From NCBI GenBank assembly GCA_022749935.1, contig JAKIWQ010000001.1, positions 1 to 64,000 of the forward strand: a DNA stretch of 64,000 nucleotides, given 5' to 3'. This DNA is from Thermoplasmata archaeon (GTDB lineage Archaea; Thermoplasmatota; Thermoplasmata; Lutacidiplasmatales; UBA184). The translations under genes were made by a program, and so were the position numbers. How positions within the stretch are numbered: the stretch's first letter is position 1; each line of letters begins with the position of its first letter. Of this stretch, positions 1 through 64,000 are shown piece by piece. The notes under the pieces were generated by a model. The model did no database searches. It saw nothing but the letters and a program-made list of their open reading frames with translations, and was not told the DNA's origin.

Positions 1-1
1 C

Positions 2-517
2 GGGTTCTCGGGGACGACGGTCATCTACAATGCGACGTGGTTGTTCCAGGGAGGCCAGTGGACGCAGTTGGCCCTCCCGGGTCCGGACCCGTTGCGGAAC
101 CCGAGCCTGGTCTACGATGCGGCGGCGAATGCGAGCATCCTCTTCGGGGGGTTCGACGGAGTGAGCGGAGGGCCCTCCAATGCGACCTGGTCGTTCGCGG
201 GAGGCGCGTGGACGCTACTCACACCATCCGCCAGCCCACCGGCGCGATTCGCGAGCGGGGCGACCTACGACCCGGTGACGGGGGAGATCGTGCTGTTCGG
301 CGGGGTCACCTACCAGTTCTCGGCCAGCAACTACGCGTTGGACGATACGTGGACGTATGTCAACGGAACGTGGGTCAATGTGACGGGGATCTCCGCCACG
401 GCGCCGAGCCCTAGGGCGGCGGAGCGATTGGTATGGGATGCGGCGGACGGGTATGGGGTCCTGTTCGGCGGTCAGTCGAACGGGGTCCGCTACTCGGACA
501 CTTGGACCGTCTCCTAG
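2..517 (+). CDS. Kelch/galactose-oxidase-type beta-propeller protein, C-terminal part (start lies outside the window)
   Basis: Repeated LVYDAAANASILFGGFDG / ATYDPVTGEIVLFGG / LVWDAADGYGVLFGG kelch-like motifs; frame open from the window edge to TAG at 515-517. Confidence 0.75.
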   Translation, partial: GFSGTTVIYNATWLFQGGQWTQLALPGPDPLRNPSLVYDAAANASILFGGFDGVSGGPSNATWSFAGGAWTLLTPSASPPARFASGATYDPVTGEIVLFGGVTYQFSASNYALDDTWTYVNGTWVNVTGISATAPSPRAAERLVWDAADGYGVLFGGQSNGVRYSDTWTVS

Positions 518-626
518 AGGCCGGGAACGCGGAAGCGTCGGCGGTCGAGGTGCGACCGACCGGACCCGACCGTCGGGGACCTCGCCGGCGCGACTCGTTA
601 TCCGCCCTCAGCCTGCTCCCCGTCGG

Positions 627-1526
627 ATGACCGCGGGGCCCACCACGAGCACGACGCCTCCGGCGGCGGTCGTCCCCTGGTTCGCGGTCACGATGACCGT
701 CCGCAACAACGCGGGAACGATCGAGGAGTCCCTTCGGGCGATCCTGCCCCAACTGGAAGACGGTGGCGAGTTGGTCGTGGTCGACGCGCTCTCGGTCGAC
801 GGCACGCGGGAGATCCTGGACGCCCTCGCCCGGTCCGATCCTCGGGTCACCGTGATCGAGAAGAGGTGCAACCGCGGGGTCGGGCGCAACCTCGCGGTTC
901 GGGCCGCGCGGGCGCCGATCGTGCTGACCCAGGTGGATGGGGACAACCGGTACGCTCCCGCAGTGCTCCGGAACGTGGCCGCATATCTCCGGTCGCACCC
1001 GAGGACGGGCCTCCTGTTTACCGTGGGCTTGTCCGACCGGGATCCGTCGTTGACTCGCTTCTTCGCGTGGCGACGGGACGCGTTCGAACTCGCCGGAGGG
1101 TATCCGGATACGCAGGAGCGCGAAGACCCTCCCCTGCTCCTCCGGGCCTTCCGCGCGGGCTTGGTCACCGAACGGATCCTCCTCCCAAGGATCGCGGACG
1201 ATCTCAAGGCCCGACCGGTCCGGTATGCCCCGAACGTGGCCCCCTGGCGAAGGGGGCGGCACACGATGTGGGCCGCGCGGAAATTCCGCTTGATGGGTTT
1301 CCGGTTTCCGGAGTACGCCCGCTTGTTATGGTTGACCCATCGCACGCTCCCGCGATTCGGTGCCGGCCTCGCGATCGGGGGGGTGGCGTACCTCCAGGGG
1401 GCGGTGCTGCGGGACGGCCGGGAGTTCCTCGAACAGGACGACAAAGACCAGATTCCGGCGGCCGCCGAAGGTTCGGTCTCCGGGGGCATGCCACCTCCCC
1501 CAACGGATGGCAGCAACCTCCGATAG
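627..1526 (+). CDS. Family 2 glycosyltransferase
   Basis: FAVTMTVRNNAGTIEESLRAIL...LVVVDALSVDGTREIL...GVGRNLAVRAARAPIVLTQVDGDN GT-A motifs; ATG at 627 fits better than the longer ORF start at 438. Confidence 0.8.
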   Translation: MTAGPTTSTTPPAAVVPWFAVTMTVRNNAGTIEESLRAILPQLEDGGELVVVDALSVDGTREILDALARSDPRVTVIEKRCNRGVGRNLAVRAARAPIVLTQVDGDNRYAPAVLRNVAAYLRSHPRTGLLFTVGLSDRDPSLTRFFAWRRDAFELAGGYPDTQEREDPPLLLRAFRAGLVTERILLPRIADDLKARPVRYAPNVAPWRRGRHTMWAARKFRLMGFRFPEYARLLWLTHRTLPRFGAGLAIGGVAYLQGAVLRDGREFLEQDDKDQIPAAAEGSVSGGMPPPPTDGSNLR

Positions 1527-1917
1527 CGATCGGAGGATCGTCGGAGGAGGGCGGACGCGGCCGGATCGGGGCTGCCTAGCTCGCTCCCCCTGGATCATTC
1601 CGGTTGAGTGCGCGAGGCGGGTCGCCCAGTTGCCGGCCCCCGAGGAAGGATCACCCGGCTCCTCCTAGAGGGAAACACTTCGGTCCGTTGACCAAAGCGA
1701 ATAGTACCTGACCTGGTCTGCGAACCTACCCACGGAGCGAGATCGGCGGTTCCGCTCCCGGAATCGGTCAGGAACGAGCTTGAGGGACGCCCGTGGGACC
1801 CAGCCACGTTGGGCACGGTTCCCGGTCGTGGGCCCCGGCCTCGAAGGCGCCGAATTCCGACGCTCTGGATCTGCCTCGCCCGAGGGAAACAGGGGTCCCG
1901 TGCAAGATCCGAGTCAG

Positions 1918-2775
1918 TCACAACCCCGTGGAATCCAGCAGGCGGTCGAGGTACATCGACATCCCCGCCCGGTCCTGGATCGGAGCACGGAATCGGAGAG
2001 CCTGCGCTACTTCATCGCTCAGCCAGAGGAATAGGGTCCGGTGTCCGCGGAGAGAATCCGCGATCGACTTCGCTTCATATCCAGCTACGGTCTCCGAAAA
2101 ATCTCGAACGGCCCGCGGGTCGGCCCAACGCTCGAAGAATCGCGCACCGTGCCAGAGGTCGCGGCCGCTCGGACCGTGAACGAGCGCATGCCAGCGCGCG
2201 GTTCGGACCAGGAGCATTCGGAGGTAGCCGTTGGTCGCCTCCAGGGCCGTGAGCAACTCTCCTCGGCGGAGCTTCTTCGCCGTCCAAATGAGGTGAAACC
2301 AGTAGTCGTTCACCAGGTTGGAGAAATCCGCCCACGTCGGTGGGACCGGGAGTGCCTCCTCTCCGGGCACGACTAGGTCGGAAGAGTCTTTGTTGACCAG
2401 CGTACGGAAACCCCGCTGGAGCACCTTGGCCGCCCGGGCGTCGGCCCCCACCAGTCCGACAAAACCTACCGGAAATACGGCGAAATCGACGTCCTGCCCG
2501 TCCTGGAAGAGCACCCGACGCTCCTCTCCCGAGTCCAGCGCGTTCCCTTCCGTGTGCGAGGTCCAGTACAATCCGAGACCACTGATCCAGCCCTCGTCCC
2601 GCAAGACCCGGTCGGGGTCGCGTGCGAAGACCGCAACGTCGATGTCCGAGAACGAGTCCGCCGGCACTTCCTTCCGTGCCTGTGAACCTACGACCAGGGC
2701 CAGGCGAATGTTCGCGTCATTCTCAGCCCAACGTTGGAGGCGGGCGATCCAGGAGGTCGCCGACGAGGGTCGCAT
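1918..2775 (-). CDS. Aminoglycoside 6-adenylyltransferase-like nucleotidyltransferase (AadK/ANT(6)-type fold)
   Basis: LALVVGSQARKEVPADSFSDIDVAVF (GSxAR...D.D nucleotidyltransferase motif) and a full-length alpha-helical C-terminal region typical of streptomycin adenylyltransferase family proteins. Confidence 0.7.
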   Translation of the reverse strand: MRPSSATSWIARLQRWAENDANIRLALVVGSQARKEVPADSFSDIDVAVFARDPDRVLRDEGWISGLGLYWTSHTEGNALDSGEERRVLFQDGQDVDFAVFPVGFVGLVGADARAAKVLQRGFRTLVNKDSSDLVVPGEEALPVPPTWADFSNLVNDYWFHLIWTAKKLRRGELLTALEATNGYLRMLLVRTARWHALVHGPSGRDLWHGARFFERWADPRAVRDFSETVAGYEAKSIADSLRGHRTLFLWLSDEVAQALRFRAPIQDRAGMSMYLDRLLDSTGL

Positions 2776-2953
2776 GGTGACGCGACGGGCCCCTCGGTCA
2801 TAAACTTTCGAGCACCCTCCTTCGACAAAGTACTCGCACGGTACGGGCGATGGGTGCGCATCCGTACCGCGTTGCCTCTCCGACGTGGCCGCCGCGCCGG
2901 GGGTCCGAACCGACCCACCGGTCGTCCCGGTCCGGTGTCTCGGCCGTGTCCGC

Positions 2954-3514
2954 TCAGGGGAGTCCGGCGCCCGTCCGCAGCGCTTGCACCTTGCGATGAA
3001 TCCCGATCGAACGGGCGACCAGGAGACCCGCGCTCAAGGAGAACAGCGCATCGATGACGCCGAGCGCGATCTGCTGTTGGACGGGAGGGTACCCGCCCGG
3101 GTTACTCCCGAACCCGAGCGCGCTAGGGAACAAGACCAGCGCCAGGGCCAACCGGAGGACGAAGGCCCCGAGAAACAACGCAGCGAGCGAGAAGCCGATC
3201 TGGTACGACACGGCTCCCGACGGGCCGCGCGTCACTCGCGTCATCCGCTCGGCGACGTCGGTAAAGGTCAGTGAGGTGACGATCAGGATCGCGACGTCCA
3301 GCGCGATCAAGTACGGCAGGGACCACGGTGTCAGGAGGATCGACTCGAGTTCGCTGACGCCCCAAAGTACGAGGATCAGAATGGGGAGGAAGATGAGTCG
3401 GGCGCTCGAGTACGCGACACCCTGCGTCATCGCGTACGAACGACGTACGATCAGAAGGACGATCACGACCTGAATGAAGACCGCTGTCAGCTCGGAGGAA
3501 GTTAGACCGGTCAC
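2954..3514 (-). CDS. Multi-pass membrane protein, unknown function
   Basis: Several hydrophobic segments (VFIQVVIVLLIV, LIFLPILILVLWG, YLIALDVAILIVTSL, GFSLAALFLGAFVLRLALALVLF); GTG at 3514 is a more likely start than ORF start 3580. Confidence 0.55.
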   Translation of the reverse strand: MTGLTSSELTAVFIQVVIVLLIVRRSYAMTQGVAYSSARLIFLPILILVLWGVSELESILLTPWSLPYLIALDVAILIVTSLTFTDVAERMTRVTRGPSGAVSYQIGFSLAALFLGAFVLRLALALVLFPSALGFGSNPGGYPPVQQQIALGVIDALFSLSAGLLVARSIGIHRKVQALRTGAGLP

Positions 3515-3788
3515 TCTCGGACTCTGGGGCAGCGCAGCGGGGATGGGGTGGCAGGTAATGACACCTCTGCGAACCGGCAATGCGTGGGTCGGAAAATGCC
3601 GGTCATGGTTCGGAAGGTCGGTCGCACCCAGGTCGCCGGTGGTATTCCTTTCCGAATCTACGGCCCATGAACCGGAGCCCCACGGCCGTGGTACCTGTGG
3701 GGGACCCCGTCCGAAGGGTGCCCGTGGAGACGGGGCCCATCCACGACCTGCTCGGAGGGGTTCGATCGACCCACTCCGCGCGAAAGGG

Positions 3789-4244
3789 CTACCGGCGGTC
3801 GTCGCTCGATGGTCGAAGGGCAGGCCAAAAAGCGCCGATCATCAGTGCGTACGTGACGAATAAGGGGGACATCGCCACGACGATCGGACCGACCGAGGCG
3901 ATGAGAGCCACCCAATTGGTGACAAATTCTGTCAAGAGCTGGACGGCCAGATCGCCGACGACCAGGCCGGCGACCGTTGCGACGCCCAGGGACCAGGTGA
4001 ACCCACCCCAGCCGAGTGTGCTACACCACGGCGTGCCCACGTGTCGCGCCTCGTTCTTCAGGCCGTTGAAAAAGTTCCCGAACGCGAGGACGACCACACC
4101 TCCGACCGGCAACGCGATCCAGAAAGGGGCCGCCCCAGACCCTCCACCCCCCGTTGCAATGCTAAGAGCGCCGGTACCCGCGGTACCTCCGACCCAGAAC
4201 AGAACGCCGAGCCATGCCCACCCACGCGTGGATGGGATCGGCAT
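3789..4244 (-). CDS. Multi-pass membrane protein, unknown function
   Basis: MPIPSTRGWAWLGVLFWVGG... with repeated hydrophobic segments; ATG at 4244 lies 2 bp from the IS630 terminal inverted repeat. Confidence 0.55.
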   Translation of the reverse strand: MPIPSTRGWAWLGVLFWVGGTAGTGALSIATGGGGSGAAPFWIALPVGGVVVLAFGNFFNGLKNEARHVGTPWCSTLGWGGFTWSLGVATVAGLVVGDLAVQLLTEFVTNWVALIASVGPIVVAMSPLFVTYALMIGAFWPALRPSSDDRR

Positions 4245-4245
4245 C

Positions 4246-4258
4246 CTAGTGCCGCTTC
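4246..4258 (+). repeat. IS630 left terminal inverted repeat
   Basis: CTAGTGCCGCTTC, exact reverse complement of 5404-5416. Confidence 0.85.
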
Positions 4259-4294
4259 TAGCCAGGTAGTTCGACATCCCGACCGAAAGAGCTA

Positions 4295-5416
4295 GTGCCG
4301 GGGAGCGCATGCTCCCCGAGCGTGGTGCGCCGCGTTCGATCGATCTCCAACGAGGAAGGGACGAAGCTCGCCCGACTCTGCCGCCACCCCAGCGATGCCA
4401 TCGAGCTCCACCGAGCGATGGTGATCCTCTCCAGTGCCCAGGGGTTCACTCCGCCCTACATCGCCCGACTCGTGGGCTACTCCCCCGACTGGGTTCGGAC
4501 CCTCATTCGAGAGTTCAACCTCCACGGGTTCAAGATGCTCAAGCCGAACTGGAAGGCCGGGGGGAACTGGAAGTTCACTCAGGAGCAGAAGGACCAACTG
4601 GTGGCGCTCGCCACTCGCCGGCCGAGGGACCTCGGCCTCCCCTACTCCCAGTGGTCCCTTTCACGACTGAGGGACGAGGCGAGGAACCAGCGTATCGTCG
4701 ACTCGATCTCGATCGAGTGGCTTCGCGTCGTGCTCGACGAGGCGGACATGAGTCACCAGTCGATCAAGAGCTGGAAGCAGTCCAGTGACCCCAAGTTCGA
4801 GGAGAAACGGAAGCGGATCGACCGGCTCACTCACAAGAAACACAACCCTCCGGTCGTGCTGAGCATGGACGAGATCGGTCCAATCTCCCTTCAGCCCCAT
4901 GGAGGTCAGGGGTGGTTCCGGTCGGGCCACCCCGAGCGGATCCCCTCCACCTACAAGCGACTCAAGGGCACTCGGTATCTCTACCTCACCCTCAACGTCT
5001 ACCACCAACAGCTGAGCGGTCGATTGTATCGGCACAAGGGAGGAGAGCCGTGGCTGGATTACGTCCAGCGAGAGGTAGAGCGGTACCCGAAGGACGAGGG
5101 GATCTACCTAATCCAGGACAACCTGAGCGCCCACTGGACCCCCGAAGTGCGAGAGTGGGCGAGGAACAACCGAGTGACCTTGGTGGCCTCGGCGACCCAG
5201 GCCAGTTGGATGAACCCGGTGGAGAGCCACGCAGGCGACCTCCAGAAACTCGTGCTGGCCGGGTCGAACTATAGCTCGTGGACCGAGGTTCGGAGAGAGG
5301 TAGCCCGAGCGATCTCCTTTCGGAACCGAGAGCGCGGGCTACGCAAGAAGCGGTTCCGCGACGCTCAGATGGGCAAATGGAAAATCCACCGACGACCTAT
5401 CTGGAAGCGGCACTAG
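4295..5416 (+). CDS. IS630-family DDE transposase
   Basis: N-terminal HTH (GFTPPYIARLVGYSPDWVRTLIREFN), DDE motifs VVLSMDEIG / IYLIQDNLSAHWTPEVREW / WMNPVESHAGDLQ. GTG at 4295 or a later in-frame GTG could be the start. Confidence 0.88.
   Translation: MPGSACSPSVVRRVRSISNEEGTKLARLCRHPSDAIELHRAMVILSSAQGFTPPYIARLVGYSPDWVRTLIREFNLHGFKMLKPNWKAGGNWKFTQEQKDQLVALATRRPRDLGLPYSQWSLSRLRDEARNQRIVDSISIEWLRVVLDEADMSHQSIKSWKQSSDPKFEEKRKRIDRLTHKKHNPPVVLSMDEIGPISLQPHGGQGWFRSGHPERIPSTYKRLKGTRYLYLTLNVYHQQLSGRLYRHKGGEPWLDYVQREVERYPKDEGIYLIQDNLSAHWTPEVREWARNNRVTLVASATQASWMNPVESHAGDLQKLVLAGSNYSSWTEVRREVARAISFRNRERGLRKKRFRDAQMGKWKIHRRPIWKRH
5404..5416 (-). repeat. IS630 right terminal inverted repeat
   Basis: GAAGCGGCACTAG, exact reverse complement of 4246-4258. 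Confidence 0.85.
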
Positions 5417-5427
5417 CTGGTTCGACC

Positions 5428-8400
5428 ATGTGGAAGTCAAGGAGATCTTGCGGACGCGTCCATCCGAGTGGAAGGAACGTGTGGTGCTGTGAAGTGACGC
5501 GCACACGGAGTCGCGCCCAAGGTAATCGACGGCGCCCAACTGCGGTTGTCATAGTGGCCGTGCTCGCATTCTCTGTGGTGTGGGTGACGGGGCAGGGACA
5601 ACCCTTAGGCCCGATTGCGCCCGCAGGGGGGCCCGCCTCAATCCTAGGCGAATCCTTCGCAACTAGAGGGTCTCTCCCGACGACCGATTTTGATCGGAGC
5701 CACTCCGCACTCACCCGGTGGATCCCCACTTCTACCGCCTACACGCTCGATCCACTCAATGCAACCCTCTTGCAAGGCGAAATCAATCCACCCTCTCCGG
5801 GGTACTCGCAGGCCGTACTGGATGTTCCATCGCTCGGGGAGTTTGTCGTAGGAGACTCCGCGGGAGATTTCGCCTATGTCATCAATGCGAGCTCAGGCCA
5901 CGAAATTCGAGCCATAAACCTCGGTCCTCCGAGCTTGCAGTTTTACGGAAGCGACCCGATCGGTTTCGCATTCAATCCGGCCAAAGGGCTGCTCTACGTT
6001 TCGCTTCTCGGTGACAGTTCGGTTGCGTTTGTCAATCTCTCTTCGGGGAATGTGCTAATGAACCTCGCCCTCCCCGGTCATCCGTACGGGGTCGTCTTCG
6101 ATGTAGCGGACAATCAACTCTACACGACTAACGACACCGGGGTGTTCGCTCTTAACGGGACGACGGGTGCGGAGATCGGGTTCTTGGCAATCCATTGGGG
6201 TGTCACGCCCATAGTGATCGATCCATTAACGGACACCCTCCTAACCGCCGACAGCGGAAACAGCACGGTTTACGTGGTCAACATTTCAACATTTAGTGTG
6301 ACCACAAGATTCTACACGTCGCATAACGGTGGTGGCGTTGACCCAACCGCGTTGATTTTCGACCCTTATACGAAGCAGGTTTACACGGCCGATCAGGACG
6401 GAAATGTCAGCGTAATCAATGCCGAGACTTACCAACTCAATGCCACAACACCTGAGATAAATCTAGGCGGGTATCCCAACTCACTCGCCATCAACCCCGT
6501 CCGTCACGAAATCTACGTCAGTAGTTGCCATCAGTTCGGGTTCCGGTCCTGCGTATTCTACGATTCCAACGATTCCGTGGCGAGCTACACCCTTCCCAAC
6601 TCATGGCCGGGATGGCTCGCCTACGACGCCCCGACCAAGCACTTGTTGATCGACAACAACAACGACACGCTTTACCTTTTCAACGGCTCGAACGACCTAC
6701 AGGTCGGTTTCGTGCCGATGGTCACCTCGTACCTAGGGGGCGTACTCGACCCCTCAAACGGGCGCGAATACGTCGCGACGCCAGCGCTCGGAGGGGTATG
6801 CGTGCTACCAGGGACGGTCACGGTCTTGATGCCTGGCCCGGAGCCTTCCTTCGTCGCGACGGTACCGGTCGGGGACGGGCCGAGCCAGGTGGCATACGAC
6901 TCTGCCGACGACCGAGTCTTCGTCACGAATTACTGCTCAAACTCAGTGACAGTGATCGACCCTACGAATGACTCCATACTCCGGGCTAGTATCCCAGTAG
7001 GCTCCGAACCATACGGAGTCGCCTACGACTCTCTCAACGACACGATCTGGATTGCGAACTACAACTCACGGAACCTGACCGTACTGAATGGATCGACGCT
7101 CGCGACTGTTCGGACAGTCACCCTCCCGCAAGGGTATCCATATGACTTGGCAATCGATTCGATTTCCCAGTCGGTTTTCGTCTCTGACATTTTAGGCAAC
7201 TCTGTCACTGTGGTGAATTCGACCACCTACACCATCTCAGTTTCATCGATTCCCGTCGGATCCAGCCCCCAGGGGTTGCTTTACGATCCCCAGAACGGAG
7301 ACGTCTATGTCGCGAATGGTGGCTCCAACAACGTCACAGTACTGAATGCGGCAAACCGGAGTGTGGCCGGGTCCATCCGTACGGCAGGGGGGACCACAGC
7401 TCTAGCCCTCGACCCGATCGACCACCTTGTGTTTGCCACGGACGCGGGGGGAAGTCGAATCGTCGTCATCGACGCCCTTGACAATCAGGCGGAATTTCCG
7501 TCTCTTCCGGCCTCGGGAGAGCCGCAGGGCGTTGTGTACGTCCCGAACGACCACCAGTTGGACGTGCTGAATTTCGGTGCCAATGCGATCAACATTCTTG
7601 CCAACGTCCCGACGCTTTCAAACTTCACAGCGATCCCAGCTCAAACTGAAGTGGGCGACCCGTTCGCATTCTCTGTCGCGGCTTCGAACGGCACTCCTCC
7701 CTACGCATTCTCGTACTCTGGATTACCGCCTGGCTGCGCATCGGCCGACAGTATCGTCCTCGAGTGCACACCAACCCTCCCCGGCCACTTCGTTGTGACA
7801 CTGACCGCGGTTGACTCGGCGGGCTACTTCTGGTCCACCAGTGTCAACGTGTCGGTATGGACCCACCTAGGGTCCGGAAACCTCAGCCTGACGCCCTCGA
7901 CCATCGACTTGGGGATGACCTCGGACCTAGTCCTCACAGGCGCGGGTGGAGTTCCTCCGCTCAACTACTCGTACCAGGGACTCCCGACCGGTTGCGTTTC
8001 GTCCAACAATTCCACGTTGAGCTGCAAGCCCACGGAGGCGGGCATTTTCACTGTGGTTGGGACGGTGACAGACAATCTGGGAGTGGTCACCGTCGCTGGG
8101 ACGGATCTCGTTGTCGATCCGCTTCCTCAGGTGGAAGCTTTCGTCGCCAACCCTTCGACTGTTCCTGTGAACTCGTCCTTCCTCCTCCTCGCGAGTGTGT
8201 CTGGGGGCACCCCCCCTTTCAACTACTCGTACGACGGCCTCCCGCCCGGCTGCCACTCCTCTGACTCCACCGAACTGGAGTGCGTACCGACCGTTCCGGG
8301 GAGTTACACAGTCAGGCTCACTGCGAGCGACTCCCTCGGGGAGAGTGTGAACGGGAGCCTACCGCTCATCATATTGTCCTCACCGGTCGCGACGCCCCCT

Positions 8401-8832
8401 CCCCAGATCATCGCTTTCTTTGCAGACCCGTCGACGGTGACCATCGGAACTAATGTCACTCTCTACGTTATCCACACGGGTGGGACCCCTTCCTATTCCC
8501 TGGGTTGGGCGGGGCTTCCAGGTGGTTGTACGGCGAACACTCAAACATCCTCCACCATCACATGCCGTCCCACCCAGGTCGGGAACTTCACGCTTCGAGT
8601 CAATCTAACTGACTCGCTCGGTCGATCGGTCGAGGACCGGACATCCTTGACAGTGCTTCCGGTCGAGGTTAACGCGAAGGTTCCCCCTTCTGCCTCGGTG
8701 GTTTCAGAACTGACCCTCGCGTACGTTGCGTTTGCAGCCGCTGCCATTGGGGGCGTAGGCGGGGCGGTAGTTGCGGGTCTTGTGTCCCGGCGCAAACCAG
8801 AACCGGCGAAATCCGTGCCTCCCCCTAGATAG
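5428..8832 (+). CDS. Surface-anchored YVTN-type beta-propeller protein with four C-terminal Ig/PKD-like domains and a C-terminal TM segment
   Basis: Signal-like N-terminus (TAVVIVAVLAFSVVW), YVTN-type repeats (VYVANGGSNNVTVLNAANRSV), four GTPPxxYSYxGLPPGC...C.PT..G.F.V domains, C-terminal hydrophobic segment then RRK. The track ORF starts inside the IS; ATG 5428 or GTG 5494 is more realistic. Confidence 0.8.
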   Translation: MWKSRRSCGRVHPSGRNVWCCEVTRTRSRAQGNRRRPTAVVIVAVLAFSVVWVTGQGQPLGPIAPAGGPASILGESFATRGSLPTTDFDRSHSALTRWIPTSTAYTLDPLNATLLQGEINPPSPGYSQAVLDVPSLGEFVVGDSAGDFAYVINASSGHEIRAINLGPPSLQFYGSDPIGFAFNPAKGLLYVSLLGDSSVAFVNLSSGNVLMNLALPGHPYGVVFDVADNQLYTTNDTGVFALNGTTGAEIGFLAIHWGVTPIVIDPLTDTLLTADSGNSTVYVVNISTFSVTTRFYTSHNGGGVDPTALIFDPYTKQVYTADQDGNVSVINAETYQLNATTPEINLGGYPNSLAINPVRHEIYVSSCHQFGFRSCVFYDSNDSVASYTLPNSWPGWLAYDAPTKHLLIDNNNDTLYLFNGSNDLQVGFVPMVTSYLGGVLDPSNGREYVATPALGGVCVLPGTVTVLMPGPEPSFVATVPVGDGPSQVAYDSADDRVFVTNYCSNSVTVIDPTNDSILRASIPVGSEPYGVAYDSLNDTIWIANYNSRNLTVLNGSTLATVRTVTLPQGYPYDLAIDSISQSVFVSDILGNSVTVVNSTTYTISVSSIPVGSSPQGLLYDPQNGDVYVANGGSNNVTVLNAANRSVAGSIRTAGGTTALALDPIDHLVFATDAGGSRIVVIDALDNQAEFPSLPASGEPQGVVYVPNDHQLDVLNFGANAINILANVPTLSNFTAIPAQTEVGDPFAFSVAASNGTPPYAFSYSGLPPGCASADSIVLECTPTLPGHFVVTLTAVDSAGYFWSTSVNVSVWTHLGSGNLSLTPSTIDLGMTSDLVLTGAGGVPPLNYSYQGLPTGCVSSNNSTLSCKPTEAGIFTVVGTVTDNLGVVTVAGTDLVVDPLPQVEAFVANPSTVPVNSSFLLLASVSGGTPPFNYSYDGLPPGCHSSDSTELECVPTVPGSYTVRLTASDSLGESVNGSLPLIILSSPVATPPPQIIAFFADPSTVTIGTNVTLYVIHTGGTPSYSLGWAGLPGGCTANTQTSSTITCRPTQVGNFTLRVNLTDSLGRSVEDRTSLTVLPVEVNAKVPPSASVVSELTLAYVAFAAAAIGGVGGAVVAGLVSRRKPEPAKSVPPPR

Positions 8833-8883
8833 GGAAGCGGCCCTTATCGACTCTCAGACCGGCCCCGCATACTCACGAGGACG

Positions 8884-9418
8884 TGGGCAACGTCCTCGCC
8901 GTCGACCAACCCTCCTGAGACTCTCCTGGGCGACTGGCGTACGGCGGCGTGGTTCAAATCGCGGTTCGGGTTTTCGGAAGGACCTTCCCCAGGACGGATT
9001 GCGTGGGCGTCGGGTCACGATTCACATCAAGACGCCAATTGACGAATCCGTCAAGAAGAAGGCTGAGAGACGGAGCGTCGACCTGCGGTGTCGGAAAAGT
9101 CCTGCGCGGCGTCTAGGGATTCCTGAGGTGGGCGGCCCACTGCCTAACTGACGTGGTCCAGGCCTTCATGGCCACCGGGTGTTCGTGCGAATCTTCTGTT
9201 GTAGTCGGAGAGATGGGGCTGGGCCCGTCGTTCAAAGCGGGCAGTGGCGGAGGCGGTGGCCGGTGCCGCGTGTCCCGCCCCGTCCGGGTCACAACGGCCC
9301 ATCGGTTCCCGAAGGAAATGCCAGGTTTGGCGGGCGACAGATTCACCTCCTCGGGGGGTTCGAATACTCGCGACGGAACATTTCCACGAGGTGATTAGCG
9401 GGGCATGGAGTCGAACCC
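8884..9418. repeat. Copy A of a block duplicated at about 15740-16295: decayed small ORF, about 400 bp of shared sequence, and the 3' end of tRNA-iMet
   Basis: Matching stretches include gattcacatca.gacgcc.attgacgaatccgtcaag, ggaaatgccaggt.t.gcgggcg.c.gattcacctcctcg and cgaggtgattagcggggcatgga in both copies. Confidence 0.75.
9397..9418 (-). pseudogene. tRNA-iMet 3'-end fragment (acceptor plus part of the T-arm)
   Basis: agcggggcatggagtcgaaccc versus agcggggcatggatttgaacca at 16274 in the intact gene; no anticodon or D-arm follows. Confidence 0.7.
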
Positions 9419-9610
9419 CCGGGGGGTTCGAATATCGAGAAAAGTGGGGGACCAGCAGTCCTGGAGGCCATCACCTCTCGTCTTGGGTTCGGGCAATGAC
9501 ACGACTGGGATACCTTCCAAGAAGCAGCGATAACAATTCGACCCGGGCTAGTTCACTCGATTCGCCTGGGAACTTCCCACGAGGGCTCCCGGAGCCGTGC
9601 GGAGGCCCGC

Positions 9611-9979
9611 GTGGCGTTCCCGGACGCCGACAACGACGAGGAGGACGGGGTCGACTCTCGGCGGTTCAGCCTCATGGAGATCACGAGCGGCCTCCCAGAC
9701 GACTCGCGGGAGGCGGATGAGCGCGCTGCGGTGCGGAACCTACCCGACCTGCGCGCTCGCGTGAAGGCGGCCCGCCCCCTGGTCGCGAGCAGCCCGGGCG
9801 TGGCCGATACGCTCTCGCGCGACTGGCGCCATGCCGCGTGGTTCTACGCGCGATTCGGGATCACCGAGGGGCAGTTCAGAGGCAAGGGAGCCCTTGGGAC
9901 TCTCGACCCACTGGCTGAGAAGGGTGCCCTTCGAGGAATCGAAGAAACCTCGAAATCGGGTGTGGTCCACTGGAGGTAG
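9611..9979 (+). CDS. Small hypothetical protein; the most intact of three related ORF copies
   Basis: ORF contains DTLSRDWRHAAWFYARFGITEGQFRG, recognisable in decayed form near 8930-8990 and 15800-15860. Confidence 0.4.
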   Translation: MAFPDADNDEEDGVDSRRFSLMEITSGLPDDSREADERAAVRNLPDLRARVKAARPLVASSPGVADTLSRDWRHAAWFYARFGITEGQFRGKGALGTLDPLAEKGALRGIEETSKSGVVHWR

Positions 9980-10133
9980 GCGAACTGCCCAAGGGCCGCG
10001 GATGGGCCCCTGGCCGCACGCGTATGATATCGGGGAAAGTGCGTCTAACCCGTTCGTGTAATCGTTCTCGCCTGTTTTGCGCTCGAGCGAACAGATTTGA
10101 GGGGGAGAGGCATGCTCCCGGTTGGATGTGCCG

Positions 10134-12272
10134 ATGGCGGTAAGTCGCCGGAGGAGACAGGCCACGTCTCGTACCCTTTGCCTTGTTGTCCTGATTGTTG
10201 TAGTGGCGTCTTCCGTAGCAATGGGCAACACGACTCGTAAGGGCTCGCTTGCCGCCCCAACATCCCCTTCGTCACTTCTTCGGGCTGAGGACAACAACTC
10301 GTCATCCTCACTGCTGTTACCCTCTTTATCCATCTCCTCATTTGGAACTTGGCCGATGTACGATCAAAACCCCTTCCGCACAGGCGATCAGGGCATGGAG
10401 CGAACCCTAGCCCGGACGAACGCCAGTCTGCTCACAATTTCTCCCCACTTCCCATTCGCCCCCTCCTACCTTCGGGCGGTCGCCGGCTCAGTTGCCGTGG
10501 CGAACGGCACGGCGTACTTCCCTTCCGCCGGCGGGAACCTCGTAGCATTGAACGTGACGACAGGGACTATTCATGGGAGTAGCTCATGGGTTGCCAACAC
10601 CACTCACTTCGGGATTATCAACTGCTCCGGATCGCCAAGCGGGCTAGTTTCTACCCCGGCCATTTGGGGGAATCTTGCCATCGTAGGAACCGGGGGTGCA
10701 CTCGGAGCCCAGGGGTACGGATGGGTACGCGCATACAACGTTACCGGCCCGAACCCAGGCACGGCCCGGTGGTCCACAAACCTAACGGGGAGTGTCGGCG
10801 GTTCCTGGGCAGGTGCTTACACCTGGTCGAGCCCGGTGATCGCGGGTGGTGATGCCTACATTGGGCTCGCTAGTGGTTGTGACGCTCCTCTTGTGCAGGG
10901 CGCTCTCTTTCAGCTCAATGCCACGACCGGAAACATCCTCAACGTTGCACATATGGTCTCAACCGGCCAGACGGGCGCTGGAATCTGGAGCTCGCCGACT
11001 GTGGACCTTAAGAACCACACAGTCTGGGTAACCACCGGCAATGAGAACAAGCACCAGATCTACCAACAATATGCCCGTTCTCTCATCGCGTTAAATACCA
11101 GCACCTTCCAAGTCATCGGGCACGCCCAGGAAGGGACCCCTGGGACCGACCAAGACTTTGGAGCCGGCCCGACCCTGTTCTCGACTTCATCGGGGGTTCC
11201 TATGGTTGTCGCGGTCAACAAGAACGATTCTGCCTATGCCTTCGCCCGGAGCAACTTCACGGGCAACATGTCGCCGAACGGAGGGGTGAAGGGATGGGTG
11301 TGGGAGAAGTACATCGGCGGACCAACGACCCCGGGGGCGATCGCACCCGCTGCATTTGGAGACAGCCAACTTTACTTCGCTGGGGGGCCGGAAGGGTCAC
11401 AGGCTGGCAGCGTATGGGCCCTCGCCCCGAGCGGGGCCACAATCTGGCATGTCGGCGTGGGGGGTTACATCCGGGCCGGGGTAACGTATGCGGACGGGCT
11501 GGTCATCGCCGCAGCAATCGGTTCTTCGAACAACGCCTCTTCTGTTATCATTCTGAACGCTACCAACGGCAGGCTGATCGCTGAGTACAACGCGAGCGGG
11601 CAGGTCAACGGGGAGCCGGCAGTGGCGGACGGCCGCGTCTACTTCGGAACGGCGTGGGGAAACGCCGGTGGGCCGGACTTCTCGGCTCCCGGCTCGCTCT
11701 ACGCTCTTGAGATCCCCATCCACGCTCAACCCAATGCATACCCGGGGACCGTGCCTACTCCGGTGGTTGTGTTCGACGGCCTCGGTATCGGCGGGTCCCC
11801 TCCTTATTCCTGCGTATGGATCTTTGGCCCTGGGGCTAGGTCGAATCTCTGTGGCTTGGTGAGCTATTCGTACACCAGCACCGGGGTTTACGAAGCCAGC
11901 CTCTGGGTGAATGATTCGGTAAGCGAATCGTCCAGGTGGATCTATACTATTCAGGTCGTTGACAACGGGGGATGCCTCTTAGGGCATCCGTGTTCTAATT
12001 GGATTCTCGTTGGGAACTTCACGACGGGCGGCTGTTACGCTCAGCCCCCCTCGCTATTTTGTCCAGTGAATGGGCTGCTAGACTTCGCTTCGTACAGTTC
12101 GGGGGGGACGCCCCCCTATACGTATCTCTGGAACTTCGGAGACAGGACACAATCGGAACTCCCCACCCCGATTCACCAGTACTTGGAACCGGGTGAATAC
12201 ACGGTTACGCTGACCCTTACTGACAAGAATCACCTACAGGCCTCGACACAGTTCGTGGTCACGGCGACCTGA
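10134..12272 (+). CDS. Secreted PQQ-type beta-propeller protein with C-terminal PKD domains
   Basis: TWPMYDQNPFRTGDQG..., repeated NGTAYFPSAGGNLVALNVTTG / DGRVYFGTAWGN...LYALE blades, PKD motif PPYTYLWNFGDRTQSELPTPIHQYLEPGEYTVTLTLTD; signal-like N-terminus. Confidence 0.8.
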   Translation: MAVSRRRRQATSRTLCLVVLIVVVASSVAMGNTTRKGSLAAPTSPSSLLRAEDNNSSSSLLLPSLSISSFGTWPMYDQNPFRTGDQGMERTLARTNASLLTISPHFPFAPSYLRAVAGSVAVANGTAYFPSAGGNLVALNVTTGTIHGSSSWVANTTHFGIINCSGSPSGLVSTPAIWGNLAIVGTGGALGAQGYGWVRAYNVTGPNPGTARWSTNLTGSVGGSWAGAYTWSSPVIAGGDAYIGLASGCDAPLVQGALFQLNATTGNILNVAHMVSTGQTGAGIWSSPTVDLKNHTVWVTTGNENKHQIYQQYARSLIALNTSTFQVIGHAQEGTPGTDQDFGAGPTLFSTSSGVPMVVAVNKNDSAYAFARSNFTGNMSPNGGVKGWVWEKYIGGPTTPGAIAPAAFGDSQLYFAGGPEGSQAGSVWALAPSGATIWHVGVGGYIRAGVTYADGLVIAAAIGSSNNASSVIILNATNGRLIAEYNASGQVNGEPAVADGRVYFGTAWGNAGGPDFSAPGSLYALEIPIHAQPNAYPGTVPTPVVVFDGLGIGGSPPYSCVWIFGPGARSNLCGLVSYSYTSTGVYEASLWVNDSVSESSRWIYTIQVVDNGGCLLGHPCSNWILVGNFTTGGCYAQPPSLFCPVNGLLDFASYSSGGTPPYTYLWNFGDRTQSELPTPIHQYLEPGEYTVTLTLTDKNHLQASTQFVVTAT

Positions 12273-12308
12273 GTCGAAGGCCCCACACGACGCAGGGCCG
12301 CGTGGGAA

Positions 12309-15300
12309 ATGTCGATATCCGACATCGGTGGACCGCATGGGAGAAGGAACGGACGTCGCGGAGGACGGTCATTTGATGCGTGTCGAACCTGGCGCGTACG
12401 TGGTACGGGGTGGGTACAAGCCATCCAGTCGACCCTTTTGATCATCCTTCTGGTTTCCTCCATCCCTTGGGGGACGATTCACTCACGGCCCTTTGATGTC
12501 CCCTCTAGCGGAGAGCGATCAGTCTCGACCTCGGCCGAGGTCGCGGCTGTTGCTCCGACTCACTCGGTACATGCTGAAGGGCGTACCGAGGTGACAAACT
12601 CGCGGTGGGCCCCTACCACAACCGCATACACCTTAGACCCGCTCAACAGGACTTTGATCCAGGGAGCGTTCAGCCCTCCCGCTCCTGGGTATCCGTGGGG
12701 CGCGCTCGACATCCCGTCACTTGGTGAAGTCGTTCTGGGCGACAGCCAAGGCGGCGATGTGTACCTGATAAATGCCACTAACGGCGGTGAAGTACGTGCA
12801 TTGCCTGTGGGCAACACGCCGGACGCATTCGCCTATGATCCGACCACAAGAATTCTGTACTGCACCCTGGCAGGAGGCGAAGATGACTCGATTTCGTTCG
12901 TGAATCTGTCCACCGGGGAGGTCGAAAGGACGTTGACAGGGATCCACAACGCCGGAGACTTGCTGTACGATTCATCGAACAATCTACTCTATGTAACGAA
13001 CTGGAGCGGACTGCTTGAATTGAATGGGTCGACAGGCTCGGTCGAATCCTACCTACCCATTCATTGGGGGGTCAAACCGCTCGTCCTCGACCCTCTCACT
13101 GGGTCTCTGTTCGTAGCAGATGCTGGCAATGGCACAGTCTACATAATCAACACGAGCCTGAATCAGGTAAAATCGAATCTGACGATCCATAACAGTGGCG
13201 GCGGCTCGGCGGTTGCGATGCTCTTCGATCCGCACAGCCGGCAGATCTACACGGCCGACTACGGAGACGGAAACGTGTCTGTTATCGACGCTACTTCTAT
13301 GAAGGTAAACCGGACCACCCCCGAAATCAATTTAGGAGGCGTGCTCACCTCCCTTGCCCTGAACCCCACGACCCATGAGGTGTATGTCAGTAACTGCGCC
13401 CCGCCCCCCCTCAACTTTCGAACCTGTATCATCTACGACTCAAATGACACTCTCGCGTCCCAGACACTCCCGGACTCCTTTCCGGCCTTCCTCGCGTACG
13501 ACTCGGCCTCGAGTCACCTGCGGGTCATCATCAACTACGAGTCGAGCTATGGGTTCAGCGGCTCGGACGACCGCCAAGTTGGTTTCGTATCGATCGTTAC
13601 CTCCTACCTCGGGGGGGCGTTGGATTCAGCGAACGGCCTCGAATACATTGCGACGCCGGCGCTGGGGGGGGTTTGCGTGCTCCCGGGGACGATCACCGTC
13701 CTGGATCCAAGCCCGAAACCTTCCTTCGTCGCTTCTCTGCCAGTCGGAGATGGTCCCAGCCAGGTGGCCTACGACTCAGCCGACGGTCGAATCTTTGTCA
13801 CGAATTACTGCTCGAATTCGGTGAGCGTGATTGACGCGACGAACGATTCGATAGTCCGCCTTGATCTCCCGGTCGGCTCCGAACCGTACGGGATCACCTT
13901 CGACTCTCTCAAGGACACAATTTGGATTGCGGACTACAATTCACAGAACCTGACAGTGCTCAACGGGTCCACGCTTGCGACGGTCCGGACGGTCACCTTG
14001 CCGCTAGCATATCCGTACGGTCTGGCAATCGACCCAACCGCACACTCGGTGTTCGTCTCGGATATTGTCGGCAACGCGGTGACCGTAGTGAATTCGACCA
14101 CCTATAGCATTTCAACCCTGATGATCCCAGTCGGATCTAGCCCCCAAGGGATCTTTTACGACCCCCAGAATGGAAATGTGTATGTTGCGAATGGTGGCTC
14201 GGACAACATCACGGTAATCAATGGCACGAACGATAGTGTAGTCGAGTCAATCGCGACCGCCGGAGGGACGACGGCCCTCGCCCTTGATCCGATCGACCAC
14301 CTGATCCTCGGCACCAACGCGGGGGGAAGTCGGATCATCGTGCTCGACGCACTCACAAACCTAGCGGAGTTCTCGAGTCTTCCAGCCTCCGGGAACCCGC
14401 AGGGGATCGTCTACGTCCCAACGGACCACCAGGTTGACGTGTTCAACTTCGGAGCCAGCGCCATCAACATTCTGGCCGACGCTCCGACCCTTTCCAACTT
14501 CACTGCGAACCCAGCCCAATCCGAGGTTGGGACCCTGCTTACCTTCTTCGCTATCGCCGCCAACGGCACTCCTCCCTACGCCTTCTCGTACTCCGGACTT
14601 CCCCCCGGATGCGCATCGACCGACAGCGTCGTCATCGCATGCACGCCCACCCTCCCGGGCCAGTTCGTTGTGACCCTCACCGTCGTTGACTCGGCGAGCT
14701 ACTTCTGGTCCGCCACTCTCAAAGTATCTGTGTGGACCCACTTAGGGTCCGGAGCCCTGAGCGTCAGACCCCCGACGATCGACTTGGGGATGACGACCAC
14801 GTTCGCCCTCACCGGGGCGGGTGGAGTACCGCCGGTCACTTACGCCTACCAGGGCCTCCCGTCCGGCTGCTCCTCCTCCGACAGTCCCTTCGTGAACTGC
14901 ACCCCTGCGGGGGTGGGCAGTTTCGTTGTGGTTGGGTTCGTGACGGACAATCTCGGTGTGGTTTCTGTCGCTGCGACTGGTCTTAGGGTGAATCCGCCGC
15001 CTCTGGTCGAGGCGTTCGTCAATACCCCCACTACCATTCTGGTGAACTCGTCCGTCCTCCTCCTCGCAAGTGTCTCTGGGGGTACTGCCCCCTTCAGCTA
15101 CTCGTATCGCGGGCTCCCACCCGGATGCTCCTCCACCGACTCCACCGCACTGGGCTGCACGCCTACCGTTCCGGGAAACTTCACCGTCACCCTCACCGCG
15201 AGTGATTCCCTAGGGCGAAGTGTGAACGCGAGCCTACCAATCACCGTCTTGCCCCCGCCGGTCGCGACACTTCCTCCACAGATCTCGGCCTTCTTTGCGG

Positions 15301-15704
15301 ACCCATCGACGGTGACGATCGGAACTAATGTCACTTTCTACGTGCTGCACACAGGTGGGACTCCCTCCTATACCCTGAGTTGGACGGGGCTCCCCGCTGC
15401 TTGTCTGGTGAACAATCAAACCGCCTCCACCCTAACATGCCGCCCCACTCAAGTCGGTAGTTTCTCGGTCCGGGTCAATCTGACCGATGCGCTCGGTCGA
15501 TCAGTGGAGAGCCGGACCTCCCTAACGGTGCTTGCGGCCGAGCCAAACGCCACGGTTCCCCCTGCCCCACCCGAAATCTTGGGATTGACTCTCGTCTACC
15601 TTGGGGTGATAGCCGCAGTTATCGGGGGCGTCGTGGGGGCAATCGCGACGCTTCTCATCTCGCGTGGCAGACAGAAGCCAAGGAATGATACCATGTCGAC
15701 GTAG
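12309..15704 (+). CDS. Surface-anchored beta-propeller/Ig-like protein, paralog of 5428-8832
   Basis: Near-collinear with 5428-8832 over its full length (GGVCVLPGTITVLDPSPKPSFVASLPVGDGPSQVAYDSADGRIFVTNYCSNSVSVID); same four Cys-containing C-terminal domains and C-terminal TM. Confidence 0.82.
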   Translation: MSISDIGGPHGRRNGRRGGRSFDACRTWRVRGTGWVQAIQSTLLIILLVSSIPWGTIHSRPFDVPSSGERSVSTSAEVAAVAPTHSVHAEGRTEVTNSRWAPTTTAYTLDPLNRTLIQGAFSPPAPGYPWGALDIPSLGEVVLGDSQGGDVYLINATNGGEVRALPVGNTPDAFAYDPTTRILYCTLAGGEDDSISFVNLSTGEVERTLTGIHNAGDLLYDSSNNLLYVTNWSGLLELNGSTGSVESYLPIHWGVKPLVLDPLTGSLFVADAGNGTVYIINTSLNQVKSNLTIHNSGGGSAVAMLFDPHSRQIYTADYGDGNVSVIDATSMKVNRTTPEINLGGVLTSLALNPTTHEVYVSNCAPPPLNFRTCIIYDSNDTLASQTLPDSFPAFLAYDSASSHLRVIINYESSYGFSGSDDRQVGFVSIVTSYLGGALDSANGLEYIATPALGGVCVLPGTITVLDPSPKPSFVASLPVGDGPSQVAYDSADGRIFVTNYCSNSVSVIDATNDSIVRLDLPVGSEPYGITFDSLKDTIWIADYNSQNLTVLNGSTLATVRTVTLPLAYPYGLAIDPTAHSVFVSDIVGNAVTVVNSTTYSISTLMIPVGSSPQGIFYDPQNGNVYVANGGSDNITVINGTNDSVVESIATAGGTTALALDPIDHLILGTNAGGSRIIVLDALTNLAEFSSLPASGNPQGIVYVPTDHQVDVFNFGASAINILADAPTLSNFTANPAQSEVGTLLTFFAIAANGTPPYAFSYSGLPPGCASTDSVVIACTPTLPGQFVVTLTVVDSASYFWSATLKVSVWTHLGSGALSVRPPTIDLGMTTTFALTGAGGVPPVTYAYQGLPSGCSSSDSPFVNCTPAGVGSFVVVGFVTDNLGVVSVAATGLRVNPPPLVEAFVNTPTTILVNSSVLLLASVSGGTAPFSYSYRGLPPGCSSTDSTALGCTPTVPGNFTVTLTASDSLGRSVNASLPITVLPPPVATLPPQISAFFADPSTVTIGTNVTFYVLHTGGTPSYTLSWTGLPAACLVNNQTASTLTCRPTQVGSFSVRVNLTDALGRSVESRTSLTVLAAEPNATVPPAPPEILGLTLVYLGVIAAVIGGVVGAIATLLISRGRQKPRNDTMST

Positions 15705-15739
15705 CAGATGCCCGGCCTGTAAAGGCTGGTCAACCGGAC

Positions 15740-16295
15740 TCGGACGTGTAGGCGGCCCGGGTGTAGGCAGCGACCCTCCAAAGTCTGTCCGGACCCCTCG
15801 CGCACGAGCGGCGCAAGGCGGCCTGGTTCTCCGTGCGGTACGGGATTATGGAGGGACAGTACCGAAGAGGGGGTTCCTTCCACGTCGGATCCCGATTCAC
15901 ATCATGACGCCGATTGACGAATCCGTCAAGAGAACGGCGGAAAGCCAGAGCCTAGATTGCCGGTGTGGGAAGACCCCCTTCACGAGGCTCATGGATTCCT
16001 GACTTCGGAGGCCCTTGGCCTGATAGCCGTAGTCCACGCCTCCATGGTCACCTGGGGTCTTGTGCCACTCTGCTATCATGGTCGGAAAGATTGGTGTGGC
16101 CCCGTCCGTCCAAACAGGCTGTGACGTAGGTCGTGGCCGGTGCCACTGGCTCCCGCCCCGTGCGGGTTCTACAGGCCTGACGGTTCCCTAAGGAAATGCC
16201 AGGTCTAGCGGGCGTCGGATTCACCTCCTCGAGGGTTCGAATACTCGCAACGGGGCGATTCTACGAGGTGATTAGCGGGGCATGGATTTGAACCA
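15740..16295. repeat. Copy B of the duplicated block, ending in the intact tRNA-iMet gene
   Basis: Homologous to about 8884-9418 at an offset of about 6.88 kb. Confidence 0.75.
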
Positions 16296-16375
16296 TGGAT
16301 CTACGGGTTATGAGCCCGTCGGGATTTCAGGACGGCCGGGATTCCCGGACGTTTTCCTGACTACCCTACCCCGCT
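16273..16375 (-). tRNA. Initiator tRNA-Met (CAT) with a 28-nt D-loop insertion, probable non-canonical intron
   Basis: AGCGGGG acceptor pairs with CCCCGCT; anticodon arm ACGGG-CTCATAA-CCCGT; T-arm CATGG-TTCAAAT-CCATG; archaeal iMet-type D-arm GGGTAGTCAGGA/AATCCC interrupted by 28 nt. Confidence 0.85.
16327..16354 (-). other. Putative 28-nt intron in the D-loop of tRNA-iMet
   Basis: AAACGTCCGGGAATCCCGGCCGTCCTGA; TCAGGA(exon)/TCCTGA(intron 3' end) helix, A-rich bulges at both junctions, inner CCGGG-AAT-CCCGG hairpin. Exact boundaries ambiguous within the A-runs. Confidence 0.65.
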
Positions 16376-16525
16376 GCGCGGCGCCCATGGAGGGCTCCGT
16401 ATATGAGCTTCAACCTCGGCGGAGCGGACTCGATGGCCTCTCGATGGGTTCCTGTCGAAAGGGTCGTGCGTCGACCTCGTAGAATCACCGGGTGACCACA
16501 ATCCCATTTACTCCCCCGTCGCGAA

Positions 16526-17569
16526 GTGAAGGGCATGCGGGTGGGTGCATTCTCCGTCGTCGAGTCCCGATCGGGCGCCTCGGCCGAACCGCTGGCGGAG
16601 CGCTTCGACGAGCTCCTCCGATTGGTCGAGACCTCGGAGCGCGCCGGGCTTACGTCCTTCTGGGTCGCGGAACATCACTTTCAATCGAGTGGATTGTGCC
16701 CATCTCCGCCCGTGTTGCTGGCGGCCGCCGGCCAGCGAACCGGGTCCATCCGGCTCGGGTCCCTCGTGTGCGTGCTCCCGTTTCATCGGCCGATCGACGT
16801 GGCCGAGGAGTACTCCCTGCTCGACGTGCTCCTTCACGGGAGGCTCAACCTGGGGGTCGGCTCCGGATACGTGCCGCTCGAACTCGACGCCTACGGGGTC
16901 CCGGGGGCGTCCAAGCGGGAATGGTTCGATCGAAACCTGGCGGAGGTACACGCGGCCCTCCGGGGAGAGGCGATCGGGATTCCCGGGGGCGGGTCGGTGC
17001 GACTAAACGTGCGCTCTCCTCAGATGCCCCATCCCCCGATTTGGGTAGCGGCCCAGCGTCGAGAAAGCGTTCCTCACGTCGCAAGGGCGGGACTGTCCAT
17101 CGCGTTCCTCCCGTACGCGACGTTTCAAGACCCTACCGAACTCGGAGCGTCGATCAGGGAGTACCGCAGGGCCCTGCCGGAGGGGGTCCAGGGGACGGTC
17201 TCCGTCGCGATGCCGGTCTACGTCGGAGAGGACACCGGACGGGCGACCCGGGCCCTCGATCGTCACCTCCAGAGTCGCCCGTCGTCGCAACAAGGGTTCT
17301 ACGAAGGGGCCGTGCGCCGGGGTCCTTCCCTCATTTCGGCCGCCGCGGTCGAGCGGGCCGGATTCGCCCTGTTCGGCCCATCGTCCGATCTCCCCGACCG
17401 TCTCGAGGAGTTTGACCGGCTCGGCGTGGACGAGATCCTGGGAATGTACGACATTGGGGACCTGCCGGCCGAACGGGTCGTCCAGTCGATCCGACGGATT
17501 GGCTCGGTCTGCCCGGGGGCCGTCGGCCTCGCGCCGATGGGGGTTCGTTCGACCGCCGCTGCGAGATAG
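16526..17569 (+). CDS. Luciferase-like (LLM class) flavin-dependent oxidoreductase
   Basis: SFWVAEHHF..., GSLVCVLPFHRPIDVAEEYSLLDVL..GRLNLGVGSGY motifs typical of bacterial luciferase-like monooxygenases. Confidence 0.82.
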   Translation: MKGMRVGAFSVVESRSGASAEPLAERFDELLRLVETSERAGLTSFWVAEHHFQSSGLCPSPPVLLAAAGQRTGSIRLGSLVCVLPFHRPIDVAEEYSLLDVLLHGRLNLGVGSGYVPLELDAYGVPGASKREWFDRNLAEVHAALRGEAIGIPGGGSVRLNVRSPQMPHPPIWVAAQRRESVPHVARAGLSIAFLPYATFQDPTELGASIREYRRALPEGVQGTVSVAMPVYVGEDTGRATRALDRHLQSRPSSQQGFYEGAVRRGPSLISAAAVERAGFALFGPSSDLPDRLEEFDRLGVDEILGMYDIGDLPAERVVQSIRRIGSVCPGAVGLAPMGVRSTAAAR

Positions 17570-17615
17570 AAGAAGGGGCGGGGAAGGGGTTGGCTCCGGC
17601 GGTGTCGGGATCGAC

Positions 17616-17774
17616 CTACGGGTGCTTGGCCATTTTGAGGATTTCTGCCTCAGGCACATCCTTCTGGTGGGTGTGTTTGAGGTGCCACTGAACCGTGGCG
17701 ACCAGTTCCTTCTGGTCCTTCGAGACGACTTCGAACCCGTCGGCACACTCGACTTTCATCCTTCCGCATCCCAT
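17616..17774 (-). CDS. Small DUF1059-type protein
   Basis: MGCGRMKVECADGFEVVSKDQKELVATVQWHLKHTHQKDV: CxxGF...E....HxxxxH pattern. Confidence 0.65.
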   Translation of the reverse strand: MGCGRMKVECADGFEVVSKDQKELVATVQWHLKHTHQKDVPEAEILKMAKHP

Positions 17775-17902
17775 GGTTTCACTCTGCCCACCGTGCGGTG
17801 GACGAGGGGGAGTAGGACTCCGCCGGGATATAGGGGCTAGTAGTGGCCCCGAATGACAACAACCCGCGCTCTGCGGCGAAGGCGAGCCCCTCCGGCGGGC
17901 GA

Positions 17903-18769
17903 TTACCTCGTCCGGCGGACCTTCGGCCCGGGTTTTGCAGGGGGTCGGGTTCGAGGGGCTCGACGCACCCGCCACGTGGCCGGTCCCGCGCGTTCCCACA
18001 TCCCGTCAAAGTAGAGCCCTTGGCTCCGTATGAAATCGGGGTTGTCCGTCCAGATGGCCACCTCCTGCACTCCCCGTGCGTGTCCATTGGGAACCGGGAA
18101 GATCAGCACTTCCCGGTCGTCGACGATCGTCACGCGCGCCGATTGTGGGTAGAGCTGGCGGATCTCCAAGGAGGGGAACAACCGGCTCGACCGTTCGAAG
18201 CCGTGAAGGACGGACCGCACGCGGGGGTCGGATTCGACGATCATCCGGACGCGTCCTCCGGACCGGAGGAACCGGGGGATCTCTTGCTGGATCCCGTACT
18301 CGACCGAACGTCGAAGGCCACTGTGAGTGATCATGACGGACAGATTAGTCCGAGCTCGCTTCACCATCTCCCGTAGGAGGGGGTAGATCCCGGGCGCTCC
18401 TTGCAGGACTTGAAAGCGCGGCGCCCCCGCCTGGCTTTGATCGAGATAGGTGGGGAGCAGTTCGGTCAGTGCCGTCGCCAGCTTCTCGTCCTCGGTGACT
18501 CCGGAACGCTTGGTCTCGAGATGCTCGTCGAACAGGGTTCGGGGGGCGACGGGGACATAGCGTCGGGGGCGCTCGGCTGTCACTGTGACGGTCCCCCGGG
18601 CGCGGAGTGCATCCAACATGCGGTAGGCGACCACGCGGTCCGATCCGGCCTCCCGCGCCAGTTCCGGTGCGGTCGACGGTCCGCGTTGGAGCAGAGCGAG
18701 ATAGAGCTGGGCCTCCCGCTCGTTCAAGCCGAAGCGGACTAGCGACTGGATCATCTCGGTACGGTCCAC
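17903..18769 (-). CDS. TrmB-family transcriptional regulator
   Basis: FGLNEREAQLYLALLQRGPSTAPELAREAGSDRVVAYRMLDALRARGTVTV winged-helix domain plus a C-terminal TrmB-type domain. Confidence 0.85.
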   Translation of the reverse strand: MDRTEMIQSLVRFGLNEREAQLYLALLQRGPSTAPELAREAGSDRVVAYRMLDALRARGTVTVTAERPRRYVPVAPRTLFDEHLETKRSGVTEDEKLATALTELLPTYLDQSQAGAPRFQVLQGAPGIYPLLREMVKRARTNLSVMITHSGLRRSVEYGIQQEIPRFLRSGGRVRMIVESDPRVRSVLHGFERSSRLFPSLEIRQLYPQSARVTIVDDREVLIFPVPNGHARGVQEVAIWTDNPDFIRSQGLYFDGMWERAGPATWRVRRAPRTRPPAKPGPKVRRTR

Positions 18770-19035
18770 GGGAACTCAAACCTCGCCGCCGGGGACCCGA
18801 GTAGACGGTTGTCATTACAAAAGCTACGGGGTCACTCGATATCGAACGTCCCCCTCAGGCGCAGCCCGAGGGCCCGGATCGGGCGACGCGCACATCGGGC
18901 GCGCGATGGAGGCTCCGTGGTGCATCGCGACGGAGAGTCGGAAGACTCGCACCGTGCCGACCCGGTACGCCCGCCGAGTTTCACAGGACCGGGGGATGAC
19001 CCCCCATCCGGAGGTTCGACGGGCCCGCGAATGTT

Positions 19036-19425
19036 TCAGCCCTTGGGGGGCTGGTACAGACCCACCGTGTTTCCTTCGCTGTCCTTGAAGTAGCCCGTGA
19101 AGCCCATGCTGCCGTCTCCGATGGGCTGTTTCTTCTGGATGATCTTTCCCCCATTCTTCTCGACCGACTTCTCGGCCGCGGTCAGATCGTCCACGATGAT
19201 CGTCACGACCGGATGCTCAAGAGGGCCCCCGCGTTTCCCGATCCCGCCACCGATGGACCCAGGTTTGGTAGGCATTCCCTGGTCATCGACGGGTCCGGTG
19301 CTGACCATCGTGTAGTCCATCCCCGGCATCTCGTTCATCTTCCAGCCGAACGTCGTCGAGTAGAACTTTCGGGCGCGTTCGGGTTTGTCCGCGGGTATCT
19401 CAAAGTGGCCCACTTCTCCGGTCAT
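19036..19425 (-). CDS. VOC (glyoxalase/bleomycin-resistance) family protein
   Basis: GEVGHFEIPADKPERARKFYSTTFGWKM...GYFKDSEGNTVGLYQ. Confidence 0.85.
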   Translation of the reverse strand: MTGEVGHFEIPADKPERARKFYSTTFGWKMNEMPGMDYTMVSTGPVDDQGMPTKPGSIGGGIGKRGGPLEHPVVTIIVDDLTAAEKSVEKNGGKIIQKKQPIGDGSMGFTGYFKDSEGNTVGLYQPPKG

Positions 19426-19620
19426 GGCTCTTCGGGCGAGGGAGTACCTCGGCGATTAAAGGAGTTCGGAGAGAGGGTGAAACGCCCGCCCCCGACCAGG
19501 CCGAAGAGTGGAGTCTGAGACCGCAGGCGCGTCCGGGTCGTGCGATGTCGCGCGGATCCTGGCCGCGGCGGAGACATCGTGGTCGACCCGGGGGTCGACC
19601 GGGAAGTACGAAGCCTAGGG

Positions 19621-20784
19621 TCAGCTCCCGGCCGGGTTGGCGATGCTGACCGAGTGGATGGCCGGGAACTGGTACGGGACCAGTCTCCACGTCTTTCCCG
19701 CGTCGGGGCTGACGAAGAGTTGGCCGGTCGTCGTACCGACGTAGATCCCCGCCGGATCGAGGTTATCGGCCGCGATCCCCTCCCGCTGCACCCCGAAGTC
19801 GCCGGGAAAGGCCTTCGGGGCGAGCAACTTTCGCCACGTGCGGGTCTTGTCGTTCCACTCCTGGACCTGGAAGTACCCTAGGCCTGTCGTGCGGCCCTTC
19901 CCGTCGAGGCGAACGAAGTAAGCCTTCCCGGGTGTGGAGGCCGGCGACGCGACTCCGAACCCGAAGTCTTCGCCCAGCGGCTTTCCGATCCGAACCCACT
20001 TCTCCATCCGGTCGTGGGAGACATACATTCCCCCGTGGTCCTGCCGATAGAACGTGTCAGGGTCCGCGGCGTCCGCGACCACGTGGTGGACGCACTGGCC
20101 GGTCTCCGGGTACTTGTTCGGAAGGAACGGCGCTTCCACCCCCTTGTTCTTGGGGGTCCAGCTCTGCCCCCCGTCGTCCGAGCGGAACGTTCCGACGGCG
20201 GACAATCCGACGTACAAGCGACGGGCATCCCGCGGGTCGAGGAGGATGGTGTGCAGACAGGGGCCGCCGAACCCTGGGGCCCAATCCTTCCTGCCGGGGT
20301 GGTTGTTCAGACTGTCGACGGGTTCCCAGCTGGCGCCGAGGTCCGAGCTTCGGAAGAGCAGATGGGGGTCGGCCCCGAGGTAGAGCGTCTTCGGTTCGCT
20401 GGCGATGCCGGGTTCGATGTGCCAGAGGTTGTTGATCGGCCGCTTCACGGGGGTCGCAGGGTCGGATTCGTTCATTTCCGGTTTGCGATCCTTCTTCGCG
20501 GGCGCCAGAGGCGTCGCGATCTCCTTCCAGGTCTTGCCCCAGTTCTTCGATCGTTGCACGGTGGGGCCCCAGAACCCATTGTTCACGGCCGCGTAGAGGT
20601 CCCCCGGGTGCCGGGGGTCCGCCACGACATGATAGATCTCCTCCCCTTCGTGGGACACGGGGCCCACCTTCCACGTCTTACGACGGGTGTCGCCCTCGAC
20701 CACGTAGGTCCCCTTCCGCGTTCCCACCAGAATCCGCAACCGATTGTCCTTCGGCATGTTCTCGATGTCCCTATCCTCCCGCAA
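19621..20784 (-). CDS. BNR/sialidase-like beta-propeller protein
   Basis: Repeated BNR-type motifs: RSSDLGASWEPV, RSDDGGQSWTPK, VSPDAGKTWRLV; LLVGTRKGTYV-type start. An internal Met at 20757 is an alternative start. Confidence 0.75.
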   Translation of the reverse strand: MREDRDIENMPKDNRLRILVGTRKGTYVVEGDTRRKTWKVGPVSHEGEEIYHVVADPRHPGDLYAAVNNGFWGPTVQRSKNWGKTWKEIATPLAPAKKDRKPEMNESDPATPVKRPINNLWHIEPGIASEPKTLYLGADPHLLFRSSDLGASWEPVDSLNNHPGRKDWAPGFGGPCLHTILLDPRDARRLYVGLSAVGTFRSDDGGQSWTPKNKGVEAPFLPNKYPETGQCVHHVVADAADPDTFYRQDHGGMYVSHDRMEKWVRIGKPLGEDFGFGVASPASTPGKAYFVRLDGKGRTTGLGYFQVQEWNDKTRTWRKLLAPKAFPGDFGVQREGIAADNLDPAGIYVGTTTGQLFVSPDAGKTWRLVPYQFPAIHSVSIANPAGS

Positions 20785-21070
20785 TCGAATGGAGGATATC
20801 TATGGTTCGGGCGCCGGTCAGGGGTGTGCCCACCCCCGTCGTCCCACTTACATCGACCCCGTCCACGAAGACCCGGACGTATCGGCGCAATTGTCCGGTC
20901 TCGTCCCGGACCTTGAACCGGAGACGGGGGTACCGCGTTTCCAGTACGTCAATCAGGTGCGCGACGGAATCCGCGGCCACCTGCTCCTTGCTCTTGGGGC
21001 CGAATTCCCGGAGCCATCCGTCGACGTGCACTTCGAGCATGGGGGAAATGGGAGCTCGGGGCCTGCTCAT
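20771..21070 (-). CDS. MoaD/ThiS-family ubiquitin-like protein
   Basis: VHLIDVLETRYPRLRFKVRDETGQLRRYVRVFVDGVDV...DILHSIAGG, C-terminal GG as in MoaD/ThiS. Confidence 0.78.
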   Translation of the reverse strand: MSRPRAPISPMLEVHVDGWLREFGPKSKEQVAADSVAHLIDVLETRYPRLRFKVRDETGQLRRYVRVFVDGVDVSGTTGVGTPLTGARTIDILHSIAGG

Positions 21071-21190
21071 GTCGGTTTCGCTCCGGGACACGGTTCGTCT
21101 CCGGCCGACGCGGCCCCTCTGTCGTCGCACTCCAGCGTCGGCGTGCCCCGCCCGGATAAAGGTCAATAGAATGGGGGCCGTCGGTAGGAG

Positions 21191-21646
21191 ATGATGGACG
21201 TATCATCCACCCCCGAGAAGGAGGGATCCCAGCCGAATCCGAAGCGAATCTCGATCGGATCCATTGTCGTCGATTGCACCAAGCTCGACCAGATGATCGC
21301 CTTCTGGAGCGAGGCGCTCCACTACGTTCCCCAAGGTCCCATCCGACCCGATGGGGTCATGTTGAAGGACCCCAAGGGTGGCGGCCCCAACCTGAACATG
21401 AGCCTGTCGAGCGAGGGCCCCCTCGCCGAATACCGGCTCCACCTGGACCTCTACGTCACCGACCCCCTCGCCGAAGCCGAGCGGCTGATCGGCCTAGGAG
21501 CGACGATGAACTTTCCGGCCGAGAAGGGCCGGGATTTCGTCACCCTCGCGGACCCCGACGGGAACCTATTCTGTTTGATCGACATCGATTGGCCCGCGGA
21601 ACGGAACTCCTGGGCGGACGACTGGGAGTTCGGACGGCGAACCTGA
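21191..21646 (+). CDS. VOC-family protein (glyoxalase-like)
   Basis: IGSIVVDCTKLDQMIAFWSEALHYV...FVTLADPDGNLFCLIDI. Confidence 0.82.
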   Translation: MMDVSSTPEKEGSQPNPKRISIGSIVVDCTKLDQMIAFWSEALHYVPQGPIRPDGVMLKDPKGGGPNLNMSLSSEGPLAEYRLHLDLYVTDPLAEAERLIGLGATMNFPAEKGRDFVTLADPDGNLFCLIDIDWPAERNSWADDWEFGRRT

Positions 21647-21870
21647 GCCCCAGGCTACCGTTCCCACGCAGGGAGCCCGAGCGGACCGCCGAGATGGGTC
21701 TCTCGCTGGCCGTTGCTCCGGATGCGGCGAGGAGTGGTGGACGTACGGTCGGTCGTTCGAGACGCCCCCCCGGAACTCCCACGGAGCTCACGAACGGGCG
21801 AAGAGGGTGTCGGAGCTTCTACGACCGCTCAGGCCGGCGAGGAGGAGTGGTTGCGGATGGGGAAGTTGCG

Positions 21871-21943
21871 AGCCGCGGGAGGGATTTGAACCCTCGGCCT
21901 GCTCCTTACCAAGGAGCCGCTCTGCCAGCTGAGCCACCGCGGC
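21871..21943 (-). tRNA. tRNA-Thr (GGT)
   Basis: GCCGCGG/CCGCGGC acceptor, anticodon arm CTCCT-TGGTAAG, T-loop TTCAAAT; no intron. Confidence 0.88.
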
Positions 21944-21944
21944 G

Positions 21945-22847
21945 TCAGTCCCGACCCGACCCGTCGTCCCTCTTCCGCTTTCCGCTGGGGGTCGAGGCGC
22001 CAGGAGCATCGGGTGGTTCGCCCCAGGGAAACCCGAGCGAGGATTCGCTCCAGCCCGAGCGATCTCGAGCCGCGAGGGGCTTCTTCTCGAGAAACGCTTG
22101 CATGCCTTCCCGCTGGTCGCGGGTCCCGAACAGTCGGCTCCAGAGGTCGAGTTCGTAGTCGAGCGCCGCGTCGAGCGAGGGGTCGGCGGCCCGCAAGATC
22201 TCATACTTCGACGCGGCGAGCGCCAACGCCGGCTTACCCGCCAGCTCGACTCCGAACTCTACGGCGGTTCGCAGGAGGTCTTCTCGAGGAACGATCCGCT
22301 CGACCCAGCCGTCCGCGTGGGCCTCCGCGGCGGAGACCGGACGGCCGGTGTAGATCCATCGGCGCGCCTTGGCGACCCCGATGCGTCGGGGCAGGCGCTG
22401 CGAACCTCCCCATCCGGGCGTCACCCCGAGGTTGATCTCCGGTTGACCGAAGAGGGCATCGGGGCTGGCGAGAACGAAGTCGCACGCGAGAGCGACCTCG
22501 CAGCCGCCCCCGAGGCACACCCCGTGGACCGCAGCGATCACCGGGAGAGGGAGTCGCTCGATTCGTCGCGTGACCGCCTGACCGCGGGACCCGTGCACCC
22601 GGGCCTCGTCCGGGCCCATCCGGGCCATCTCGCGAATGTCGGCTCCCGCGGCGAACGCCTTCTCGGCCGCGCTCGCGAGGACGACCACTCGGACCCGAGG
22701 GTCCGCCTCGGCCTCCTCCAGCCGCTTCAGCAGGGCCTCGAGGACGGCTCGAGAGAGCACGTTCACGGGCGGGTGGTCGAGGGTGAGGACGAGGACGGCT
22801 CCCGTCCGTTCGGATCGGACGAGCGGACGAGCGACTTCGGTCGACAT
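21945..22847 (-). CDS. Enoyl-CoA hydratase/isomerase family protein
   Basis: AFAAGADIREM..., AVHGVCLGGGCEVALACDFVLAS, FGQPEINLGVTPGWGGSQRLPRRIG. Confidence 0.9.
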   Translation of the reverse strand: MSTEVARPLVRSERTGAVLVLTLDHPPVNVLSRAVLEALLKRLEEAEADPRVRVVVLASAAEKAFAAGADIREMARMGPDEARVHGSRGQAVTRRIERLPLPVIAAVHGVCLGGGCEVALACDFVLASPDALFGQPEINLGVTPGWGGSQRLPRRIGVAKARRWIYTGRPVSAAEAHADGWVERIVPREDLLRTAVEFGVELAGKPALALAASKYEILRAADPSLDAALDYELDLWSRLFGTRDQREGMQAFLEKKPLAARDRSGWSESSLGFPWGEPPDAPGASTPSGKRKRDDGSGRD

Positions 22848-22974
22848 GCCGAGCGCCGACCCGAGCCGGGCTATTTATGCGCGGTGGCTTGCACGTCTCC
22901 GTGACGGAACCGCTCCCTCTACGACGCAGGACGTGGTCCGCCGGCGAGCCGGGGCGCTCCCGCCCGGGAGGACT

Positions 22975-24021
22975 GTGACGCCCACATTGGTCACCACCTG
23001 GTTCGGGGCCTTTCTCATCGAGGGTGAGACGGTGGTCCGAGCCGTCCCCTCCCCGCTCGACCCCGAGGCCCTCGGCGACCGGGCTCAGCGACGACGGGCG
23101 GGCGGGTTGACCCCCGAGGAGGATACTCTGTTGGGGGAGCGCGGATCCGCGGAATGGGTGACGCGCGATCGACGGGTCGCGGAACGCGGGGTTCGCTTCG
23201 ACCCCACGGCGGAGGAAGCCATCGACCCCTCGGGCTCCGGAATCGACGGTACGCTCCAGCGTCGTTTGCTCCTCCTCGAGGCGGAACGGGCGCTCGAGGT
23301 CGAGTGGGACCCGAGCATCCACGTCCAGGAGGCCGTGCGGGCGGCCGCCGACCTCGACCGAGTGCGAAACCTCATCGGCGAACGTCTCGGAACGTGGGTC
23401 TCTCGGGACCGGCCGGACGTCGATCCGGGCGACCACGACCGGGCGGCGCGCGAGGCGATGACCCCCGTCGACGCCTCGACCCTGGGCCCCCGGGACCCGT
23501 CGCTCGCCGAGGCACGGCGCAAGTTGGCCGAACTCTTCCGGGCCGTCGAGGGGACTCGGTTCGCCCTGACGCACGCGATCGAGGTGACGTCACCAGGGAG
23601 CGCTCCGAACGTAGCGTCGCTCCTCGGCCCCGAGTTATCCGCGCGGATGATCGCTCAGGCGGGTGGCCTGGACCGGCTGGCACGGCTCCCCTCGAGCACC
23701 GTCCAAGTTCTGGGAGCGGAGCGGGCTTTCTTCGAGCACCTCCGCGGACGGGCCCCCCCGCCCCGCCACGGGCTCCTCTTCCTCCATCCCGCGATCCAAT
23801 CCGCGCCGAAGTCCGAGCGGGGGAAGCTGGCCCGGGCCCTCGCGGGGAAGGTGTCCATCGCCGCCCGGCTGGACGTGGGGCGGGCCCCCATCCACCCCGA
23901 GCTCGCCCAAGCGTTCGACGCGCGACGCGGGGCGCTTAAGGCACGCCGTGGGGCCCCGCGCACCGCACGGAAGGACCGCCGTTCAGGCCTTCCACTTGAC
24001 CGTGCAGCCCGAGACCGTTAG
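22975..24021 (+). CDS. Nop5/Nop56-58-family C/D-box RNP protein (archaeal Nop5)
   Basis: PGSAPNVASLLGPELSARMIAQAGGLDRLARLPSSTVQVLGAERAFFEHL...HGLLFLHPAIQSAPKSERGKLARALAGKVSIAARLD; GTG start at 22975. Confidence 0.88.
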   Translation: MTPTLVTTWFGAFLIEGETVVRAVPSPLDPEALGDRAQRRRAGGLTPEEDTLLGERGSAEWVTRDRRVAERGVRFDPTAEEAIDPSGSGIDGTLQRRLLLLEAERALEVEWDPSIHVQEAVRAAADLDRVRNLIGERLGTWVSRDRPDVDPGDHDRAAREAMTPVDASTLGPRDPSLAEARRKLAELFRAVEGTRFALTHAIEVTSPGSAPNVASLLGPELSARMIAQAGGLDRLARLPSSTVQVLGAERAFFEHLRGRAPPPRHGLLFLHPAIQSAPKSERGKLARALAGKVSIAARLDVGRAPIHPELAQAFDARRGALKARRGAPRTARKDRRSGLPLDRAARDR

Positions 24022-24534
24022 CTCCGCGGGCGTGACCGGGCGGTTCGCGAGGGCTTGGTCGAGGGCCCGCTCCAGGTACCGCTCGGTCACCCGTTCGGGA
24101 TGCTGATGGTCGTTGTCGATGCGGCCCTGGTAGAGGAGCTTTCGGTCGCGTCCGAAGAGCAGTGGATGGGGCGTCACCAGCGCCCCGTACGCGTGCGCGA
24201 CCGCCTGGGACTCGTCCACGAGGTAGGGGAAGGGGTAGCCTTTCTGCTGGGCTCGGAGGACCATCGCATCGAGGCGGTCTTCGGGATAGGCGCGGGCGTC
24301 GTTGGAGTTGATGAGCACGACTCCGAGGCCGCGGGACTCGTACCGTCGGCCCAGGTCGATCATCCGACCCTCCCACGCCTGGACGTAGGGGCAGTGGTTG
24401 CACCAGAACACGACGGCGAGGTACGGATACCGTTCGAAGTCGGCTAGGCGGTACGTCCTCCCGTCCACCCCCGGGAGCTCGAAGTCCGGGGCGCGGTCTC
24501 CGGGATGCAACGTGTACTGACCCAATTCCGCCAT
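23983..24534 (-). CDS. Thioredoxin-fold redoxin (AhpC/TSA-like)
   Basis: GDRAPDFELPGVDGRTYRLADFERYPYLAVVFWCNHCPYVQAWE: CxxC-containing thioredoxin-like motif. Confidence 0.85.
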   Translation of the reverse strand: MAELGQYTLHPGDRAPDFELPGVDGRTYRLADFERYPYLAVVFWCNHCPYVQAWEGRMIDLGRRYESRGLGVVLINSNDARAYPEDRLDAMVLRAQQKGYPFPYLVDESQAVAHAYGALVTPHPLLFGRDRKLLYQGRIDNDHQHPERVTERYLERALDQALANRPVTPAELTVSGCTVKWKA

Positions 24535-24603
24535 GGGCCGCCGAGCGGCCGATGACCATTAGTCTATGCGCCGGCCGTCCCTCCACGGCCGAGGAGCTGC
24601 CCC

Positions 24604-25275
24604 GTGCCGAACGCGTGGGAGGTACGGATCGACCCCTCCGGGCCGCTGGACGGCGCTCTCGCGACCCAGGAGGCGCTCCTGGGTCGGGGAGGTCTCGCCG
24701 TTCACGTGGCGGCGGTCCAGACGACGGTCCTCTCCTACGGGGTCGGGATCTCGGCGGACGCTCCGTTCGTGCGGCACGCGGAGGCTCTCGGGGTCCGAGC
24801 GGTCCGACGTTCCTCCGGCGGGGCCGGAGTAGTTCACCTGGCTGGCGACTTGGTGTGGGGAGTCGTCCTCCCGCGGACCGACCCTCGGGTGGGCCGCGAC
24901 TTCGTGCGGGCCGCCCCCCGGTTCGGGGCCGGCCTCATCCGCGCGCTCGCCGCCCGCGGGCTTCGGTCGACCTGGGTCCCAGCCCCTGGCCTTTCGGAAG
25001 ACTGCTGTCCCCTGGGGAGGCTCGGTCACGTCCTCGAGGTCGGTGGAGGGATCGTCGCGGCCGTCGCCCAGCACGTCAACCGACAGGCCTTGCTCCACCA
25101 GGGGACCCTTTCCCGGTCGGTCGATCGAGCCCTCCTGACGGAGCTCTTCGCCTTCGTCGACCCCTCAGTCGCGGACCGGCTCACCGGAGTGAGAGAGTGC
25201 GGGGTCGAGGCGCCGGCCGCCGAGCTCGCCGGGGAAGTCGCCGCAGGTCTGGTCGCCGCGTTGGACGCCCGATAG
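24604..25275 (+). CDS. Biotin/lipoate protein ligase-like protein (LplA-type)
   Basis: VQTTVLSYGVGISADAPFVRHAEALGVRAVRRSSGGAGVVHLAGDLVWGVVLPR matches the LplA RRxSGG..H..GDL pattern. Confidence 0.72.
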   Translation: MPNAWEVRIDPSGPLDGALATQEALLGRGGLAVHVAAVQTTVLSYGVGISADAPFVRHAEALGVRAVRRSSGGAGVVHLAGDLVWGVVLPRTDPRVGRDFVRAAPRFGAGLIRALAARGLRSTWVPAPGLSEDCCPLGRLGHVLEVGGGIVAAVAQHVNRQALLHQGTLSRSVDRALLTELFAFVDPSVADRLTGVRECGVEAPAAELAGEVAAGLVAALDAR

Positions 25276-25285
25276 GACCCCGAGG

Positions 25286-26602
25286 CTACTTCGGGCGCGC
25301 GGACCAGAGCGTATCGGCCGCGGATTCGAGCCCGCGGCGGATGGCCTCCCAGTCGCCGCGGACCAGTCGGCGGTGGTCGACCACGCACGTCCCGTCCACG
25401 TAGACCGATTCGATGGCCTCCTCAGCAGCCGAGTACGCGAGGTGGGAGACCAGGACCTCCGGTCGAGCGGGCTGCAGCGTGGGATGATCGAGCCGGACGA
25501 GCGAGAAGTCGGCCTGCTTGCCGACCTCGATCGACCCGATCGCGTCGGCGCGGCCGAGCGCGCGGGCCCCTTCGATCGTGGCGAGGTCGAGGAGCTGCTG
25601 GGCCGGAAGGACGGTCGCGTCCCAATGGTGGTTCTTCTGGACCAGGCCCGCGAGGTGCATTTCCCGGAGCATCGAGAGCGAGTTGTTCGAGGCGACCGAG
25701 TCGGTCCCGAGTCCCACGGCTGCTCCCGCGGCCCTCAGTTCGACGATCGGCGCGACCCCTCCAGAAGCGAGCTTCAGATTCGAGCTCGCACAGTGGGCGA
25801 CGGCGACGCCCGCCTGGGCGAGGCGGGTGATCTCCCCACCGGTCAACCACACCGCATGGGCGGCGACCTGGCCCGGGCCGAGAAAGCCGATCTCGCCGAG
25901 CCAGTCGGCGGGGCGACGGCCCGTCTTGGCTTCGTGTTCGGAGACCTCCCGACGGGTCTCCGAGAGGTGGTAGTGGACGAGGGTCTTTTCCCGAACGGCG
26001 AGGTCCCTGGCCCCCAGCCAGGAATCCGCGCCGCAGACGTAGACTCCCTGGGGAGCGACGAGCGGCACGACCCGGGAGTGGTCGCGCCAGCGCGCGATGA
26101 ATCCCGCGGCGTTGTCCAGGGGTCGACCTTGCTGGGTCGTCATCTCGGGGTCGAGGACCGCCCACCCGAGGAATCCCCGGGCGCCGAGGGCCTCGACCGC
26201 CCGGGCGACGGCGTCCTGGAAGTAGTAGAGGTCGAGGAACGAGGTCGTTCCCCCGAGGAGCATCTCGGCGATTCCCGCGCGCGCGCCCGCTTCCACGTCC
26301 GCCTCGGTGCGGTGCGCGTCCACCGCGAACAACGTCTCGAGGAACCCCGCGAGTTCCCGGTCGTCCGCGATCCCGCGGAGCGGATGCATCGCGACGTGCG
26401 TGTGGAGGTTCACGAAGCCGGGGACCAGGGCGACGCCCGACGCGTCCACGACCTCCGCCCCTTCGCCGGGGGCGCGGGGTCCTACGTGGGTGAACCGACC
26501 CCCCTCGACGCGAACGTCCGCCCGCACCACGCGGCGCGTGGCGTCCTGGGTGACGACGAGGGCGTTCCGGAAGACCCGCGGGGCCGCGTGGGCCTCCGAC
26601 AT
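25286..26602 (-). CDS. Amidohydrolase (SAH/MTA/chlorohydrolase-type deaminase family)
   Basis: VPGFVNLHTHVAMHPLRG..., VHYHLSETRREV, AVAHCASSNLKLASGGVAPIVELRAAGAAVGLGTDSVASNN. Confidence 0.88.
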   Translation of the reverse strand: MSEAHAAPRVFRNALVVTQDATRRVVRADVRVEGGRFTHVGPRAPGEGAEVVDASGVALVPGFVNLHTHVAMHPLRGIADDRELAGFLETLFAVDAHRTEADVEAGARAGIAEMLLGGTTSFLDLYYFQDAVARAVEALGARGFLGWAVLDPEMTTQQGRPLDNAAGFIARWRDHSRVVPLVAPQGVYVCGADSWLGARDLAVREKTLVHYHLSETRREVSEHEAKTGRRPADWLGEIGFLGPGQVAAHAVWLTGGEITRLAQAGVAVAHCASSNLKLASGGVAPIVELRAAGAAVGLGTDSVASNNSLSMLREMHLAGLVQKNHHWDATVLPAQQLLDLATIEGARALGRADAIGSIEVGKQADFSLVRLDHPTLQPARPEVLVSHLAYSAAEEAIESVYVDGTCVVDHRRLVRGDWEAIRRGLESAADTLWSARPK

Positions 26603-27600
26603 CACGGAGGCCCCGCCGGGGGCGCCGAACTCAGCCGCTCTTCGGCCGCCGGAGTGTCCACCACCGACGGCTGGATCTCGGGGAGGTCCTTGAGGCCCTC
26701 CCTCGTCCGGGCCTCGATCGACCCGATCTCCCGGAGCATCGCCCGGACCCAGGAGCGGCTGAACACGATCGCGAACGGTGCGACCGCCAGCACGGCCAGG
26801 ATCACGTCGATCCAAAGGCCCGGGACCCACCCGGCGCTGGGCATTCCGAGGATGGTCGCCGCGGTGTTCGGGATGAGGACGACCGCGCTCACGAGCGCGA
26901 GGATGAGGGCGACGTAGGCGATCCCGAGCATCCGGATGTTCGAGATGTTGGCGACGGCCGCGATCTGGTTGGAGACCGAGCCGAGCCGGTTGGTCGCCTC
27001 CGACAGACGGTTGGATTCGGCCGCGTTGCGGAGCGCGAGGAGGTCCCGGATCGACTGGCCGAGCCCGTTCGAGAACTCATCGAGGTGGGAGAGCTCGGCT
27101 TGCACCCGAGGCAGGGCCTTCGCGAGACCCGGGAACCGTTCTCCCAGGGGCCCGTCCAATTCCTCGACGGCGATCGAGAACCGTCCGATCGCCTCCCGCA
27201 ACACGCGGAAGGTCCGGTGAAGGCCGCCGAGCTCGCGGATGGGAACGGTCTCCCACTTCGCCTCGACGCCATCGACCCGTTCCGCGAGGGACTCGAGTCG
27301 CTCGATGTAGGACCGGGCGGCGGCCTGGAACAGGTTCACGAGCTCGGCCGTAGGTCCGGAGAGGCGCAGCCCTTCGGCGAGGAGGCTCGACGCCGCTCGG
27401 GGTCCGATCCAACGGATTCCTTCTTTGGAGACCCAGACTCCGTGGGCCGTCGAGCGGCCGGCGGGGTCGAAGGTCGAGAGAAGGAGCACCGTTCCCGCGG
27501 CTCCGTGGAGGACCGGGCGGGAGGGGAGCTTCTCCGTGGGGTGGCCCACCGCGCGCAGCGCGTCGGCGACCGTTGCTTCCCCGTCGAGCGAGTCTGCCAC
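26602..27600 (-). CDS. CorA-like membrane protein (coiled-coil plus two C-terminal TM segments)
   Basis: Long helical region then IAYVALILALVSAVVLIPNTAATILGM and WIDVILAVLAVAPFAIVF. Confidence 0.55.
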   Translation of the reverse strand: MADSLDGEATVADALRAVGHPTEKLPSRPVLHGAAGTVLLLSTFDPAGRSTAHGVWVSKEGIRWIGPRAASSLLAEGLRLSGPTAELVNLFQAAARSYIERLESLAERVDGVEAKWETVPIRELGGLHRTFRVLREAIGRFSIAVEELDGPLGERFPGLAKALPRVQAELSHLDEFSNGLGQSIRDLLALRNAAESNRLSEATNRLGSVSNQIAAVANISNIRMLGIAYVALILALVSAVVLIPNTAATILGMPSAGWVPGLWIDVILAVLAVAPFAIVFSRSWVRAMLREIGSIEARTREGLKDLPEIQPSVVDTPAAEERLSSAPPAGPP

Positions 27601-27610
27601 GCCACCCCGC

Positions 27611-29575
<1,965 letters not shown>

Positions 29576-29758
29576 TTATAACGCTTGGGCCGGGGTGGAA
29601 AATCGACCCCTCCGGGACCCCCCTTTCGGCCGTCGGAAACCGACCCGGAACCGGGTCCGGGTAGGTCCGGTTCGGAGAAGGATTCCGGCCCGAGTTCCCG
29701 GAGGATTTGGTCGCGACAAGACCTAATAATGCGGGCTTCCTCCTCGGCGCCGGTGGGC

Positions 29759-30313
29759 ATGTCGGACGAAACGAGGGAGACCCCTCCCGAGGAACCTCCC
29801 CCCTCTCCCCCGACCGAGGCGACCCCGCCGTTGGTGGGCGGGTCCGAGGACTGGTCGACCCGGTACAAGTACCTCCTCGCGGACTTCGAGAACTTCCGTC
29901 GACGGACCGAGCGGGAGCGGGAATCGATCACCCGTCAGGCCCGCGGTGCCCTGATCCGCGAGCTTCTCCCCATCTTCGAGGCGTTCCGCGCAGCCCGCGC
30001 CGCGGTCGCGGGTCTCCCTTCCGCGGACCCGGTCCGCCACGGTCTCGAACTCCTGGACCGAGAGTGGACGACGTTCCTGAAACATGAGGGCGTCGAACCG
30101 ATCGCCACGGTCGGACAGCCCTTCCGCCCCGAGGAGGAAGAGGCCGTGGGCGACGCCGTGCCCAGCGACTCGGTTCCTGCCGGGGCCGTCGCGGAGATCG
30201 TACAGCAGGGATACCGGTTCTTCGGCGGGATCCTCCGCCCCGCGAAGGTGATCGTCGCCCGGGCTTCGACGGAGGGGACGGCGGAGCTCGCGACCCCGGA
30301 GACCGCTCCATGA
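29759..30313 (+). CDS. grpE: GrpE nucleotide-exchange factor
   Basis: YKYLLADFENFRRRTERERESITRQARGALIRELLPIFEAF...GVEPIATVGQPFRPEEEEAV...EIVQQGYRFFGGILRPAKVIVA. Confidence 0.9.
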   Translation: MSDETRETPPEEPPPSPPTEATPPLVGGSEDWSTRYKYLLADFENFRRRTERERESITRQARGALIRELLPIFEAFRAARAAVAGLPSADPVRHGLELLDREWTTFLKHEGVEPIATVGQPFRPEEEEAVGDAVPSDSVPAGAVAEIVQQGYRFFGGILRPAKVIVARASTEGTAELATPETAP

Positions 30314-31611
30314 ACGACTCTTCCGAGATCTCCGGATTTTACCGGAAGTCGATCGCGGAACGTCGGGCCGTCGCCCAGGAATGGGCGGGGCTCACCGAGC
30401 AGGAGGCCCGGGCGTGGGAGTTTCCGCCGGGGGTCGACCCCGGCACGTTTGACCGTATGATCGAGAACGTCATCGGCGTCATGCCGCTGCCGCTCGGGAT
30501 CGCCACGAACTTCCGGATCAACGAGAAGGACTACCTCATCCCGATGGCGATCGAGGAGCCCAGCGTGGTCGCGGCGGCCTCGAACGCCGCCAAGGTGGCC
30601 CGGGGCGGAGGGGGGTTCTTTGCCCAATCGACCGATCCGGTGATGATCGGCCAGGTCCAGATTATGGACGTTCACGACCCCTCCGCGGCGCGGCTCCGTA
30701 TCCTCCACCACCGCGACGAGCTCCTCGCCGCGGCGAACGCGAAGGACCCCGTGCTGGTCAAGTTCGGGGGCGGCGCGAAAGACCTGGAGGTCCGGATCCT
30801 TCCTTCCCCCCGGGGCGTCATGGTGGTCGTCCACCTCCTCGTGGACGCGCGGGACGCCGGCGGGATGAACGCGGTGAACACGATGTGCGAGGCCCTGGCG
30901 CCGGAGCTCGCGCGCTTGGCCGGGGGTCGGTCGGTGTTACGCATCATCTCCAACCTGGCCATCCACCGGCTCGCCCGCGCTCGGGCTACGTTCCACGCCG
31001 ACCAATTGAAGACGGAGACGATGACCGGCGCGGAGGTCGTGGACGGAATCCTGGACGCCTATGCGTTTGCGGTGGCCGACCCGTTCCGCTGCGCGACCCA
31101 CAACAAGGGGATCATGAACGGGATCTCCAGTGTCGTGATCGCGACCGGGAATGACTACCGGGCGATCGAGAGCGGCGCCCACACGTTCGCGGCGTGGCAA
31201 GCCGCAACCGCCGGTGCCGTCGTCCGTCCGCTCACCACGTACGAGAAGGACCGGGACGGGAACCTCGTGGGGACCATCGAATTCCCTGCCCCGGTCGGAT
31301 TGATCGGAGGGGCCACAGCGGTCCACCCGACCGCGAAGGCGAACGTGAAGCTCCTGCGCCTCAAGTCGGCCCGCGAACTGGGGGAAGTGCTGGCCGCCGT
31401 CGGCCTGGCGCAGAATTTCTCGGCGCTCCGCGCGCTCGCCACCGAAGGGATCCAGCGGGGCCACATGGAACTGCACGCCCGAAACCTCGCGGCGAGCGCC
31501 GGCGCCCGGCCCGACGAGGTCGACCGCGTGGTGGCCCGCCTGGTGAGCGAGCATGCCATCCGCTTCGACCGGGCGAAAGCCATCCTCGACGAGCTCCGGG
31601 CCGCGGGATGA
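30310..31611 (+). CDS. Hydroxymethylglutaryl-CoA reductase, class II type
   Basis: MIENVIGVMPLPLGIATNFRINEKDYLIPMAIEEPSVVAAASNAAK, DARDAGGMNAVNTMCE, ATHNKGIMNGISSVVIATGNDYRAIE. Confidence 0.95.
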   Translation: MNDSSEISGFYRKSIAERRAVAQEWAGLTEQEARAWEFPPGVDPGTFDRMIENVIGVMPLPLGIATNFRINEKDYLIPMAIEEPSVVAAASNAAKVARGGGGFFAQSTDPVMIGQVQIMDVHDPSAARLRILHHRDELLAAANAKDPVLVKFGGGAKDLEVRILPSPRGVMVVVHLLVDARDAGGMNAVNTMCEALAPELARLAGGRSVLRIISNLAIHRLARARATFHADQLKTETMTGAEVVDGILDAYAFAVADPFRCATHNKGIMNGISSVVIATGNDYRAIESGAHTFAAWQAATAGAVVRPLTTYEKDRDGNLVGTIEFPAPVGLIGGATAVHPTAKANVKLLRLKSARELGEVLAAVGLAQNFSALRALATEGIQRGHMELHARNLAASAGARPDEVDRVVARLVSEHAIRFDRAKAILDELRAAG

Positions 31612-32210
31612 AGGTCGGAGTCCTCGCCCTCCAAGGGGACGTTCCGGAGCACCTGCGCGCCCTCGAGGGCGTCCTGCCCAAAGGGTCGCTCGTCCCGGTG
31701 CGACGACCGGACGAGCTCTCGCATCTCGGTGCCCTCTTCCTGCCCGGAGGCGAGTCGACCACGATCGCCCGTTTGCTGTCCGAGTCCGGACTCTGGACCG
31801 CCCTCGCGGCAAAACTCGCGGACGGCCTGCCGGTGCTCGCGACCTGCGCCGGCCTCATCCTCCTCGCTCGCGACCTCGCGCCGAGCGTGGGGGGTCAGGA
31901 CCCTCCGACCTTTGGTCTGCTGGACGTCCGGGTCCGACGGAACGACTACGGCACGCAGCGCGAGTCGTTCGAAGCCGACGTGCGGGTAGAGGGGGTCGCC
32001 GGTCGGCCGTTCCCCGGCGTATTCATCCGGGCCCCGCGGATCCAGGCGGTCGGAGCCGATGCGCGACCGATCGCCTGGCGAGGCGAGGAAGTGGTCGGAG
32101 TGCGTGCAGGTCCGGTCTGGGGTCTGGCTTTCCATCCCGAGCTCTCCGGGGACCCCCGGATCCACCAACTGTTCCTGCGGGCCGCGTCGCGCGCGCACTA
32201 CCGCACGTAA
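31608..32210 (+). CDS. pdxT: Pyridoxal 5'-phosphate synthase glutaminase subunit PdxT
   Basis: KVGVLALQGDVPEHLRAL..., FLPGGESTTIARLL, LATCAGLILLA, FGLLDVRVRRNDYGTQRESFEADV. Confidence 0.93.
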   Translation: MKVGVLALQGDVPEHLRALEGVLPKGSLVPVRRPDELSHLGALFLPGGESTTIARLLSESGLWTALAAKLADGLPVLATCAGLILLARDLAPSVGGQDPPTFGLLDVRVRRNDYGTQRESFEADVRVEGVAGRPFPGVFIRAPRIQAVGADARPIAWRGEEVVGVRAGPVWGLAFHPELSGDPRIHQLFLRAASRAHYRT

Positions 32211-32617
32211 AGCGCCCAGATCACGAGGAGCAGGAGCGCGGCCCCGACCGCGGCCACCGCGAGCTTCGTCGTGGTCGGGACCGACTTCCAGCTTCCGAAG
32301 AAGACCGGGACGGGTCCGATCAGCACGAAACCGCCCACCTCCGCCGAAGGGACCTCCTCGCGCGCCCGGGCTGCGGGGGCACCGACCGGCCGCTCGACCG
32401 GTTCGGGCCAGGGAAGCGCGAGCGGCAGTGTCAGGAAACCCGCGAGCAGGAGGACGACCCCGCCCAGGAATTCGGCCGACGAGCCAAAAAAGATGGGCAG
32501 TACCACGAGGAGCGCTACCGACGCGGACCCTCGAACCAGAGAGTCTGCGATGAGGGCAGCCCCCGCCACGAACAGGGCCAGCGGGAGCAGCGCGGCGCGG
32601 CCCATGCCCGGCGACAC
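32198..32617 (-). CDS. DUF131/TIGR00304-like small membrane protein
   Basis: GGFVLIGPVPVFFGSWKS central motif flanked by hydrophobic segments. Confidence 0.6.
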   Translation of the reverse strand: MSPGMGRAALLPLALFVAGAALIADSLVRGSASVALLVVLPIFFGSSAEFLGGVVLLLAGFLTLPLALPWPEPVERPVGAPAARAREEVPSAEVGGFVLIGPVPVFFGSWKSVPTTTKLAVAAVGAALLLLVIWALYVR

Positions 32618-32648
32618 GTCGCTCCCGGGACAAGAGAATGCCGACGCG

Positions 32649-33674
32649 CTAGTGGTAGGTGTCGAACCGGTAGGGTTCGAGGGGGAGCTCGCCGAGAGCC
32701 ATCAGGAATTCCGGCGGCGTGAGGACCGGCTTGGGGTAGTTCGGGCCATCGTCCAAGGCGATCCGCGGGCATGCCGTGTTCACGTACGCGTCGAGGGCTC
32801 TCCCCTCCAGGTCCCGGGGGTCGAGCCGGTCGAACGTGATGAGCTCCGCTTCCCGCCCTCGGGCACGGGCCCGTTCCTGCAGTGCAAGTGCCGTAGCCGA
32901 ACGATTCTGCCCCCCGAACGTGGAGACCAGGATCCCCCACCGTCGAGCGTCGCGGACCGAGGCGACGGCCAGGAGACGTCGTCGGATGAGCCCGGCCCGG
33001 TCGATCGGCGGCTCGAGCACGTTCTGCAGGGGGTCGAGCGACCACACGGGGCGGTCGACGGCAAAGGCGAGGCCTATCGGGTGGAACCGGCCCGTACCGA
33101 GAAAGACAAACCCTTCGACCTCTCCGGCCACCGCCTCCGCCCCGGTGTAGTTACAGCCGAGGGCCTGGGCCGCGTAGGCGAGGCGTCGGTCGCCCCGCTC
33201 GATCCGCACGTGATAGCCCCGCCGGCGCAGTTCCTCCGAGAGCGGCGACACCAGGTCGAGGTGCTGGACCGATGCGACCAGTCCGAGCTGATGCGGTAGG
33301 TGGGCGCCGTCGATCAGGTCCGCGAGCGCCCCGGGGTCCCCGCCGGGTTCTCGCATTTCTACGAAGTACGTAGGGCGGGGGAGCGAGACGTTCGGGATCG
33401 GGGCATGCCCGAGGACCACGGCGACGTCCGCGCGGGGCGCCTCATCCTTCGAGGGGAAGTCGCACGCGCCGAAGCAGGGACGTGCCCCCAGCACCACGGT
33501 GGCACCCGTCTCGGACCGGATCCGGTCGACGAGTTCGGTGGCGTTCCGGACGAGCCCCGCGGGCACCTGGAGGATGATCCGCCGGGGGTGGGCTTCCCGG
33601 AGCGCCTCGAACAACTCCGGGCCGACCCGGGGAAAGACCCATGCGTCCTCGGCCGGATGCGTCGTCTCCCCCAT
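32649..33674 (-). CDS. dph2: 2-(3-amino-3-carboxypropyl)histidine synthase (archaeal Dph2)
   Basis: RIILQVPAGLVRNATELVD...ARPCFGACDF, QALGCNYTGAEAV, YVNTACPRIALDD: three conserved cysteines of the Dph2 radical enzyme. Confidence 0.88.
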   Translation of the reverse strand: MGETTHPAEDAWVFPRVGPELFEALREAHPRRIILQVPAGLVRNATELVDRIRSETGATVVLGARPCFGACDFPSKDEAPRADVAVVLGHAPIPNVSLPRPTYFVEMREPGGDPGALADLIDGAHLPHQLGLVASVQHLDLVSPLSEELRRRGYHVRIERGDRRLAYAAQALGCNYTGAEAVAGEVEGFVFLGTGRFHPIGLAFAVDRPVWSLDPLQNVLEPPIDRAGLIRRRLLAVASVRDARRWGILVSTFGGQNRSATALALQERARARGREAELITFDRLDPRDLEGRALDAYVNTACPRIALDDGPNYPKPVLTPPEFLMALGELPLEPYRFDTYH

Positions 33675-33701
33675 ACGGGGTTGCCGAGCCGGAGGAGGCG
33701 G

Positions 33702-34190
33702 CTAAGCGTTGCGGGCGGCCCGCCCGACGGACCCGACGAGGAGCGCGACGGCCTCCCGGTTATCCCCGTAATGGAGCCGGGTCGCCGCCTCCGCCGGGGT
33801 CACCCATTCAAACGCGTCATGTTCGGGGCTCAGTCGCGGCGCGAACCCCGTGGGCACCTCGACGGCATAGGCATGCAGGCGCCACACCTCCCCGTTGTCG
33901 GCCCGAAAGGGTACTTGCCAATCCAGGGACCGGAGGTCGATCGGGTCGGCCAGCCCTGTTTCCTCGAGGAGCTCCCGGCGAATCGCCGCGTCGAGGGTCG
34001 GGTCCTCCGGATCCACCTTCCCGCTGACGGGCACCCAGATCGAGCCCCGCGCGGGGGGCCGCCGGAAGAGGAGGACTTGGAGCGGGTCGCGGGAGTACAG
34101 GTATCCTTCCACGCACTCCCGGGCGATCGGTTCGTCCGGCCCGGGGGGTCCCTTTCGAACCGGTGGAACGGCGGAGGTCGTCCGGTCCAT
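33702..34190 (-). CDS. NUDIX hydrolase
   Basis: SGKVDPEDPTLDAAIRRELLEETGLADP (GX5EX7REUXEEXG-like Nudix box, slightly divergent). Confidence 0.82.
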   Translation of the reverse strand: MDRTTSAVPPVRKGPPGPDEPIARECVEGYLYSRDPLQVLLFRRPPARGSIWVPVSGKVDPEDPTLDAAIRRELLEETGLADPIDLRSLDWQVPFRADNGEVWRLHAYAVEVPTGFAPRLSPEHDAFEWVTPAEAATRLHYGDNREAVALLVGSVGRAARNA

Positions 34191-34205
34191 CGGAGTCGAA
34201 AGGAC

Positions 34206-34607
34206 CTAGCGGCTCCGCGTCATGAGCTTCATGATCGCTTCCGCCGGCTCTCCGGAGGATTGAAACAGGGCCTCGATGGCTTCTGAACGGGACACCTCGG
34301 CCTGGTCCATGACGAGTTGAACATCCTCCTCAGGGGGCCCGGCGGCCGGCGTCGGGACCGCTGCGCCACCGGTCGAACTCGGCAAGGGTCCGGCCGAACG
34401 GGCCCGGATCTCCGGGGTGCCCACCACCTGGTACGTCCGTACGCCCTGGACGGTGAGCGCCGTCACTTCGGGGGATTTGAAGATGTGGTCCTTGGTCTTG
34501 GTCCGAACGATGACCTCCTCGACGCCGGGGATCTCCTCGGTCGTCATCCCGAGGCGGCGCATCATCATCTCCATCTGGCGCTGGTTGCGGGGGCCGCCCG
34601 GGATCAT
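34206..34607 (-). CDS. nac: Nascent polypeptide-associated complex protein (archaeal NAC, with C-terminal UBA)
   Basis: MMMRRLGMTTEEIPGVEEVIVRTKTKDHIFKSPEVTALTVQGVRTYQVVG; UBA-like C-terminus DVQLVMDQAEVSRSEAIEALFQSSGEPAEAIMKLM. Confidence 0.92.
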   Translation of the reverse strand: MIPGGPRNQRQMEMMMRRLGMTTEEIPGVEEVIVRTKTKDHIFKSPEVTALTVQGVRTYQVVGTPEIRARSAGPLPSSTGGAAVPTPAAGPPEEDVQLVMDQAEVSRSEAIEALFQSSGEPAEAIMKLMTRSR

Positions 34608-34615
34608 GGGGTCCT

Positions 34616-35863
34616 CTACGGTTCCTCGTCCTCGGTCGCCGACCGGATCCGTCGCTCGAGTTCCGGGTCCACGACCTCGGTCTCGTCCTCCGCCCCCGAC
34701 TTGGGGCGCCGACGACCCTTCGTCCGCCGGGTTTCGCGGGTGCGCTGGACCTGGGACGTAAGTTCGTCCATCAGGCCCGAGATGCCGGCCATGAGGTTCC
34801 ACCCCGTGTGCGAGGCGTAGAAGATCCCGGTGTCGGTGTGGAGTCGCGCCTCGACCGTGAGGTCGGACGTCCGATGCGTCGAGTGGGGGCTCAGGTGAAG
34901 GCTGAGGAGGATCGGCCGGACGTGGTGCGCGATCCGTTTGAGGGACCCCGCGACCAGGTGGTCGATGTCGGCCAGCAGCGCCGGGTCGCTCGACCCGCGA
35001 AGCCCCGTGACCTCGACGTAGACGTCCTCGACCCCGCCTTTCCCGTGCGCCGGCGCGACGCTCCCCACCACGAGACTGAGCAGGTCGGTTTGCGCCAGGA
35101 TCCGCGTCGGGCGTCCGTTCTCGAGCACGAACACGCTCGAGATCTTTTCCCGAGTCATGAGCCGCGCGGCGTCCAGCGCGTCGGAGCCCACCGCGACCGT
35201 GAATGCGGGGGAGCGCATGATGGAGGTGACCTCGACGTCCAGGGCCGAGCCTCGGGTCACGACATCGAGCTTCCCGCCCACCGTCGGGCGCCAGAGGATC
35301 GCGCCAAGGTCCTCGAGTCCCACAGCCCCGACCAGCTTGCCCCTTTTGTCGACGACCGGAAGGGCGTGCTCTTCGAGGAGCCGGATCTGACCGATGAGAT
35401 GGCGGATCGTATCGTTCTCCCGGACGAAGTACGACGCCGACCGGCCGATCTTCTCCACCGGCGCGCGGGCCAATCCCGAGAGGCCAGGGAGGGCGCGGAC
35501 GAGGTCGGTACGACTGATGACGCCGAGAAGTTCCCCGCGCCGTCCCACGACCGGGGCGGCCCGGAGCCCGGTCGCGAGCAGTTCGGCCGCCACCTCCGGA
35601 AGGGTCGAACCCGGCGTGACGAGGGGAGGCACCACCAACAGGTGGCCGACTTTCGTCGCCACCGACCGGCTCGACCGACGGGCGATCGTCTCGAACGTGA
35701 TCATCCCCAGGAGGCGGGAGCGTTGCAGGACAGGGATCTCGTGGATGTTCCGGGAGCGCATGAGGCCGAGGGCGCGGGAGATCGGCGCGTCGTGGGGCAG
35801 GGTTACCGGGCGGGCGGTCATCAGGTCCCCCGCGAGGGGCCATGCAACGGGCATGGTCGCCAA
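34616..35863 (-). CDS. Four-CBS-domain protein with C-terminal HPF/S30AE-like region
   Basis: Four CBS motifs (DLMTARPVTLPHDAPISRALGLM..., HLLVVPPLVTPGSTLPEVAAELL..., KIGRSASYFVRENDTIRHLIGQI..., SIMRSPAFTVAVGSDALDAARLM...) then VYVEVTGLRGSS...LTVEARLHTDTGIFYASHTGWNLMAGISGLMDELTSQV. Confidence 0.82.
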   Translation of the reverse strand: MATMPVAWPLAGDLMTARPVTLPHDAPISRALGLMRSRNIHEIPVLQRSRLLGMITFETIARRSSRSVATKVGHLLVVPPLVTPGSTLPEVAAELLATGLRAAPVVGRRGELLGVISRTDLVRALPGLSGLARAPVEKIGRSASYFVRENDTIRHLIGQIRLLEEHALPVVDKRGKLVGAVGLEDLGAILWRPTVGGKLDVVTRGSALDVEVTSIMRSPAFTVAVGSDALDAARLMTREKISSVFVLENGRPTRILAQTDLLSLVVGSVAPAHGKGGVEDVYVEVTGLRGSSDPALLADIDHLVAGSLKRIAHHVRPILLSLHLSPHSTHRTSDLTVEARLHTDTGIFYASHTGWNLMAGISGLMDELTSQVQRTRETRRTKGRRRPKSGAEDETEVVDPELERRIRSATEDEEP

Positions 35864-35907
35864 TCCGGGGCGTAGGCTTTAGCGACTACGGTTCGAATCG
35901 CATCCGG

Positions 35908-36414
35908 TCACGGGAGCGGACGGGCCATCTGGTACCCGTTCTCGCCGTCGGAGTAGTACCCCTTCAAGAGGTCGATGACCGAGTACTGGTATCGTGCGTA
36001 GAACCGGATGGCGGTGGCGTTCGACACGCGGACCTCGAGCGTGACCCGCCGGTACCCGCGATCCCGGCACCGGTCGAGAAACGTCCGCATGAGGAGGTGG
36101 CCGACACCAACCTCCCGATGCTGGCGATCGACCGCGAACATGAGGACCCGCGCCTCCCGCTCGACCTGGGAGACGCCGAGGAGGAATCCGACCGGAACTT
36201 CGTCCGGGTTGGCCGCGACCAGAAACCCCTCGGGCCACTCCCCGCTTAAGGAGGGGTAGAGCCCGGGATCGTAGTGTTCGTGGAGGGAGTCGGCGACGAT
36301 CGCGGCGATGAACGGGACGTCACTCGGCCGGAACCCCCGGAGAGTGACGGCCAGCCGGTCCTCGGGCAACGGAACGGCCCGGGGGGACGGAGCGGTATCA
36401 GCGATACATCTCAC
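35908..36414 (-). CDS. RimI-like GNAT N-acetyltransferase
   Basis: EARVLMFAVDRQHREVGVGHLLMRTFLDRCRDRGYRRVTLEVRVSNATAIRFYARYQY. Confidence 0.88.
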   Translation of the reverse strand: MRCIADTAPSPRAVPLPEDRLAVTLRGFRPSDVPFIAAIVADSLHEHYDPGLYPSLSGEWPEGFLVAANPDEVPVGFLLGVSQVEREARVLMFAVDRQHREVGVGHLLMRTFLDRCRDRGYRRVTLEVRVSNATAIRFYARYQYSVIDLLKGYYSDGENGYQMARPLP

Positions 36415-37174
36415 CCGGCCCTTCGGGTTCGGCGGAACGCATCGCCGACATCGATTGCTTGGTCTGCTGGAGGGTCTTCCGGACCCCTTCTTCGATCTCG
36501 CGCGCCTTCTCCCGCAGGGGTTTCGTGTCGAGGGCGAGCAAGGGGACGAGCGGGTTCAGCGTCTCGATGACCTTCGCGGCCGCCCGCGCGTCCGGGTAGT
36601 CCTTGTGCGCCTGCGCCACGAAGCACAGGACCGGTATGGTCCGGTTGATCGCGCCCAGCAGCAGGCCGCCGGCCAACCCGGTCACGACCCCGTTGGCCGC
36701 CGCGAACTGGTACTTTTCGAGGAGCGGCGCGGCGGCCCGATTCGTCATGGCCACCACGCGGGCGTCCCCGCCGACCTCGGTCTCGATCGGTTGGCCCTCG
36801 ATCGCGACCACGAGCTGGACTCCCTTGGCCTCGGCCCAGTCGAGGAGTACTCGGCCGAGCTCGTTCAGCATCCCGGGCGACGGTTGGATGTCGGCGATCA
36901 GGACGACGAGCTGGTCACACGACCGGTCGATGCCGCAGACGAGCTTGCTCGCATAGAATCGGACTGGTGCGCTCACGACGCCCTCCTCCATGACGACGGT
37001 GGGCGGAAACTCTTCGCTGATCATGTAGGCAATCGGGCTCATGTCGAGCGCGTGGACAAGATAGGAGACCGCGACGGAGCCGACCAGCCCGTGCGTAGGA
37101 AACCCGACGACGAGCATCGCCCCCTTCAGCGGCTCGTCCCGGGTGTCGACGATGTGGATGTTCGAGGCGCCCAT
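36398..37174 (-). CDS. PAC2-family (proteasome assembly chaperone-like) protein
   Basis: LVVGFPTHGLVGSVAVSYLVHALDMSPIAYMISEEFPPTVV...GVVTGLAGGLLLGAINRTIPVLCFVAQAHKDYPDARAAAKVIETLN. Confidence 0.88.
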   Translation of the reverse strand: MGASNIHIVDTRDEPLKGAMLVVGFPTHGLVGSVAVSYLVHALDMSPIAYMISEEFPPTVVMEEGVVSAPVRFYASKLVCGIDRSCDQLVVLIADIQPSPGMLNELGRVLLDWAEAKGVQLVVAIEGQPIETEVGGDARVVAMTNRAAAPLLEKYQFAAANGVVTGLAGGLLLGAINRTIPVLCFVAQAHKDYPDARAAAKVIETLNPLVPLLALDTKPLREKAREIEEGVRKTLQQTKQSMSAMRSAEPEGPGEMYR

Positions 37175-37434
37175 GTGGTCTGGTTACTGGAGGGCCCCGA
37201 GTTCCTACCGTTCGTCCACTTATTGGTCTTTGGTTGGGAAGATCCGGGCCGCAGCGAAAGGCGTTTTCGAGCGAATTGTAAGACGTTCCGCGGGGAGCGT
37301 ATCGAGGAAGAATGAGAACAGCTGTCTCATTTCAGCCCGAAACCTGGCACGTTACGTGATATCACTGCAGGTGGACCGACGGCGGCCTAACGCTTAAAGA
37401 GGGGGACCGAGCATTCACAGTCCGCTCCGAAGCT

Positions 37435-38679
37435 ATGAAAGTCCTGATTACTGGCGTGGATGGGTACTCCGGTTGGCCTCTCGCCCTGCATCTTCTCGCC
37501 CGCGGACACGAAGTGGTCGGAATTGACAATTTCGTCACGCGGAAGCGCGTGAAGGAGGTCGGGAGCTGGTCCGCGACCCCGATCCCCACGTTCGCGAAAC
37601 GCCAGGTCGCCGTCCGGGAGATCATGGGGAAGGAGCTCGGGTTCTACCGCGGCGACCTGCAGAACTACGACTTCGTCCACCACGTCCTCCAGGCCGAGCA
37701 CCCGGACGCGATCGTCCATCTCGCCGAGCAGCGGAGCGCGCCCTACTCGATGATCGATGTCCACCACGCGGTCGCGACCCAGGTGGAGAATCTCACCGGT
37801 ACGCTGCACATCCTCTACGCCATGAAGGAAGCCTGCCCCGACGCCCATCTCGTCAAGATGGGGACGATGGGAGAGTACGGGACCCCGAACACCGACATCC
37901 CCGAGGGATTCTTCGATGTCGAGTTCCACGGTAGAAAGGACCACCTGCCCTTCCCGCGCCAGGGCGGCTCGTGGTACCACTGGAGCAAGGTCTTCGACTC
38001 CGGGGACGTCATGTTCGCGGCGAAGATCTTCAACCTGCGCGCGACGGACGTGATGCAGGGCGTCATCTACGGCATCCGGACGCCGGAGATCACGGACGAC
38101 CGGCTCCTCACACGGTTCGATTTCGACGAGACGTGGGGGACGGCCCTGAACCGGTTCATCGCCCAGGCCGTTCTCGGTTCGCCCATCACGCCGTACGGCC
38201 GGGGCGAGCAGAAGCGGGGATTCTTGGCGCTCGAGGATTCTATGCAATCCCTCCGCCTGGCCGTCGAACACCCGGCCGCTCCCGGCGAGTATCGCGTGTT
38301 CAATCAGTTCGACGCATCCTACTCGGTCAACGAGCTCGCCGACCGGGTCGCCCGCATCGCCGGCGAATTCGACCTCAAACCGGTCATCGAGCACCCCGCC
38401 GACCCCCGGGTGGAGGCCGAGCAACACTACTACCAGCCGATCCACGAGCACCTCCCGGCGCTCGGGTACCGCCGCACCCGCGAACTCGACGAGGTCGTGC
38501 GGGAGATCTTTACCGACTTGCTCCGGTTCCGCCGGCGACTCGAGGCTGGGCGCCACGTGGTCGTTCCGACGGTCCAGTGGCGCGTACCGGACAGCCGACC
38601 GTTGCTCAAGGCCCGGGCGGCGCCCGAGGCTCCGCTTCCCACGCACCCAGGGTCCCCCTCGTTGGACAGTCCGGCCTAA
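37435..38679 (+). CDS. UDP-sulfoquinovose synthase-like NAD-dependent epimerase (SqdB/Agl3 family)
   Basis: GVDGYSGWPLALHL, VHLAEQRSAPYSMID, HLVKMGTMGEYGTPNTDIPEGFF, SWYHWSKVFDS, RATDVMQGVIYG, GTALNRFIAQAVLGSPITPYGRGEQKRGFLALEDS closely follow the SQD1/SqdB signature. Confidence 0.88.
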   Translation: MKVLITGVDGYSGWPLALHLLARGHEVVGIDNFVTRKRVKEVGSWSATPIPTFAKRQVAVREIMGKELGFYRGDLQNYDFVHHVLQAEHPDAIVHLAEQRSAPYSMIDVHHAVATQVENLTGTLHILYAMKEACPDAHLVKMGTMGEYGTPNTDIPEGFFDVEFHGRKDHLPFPRQGGSWYHWSKVFDSGDVMFAAKIFNLRATDVMQGVIYGIRTPEITDDRLLTRFDFDETWGTALNRFIAQAVLGSPITPYGRGEQKRGFLALEDSMQSLRLAVEHPAAPGEYRVFNQFDASYSVNELADRVARIAGEFDLKPVIEHPADPRVEAEQHYYQPIHEHLPALGYRRTRELDEVVREIFTDLLRFRRRLEAGRHVVVPTVQWRVPDSRPLLKARAAPEAPLPTHPGSPSLDSPA

Positions 38680-38690
38680 TTCGGGAGCCG

Positions 38691-39584
38691 ATGCACGCGG
38701 TCATCACCCTCGCCGGTGAAGGCACGCGCATGCTCCCCTGGAGCCGGGGGCTGCGGAAGGAGTTCCTTCCGCTCTACGATCGTGGCACGAACGGCTCGTT
38801 GGTCCTGAAGCCGGTCGCCCACCTCGTCGTGGAATCCCTGGTCGGGGCCGGCGCCCAGCTGGTGACCATCGTCGTCCAGCCCCGGGACGCCGGGTTCGTG
38901 CAGAACTATTTCACCATCGACCACAACTTCCTCAACCGGCACAAGCGCCACCCCGACCGGTTGGTCGAGACCCGGAGGTTCTATCGGACCCTGGACGAGG
39001 TCCGTTTCGTCTTCACTTCCCAGCCCCGCCCGGCAGGTTTCGGGGACGCGGTCCTCCGCACCCAGGGCGTCGTGGGACACAACCCGTTCCTCCTCCACGC
39101 GGGCGACGGGATCGTCGTCGAGCGCCACCGGGGCGCCGCCCTTCGGGCGATGTCCGAGCTGCGCGAGCGGGAGAACCTGGACGCGGTGGTCCTCGCCCGG
39201 CGCGTGAAGAACCCTCGCCACTACGGGGTGATGGAGGGGCGGCCCGGCAAGAAGGTCGGCGAGTACCCCCGGCTCGATGTGACCCGGATGGTCGAGAAGC
39301 CGGACCGGCCGAGGAGCCATTGGGCCGCCGCGGCCGTCTACACGTTCGGCCCCCGGCTGTTCCCCGCCCTGGAGGCCGTCCGGAAGGAGAAGCGGTCGCC
39401 GGAGCTCGAGCTCACCGACGGGATCCAGAAGATGATCTCCGACGGGGGACGCGTGGCGGCCCTCCTGATCAGCCCCCGAACCGGGACCTGGAGGTCCGTG
39501 GGTTCCCCCGAGGGGTACGGGCACGCGCTCGCTCAGACCCGCCGTGAGGCCGAACGGGCGGCCGGTGCCGCTCGGAACGATTAA
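38691..39584 (+). CDS. UTP-glucose-1-phosphate uridylyltransferase-like nucleotidyltransferase
   Basis: MHAVITLAGEGTRMLPWSRGLRKEFLPLYDRG...KPVAHLVVESLVGAGA...FVFTSQPRPAGFGDAVLRTQ. Confidence 0.87.
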   Translation: MHAVITLAGEGTRMLPWSRGLRKEFLPLYDRGTNGSLVLKPVAHLVVESLVGAGAQLVTIVVQPRDAGFVQNYFTIDHNFLNRHKRHPDRLVETRRFYRTLDEVRFVFTSQPRPAGFGDAVLRTQGVVGHNPFLLHAGDGIVVERHRGAALRAMSELRERENLDAVVLARRVKNPRHYGVMEGRPGKKVGEYPRLDVTRMVEKPDRPRSHWAAAAVYTFGPRLFPALEAVRKEKRSPELELTDGIQKMISDGGRVAALLISPRTGTWRSVGSPEGYGHALAQTRREAERAAGAARND

Positions 39585-39654
39585 GACACTTCCGGCGTTG
39601 GCGGCGCGTCGTCTACGAGGGGCGCTGCCTCCTCGGGACCAGGTCGGAATCTCG

Positions 39655-40737
39655 ATGAAACGCCAGATGGTCGATATGCTGGCGGAGCTGATCAAGATCC
39701 CGAGCGACCCGACGTCCGACAAGCAGGAGGTGCTGGACTACGTCCAGTCGTTCACCGACCAGATCCACATGCGGAACACCCTCTTCGGGGACGCCCAGGC
39801 GCCGAGCCTGCTCGCGGAATACGGGCAGGGCGGCGTGGTCCTGTCCGGACATCTCGACACTCCCCCCATCGGGGACTACTGGAGCTTCTCCCAGAGCCAG
39901 CTCGCCTCCGGAAGGATGTACGGCCGTGGCGCCGCCGACATGAAGGGGACGGTGGTCGCGATGCTCGAGGCGGCGCAAGACCTCGTGACCCGGAAGATCC
40001 CCGTCGTCCTCGCGTTCACGACCGACGAGGAGACGACCATGCAGGGCGCGATCGCCCTCTCCAAGACCCTCCCGCTCCGCCGAGCCAAGGCGGTCGTGGT
40101 CGGCGAGCCGACCGGCCTCCGCGTCGCGCATGCCGAGAAGGGAGTGTTGGACCTCGCGATCGAGACCCGCGGGAAGGCGGCCCACGGCGCCATGCCGCAT
40201 CTCGGGGAGAACGCCATCGGCAAGATGATGCGGATCCTGCGCGGGCTCGAGTCGTTCAAGGGCCGGATCGCCCACCCCGAGCTCGGGTCGGTCACCATGA
40301 ACCTTGGTACGTTCCACGGAGGAAGCCGTCTCAACGTCGTCCCCAACAAGTGCACGAGCGAGGTCGATATCCGGTTCCCCCCGCCCTACACCCCCGAACA
40401 GCTCTACCAGGAGGTCGAGGAGCACCTGCGGCGGATCAAGACCCCGTTCACGCTCCGGCGGATCCTGACGATGCCGGCGGTCCAGATCGACCCAAACGCC
40501 GAGCACGTCCGCATCCTCCGCGAGGTGGCCCAGGCCGAGACCACCGTCCTCGTCCACGCCTCCGAGGCGGTGCACTACACCCAGGTAAACCCGCGGGTCG
40601 TGATCTTCGGGGCTGGTGAGGAGGAGCTCTCCCACCAGGCCAACGAGTACGTCAAGGTCGAGGCGGTCGCCCGCGCCACGGAAGTCTACAAGAAATATGC
40701 CCAGCGGCTGGCCGCGGCCCGCTCCTCCTCATCGTAG
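39655..40737 (+). CDS. M20-family metallopeptidase/deacylase (ArgE/DapE-like)
   Basis: VVLSGHLDTPPIGDYWS...MYGRGAADMKGTVVAML...FTTDEETTMQGA...KGVLDLAIETRGKAAHGAMPHLGENAI. Confidence 0.88.
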   Translation: MKRQMVDMLAELIKIPSDPTSDKQEVLDYVQSFTDQIHMRNTLFGDAQAPSLLAEYGQGGVVLSGHLDTPPIGDYWSFSQSQLASGRMYGRGAADMKGTVVAMLEAAQDLVTRKIPVVLAFTTDEETTMQGAIALSKTLPLRRAKAVVVGEPTGLRVAHAEKGVLDLAIETRGKAAHGAMPHLGENAIGKMMRILRGLESFKGRIAHPELGSVTMNLGTFHGGSRLNVVPNKCTSEVDIRFPPPYTPEQLYQEVEEHLRRIKTPFTLRRILTMPAVQIDPNAEHVRILREVAQAETTVLVHASEAVHYTQVNPRVVIFGAGEEELSHQANEYVKVEAVARATEVYKKYAQRLAAARSSSS

Positions 40738-40804
40738 GCACCTCCGGTCGACGGCCGGCTCCGGCAACGGCGTTATCAAGGGACCGGCGCGGTACCTCCT
40801 TCCG

Positions 40805-41983
40805 GTGAAGATCGCCCAGGTCTCGATGCGATTCCCCCCCGGGCCGGGGGGCGTCGAGCGGCATGTCGCCGAGATCTCCGGCCGCCTCGGGGCTCGGGGC
40901 CACCGGGTCGACGTGTTCACGAGCGAGCTGTACCGGGAATTTCCGATGCAACGACTCGGCCCGGACGTCCCCCGCGAAGAGGCTCGCCCTTTCGGGAACG
41001 TCCACCGCCTCCCGGTCCGGTCCCTTCCCGGACCGCTCCACTACCCGTTCTTCCGCGGTCTGGAATCCGCGCTTTCTCGTCAGCAGCCGGAGGTCGTCCA
41101 CGTCCACACCTACGGGACCCACCAGGTGGCGGTCGCCGGCCGGTACGGCCGGGCGACGGGCACGCCGTTCGTCCTCACGGCCCACTTTCATCCGATCTGG
41201 TCGATCGAGGGGGGTTGGGTACGCCACCGACTCCGAGGGTTCTACGACCGACGCCTGGCCGGACCGATCGTGCGCGCGGCCGCGCGGGTGATCGTGCAGA
41301 CCCGGGAGGAGGAGCGGCTCCTCCGATCGCTCGGGCTCGAGCTCCCACCGGTCCACGTCATCCCGCCGGGATACGCTCCCCTCGCCGCGACGGCCCCCGG
41401 CGGTACGTTTCGCGCGCGGTACGGGATCACCGGACCCTACCTGCTGTTCGTCGGCCGACTCGCGTCGAACAAGGGGTTGCTCCCGCTCCTCGAAGCGTTC
41501 AGGACCGTGGCGCACGACGCACCCAGCGCGACGCTCGTGCTCATCGGGGAGGACGGCGGGATGCGGACCTCGGTCGAGGCGGCCGCGGTCCGGCTCGGCC
41601 TCGGAGAGCGGGTGCGGATCCTCGGCCACGTGCCGGACGACGCCGTGCTGGCCGATGCGTACCGCGACGCGCGGCTCACCGTACTTCCGAGCGAGTACGA
41701 GGCGTTCGGTCTCGTCCTCCTCGAGTCGCTGGCGCAAGGGACGCCCGTCGTCGCGTCCCGGGTCGGGGGAATCCCCGAGTTCGTCCCGGACGGCCAGGCC
41801 GGCCTGCTCGTGACCCCGAACGACCCCTCCGAACTCGCCCGAGCGATCCTCCGGCTCTGGGACGACACGTCGCTCGCCGGCCGGCTCGGCGCCTACGGAC
41901 GGGAGGTGGTGGTCCCCCAGTACACGTGGGATCGGTTGGTCGACCGGCTCGAAGGGGTCTACCGAGACGTGGTGGGCCCGTGA
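40805..41983 (+). CDS. GT4-type glycosyltransferase
   Basis: KIAQVSMRFPPGPGGVERHVAEIS..., LLFVGRLASNKGLLPLLEAF, VLPSEYEAFGLVLLESLAQGTPVVASRVGGIPEFV; GTG start. Confidence 0.9.
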   Translation: MKIAQVSMRFPPGPGGVERHVAEISGRLGARGHRVDVFTSELYREFPMQRLGPDVPREEARPFGNVHRLPVRSLPGPLHYPFFRGLESALSRQQPEVVHVHTYGTHQVAVAGRYGRATGTPFVLTAHFHPIWSIEGGWVRHRLRGFYDRRLAGPIVRAAARVIVQTREEERLLRSLGLELPPVHVIPPGYAPLAATAPGGTFRARYGITGPYLLFVGRLASNKGLLPLLEAFRTVAHDAPSATLVLIGEDGGMRTSVEAAAVRLGLGERVRILGHVPDDAVLADAYRDARLTVLPSEYEAFGLVLLESLAQGTPVVASRVGGIPEFVPDGQAGLLVTPNDPSELARAILRLWDDTSLAGRLGAYGREVVVPQYTWDRLVDRLEGVYRDVVGP

Positions 41984-43134
41984 AGATCGCGCAAGTGACC
42001 CTGCGATTCGACGCCCCGGGGGGCGTCGAGACGAATGTCCGCGAAGTGGCGCGCCTGCTGAAGGCGTCGGGGGAAGACGTGACGGTGTACGCGAGCGACC
42101 TCTACGACGAAGCGCGCTGGGACCGGCGAGACCACTACGCTCCGGTAGTGGACGGGGTGCCGGTCCGTCGCTTCCCCGTGCGGAAGCGACTCGTCCCGGG
42201 CCTGACGATGCCCATGATGGTGGGTCTGATGGACGCCCTCTCCGAGAGCGGGTCCGACGTGCTGCATGCGCACTCGCACCGGTACGGCCATGTGCTCGAG
42301 ACCGCGGCGGTCGCCGAACGGCGAGGGATCCCGTTGGTCGTGACGACGCACTACCACCCCGCCGACCACCGGGAGCCCGCGTGGAAACGTGGGATGCTCC
42401 GATTGCAGGACGTCGGGTTCGGGGCGACCGCGTACCGAATCGCCCGGGCGCTGGTCGTGGAGACCGAACGCGAGGCCGGTCTCGTGCGCGAGTTCGCCCC
42501 GGCCGACCGGATCCGTGTGATACCGCCCGGCATCGACCTGGCCCGCTGGTGCGCACCGGGGCGGGAGGACCCACCTCCGGGCTTGCCTCCGGAATACTTC
42601 CTCTTCTTCGGACGCGTCGCCTCCAACAAGGGCGTCCCCTCGCTGGTCGAGGCGATCGCCCGTCTCCCGGCCGCCGCGCGACGGCCGCTCGTGCTCATGG
42701 GGCCCGACTGGGGGGAGCGTGCGGCCATCGAGGAGCGCGCGCGGGCCCTCGGCGTCGAGCGGGAGGTCGTGTTCCTCGGTCACGTCGAACCGCTCGAATC
42801 GGCTCGCGCCGTCGTGCGAGGCGCCCGGGCACTCGTCCTGCCGTCGGAGTGGGAGGCGTTCGGCCTCGTCCTCCTGATCGCGATGGCGGTCGGGACGCCG
42901 ATCGTCGCGACCGCGGTCGGAGGGGTCCCGGAGGTGCTGGATCGAGGACGGGCCGGACTCCTCGTTCCCTATGGGGATGGACCGGCGCTGACCGAGGCGC
43001 TGCGGCAGGTCATCGAGGACCCCGAGTCCGCCCGCGGCCGCGTCCGCGCCGGCCGGGAGCGGGTGCTACAATTCGACTGGTCGGTGGCGGCCGAGCGTCA
43101 CCGTGCCCTCTACCGGGAGGTCGTGGGGAGCTGA
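41980..43134 (+). CDS. GT4-type glycosyltransferase
   Basis: KIAQVTLRFDAPGGVETNVREVARLL..., FLFFGRVASNKGVPSLVEAI, VLPSEWEAFGLVLLIAMAVGTPIVATAVGGVPEVL; GTG start overlaps the stop of the preceding GT. Confidence 0.9.
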   Translation: MKIAQVTLRFDAPGGVETNVREVARLLKASGEDVTVYASDLYDEARWDRRDHYAPVVDGVPVRRFPVRKRLVPGLTMPMMVGLMDALSESGSDVLHAHSHRYGHVLETAAVAERRGIPLVVTTHYHPADHREPAWKRGMLRLQDVGFGATAYRIARALVVETEREAGLVREFAPADRIRVIPPGIDLARWCAPGREDPPPGLPPEYFLFFGRVASNKGVPSLVEAIARLPAAARRPLVLMGPDWGERAAIEERARALGVEREVVFLGHVEPLESARAVVRGARALVLPSEWEAFGLVLLIAMAVGTPIVATAVGGVPEVLDRGRAGLLVPYGDGPALTEALRQVIEDPESARGRVRAGRERVLQFDWSVAAERHRALYREVVGS

Positions 43135-43249
43135 GCCGGCGGCCTCGCGAGGCGACGCAGTTCTTCTCCCACGTGGGCGAGGTCGCTGCCGGCCGACCCG
43201 GGGCGCAACCGGGCCGCGGCCACGAAGAGACGCCCGATGAGTCCGACCA

Positions 43250-44383
43250 TCATCGGTCCACCCTCTCCTCCGCGAATGCGCGAATGATCCCCAGTCCGAG
43301 CCGGAGCTTTTCCCGGGACGCCGCGAACGACAGGCGGAGATGGGAGGCCCCGAGAGAGCCGAACGCGTCGCCGGGGGTGGTGATCACGCCCCGCGCGAGG
43401 ATCGCGGTCGCCGCCTCGGTCGCGGTCAGTCCCCAGTCGACTTTCGGGAATGCGTAGAACGCTCCCGCCGGCGGAACGAGGGTGACCCCGGGGATCGTAC
43501 GAAGGAGTCGAAGTAGGAGGGAGCGCCGGGCCTTGAATTCCCGGACCATCGCGCGGGTCGCGGCGTTTCCCGCTTCGAAGCCGGCGAGGATCGCGGTCTG
43601 GGCCGGGGTCGGAGGGCAGGCCATGATGTGGTAGTGGATCTTGTTCAACTCGATCGCGAGGGGCTTGGCCGCGACCAGGAAACCGAGCCGCCAGCCGGTG
43701 ACGGCGAACGTCTTGGAGAACGAGTTCACGACCACGGTGCGATCGTACTTTCCCCAGAACGAGGAGAATCGACCTTCGTAGACGATCTCCTCGTAGACCT
43801 CGTCCGAGACGATCGCGAGGTGGTGTCGGTCGGCGAACTCGACGATCCGTTCGACCGTCGACTCCGGGAGGAGAGAGCCCGTCGGGTTCGAGGGGCTGTT
43901 CACCACGATCGCACGGGTCTTCGGAGTGACGAGCCGTTCGAGGGCGTTGAGGTCCGGTTGGTACTGACGTTTTTCGAGGAGGGGATAGGGGACCGGGACC
44001 GCACCGGCGAGGCGGGCGTGCGGGCCGTAGAGGACGAACCCCGGGTTCGGAACCAGGACTTCGTCCCCCGGGTCGTAGAGCGTGAGCGCGGTCGTCATGA
44101 GGCCCTCCGAGCCGCTCGCGGTGACGATGACGTTCTCCCGTACCGTCCGCGGGTCCCGGTCGGTGTACCGCGCGGCGATCTGGTCCCGCAGGGCGGAGAG
44201 GCCGGCGCTGGGGCCGTAGTGGTTCCCTCCGGTCCGGACCGCCTGGCAAAGGGCGGCGATCACCTCCGGCGGTGGGTCGAAATCCGGCTCGCCCAGGCCG
44301 AGGTTGATGGAGTTCGGGGGGGCCGACTCGAACATCCGCCGGATGCCGGAGATCTCGACGCGGCGCGCGCGCTCGGCGACCAT
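43250..44383 (-). CDS. Class I/II PLP-dependent aminotransferase
   Basis: INLGLGEPDFDPPPEVIAALCQAVRTGGNHYGPSAGLSALRDQIAARY, NSPSNPTG, SDEVYEEIVYEG, VVNSFSKTFAVTGWRLGF. Confidence 0.93.
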   Translation of the reverse strand: MVAERARRVEISGIRRMFESAPPNSINLGLGEPDFDPPPEVIAALCQAVRTGGNHYGPSAGLSALRDQIAARYTDRDPRTVRENVIVTASGSEGLMTTALTLYDPGDEVLVPNPGFVLYGPHARLAGAVPVPYPLLEKRQYQPDLNALERLVTPKTRAIVVNSPSNPTGSLLPESTVERIVEFADRHHLAIVSDEVYEEIVYEGRFSSFWGKYDRTVVVNSFSKTFAVTGWRLGFLVAAKPLAIELNKIHYHIMACPPTPAQTAILAGFEAGNAATRAMVREFKARRSLLLRLLRTIPGVTLVPPAGAFYAFPKVDWGLTATEAATAILARGVITTPGDAFGSLGASHLRLSFAASREKLRLGLGIIRAFAEERVDR

Positions 44384-44522
44384 TCGCGCGGCGACGGAGG
44401 GACCCCTCTTTATCGTTGCTTCCGCCGTGCTAGTGCGCGACGTCTCCGCCGGTGAGGAGGGGCCTCCGGCGCGGCCAAACGTTTAGGACCGGCCCCGGTC
44501 TATCGAGTGCGGAGGACCCCCC

Positions 44523-46787
44523 ATGGCCCGGATACTGATCGGCGTCGCCTGGCCGTACGCGAACGGGCCCTTCCACATCGGACACCTGGCCGGAGCCTAC
44601 CTGCCCGGCGATATCTTCGCCCGGTTCCACCGGCTTCGGGGCGATGAAGTGTTGATGGTCTCGGGATCTGACATGCACGGCACCCCCATCCTCGTGACCG
44701 CGGAGCGGGAGCACCGGACCCCCTCCGAGGTCTCCGAGCAGTACCACGAGGTCAACCGCGCGGCGTTCTCCCGCCTCGGGTTCACGTTCGATTGCTACAC
44801 CACAACCCGCACGATCGTCCACGAGAAGACCGTCCAAGAGGTCTTTCTCGCGCTGCTCGAGCACGGGTTCGTTTCCCGCCAGACCGAGGAGGGAGCGTTC
44901 TGCCCCCAGCACCGTCGGTTCCTCCCCGACCGGTACCTGGTCGGGACGTGCCCGAATTGCGGGTTTGAGAGCGCTCGGGGCGACGAGTGCGACCGGTGTG
45001 GTCGGCCGCTCGAGCCCCGGCAGCTCGGCCATCCCCGCTGTCTCCTCTGCAATACGCCAGCGGAGTTCCGGCCCAGCGAACACTTCTATCTCCGACTGGA
45101 CCTACTCCAGCCCCAACTCACCGAGTACCTCTCCCGGCAACCGCACTGGCGTGCCGGGACCCGCCGCGTCGCGGAGAACTTCCTCACCGAAGGACTCCGT
45201 CCCACCCCGATCACTCGGGACTTGGATTGGGGCGTCTCGATACCCCTCGACGGCTACCCCTCGAAGCGGTTCTACGTGTGGTTCGACGCCCTCATCGGGT
45301 ACCTCTCGGCCTCCAAGGAGTGGGCCATCCGAGCAGGCCGCCCGGAGGCGTGGCGACGCTACTGGGACGAAGGGGAACCCGTCCGTTCGTACTACTTCAT
45401 CGGCAAGGACAACAAGTTCCACCACTCGATCCTCTGGCCCGGGGTCCTGCTCGGCCACGGCGGCCTGTCCCTTCCGTTTGACGTCCCGGCGAACGAATGG
45501 CTCCTCATCGGAGGCAAAAAACCTTCGAAGTCCCGTCCCACCGAGGCTACGGCGTTCATTCCGTCGCTCCTGGAACACTTCTCGCCGGACGTCATCCGGT
45601 TCTACAGCGCCCTCCTCGCGCCCCAGAACCACGACACCGAGCTCGACTGGGATGAGGTCGGCAAGGTTCGGGACGAGGTCCTCGCCAACCAGTTCGGCAA
45701 CCTCGTGCAACGGTCCCTGGTCCTCTGTCGAGACCGGTACTCGGGGCGCGTCCCGTCGCCCCCCGACTCCTGGAACGGGGAGGGCGCAGGTGGCGTCGGA
45801 CTCCGACTCCGGGAGGCGCACGCCCAGATCACCGCGGAGTTTGAGGCGGTCCACCTGAAGGAAGCCCTCGACCGGACGTTGGATGAGGTGCGAGGGGCCA
45901 ACCGGAGCTTCCACGAGGCGAAGCCTTGGCAACTCTCGGACCCGGAGAGAGCTCGAGTCGTGTACGAGACGGTCTGGACCCTTCGGGCCCTCGCCACGTG
46001 GCTCTCGCCGGTGATCCCGTTCGCGTGCGCGGACACCTTCCGCATGCTCGGGTTTGCGGACGGGCCCGGGGCCGGAGACTGGGACCGGGCGCTCGAGCCG
46101 GTCCCCGGAGGTCAGGCCCTGGGCGAGATCCGACCGCTCTTCCCGAAGCCCGAGTCGGCCCGCGCCCTGGGGTCCACCGCCCCCGTCGTTGCGGCCGATA
46201 CGGTCGTTGTGGCTCCGCCATTGGCCGTGCGGTCGGGCGTCGTCCTTCGCGCCGCCCCCCACCCTTCCGCGGACCGTCTTCTCGTCCTCGAGGTCGATGC
46301 GGGCGAAGCGAACCCGCGGTCGATCGTCGCGGGCATCCGGGCCAACTACGGGCCCGACACGCTGGTCGGTCGACCGATCGTCTTCCTGTCGAATCTCGCC
46401 GCGCGGACGATCCGGGGGGTACCGTCGCAGGGGATGGTCCTCGCGGCAGACACGGGTGAGCGTCCGGTCCTCCTGTCACCGCCTCCGGGGGTCCGGCCGG
46501 GAGAGTTCGTGGAGGGCCGTTCGGCGTCGGACCGCACAATCACCCACGCGGAGTTCATGTCGTACGGACTGGTCGTCGCGAGGGTTCTAGGGGCTCCCGC
46601 CGCCGGTCGGTCGGTCGTGGAGAGCCGGGGAACTCCCGAAGAAGTCGACGGTGACTGGAACGAGGGGACTCAAGTGATCGTGGTCCGACGACCACCCGAT
46701 GCGGTCGGGGCGAAGGTTCTCTCGTTCGGCCCCGGCCGGCCCGTCCGACCGAGCGAAGACATCGCGGTGGGGGCGGTGGTCCGATGA
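44523..46787 (+). CDS. metG: Methionyl-tRNA synthetase with C-terminal EMAP/tRNA-binding domain
   Basis: VAWPYANGPFHIGHLAGAYLPGDIFARF, zinc-knuckle cysteines, GKDNKFHHSILWPGVLLG, GKKPSKSR; C-terminal VVLRAAPHPSADRLLVLEVDAGE...SQGMVLAA. Confidence 0.95.
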   Translation: MARILIGVAWPYANGPFHIGHLAGAYLPGDIFARFHRLRGDEVLMVSGSDMHGTPILVTAEREHRTPSEVSEQYHEVNRAAFSRLGFTFDCYTTTRTIVHEKTVQEVFLALLEHGFVSRQTEEGAFCPQHRRFLPDRYLVGTCPNCGFESARGDECDRCGRPLEPRQLGHPRCLLCNTPAEFRPSEHFYLRLDLLQPQLTEYLSRQPHWRAGTRRVAENFLTEGLRPTPITRDLDWGVSIPLDGYPSKRFYVWFDALIGYLSASKEWAIRAGRPEAWRRYWDEGEPVRSYYFIGKDNKFHHSILWPGVLLGHGGLSLPFDVPANEWLLIGGKKPSKSRPTEATAFIPSLLEHFSPDVIRFYSALLAPQNHDTELDWDEVGKVRDEVLANQFGNLVQRSLVLCRDRYSGRVPSPPDSWNGEGAGGVGLRLREAHAQITAEFEAVHLKEALDRTLDEVRGANRSFHEAKPWQLSDPERARVVYETVWTLRALATWLSPVIPFACADTFRMLGFADGPGAGDWDRALEPVPGGQALGEIRPLFPKPESARALGSTAPVVAADTVVVAPPLAVRSGVVLRAAPHPSADRLLVLEVDAGEANPRSIVAGIRANYGPDTLVGRPIVFLSNLAARTIRGVPSQGMVLAADTGERPVLLSPPPGVRPGEFVEGRSASDRTITHAEFMSYGLVVARVLGAPAAGRSVVESRGTPEEVDGDWNEGTQVIVVRRPPDAVGAKVLSFGPGRPVRPSEDIAVGAVVR

Positions 46788-47464
46788 GTGACGGCCCCCG
46801 ACTCGACCTGCACGTGCATTCCCGGTACTCCCCCGACTCCACGTTGAGGCTCGAGCAGTTGGTGGCGCGACTGCCGTACACCGGCCTGCGGGGATTCGCT
46901 CTCACGGACCACAACTCGGTAGGCGGACATGCGGAGCTGGCCGAGCTCCGACGAGCGCACCCCAGCTACGTATTCCTCCCGGGCGTGGAGGTCTCGACCC
47001 TCGAAGGACATCTCCTGGCGTACGGCGTAACCGAACGTCCTCCCTCACGCCGGCCTCTCGCCGAATCCATCGAATGGGTTCGGGCGCACGGGGGGGAGCC
47101 GGTACTCGCCCACCCGTTCCGACTCGTGCACGGGGTGGGTCGGCGCCTCGCCGAGACGGCTCCGGTGAGGGCCCTCGAAGCACGCAACGGACACAACTCG
47201 GAAGTGGCGAACGCAAAGGCGGAGTTGGTCGGGGCCCGACGTGGGATCGGTATGACGGGCGGGGGCGATGTGCACGCGCTCGCCGAGCTCGGCCGGGCGT
47301 ACACCTTCTTTCCCGAGGGGGCCAGTAAGGTGGACGACCTCCTCGAGGCGCTGCGGCGAGGTCATACGCAGCCGGGCGGACGGTCCCTGGCCTGGCCGGG
47401 ACGTGTCCGGCTGAGCCTTGCAACAGGCCTGAAGTTCTTCACGCGCGGACTTCGGCCCCTGTAG
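46784..47464 (+). CDS. PHP-domain metal-dependent phosphoesterase
   Basis: LDLHVHSRYSPDSTLRLEQL...GFALTDHNSVGGHAEL...EPVLAHPFRLVHG...GGGDVHALAELG. Confidence 0.9.
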   Translation: MSDGPRLDLHVHSRYSPDSTLRLEQLVARLPYTGLRGFALTDHNSVGGHAELAELRRAHPSYVFLPGVEVSTLEGHLLAYGVTERPPSRRPLAESIEWVRAHGGEPVLAHPFRLVHGVGRRLAETAPVRALEARNGHNSEVANAKAELVGARRGIGMTGGGDVHALAELGRAYTFFPEGASKVDDLLEALRRGHTQPGGRSLAWPGRVRLSLATGLKFFTRGLRPL

Positions 47465-47517
47465 TCGACGGCACGCCTCCCTGAGGGCTTTAAGGGGAAG
47501 GTCCTTGGGCCCGCCGC

Positions 47518-47590
47518 GCCAAGGTGGCAGAATGGTTAATGCGACGGACTGCAGATCCGTTTCCTGGGGGTTCGATTCCCTCCCTTGGCT
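47518..47590 (+). tRNA. tRNA-Cys (GCA)
   Basis: GCCAAGG/CCTTGGC acceptor, anticodon loop CTGCAGA, T-loop TTCGATT; no intron. Confidence 0.9.
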
Positions 47591-48153
47591 CGCAGTCCTT
47601 GTACTTCCGGTAAGAGGGTAGGTTCCTTGACTCTGGTCGGCGGGACACCGTTCCTCGTGAGGTCCCGGCGCACCGCGGCGTGCGATGGTCTCCACCTACG
47701 GAAGAAGAGTCGGGCCCTTCGGGTGTCCGCCCTTTAGCGGAGCCCGGGTGGACGGGCCCGATTCCAGTCGGGTCGGCTTAGAATCCCGGACTCCCTAGAT
47801 CCCGCTACAGATCGAGGGATCGAGATCGAACTGCGAGGCGGGCATGGACCTCGCCGCACGGCTGGAGTTTCCCTGCCGCGAGCTGCCGCAGCAACTGCCG
47901 AATCGTCGGCTCCCTGGTCCGGGAAAAATAGGGTGCTTGCTCCGGGACCGGGAAGGTCTGTTCCGAGTCTCGCGTTAGGAGTTCCCCTTAGGATCGGTCC
48001 GCCTCGGCTCGCACCGCCTCTGCGCAGCGCCGTACCTCCTCGAGGGGCGCGGCCGGCTCGGCACGGGGCCCGATTTCGTCGGGCGCGACCACGCAATAAC
48101 TGCAACGTCGGAACCTTATTTGTAGGATAACTCGTTCCGGGGCCGAGGCAACC

Positions 48154-50358
48154 TTGAGCGCCCGCGAGCACACAAAAACCCGTTTGGCCGTCCTCTCGGT
48201 AGTCGTTTTGGCCGGTCTGGTACTGAGCGGGGTCGCCATCGGTCCCAGTCAGGCCAGCAATCGTGGATCCTCGGCGCCCGCCGTCCCGGCGCCCCCCGTG
48301 AGCCCCCCGGGCTCGCTGGCCAGGGTCACCACCACCACCCTGCATGCCCAAGGGCCGACCTATGCCGGTCCGGCCAGTCGAGCGATCATCGGTCCCTTTC
48401 CAGGGACTCCCTCGGCTGCCAGCCCGGCGCTCACGAATGAAATGAACCGCCAGCTGATCAAGGCGCCGATCCCTCTTCCCACGCCACGAGAGAAGGCCCT
48501 GTCGAACTACCATGGGGCCATGGGGTCCATCTCGGGTTCGATCGCACTCCCCTCGGTGAGTTGCGTGCCCTTGGGAGCCGGTTGCGACTCCATCAGCACC
48601 AGCTCGGGGGGCGCCACGGGCGTGAAGGGACTGAACGCGATCGACAGCAGCGGAATCTACGGGCTGACCGTCGAGCCCGCGGACCAGGGATTGTGTGCAG
48701 GCAACGGCTACGTGATGGAGGACAACAACATCGGAGAGCTCGAGGTGTTCCACTCGTCCTCGCTGAGCCATGCCTCCTCCGACATTTCGCTGGACAGTGT
48801 GATGGGCCTCCCCAACATCCCGGCGAGCATGGGAGGGCCGTGGAGCAGCGGAGGGGACACCTCGTGCCTCTATGACTACAACGACGGCGGTCACTGGTTC
48901 ATCACGGAGATCGTCTCGAACAGCTCCTGGGCCGTTGCCGGACCGTTCGGTGGTTGCTTTGCGGGCAAGGCTCTCGGCTGCTGGGAAGGGATCGCCGTGA
49001 GCACGAGCTCCAATCCCCTCGGTTCCTACAACGTGTATTTCATGAACGCCAACTACAATTCGTCCGAGCCCGGGTACCCGTACCTGCTCAACGATTTCGC
49101 CAAGATCGGGTCGACGCAGGACGCCTTCCTCGTGTTCTACGACGAATTCCCGCTTCTCTACCCGAGCGTCCCCGGGCTGGGCGGTGGGTTCCTGAACGGC
49201 GCCCAGGAGTTCGCGATCAACAAGAAGGCGTTGGAGTTGGGTCTCCCGGTGACCACCTCGTTCGGTTCTCCGAACCCCTACTTCACGATGGCGATCGAGA
49301 ACATGGGGCTCCTTGCGACTCCCAACGGGTCGTGTGCGAGCACCGGGGGATTCTATTGCTGGTTCCAGGTGATACCGGCGCAATCGCCCGACCCGACGCA
49401 GTTCGACAACACCCACGGCGGCTCGGGGTTCATGCTCGAATCGTTCGACTTTGTCGGGCAGGGAGATAACCGGATCGCCATCTTTGACTGGACGGGGCTG
49501 AAGAATCTGAACAGCTACGCGTGCGGTCAATGCACCAGCATTCACTTCGGCGGCCAGGAATTCGACAGAGTGAATCCGTACTTTGACCCCGGTGTGGTCG
49601 CTCCGCAGAAGGACGGCAAGATCCCCCTCGGTCACGCGTGCGTCGCCTACGGACTCAACAGTTCGAAGGTCTCCAAGTGTCCGGAGGGTGGAATCGCTTC
49701 CAACGGAGACGGGTTCACCCAGGCGTCGTTCGCTGGAGATCACGTGTGGGGAGCCCAGAGCACCGAGATCGACCAAACCTTCGCCACCGGAAGCGGCTGC
49801 CCGTGCACGGAGACCCACCTCGGGGTCGCCTACGACGTGATCGGAACGAAGAGCTTCGACAACCGCGGGGTGTTCAAACTCACGAACCAGGGATACATCT
49901 CTGGGGCGCACGAGGAGCTGGAATTCCCGGCGATGGCCGGCGAGGGCTCTTCGGCGGCTGACGGGGGTAACCTCGGCGCCCTGATCACCTTCGCATTGAA
50001 CGGTGACGGCGGACCCTCTGGGGCAGACCACGGGGGATTCTTCCCGAGCACGGCGTACGGATGGCTGACCGCCTCCGGTACCGGTTTGACGGGGAAGGTC
50101 ATTTACGTCGCCGACCTCGGCAAGGCGCCGCAGGACGGGTTCTCCGAGTACCAAGGATTCCCGGGGGCGACGCGACCTCGCTGGGGAGACTACAGCGAGG
50201 CAATTTTCGTGCCCAACTCGGGCGGGGCGGTCTACTTCGCGACCAACTACATCCAATCCCCGAACTGCAGCGCGGCCACCTTCCTGGTGGACCCGTCGTG
50301 CGGTGGGACTCGGGACCCGTTTGCGAATTGGGGGACCTCAGTGAACTTCGCCACGTAA
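48154..50358 (+). CDS. Large secreted/surface protein of unknown function
   Basis: Signal-like N-terminus (TRLAVLSVVVLAGLVLSGVAIG), low-complexity P/S/T linker, 734 aa open frame rich in Gly/Ser/Asn. Confidence 0.72.
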   Translation: MSAREHTKTRLAVLSVVVLAGLVLSGVAIGPSQASNRGSSAPAVPAPPVSPPGSLARVTTTTLHAQGPTYAGPASRAIIGPFPGTPSAASPALTNEMNRQLIKAPIPLPTPREKALSNYHGAMGSISGSIALPSVSCVPLGAGCDSISTSSGGATGVKGLNAIDSSGIYGLTVEPADQGLCAGNGYVMEDNNIGELEVFHSSSLSHASSDISLDSVMGLPNIPASMGGPWSSGGDTSCLYDYNDGGHWFITEIVSNSSWAVAGPFGGCFAGKALGCWEGIAVSTSSNPLGSYNVYFMNANYNSSEPGYPYLLNDFAKIGSTQDAFLVFYDEFPLLYPSVPGLGGGFLNGAQEFAINKKALELGLPVTTSFGSPNPYFTMAIENMGLLATPNGSCASTGGFYCWFQVIPAQSPDPTQFDNTHGGSGFMLESFDFVGQGDNRIAIFDWTGLKNLNSYACGQCTSIHFGGQEFDRVNPYFDPGVVAPQKDGKIPLGHACVAYGLNSSKVSKCPEGGIASNGDGFTQASFAGDHVWGAQSTEIDQTFATGSGCPCTETHLGVAYDVIGTKSFDNRGVFKLTNQGYISGAHEELEFPAMAGEGSSAADGGNLGALITFALNGDGGPSGADHGGFFPSTAYGWLTASGTGLTGKVIYVADLGKAPQDGFSEYQGFPGATRPRWGDYSEAIFVPNSGGAVYFATNYIQSPNCSAATFLVDPSCGGTRDPFANWGTSVNFAT

Positions 50359-50370
50359 GCCACCCCTCCG

Positions 50371-50391
50371 CGGGTGACCCGGGGTCACCCG
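50371..50391. repeat. Near-perfect 21-bp palindrome just downstream of the 48154-50358 stop codon
   Basis: CGGGTGACCC-G-GGGTCACCCG, arms of 10 nt. Confidence 0.6.
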
Positions 50392-50635
50392 CCCCCAACC
50401 CCTTCCTCTGCCCTTCGCCCGAATCCCGTGCGGGGTCGACCTGCTCGGTGGAGTGCCGCACGCGGTGACCTCTGGCCTTCCATGTCATCCCGATAGGGTC
50501 CCCGGAAAGGCCCCTGTCACCTCCGAGACGACCGGGGCGTGGGCGGCCGCCCGATCGACGGGCTCGGACGGCGCATTACTCGGGTGAAAGGGTGCGACGT
50601 GGGCCTTTATCTCTGCCGTCCATGTCGGTGCTGAA

Positions 50636-51076
50636 ATGGCGAACCCCGAGCGGATTGCGATGGCCCGAACCCTCGACCTTCTGGGCGCGGTTCCCCTCTT
50701 CGCGAGCGTGAACAAGCGCCAGCTTCGCATGATCGCGGACACCGCCAAGGACCGGTCGATCCGGGCCGACGAAGTGATCGTGCGGGCCGGCGAGAAGGGA
50801 GTCGGATTGTTCGTGATCTTGGAGGGCCAGGTCTCGGTGGAAAAATCGGGGAAGCAGGTCGCTCGCCTCGGACCGGGCAAGTTCTTCGGCGAGATGGCCC
50901 TCCTCGATGACGAACCGAGGACGGCGGATGTCCGCGCTGCGACGCCCGTGCGGTGCCTCGTCCTCTCCCGATGGGAGTTCTGGGGTGCCGTCTCGAAAGA
51001 GCCGGAAGTCATTCGGAACCTACTGGTCGAAACGGTCCGCCGACTTCGTTCCACCTCGCCGGGCCTCACCGAGTAG
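50636..51076 (+). CDS. Cyclic-nucleotide-binding (CRP/PKA-R fold) domain protein, stand-alone
   Basis: VPLFASVNKRQLRMIADTAKDRSIRADEVIVRAGEKGVGLFVILEGQVSVEKSGKQVARLGPGKFFGEMALLDDEPRTADVRAATPVRCLVL: FGEMALL...R(T)A phosphate-binding cassette. Confidence 0.9.
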   Translation: MANPERIAMARTLDLLGAVPLFASVNKRQLRMIADTAKDRSIRADEVIVRAGEKGVGLFVILEGQVSVEKSGKQVARLGPGKFFGEMALLDDEPRTADVRAATPVRCLVLSRWEFWGAVSKEPEVIRNLLVETVRRLRSTSPGLTE

Positions 51077-51167
51077 ACGGGCGCCCTCGTTCCGCGCCCG
51101 TGCCTGAAGGCTCCACCCTCCGCGGATCACCGGTCGCGTACGTCCGCCGAAGTGAGTCCCACGGGGC

Positions 51168-51944
51168 CTAGCTGACCGGGACTCCGGATCTTCCGGGGAG
51201 CAGACCCGTGTGCGAGGACGCGTTCGTCCCGTGGGTCGCCGCCGAGAAGACCAACTCGTACGCGACCTGACCTCGTGGGTACTCCTTCGTTCGGACGCTG
51301 CTACGTTCTACCCGGATCCCCGCCTCCCCGAGGCGATCGCGTTCCCGCTCAAACTTCTCACCGAGGTACACGTTCACGAGCGTCTGGTGGGCCTTGGCCC
51401 CGGCGACCATCCGGGTCGCCCCGACGATCGGACTCCCCACTAGGGTGAGGTTGCCGCCCACGAGGACGAGCTCGCAAGGACCCGAATCAGCCCCGAGCGA
51501 GAGGCCCACGCCCACCGGGAAGTTGCGGGAGTTGCGTCGGAGGTTGGCGATCAGACTTTCCGCGGCGGGCAGCACCGACCGGCAGAACTCCGGCACTTCT
51601 CCGAGGTCGGGGTGGTCGGCTTCCGGTCGGACCCAGTACGCCACGAACCCGTCCCCCGTGAACCGGTCGAACCATCCTCCGCTATCGTTGGCGAGGCTCC
51701 TCACCGCCTCGGTAAAGCCGATGATGAACCGAGCGTAGAGGGACGTTTGGACCGCCTCCTTCAGTACCATCGCCGACATCCGGAGGTCCCCGACGACCAC
51801 GTCGGCCTCCACCGGCGTGGAACCGCCGGTCAGGATGTTCGTGACCGCCACCTCGCCCAGCCGAACCCGGGCGTCGACGGGACCGTGCCGGGAAAGGACG
51901 GAGTCGAGCTCGGTTGCAGGTCCGGATTCACCCTCCCGGCTCAT
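51168..51944 (-). CDS. Divergent class III adenylate/guanylate cyclase-like protein
   Basis: VVVGDLRMSAMVLKEA...FTEAVRSLANDSGGWFDRFTGDGFVAYW...GVGLSLGADSGPCELVLVGGNLTLVGSPIVGATRMVAGAKAHQTLVN follows the cyclase homology domain layout with several substituted catalytic positions; ATG 51944 or the longer start 52031. Confidence 0.65.
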   Translation of the reverse strand: MSREGESGPATELDSVLSRHGPVDARVRLGEVAVTNILTGGSTPVEADVVVGDLRMSAMVLKEAVQTSLYARFIIGFTEAVRSLANDSGGWFDRFTGDGFVAYWVRPEADHPDLGEVPEFCRSVLPAAESLIANLRRNSRNFPVGVGLSLGADSGPCELVLVGGNLTLVGSPIVGATRMVAGAKAHQTLVNVYLGEKFERERDRLGEAGIRVERSSVRTKEYPRGQVAYELVFSAATHGTNASSHTGLLPGRSGVPVS

Positions 51945-52042
51945 CCACTCAGGTGACCCTCTGGGTCCCGTTAAGGTACGTTCATGCGAACCCGGTCCGG
52001 CGAAGTACGTCGGTGAGAGGGAGGATTCCATTCCCCGTCGAC

Positions 52043-52588
52043 TTAGTTCCCACGCGAGCGCTTGGGGGGACGGACCGGGCGTCCCCGAGACGACCGTCTT
52101 GGTCCGGCACTGTTCGTCCGGGTCTTTCGGGAGAGGGTCCGGGGTTGTCGCGGAACCGGGAACAACGTCGGCAGGCTGCCCGGGCTAGAAGGACCGCAGG
52201 AACACAGCCCGATCCCGTCGGGGTCCTCCACGAAGAGGAGCTGGGCCGGACCGTCCACGAACCCCACCTTCGACTTGGCCCCGGCCCGGATCACGGATCG
52301 TAGCCACCGCCGGGGATCGGAAACATAGAACCCAAAGTGGTCGAATTCCGTGCCCGGACGGAACCGTTCGTAAAACGCGGTCCCGGGCGGGTAGTAGTTG
52401 AGCTCGATACGATGGGGCGAGCCCGGGAAGACCAGATGGACCCACCTTCCCCCGTGGGAGAACCCCCCTCGCTTCACGACCCGGAATCCGAGACGACGGT
52501 AGAACCGGACCGAACGCTCGAGGTTCCGGACCCGAATGCCGGAGTACATGAACCGGACTTCGTACGACATCGAGGGGGGAGGGGGCAC
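52043..52588 (-). CDS. VOC-family protein (glyoxalase-like)
   Basis: VRFMYSGIRVRNLERSVRFYRRLGFRVV...GFYVSDPRRWLRSVIRAGAK...LFVEDPDGIGLC. Confidence 0.83.
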   Translation of the reverse strand: MPPPPSMSYEVRFMYSGIRVRNLERSVRFYRRLGFRVVKRGGFSHGGRWVHLVFPGSPHRIELNYYPPGTAFYERFRPGTEFDHFGFYVSDPRRWLRSVIRAGAKSKVGFVDGPAQLLFVEDPDGIGLCSCGPSSPGSLPTLFPVPRQPRTLSRKTRTNSAGPRRSSRGRPVRPPKRSRGN

Positions 52589-52957
52589 CCCCGTTCATAG
52601 CTCTTGTACGGTGGATCCTGACGACCGAAGTCGATTCCTCGGGACGGCCCCCCGTCGCGCCGCCGCGAGGACCACGGCCCCGGGCCTTGGATTCGGTCGA
52701 AGGACGGTTCTTAATCCCTCATGATCGAGCCGATGATGTTAGACCGGAGTGAGTGCGAGCACGCGGGGAGTGCGACCTACTCACCAGGCTGATCGGATTG
52801 AATCGACCCGTTCGTTAAGAACTGCTGAAGGTATCAGTTCGCCCGAGGAGCAGGTACGGGGGGAGCGTCGCCCGTTCGGGCTCAGCTGGACGGCTGGTGG
52901 CCGAGAAATGCGGTCGTCCTGAAGACCCTGTTCCGTGTACTGTTCGGATTCATCTGG

Positions 52958-53404
52958 GTGATCGACGGGTCCCTCAAGTTCGCCCCCGGGTTTGTGGATG
53001 CCTTCAGCGGCAAGGTCTCGGGGGCCGGTCAGCCGGCGTGGCTCCAGGGTTGGTTTGCCTTCTGGAGCACGCAAGTGAACGGCAATCCCGCGTTCTGGGT
53101 CTACCTTACCGGATCGCTCGAACTCGCCCTCGGTCTGGCGCTGGTATTCGGCTTCATGCGGAAGGCCGCCTACGCCGGCGGTGCCCTCCTGAGCCTCTTC
53201 ATCTGGGCCGTTCCCGAGGGTTTTGGGGGTCCGTACGGGCCAGGGTCGACGGACATCGGGACGGGCGCGATGTATGCCTTGCTCTTTCTCGCGCTCATCC
53301 TCATCAACGCTACCTACGGACCCAGCCGTTGGAGCCTCGACTATCTGATCGAACGTCGGTTCCCTGCGTGGGCTCGCATCGCGGAATTCGTTCCCCGTAC
53401 CTAA
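52958..53404 (+). CDS. DoxX/DoxD-like membrane protein (true start probably further upstream)
   Basis: GFIWVIDGSLKFAPGFVDAF...ELALGLALVFGFMRKAAYAGGALLSLFIWAVPEGFGGPYGPGSTDIGTGAMYALLFLALILIN. Confidence 0.72.
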   Translation: MIDGSLKFAPGFVDAFSGKVSGAGQPAWLQGWFAFWSTQVNGNPAFWVYLTGSLELALGLALVFGFMRKAAYAGGALLSLFIWAVPEGFGGPYGPGSTDIGTGAMYALLFLALILINATYGPSRWSLDYLIERRFPAWARIAEFVPRT

Positions 53405-53646
53405 ATCGTGGAACCCGGGTAGGTCGTCCGTGGCGGTGGCGTACGCCCGGGCCACCCACTCGGTCGCGGCGGAGAACGCTCGACAGGGTTCGGTGCGCTC
53501 GGCGGAGACTCACGCCCGTCCCGGGAAGGGAGCCATCGCGGCCCGTCCGACTTTATATCTGAACAAGCGGTCCACCGATGTCGCCGTCCGACCCGCACTG
53601 AACGACGGGGCCCGGAAACGGCGGGAGGAGTTCCGCGTCCGAACGA

Positions 53647-54402
53647 GTGCCCCGACGGGCGGAGCGTCCGGTCGCTCCTCCGGCGGCGGAACGGTCCACG
53701 CGCGCCCGTCTCGAACGGTTGCGAACCTCCTCCGACGAACCCCGTGAGGACCGTCTCTTCCTCGCGACGCTTCGAATCCGTATCCCGAGAGACATCTGGA
53801 CGGGCCCCTTTTCCTCGGCCCACCCTCACATCCGGCTTGAAGCGTTGAACCGGACCGACGTCACTCCGGGGCTCTCCGTCTCGGACTACTGGATCAGCGG
53901 TTCGCCTCCGGGAGTCTGGGCCCACGAGATCGGGGAGTTCCCGGATGTCGTGAAGGCGGAGAGCCTCGCCGAGGTCGGTGACGGATGTCTCTATCGTATC
54001 ACGTACAAGAATCCCCCCATCATCTACCTCTACCGCAAGCTGCGACTTCCCCTCCAGTTCCCGCTCCGGCTCCAGGCGGGGTACATCGCCTGGGAGATCG
54101 TGGCCCGATACAGTGAGTTCCAGGAGATCATGGAGCACGCCAAGATGGCCGACCCGGCCGTGTCCATCGTGTCGATCCGTCGCCGCCCGCTTCGGAGCCA
54201 CCTTCCGCTCCTCACGGATGCCCAGCACCATCTGTTGGACCAGGCGATGGCCGCCGGCTATTTTGCGGTCCCCCGGGGGATCACCCTGACCGCGCTGGCC
54301 CGGAAGCTGGGACGGAGCAAATCGGGTCTTTCCGAGACCATCGCCCTCATCGAGAAGAAGCTGTTCGAGACGGCCCTTCGCCCGGACATGGCCCTCGCCT
54401 AG
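53647..54402 (+). CDS. HTH-10 family (bacterio-opsin activator-like) transcriptional regulator; start uncertain
   Basis: C-terminal LTDAQHHLLDQAMAAGYFAVPRGITLTALARKLGRSKSGLSETIALIEKKLFE is the HTH_10 signature. Confidence 0.82.
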   Translation: MPRRAERPVAPPAAERSTRARLERLRTSSDEPREDRLFLATLRIRIPRDIWTGPFSSAHPHIRLEALNRTDVTPGLSVSDYWISGSPPGVWAHEIGEFPDVVKAESLAEVGDGCLYRITYKNPPIIYLYRKLRLPLQFPLRLQAGYIAWEIVARYSEFQEIMEHAKMADPAVSIVSIRRRPLRSHLPLLTDAQHHLLDQAMAAGYFAVPRGITLTALARKLGRSKSGLSETIALIEKKLFETALRPDMALA

Positions 54403-54524
54403 CCGCCAACCCCCCCGGAAACCCCGGGCGCCCGACCGAACCCGTTCGGTGGGCCGAACGAGTTCGGCCTCGCCTCATCCCCTGAACGGCGGTAGAAGGT
54501 TTCGGAGCAGACCCGGCATCGCAG

Positions 54525-55256
54525 ATGGGCGCCGTGAACACGTGCGGGGGGGTTCCGCCCCCGGTCGGCTCGATCTTGATCTCGGGGGTCGGCGAACGGT
54601 CGATCTCGATCCTCGTGGCCGCTCTCGCCCGGAGGGACCCGTACCCGTTCGGGTGGGCCGATTGTTCGCGGGCCGGCCAGGTGTGGGACGCCGTAGCGCA
54701 GCGGCTTCTCGCGGAGGGATCGGACCGGAGCCGAGAAGTCCCCATGGACCTGGACGAACTCCGTCCACCGCCGTCCCCCGAGGAGGCGCTCTCGCGACTC
54801 GTCGCGCCCGACCCCGCGCCCACCCCCCTAGAGTCCCGGCTCGCGGCCTTCCTTCGTCTCCCCGTGCTCTTCCAACGGCTGGCGTCGCGCACCGCAACCC
54901 CGAGCGGGAGGTCGGCGATCGTCCTCACGAACGTGGACTCGCTTCCTGCGAACCTCATGGAAGCCGCCCTGGGGCCGCTCGAAATCCACGAGACGCTCCA
55001 CGCGGAGGGAGTGACCCTCCTCGTCACATTCCGCGGAACGCCCCCCAGTCGGCTCGAGGGAGTGTTCGACCAAGGGTACCGCGTCGAAGCTCCCGTCGGC
55101 TCCGACTGGCAGGAGGCCCGTGTGGCCCGCGCCCGCGGGAATCCCGCCGACGGGTTACCCCCGAGCGGCCTGTTACGGGAGTGGCTCCCGTCGCTGGGGC
55201 TCACCGAACTGCACCTCGACCGATTGGGCGACTCGCCGGGTCCCCGTCCCCGTTAG
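54525..55256 (+). CDS. Hypothetical protein, possibly a degenerate RecA/KaiC-like ATPase fold
   Basis: Open frame; SILISGVGERSISILVAALARRDPYPFGWADCSRAG...SAIVLTNVDSLP resembles a KaiC-like core without a canonical GKT/S P-loop. Confidence 0.5.
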   Translation: MGAVNTCGGVPPPVGSILISGVGERSISILVAALARRDPYPFGWADCSRAGQVWDAVAQRLLAEGSDRSREVPMDLDELRPPPSPEEALSRLVAPDPAPTPLESRLAAFLRLPVLFQRLASRTATPSGRSAIVLTNVDSLPANLMEAALGPLEIHETLHAEGVTLLVTFRGTPPSRLEGVFDQGYRVEAPVGSDWQEARVARARGNPADGLPPSGLLREWLPSLGLTELHLDRLGDSPGPRPR

Positions 55257-55349
55257 GCTTCTCCCCGACCGGAGCCGGCTCCGCCCAGAGGAGACGTCGG
55301 CCCATCGCTCGCGCATCAAGTTGAATACCCCCCTTCAGTTCGGCCCGGC

Positions 55350-57860
55350 GTGAAGGTCCGGGAGTACGCCCTGGACCTCGAGGTCGAATCCGCCACAGGG
55401 GTGTTCCGGGGCGACCTGACCCTGAGTGGCTCCGACCTCCGGGGATTGGTCGAGCTCGACTCCGAGGACCTGGACGTCAGCTCGGCCAGTGTCGACGGAA
55501 CCCCCGTCCCCTTCTCGGTTGATCCGACCCGCCAAAAGCTCATCGTGGACGCGGGGGACCGGGACGGCTCTCAACTCCGAGTGTTCTACACCGGGGCGGC
55601 CTCGCGCAAGAGCCTGTCCGGATTGTACTTCTCCTCCTCGGGCGAATTCCCCGTGCTGACCACTATGATGGAGCCGATCTCATGCCGTCGCCTGTTGCCG
55701 TGTCTCGACGTACCGGATGCGAAGGCCGTTTTTCGGCTGAGCGTCACGACCGAAGTCGGGCTGACGGTGATCTCGAACGCCGACCTGGTCGGTGCCGAGC
55801 CCTCCGGGGGCCGACAGAAGTGGACGTTCGCTCGGACACCGCCGATGGCGACCTACCTGCTCTACCTGGGCATCGGGCCGTTCGAAACGATGGAGTGCGT
55901 CCACGACGGGGTTCGGATCATCGCCGCCACCCTACCGGGCAAGGTAGCGCGTACGCGGGGCCTGCTGGAATCCGCGGGCCCGCTGCTTCAGGCCTACGGA
56001 GAGTACTACGGCCAGCGGTACCCCCTCTCGAAGTTGCACCTGGTCGGGGTCCCGGACCTGTGGGCCGGCGCGATGGAGAACTGGGGCGCGATCGCGTTTC
56101 CCGAGCTCGGGCTCCTCGTGGACGCGGCGACCAGTCCCGCGATCCGACGCTGGGCGATGGAGACGCTCGCGCACGAGATTGCGCACCAGTGGTTTGGAAA
56201 CCTCGTGACCATGCGGTCGTTCAACGACCTCTGGTTGAACGAGAGTTTCGCGACGTTCGTGGCCGCGAAGATGGAGGCGCGACTCGGCATGCGGACGGAT
56301 GCGTGGAGCGAGTTTCTCGTACGGATCAGCCCGGCCTACTTTGGAGATTCGCTCGCGAGCACGCATCCCATCCAGATGGACATTACCGACCCCAAGACCA
56401 TCGCCGAAAGCACCGATGAGATCACCTACTTCAAGGGTGCCAGCGTCGTCCGGATGATCGAGGCCTACCTCGGCGAGGACGTCTTCCGCCGAGGTGTAGC
56501 CGCCTACCTCGAGCGATACCAGTACGGGAATGCCCGGGGCGACGACCTGTGGGCGATCCTGGAATCGGTCTCGGGCGAACCCGTGACGGAGGTACTCCGT
56601 GCCTGGGTGGAGCGACCCGGGTTCCCGGTCGTACGGGCGAGTCTTCGAGGGGCTGCGCTGCAGCTGGAGCAATCGCGGTTCCGGTTCGGACCCGCCCGGC
56701 CCGAGGAGCCCCCCTGGCCCATTCCCCTGACGCTGACGGTAGGAGGTGTGACGCAGCGGCTGGTGCTCGGCTCCCACAAGACGGAGCTCCCGTACGATGG
56801 GTCGGCTAAGCTGCGCATCAACCCCGGGCGCTCCGCGTTTGTCCGGGTCTGGTTCGCCTCCGAGCTCCGGGCGGGAATCCTGCGGGACCTTCCGACGATG
56901 GACGGGGCGGAGCGATGGGCCATCCTCAATGACGGGTGGGCGTTTCTCCTGTCCGGCGACTCGAGTCTCCCGGAAGTCCTCGAGCTGGTGCATGCCGCTC
57001 GGGCGTGTTCGGACTATCCGAGCGTGTGGGAGCTGGCGCACTCCCTCGCCGCACTCGAGATGATCGCCGGGGAGGACGCCGCCTTCCGGGAGGCCGCCCT
57101 GACCTTTTACCGAACCCAGTTGGACCGCCTCACCCTCGACGAGCGTCCCGGCGAACCCGACACGGACCCGGTGCTCCGGGAACAATTGGCCCTGAACTTG
57201 GCCCGGCTCGATGAGGGATTTGCCGAGGAGCTCGCCCATCGGTTCGACACGATCGATCGACTCGCAGCAGCCCTCCGGCCCGCGGTCGTGTACGCGTTCG
57301 CTCGGACGCGAGGGGAGGGGGCCTACGCCCCTCTCCTCGCACGGGCGCGCTCGACCGCCGATGAGGACGGGGCGTTGCAGAGCGGCGAAGCCCTCGGCGG
57401 CATGCCCACGGAGGAGCTGCTCGTGCGCGCGCTCGAGGCCTCCCTCGAACCGGGCATGCGGGCCACCGTGACCTACGAGATTATCACCGGTGTCGCACGA
57501 AATCGACGAGGCGGAAGCCTCGCCTGGGCCTGGTTGAAGAAAAACCTCCGGGAGATGGAGGACCGTGCGAGGGGGAGTTGGGCGCTCGCCCGCTTGCTCG
57601 AGCGAACGATTCCCCTCGTCGGGCTCGGACGGAGGGAGGAGGTGGAGCGCTACTTTGCCTCCGAAAGCTTCCCCGAGGCGGCGAACGGGATTCGAAAGTC
57701 GCTCGAAGTGCTCTCCCTCGAAACGCGTCTTGCTTCCCGGATCCTGACGGCGGGTCGGGCCCCCGCCATCGGAGCGGCCACGGAGCCCGGGGCCCCCCGC
57801 CCCGTCCTCGCGGCCGGTGTACGGGCCGGTGGACGCTTGGATCGGCGACCTAGCGGTTGA
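55350..57860 (+). CDS. M1-family aminopeptidase (tricorn-interacting factor F3-like)
   Basis: AGAMENWGAIAF and HEIAHQWFGNLVTMRSFNDLWLNESFATF (GAMEN, HExxHx18E). Confidence 0.93.
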   Translation: MKVREYALDLEVESATGVFRGDLTLSGSDLRGLVELDSEDLDVSSASVDGTPVPFSVDPTRQKLIVDAGDRDGSQLRVFYTGAASRKSLSGLYFSSSGEFPVLTTMMEPISCRRLLPCLDVPDAKAVFRLSVTTEVGLTVISNADLVGAEPSGGRQKWTFARTPPMATYLLYLGIGPFETMECVHDGVRIIAATLPGKVARTRGLLESAGPLLQAYGEYYGQRYPLSKLHLVGVPDLWAGAMENWGAIAFPELGLLVDAATSPAIRRWAMETLAHEIAHQWFGNLVTMRSFNDLWLNESFATFVAAKMEARLGMRTDAWSEFLVRISPAYFGDSLASTHPIQMDITDPKTIAESTDEITYFKGASVVRMIEAYLGEDVFRRGVAAYLERYQYGNARGDDLWAILESVSGEPVTEVLRAWVERPGFPVVRASLRGAALQLEQSRFRFGPARPEEPPWPIPLTLTVGGVTQRLVLGSHKTELPYDGSAKLRINPGRSAFVRVWFASELRAGILRDLPTMDGAERWAILNDGWAFLLSGDSSLPEVLELVHAARACSDYPSVWELAHSLAALEMIAGEDAAFREAALTFYRTQLDRLTLDERPGEPDTDPVLREQLALNLARLDEGFAEELAHRFDTIDRLAAALRPAVVYAFARTRGEGAYAPLLARARSTADEDGALQSGEALGGMPTEELLVRALEASLEPGMRATVTYEIITGVARNRRGGSLAWAWLKKNLREMEDRARGSWALARLLERTIPLVGLGRREEVERYFASESFPEAANGIRKSLEVLSLETRLASRILTAGRAPAIGAATEPGAPRPVLAAGVRAGGRLDRRPSG

Positions 57861-57994
57861 ACTCAGAGCCGAGCGAGTCGAGAGTGAGGCGCCCGCCGCG
57901 CCTCCGGCCCAGATGGTCGAGCCACGCACGGCCTCGGCGGGGTGTGGCCCGATCCGCCCCCTCGACGGGCTCAACGCCTATGTAGGCCAGTCTA

Positions 57995-58717
57995 GTGGAC
58001 CGCCGAGTTCGTGCGGGCCGTCGCACGGGAGAGGTCAGGATGGGAGAACCGGTCGTGGTCGGAGAAGAGGTCTGGAAGGTCTACGGCGCGGGGGACACGG
58101 AGGTGAACGCCCTCCAGGGACTCACGGTCGAGATCCAGCGCGGCGAGATGGTCGCCGTCATGGGACCGTCGGGATGCGGTAAGACGACCTTTCTCAATTG
58201 CTTCTCCGGGCTCGACGCGATCTCCCGGGGGCGAGTCCTCATCGGCGGGGTGGACGTGCACGCGATGCCGGACGCGAAGCGGAGTGAGTTTCGAGCGAAA
58301 CGGACCGGCTTCGTGTTCCAGGCCTACAACCTCCTCCCCGTCCTCAGTGCGGTGGAGAACGTCGAGATGCCTCTGCTCATCTCCGGGTCGGGCGCGAAGG
58401 ACGCCCGCCGGCAGGCGAGCGAGATCCTGAACCAGTTGGGGCTCGGGGACCGACTGGGGCACCGACCTTCCGAGCTCTCCGGCGGGCAGCAGCAGCGCGT
58501 CTCCCTTGCTCGTGCTTTGGTCTCCCATCCAGCGATCGTCTGGGCGGACGAACCCACCGGCAATCTCGACGACGAGGGGTCCCGTCAGGTGACCACGCTG
58601 CTGCGCAAGCTGAACCGGGACTACGGTCAGACGATGGTGGTCGTCACGCACGACGCGGAAGTGGCGGCGGGCTGCGACCGGACGCTCAAGATGCGCGACG
58701 GGCGATTCATCAGCTAG
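57995..58717 (+). CDS. ABC transporter ATP-binding protein (LolD/MacB-like)
   Basis: [20 protein letters not shown] (Walker A), [36 protein letters not shown] (signature plus Walker B). Confidence 0.94.
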
Positions 58718-58733
58718 GCGGGGGTCCTCCCGG

Positions 58734-61688
58734 ATGGTCGATTCCACCCTCGTGGTCGGCGCCCTCATCCTCGCCGTCGTGGGCGTCATCGCTCTCGTCT
58801 TCGCCCTCGGTCACCGCCTCGCCTTGCGCATCGCGCTGCGGAACGTCCGAAGGGGCCGCGCCCGGACGGTGCTCCTCATCCTCGGATTGCTCGTGGGCAC
58901 GACCATCATTTCCGGGAGTTTGATCGTCGGCTCCACCGTCCAGGCGCTGAGCGTCCACTACACCTACCTCGGTGGTGGGTATGTGGACGAGTCGATCTAC
59001 GCCCTCTCCCCTACCGGCGGGTACGCTCCCTTCTCCGTGGCGGCTTCCCACGATGTTGCTCTCGCCGCCCAGGGTCATCCCGGTATCGCAGGGGTGACTC
59101 CCATGATCATCGCGACCACGCAAGCCTACGACCATACGACCGGGATTCCAGAGACCGCGCTGAACCTCATCGCTTCGAACTCCTCGGAGAGCGGGAATCT
59201 CGGCTCGTTCATGTCGACCTCCGGAGGGATGCTCTCGGGGCCCAGCGCGGGTCAGGTGTTCCTGGACGATCAGACCGCCCAAGCCCTCGGGGCCTCGGTC
59301 GGAGATTCTCTCGAGCTCTACGGGCCGACCCCGATCGGTGTGACGGTCAGCGCCATCGTTCAGGAGAACCTCCGGGGGGGCTACCTCACGGCGGGTCTCG
59401 CTCCGGGGAACGTCTTCCTCGACCTCCCCACGGCCCAGACCCTGGAGAACCTTTCGGGGCACGTCAACTTCATCGCGATCACCAACGCCGGGTCCCAGCA
59501 GGACGGGATCGCCCTTTCGGACACCGTCAGCGGCTACCTCAACACGACCCTGGCGACGATCCCTTTGGCGGCGGGACTGACCGTGCACGAGCCGCTCAAG
59601 GACGGCATCGCCGCGGCCGATGTGTCGGGGTCCAGCATCCAGACGATCTTCCTCGTGCTCGGGTTGTTCTCGATCGTCGCGGGAGCGATGCTGATCGTCG
59701 GGATCTTCGTCATGCTCGCGGAAGAACGCAAGGGGGAGATGGGCATGCTCCGGGCCGTCGGGATGCGGCGGCGGGAGTTGGTGTTCGTCTACTATTTCGA
59801 AGGCCTCGTCTACGCCGTCGGGAGCGCTCTCGCGGGAACGTTGCTCGGCGTCCTGGTCGGGTACTTCCTCACCTACACGTTCAGTCTTCTCTTCTCCTCC
59901 GGCGGCCTCACGTCGGCGGCGATCCTCCAGTCGTTCAACGTCTCCACCGACGATCTCGTGATCAGTTACGTGACCGGCTTCCTGCTGACGGTCGTGACCG
60001 TGGCGATCGCCAGCTCTCGCGTCAGCCGGCTCAACATCGTCCAGGCCATCCGGGACCTCCCCTCGCCGCCCCCTCCGGTCCGGCTCTACACCACCCTGGG
60101 GTACGTGGGAGTGGCGCTGACGATCGTCGGCGCCCTCGTGCTCCTACCCAATGCCCAGGGAACCTCGGACATCTCCCTGCCGATCCTCGGCGGGGGCATG
60201 ATGATCCTCGGGTTGGGGCTCATCGCCTCCCGGTTCGTCCGCAACCGGATCGCGTTCAGCCTGGTCGGAGTGGCCCTCCTGGTCTGGGCCGGAGCCGAGC
60301 CGTTGCACCGTGTCGTCCTCGGTCAGGCGCACACGGGAGGGATCTTCATCGTGTTCGTGGAAGGGATTCTGATGGTCTCGGGGGCGCTCCTCCTCTACGT
60401 ATTCAATTCGAACACGCTCATCGCCGCGCTCTTGCGCGTCGCCGGACGCGGAGCCCGGGGCGCCCCGATCGCCCGGGTCGGCCTCGCCTACCCCGGCCGT
60501 CGACCGGCCCGAACGGCGATCAACCTCACCATCTTTGCGCTCGTGACGTTCACCATGGTCGCGATCGCCTGCTTCGGCGCCACGGTCCAGGCCAACCTGA
60601 ACAACACGATCCAGAGCGAGACCGGAGGGTACACGTACTTTGGGGTCTCGACCCAGCCGATCCCTACCCTCCCGGAGCAGGTCGCCAACAACCCGACCTT
60701 GAACGGGGAATACGCGGTCACGGTGCCCCTGATTTCCGGGGCGATCCAAGTGAACATCACCGGGTCGACGCCGAACCCGTACACCGATTCGCTCTACTCG
60801 GCTCCGGGCAATCAGTCGAGCACGTCCAGTTTCTATGCGACGAGCCAGTTTCCGTTCACGGCGACCTGGGAGGGATGGTCGCCCTCGGCCGTACTGGCGG
60901 AGCTCGCGTCCAACCGATCCGTGGCCCTCGTCGACCAGAACTACGCCCCCGCGACCTCCTCCGTCGGAGGAGGTCCGAGCGCGCCTCACCCCTCGATCGA
61001 GGTCGGCGGACTCATGGAACTCACCCCTCCGGGAAGTTCGAACCACCTCACCGTTCGGGTCATCGGAATCCTCTCCCAGAGCGTGCTCACGGGAGTCTGG
61101 ATCAATCCCGGCGCCGCGGAAACGCTCGGTTACTCGAACGAGACCGCCTTTCTGCTGACGCTCCGGTCGGGGGTATCGACGACCCTGGCCTCCCAGGACG
61201 CGAAACGAGAGTTCTTCCGCGACGGGCTCGTCCTCTTCGAAATCGCCCAGATCCTGGAGACGTCCATCGCCTCCACGGAGGGGATCATCGGCCTCCTCGA
61301 GATCTTCGTCGGACTCGGTCTGGGGGTCGGGATCGCCGCGATGGGGATCCTCGCGCTCCGGGCGGTGGTCGAGCGCCGTCGCGAGATCGGGATGCTGCGC
61401 GCGATGGGATTCACCCAGCGGGCGATCTTGAAGACCTTCTTCATCGAGTACTCGTTCATCACGCTCCTGGGGCTCGGGATCGGGACGTCGCTCGGCATCC
61501 TCATCGTCTACAACCTGTCCACGAGTCCGAGCGCGGCGGCCTCGGGCGTCTCGTTCTTCGCGATTCCCGTCCTCAACATCGTGCTCATTCTGGTCGTGGC
61601 GTACGGGCTCGCCATGCTCGCGATCGCCGTCCCCTCGATCCGCGCGTCCCGGATCCCGCCGGCGGAAGCGGTCCGGGCCACCGAATAG
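58734..61688 (+). CDS. ABC transporter permease, duplicated FtsX/MacB-like domains
   Basis: Two FtsX-like blocks (AEERKGEMGMLRAVGMRRRELVFVYYFEG and VERRREIGMLRAMGFTQRAILKTFFIEY), directly downstream of the ABC ATPase. Confidence 0.9.
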   Translation: MVDSTLVVGALILAVVGVIALVFALGHRLALRIALRNVRRGRARTVLLILGLLVGTTIISGSLIVGSTVQALSVHYTYLGGGYVDESIYALSPTGGYAPFSVAASHDVALAAQGHPGIAGVTPMIIATTQAYDHTTGIPETALNLIASNSSESGNLGSFMSTSGGMLSGPSAGQVFLDDQTAQALGASVGDSLELYGPTPIGVTVSAIVQENLRGGYLTAGLAPGNVFLDLPTAQTLENLSGHVNFIAITNAGSQQDGIALSDTVSGYLNTTLATIPLAAGLTVHEPLKDGIAAADVSGSSIQTIFLVLGLFSIVAGAMLIVGIFVMLAEERKGEMGMLRAVGMRRRELVFVYYFEGLVYAVGSALAGTLLGVLVGYFLTYTFSLLFSSGGLTSAAILQSFNVSTDDLVISYVTGFLLTVVTVAIASSRVSRLNIVQAIRDLPSPPPPVRLYTTLGYVGVALTIVGALVLLPNAQGTSDISLPILGGGMMILGLGLIASRFVRNRIAFSLVGVALLVWAGAEPLHRVVLGQAHTGGIFIVFVEGILMVSGALLLYVFNSNTLIAALLRVAGRGARGAPIARVGLAYPGRRPARTAINLTIFALVTFTMVAIACFGATVQANLNNTIQSETGGYTYFGVSTQPIPTLPEQVANNPTLNGEYAVTVPLISGAIQVNITGSTPNPYTDSLYSAPGNQSSTSSFYATSQFPFTATWEGWSPSAVLAELASNRSVALVDQNYAPATSSVGGGPSAPHPSIEVGGLMELTPPGSSNHLTVRVIGILSQSVLTGVWINPGAAETLGYSNETAFLLTLRSGVSTTLASQDAKREFFRDGLVLFEIAQILETSIASTEGIIGLLEIFVGLGLGVGIAAMGILALRAVVERRREIGMLRAMGFTQRAILKTFFIEYSFITLLGLGIGTSLGILIVYNLSTSPSAAASGVSFFAIPVLNIVLILVVAYGLAMLAIAVPSIRASRIPPAEAVRATE

Positions 61689-61786
61689 CGCCGCCCCCGA
61701 CCCCACGGCGGGTCCTCTGCCCTCGGGCCGGGCTCGAGGGCGAGGGCCGCCCGTCGGGTTCAAGTACCCAACCACTCTGCTCGGGC

Positions 61787-62797
61787 GTGGCCGGCCCCTC
61801 GAACCCTTCGTCGGCGGGCGGGGTTCTCCTTCGCGAACTCCGGCGATCCGACCGCGATTCGTTTCTCGAGGTGATGAGTGGGAACTACGGTCCGTTCGAA
61901 GCGATGCTCGGATTCCGTTCCGAAGGCGCTTCGGAGTTCCGCGGGCTCTTCGGTCCGGGGACCTGGTTCCTACTTCGGTTCCTGAACTTGCTCGGGCGGC
62001 CTCCCCTGAGATTCCTGGTGGCGGCCCAGGAAGGTAGGATCGTCGGCACGACGCTGATCGTGCCCTGGGAAAGATCGGGGTACGTCCTCGGGGTGGGGGT
62101 TCGTCCCTCCCATCGCCGACAGGGCCTGGCGGGTCGGCTGGTCGCCTGGGCGGAGGAGCTCGCCCTCCAGCGCGGGAAGGAGTGGGCGGTCCTGGATGTG
62201 GAGGAGGACAATCTCCCTGCGGTGACGTTGTACCTCGCCCGCCAGTACGGGACCATCCAGAAGACCCTCTGGTTCCGTTGCGCCCCGCCGGCGGGGCAGG
62301 CCGGTGCGGATCCTCCCTCCGCCCAGGTGGAGGTCGTCGGGAAGGCCGGTAGGAAGGGGGCCGCGCTCTGGTGCGCGCGGCAGGTCCCCGCCACCGTCAC
62401 CTCGGTGCTTCCGCCCTCCGCAGCGCGTCTTTCGCATCTCGAGTCGCTCGGTCAGTTCCCGGGAGTCACCCGAGAGACGTGGGCGGCCGGCCCGCACGAC
62501 GCCCGAGTCGGTTACCTCGCAGCGTATTGGAGAGGGAAGGAACGACCCGGGGTTCTCTTCCTTCCCGCGCTGGGTGCGCAGGCTACCCGGGCGGATGTCC
62601 TGCGACTCGTTCAGGAGGGAGTCGCCTGGCTGCGCTCTCGCGGAAGTCCCGAGGTCCTCCTGGCCGTGCCGGACCCGGCGAGGAGCGCCTTACCCTTTCT
62701 CGCGGAACAGGGATTCTCCCCTCAGCTCACGACCCTGACCATGGCACGGCGCCTGCGCGGCGCCGGGTCGCCCGCGCCGGCACCAAAGCGTCCGTGA
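61787..62797 (+). CDS. GNAT-family N-acetyltransferase
   Basis: LGVGVRPSHRRQGLAGRLVAWAEELALQRGKEWAVLDVEEDNLPAVTLYLARQY; GTG start. Confidence 0.85.
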   Translation: MAGPSNPSSAGGVLLRELRRSDRDSFLEVMSGNYGPFEAMLGFRSEGASEFRGLFGPGTWFLLRFLNLLGRPPLRFLVAAQEGRIVGTTLIVPWERSGYVLGVGVRPSHRRQGLAGRLVAWAEELALQRGKEWAVLDVEEDNLPAVTLYLARQYGTIQKTLWFRCAPPAGQAGADPPSAQVEVVGKAGRKGAALWCARQVPATVTSVLPPSAARLSHLESLGQFPGVTRETWAAGPHDARVGYLAAYWRGKERPGVLFLPALGAQATRADVLRLVQEGVAWLRSRGSPEVLLAVPDPARSALPFLAEQGFSPQLTTLTMARRLRGAGSPAPAPKRP

Positions 62798-63152
62798 GAC
62801 GATGGGTGTCCCACACCCCCTGTCGTGTTTGGAGGACGAGGACCGAGCCTTGGGTTGACCGCCTCCCCGCCCGGGCCGGCGCGGCGCCCCTCCGCGAAGG
62901 CGGAATCGAGTGGGTGCTCGCGGACCCCCGAGTCCGTGCCCAAGGTCCCGGCTCCTCTCCTCCGGCGAACCACCTCCGCGACCGGGACAACACCCCGGCC
63001 GTGCCGTGGCTCGGGACCCGGTTGGGCCTCGGCGCGACGGACACCGAGCCCCTCCCTTTTTCCGCCCCAACGGCGGTTGTCGAACGGCCTCCTTGGGCCC
63101 CGTACGGCCCTTCATGTAGGTCCAACGGGGTCGGCCCGCGAGTGGGTTTCCC

Positions 63153-63557
63153 ATGGCAGATATCACGGACGCACAGGCGTGGAGCGCGATCGAACACGCG
63201 ACGAAGAAGGCGAAAGATCTCGGAACCAAGATGGACATCGCCGTCGTGGACGCCGGGGCGAACCTGAAGGCGTTCCTTCGGATGGACGATGCGTGGTTGG
63301 GGAGCATCGACATCTCGATCAAGAAGGCCCGGACCGCGCGGTTCTTCAACATGAACACCGGCGAGATCGGGAAGCTCTCGCAACCGGGCGGCCCTCTCTA
63401 CAACATCGAGCATTCGAACGGGGGCTTGATCTCGTTCCCGGGGGGGATCCCCCTCAAGAACGCGAAGGGCGAGGTCGTCGGGGCGATCGGAGTCAGCGGG
63501 AGTACGGTCGAGCACGACCACGAGGTCGCGGCCGCCGGCGCGAAGGCCGTCGCCTAA
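63153..63557 (+). CDS. GlcG/HbpS (DUF336) family heme-binding-like protein
   Basis: [41 protein letters not shown]...[33 protein letters not shown]. Confidence 0.9.
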
Positions 63558-63590
63558 CGACCCGGGCGATACGACCGCACGGAGGTCCCG

Positions 63591-64000
63591 ATGAAAGCGA
63601 ATGTCTACCTCGGCCCGTACAAACTCGCCATCCAGGACAAGCCGAAGCCCAAGATCGAGAAGCCGACCGACGTCATACTCAAGATCACCGCGACGTGCAT
63701 TTGTGGCTCGGACCTCCATCTCTATCACGGCCTCATCAGCCCGGACCTACCGGGGCAGACGCTTGGGCACGAGAACGTCGGGGTGGTGGACGAGGTCGGC
63801 TCCGCCGTCCAGCGGGTCAAGAAGGGGGACCGAGTGGTCGTCCCGTTCAACATCAGCTGCGGGGCGTGTCAATTCTGCAACAACGGCCTCTGGTCGATGT
63901 GCGACAACGCCAACCCGTTCAACCCCAAAGGTCCGGGCGCGGCGTTCGGCTACGCGAAGCTCCTCGGCGGGTACGACGGGGGCCAGGCCGAGTTCCTCCG
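63591..64000 (+). CDS. Zinc-dependent alcohol dehydrogenase (MDR family), truncated by the window end
   Basis: MKANVYLGPYKLAIQDKPKPKI...ITATCICGSDLHLYHGLI...LGHENVGVVDEVGSAV...PFNISCGACQFCNNGLWSMC. Confidence 0.92.
   Translation, partial: MKANVYLGPYKLAIQDKPKPKIEKPTDVILKITATCICGSDLHLYHGLISPDLPGQTLGHENVGVVDEVGSAVQRVKKGDRVVVPFNISCGACQFCNNGLWSMCDNANPFNPKGPGAAFGYAKLLGGYDGGQAEFL

Follow-up and report, generated by a model that had tools for sequence, protein, structure and literature searches.

The insert that interrupts the D-loop (position 20a/21) of the only initiator tRNA-Met (iMet) gene found in this genome is, with high confidence, a tRNA intron of the bulge-helix-bulge (BHB) family. We favor this reading because sister taxa possess intronless iMet genes, because the junctions are conserved around a covarying hairpin, because exon and intron bases covary, and because no second iMet gene is found. 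A D-loop tRNA intron had been proposed from the sequence alone, and the proposal is thus supported on comparative grounds.

The interrupted gene and its junctions

On the minus strand of the window, by which we mean the whole stretch of 64,000 nucleotides analyzed, positions 16375 to 16273 encode a complete archaeal iMet of 103 nt with an interrupted D-loop, present on that strand in a single copy, and its sequence and arms match exactly those described in the sequence-only reading. An A1-U72 pair and three G-C pairs next to the anticodon loop identify it as an initiator. The gene was recovered by a whole-genome tRNA covariance search (RF00005; C1:16273-16375, minus strand, 54.9 bits against a cut-off of 29) and was missed by both ARAGORN in standard mode and a fast (filtered) Rfam scan of the window, which returned tRNA-Thr and tRNA-Cys only, a caution for annotation, as interrupted iMet genes can escape tRNA finders such as these. 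Its neighbors are a 1131-aa ORF that ends at 15704 and a 347-aa ORF that starts at 16526, and a TATA-like element precedes it (Table 1). Of 89 distinct regions upstream of iMet genes, 47 contain such a motif, and in 44 of these it is located 32-33 nt upstream; its frequency in shuffled sequence is 0.5%. Both exons are contiguous and in the normal order, and thus the gene is neither split nor permuted.

Table 1. Features of the interrupted initiator tRNA gene, and T-loop inserts elsewhere in the same genome
Feature	Position	Strand	Remarks
Pre-tRNA-iMet(CAU)	16273..16375	-	103 nt, intergenic; RF00005 54.9 bits
TATA-like promoter element CTCATATA	16400..16407	-	starts 32 nt upstream of the tRNA
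5' exon, 22 nt, positions 1-20a	16354..16375	-	cut between second and third bulge nt
Central helix H, exon strand CAGG, contains G18 G19	16356..16359	-	pairs with CCTG
5' splice-site bulge AAA (AA/A)	16353..16355	-	AAA in 64/66 distinct inserts
Predicted intron, 28 nt, AACGTCCGGGAATCCCGGCCGTCCTGAA	16353..16326	-	unique best BHB solution; geometry kept in 65 distinct inserts
Inner helix h' and loop, ACG.T.CCGGG-AAT-CCCGG.C.CGT	16332..16352	-	paired in 378/405 cells
Central helix H, intron strand CCTG	16328..16331	-	4/4 pairs in 63/65 distinct inserts
3' splice-site bulge AAA (AA/A)	16325..16327	-	faces internal loop TAGT beside the D-stem; AAA 64/66, AGA 2/66
3' exon, 53 nt, positions 21-73	16273..16325	-	near-invariant among intron-bearing relatives
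Anticodon CAT	16310..16312	-	from the sequence
T-loop inserts	L029, L030, L031, L033 (contigs C25, C33, C45, C26)		cloverleaf fits

As to the junctions, an exhaustive scan for 4-bp helices with 3-nt bulges on either side returned one clear best solution, in which exon CAGG pairs with intron CCTG, both bulges read AAA, and a 28-nt intron (AACGT...CTGAA, at position 20a/21) leaves a spliced tRNA of 75 nt. When this geometry is counted as a 4-bp helix with exon CAGG, 3-nt bulges and at least 3 bp beyond, random inserts of the same composition produce it in about 0.02% of cases. The unspliced RNA is predicted to fold into a cloverleaf with the insert as a hairpin in the D-arm (-49.3 kcal/mol, z = -4.9), with none of 200 shuffles as good. 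The locus thus conforms to archaeal BHB introns in the broad sense, that is, an exon-intron central helix of about 4 bp flanked by 3-nt bulges. The 5' site possesses the full arrangement of H, bulge and h'. The outer helix of the 3' site (the D-stem, G10-12/C23-25) lies past a TAGT/AAAT internal loop, with 0 outer pairs adjacent to the bulge. The junction is therefore not a canonical BHB in the strict sense, which calls for an outer helix immediately beside the 3' bulge. It is of the relaxed BHL-like, or HBh', kind, with a 3-nt bulge at one site, an internal loop at the other, and a 4-bp helix between them. The relaxed bulge-helix-bulge layout proposed earlier is thus borne out by the junction scan, by the fold and by 65 distinct inserts.

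The length of the insert bracketed earlier, 28 nt, and the mature sequence that it implies both stand, and only its register has to be moved, since it was placed one base early, a shift that, within the run of A, leaves the mature sequence identical. The earlier register combined with a longer central helix was considered and set aside, because in the relatives L045, L122, L124 and L137 a C before CCTG pairs with the base after AAA and so precludes the longer helix. Removal of the insert indeed restores a normal D-arm, as had been claimed, and with it a standard 75-nt iMet whose D-loop is of the same length as in most intronless orthologues. The exact cut sites, AA/A on each side, are modeled on the known BHB geometry and would yield the D-loop AGTCAGGAAA. 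Excision by a route other than EndA acting on a BHB, self-splicing for example, is extremely improbable: we found nothing in its favor, 28 nt is far below the size of group I or group II introns, the geometry fits a BHB, and the genome encodes EndA.

Conservation among relatives

When 85,462 species genomes were scanned for such inserts, 74 loci were returned, nearly all in metagenome-assembled genomes of Thermoplasmata, and including those of Candidatus Lutacidiplasma silvani and UBA184, both assigned to Lutacidiplasmatales (PMC9287336). Within the family, the insert is present in the genome's own genus (g1) and in genera g5 and g6, and the iMet intron marks these three as one clade, while genera g2, g3, g4 and g7 of the same family, and families f2 and f3 of the same order, possess intronless iMet genes with a standard D-loop. 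In family f2, this intronless D-loop contains AGGAAATCCC, the very sequence predicted for the present iMet after splicing. In the EndA tree, the intron-bearing genomes, together with one genome with no assembled iMet, form one group (support 99/97), and this grouping suits a single gain of the intron within the order. Genomes of the family negative for the pattern were considered as cases of intron loss, the whole-gene search turning up mostly Ile2-type tRNAs, along with G093, whose intron-bearing iMet copy is cut by a contig end; assembly gaps are the more likely explanation for such genomes. Pattern matches in Methanophagales (L117), Methanothrix (L140), an Acidobacteria bin (L101) and G374 were likewise discarded as chance or unrelated matches, since they are D-arm halves with no insert between them. 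Two records labeled as Acidobacteriaceae or bacterium (L077, L133) carry an archaeal iMet with the intron, and these contigs are probably mis-binned.

The 65 distinct inserts are accompanied by only three versions of the near-invariant exons, and the central helix is complete in 63 of them, with three of four pairs retained in the other two. The inner core is much more variable, at 69% mean identity, and has nevertheless remained paired: in 45 inserts of equal length, 378 of 405 cells of the inner helix are paired, whereas 2000 re-dealings of the halves gave 341 +/- 3.8 and never more than 353, a contrast inflated by the relatedness of the sequences, and G-C, C-G, A-T and G-T alternatives are directly seen at single positions. 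The comparison with related genomes that the sequence-only reading called for has thus revealed intronless sister genera and families with a standard D-loop, along with junctions that are kept around a covarying inner hairpin. Across 400 genomes of the class, inserts at the same site are also found in families f13, f18, f20 and f23. Exon TAGG is paired with intron CCTA in f18 and f23, a compensatory exon-intron change relative to CAGG/CCTG; the four genomes of f20 have a weak central helix. One iMet of family f23 (L226, in G145) apparently possesses a second insert, in the T-loop, beside the D-loop intron.

These patterns bear on whether the insert might be retained, with the mature iMet of the clade displaying an enlarged D-arm and an extra hairpin. 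The hairpin is indeed stable and the other arms are intact, both of which would suit retention, but conserved bulges and exon-intron pairs around an inner part that drifts in sequence and length are the pattern of a splice signal, and sister taxa maintain a standard D-loop. Moreover, the same genome holds introns at 37/38, as well as T-loop inserts at 59/60 whose retention would destroy that loop, and G18 G19, needed for the contact between the D-loop and the T-loop, are bound in a helix until splicing. We therefore consider retention very unlikely.

Could the locus instead be a dead copy or an insertion scar, with another, intron-free iMet gene in service? The sequence-only reading had named such a gene, together with a lack of spliced reads from this locus, as what would speak against its proposal, and a genome-wide tRNA covariance search of the assembly (97 contigs, 95% complete, a completeness that leaves some room for a second copy in this single assembly) found none. 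Of the other tRNAs with a CAT anticodon, both rejected as second initiators, one (L020) is an elongator Met with a 37/38 intron and one (L017) is of the Ile2 type. While the fragmentation and the missing 5% of the assembly speak for a dead copy, the near-closed relatives G006, G026 and G029, of 5-7 contigs, each possess one iMet match, and it is the interrupted gene. The exons are near-invariant across 65 distinct inserts and the promoter element is conserved, also contrary to expectation for a dead copy, and this explanation, already largely refuted, retains hardly any probability.

Splicing machinery and other interrupted tRNA genes

The splicing-endonuclease architecture, proposed earlier as a point to be checked, has now been identified. 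EndA is encoded by one 354-aa ORF (on C25) with two PF02778 and two PF01974 domains, that is, two units of an N-domain and a catalytic domain in one chain, with the Tyr-His-Lys triad, as read from the alignment, in the second unit only; by its sequence this is an enzyme of the two-unit homodimer type (alpha'2). The broad-specificity loop of Crenarchaea and ARMAN (CSL/ASL), defined as a Lys-containing loop of 11-18 residues in the N-domain of the catalytic unit, is absent from the EndA sequence when compared with the Archaeoglobus fulgidus enzyme with a grafted Crenarchaea-specific loop. The region reads YGSRVGDRLELSL, as in A. fulgidus, without an insert, and likewise in the other families checked, with no difference between intron-bearing and intronless genera. 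Two catalytic-domain matches in EndA are also found in all 26 relatives from the order and in nine of ten further class members checked, the tenth, G127, having one such match in a 292-aa frame. The genome also encodes RtcB.

In the folded, unspliced transcript, exon bases 17-19 (CAGG) would pair with the intron 3' end (CCTG), leaving the AAA bulges; the two-unit homodimeric EndA would then cut at AA/A on both sides, and RtcB would ligate the exons to give an initiator tRNA of 75 nt. The mature iMet would lack the insert, its D-arm reading AGTCAGGAAATCCCG, and splicing would free G18 G19, helix-bound beforehand, to make their contact with the T-loop. It had been argued that such an intron would demand a permissive endonuclease. 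This claim is not upheld, as the EndA is of the two-unit homodimer type with no extra loop, and homodimeric EndA is reported to cut, whatever the tRNA body, BHL-like junctions in which a 3-nt bulge and an internal loop are 4 bp apart (PMC8707768). As the iMet junction, with its 3-nt bulge, 4-bp helix and internal loop, is of this form, it is plausible that it is spliced by this EndA with no new activity. The homodimer of Ferroplasma, also of the Thermoplasmatota, cuts a minimal BHB at 30 C (PMC8707768).

The intron is not alone in this genome. Interrupted-cloverleaf fits, which place the T-loop cuts anywhere between positions 56 and 61, point to four anticodon-loop introns compatible with 37/38 (elongator Met, Tyr, Leu-UAA and Trp) and to four T-loop inserts of 31-34 nt compatible with 59/60 in Glu(CUC), Asn(GUU), Arg(UCU) and Gln(CUG); the Gln insert has a strict BHB motif. 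D-loop inserts are found in iMet and in Arg-GCG; the latter (L032, on C12, around 105171-105239) is about 35 nt long, and a shorter one is present in its f2 counterpart (L186). The tRNA-Trp gene (L028, C4:2715-2874) holds an intron of 87 nt, and 9 bp can also form between the intron ends and the anticodon region (CTCCAGTCA/TGACTGGAG); Trp introns of other archaea are known to contain a C/D-box guide RNA, and this one may do likewise. At L034 (C80:3743-3816), a sequence resembling tRNA-Ile(GAU) scores low and has a misfit 5' half; it may be either a remnant or one more interrupted gene. Genomes with an intronless iMet also possess non-canonical introns, in four T-loops in G003, and in three D-arms and one T-loop in G101, and thus the tolerance of such introns probably predates the iMet intron. 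In G101 (family f2), a tRNA-Arg(UCG) gene (L183) apparently carries two introns, near 37/38 and near 59/60. The intron had been thought unusual for its lineage; it is instead clade-wide, and accompanied by many further D- and T-loop introns in the order.

Parallels are available from other Archaea. One example is the non-canonical BHB introns (20/21, 22/23, 59/60 and others) of Thermoproteales and other Crenarchaeota, Thaumarchaeota and Nanoarchaeota (PMC4090602), which are likewise short, may occupy the D-loop, form a small hairpin and interrupt a single gene; unlike those of the crenarchaeal type, the present one belongs to a soil order of Thermoplasmatota, has an initiator as its target, and is paired with a two-unit homodimeric rather than a heterotetrameric EndA. 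Another example is presented by the split initiator of Nanoarchaeum equitans (37/38) and the permuted initiator of Thermofilum pendens (59/60), also interrupted and rescued through a BHB (PMC3218864), whereas here we find a plain cis intron in the D-loop, neither split nor permuted. A third example is the BHL-like substrates of homodimeric EndA (PMC8707768), which share the 5' 3-nt bulge, the 4-bp helix, the 3' internal loop and the homodimer; the A. fulgidus case (PMC6379350) is at position 37/38, while the present intron is at a D-loop site. Finally, the two-unit EndA of the Korarchaea also coexists with non-canonical introns, but possesses a loop that the Thermoplasmatota EndA lacks (PMC4033280).

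Consequences for the lineage

In reviews, the alpha4 and alpha'2 EndA enzymes of Euryarchaeota are paired with canonical introns only (PMC4090602; PMC4033280), and Korarchaeum, whose EndA has the loop, is named as the sole alpha2 archaeon with non-canonical introns (PMC4033280). With the present lineage, one can test directly whether EndA architecture and the special loop set which tRNA introns a genome can carry, as the rule has it. We would suggest, only tentatively, that a tRNA-intron radiation like that of the Crenarchaea (D-loop, 59/60 T-loop and initiator) took place across large parts of the class Thermoplasmata, with a loop-less homodimeric EndA that became broad by another route. If true, such a radiation would break the rule by which non-canonical introns go with either a special loop or an enzyme of the (alpha-beta)2 or epsilon2 type. 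The main surprise is an intron-rich order of Thermoplasmatota with a loop-less homodimer, more than the single iMet intron. As all protein synthesis starts with iMet, initiation in these organisms would hinge on splicing via EndA and RtcB.
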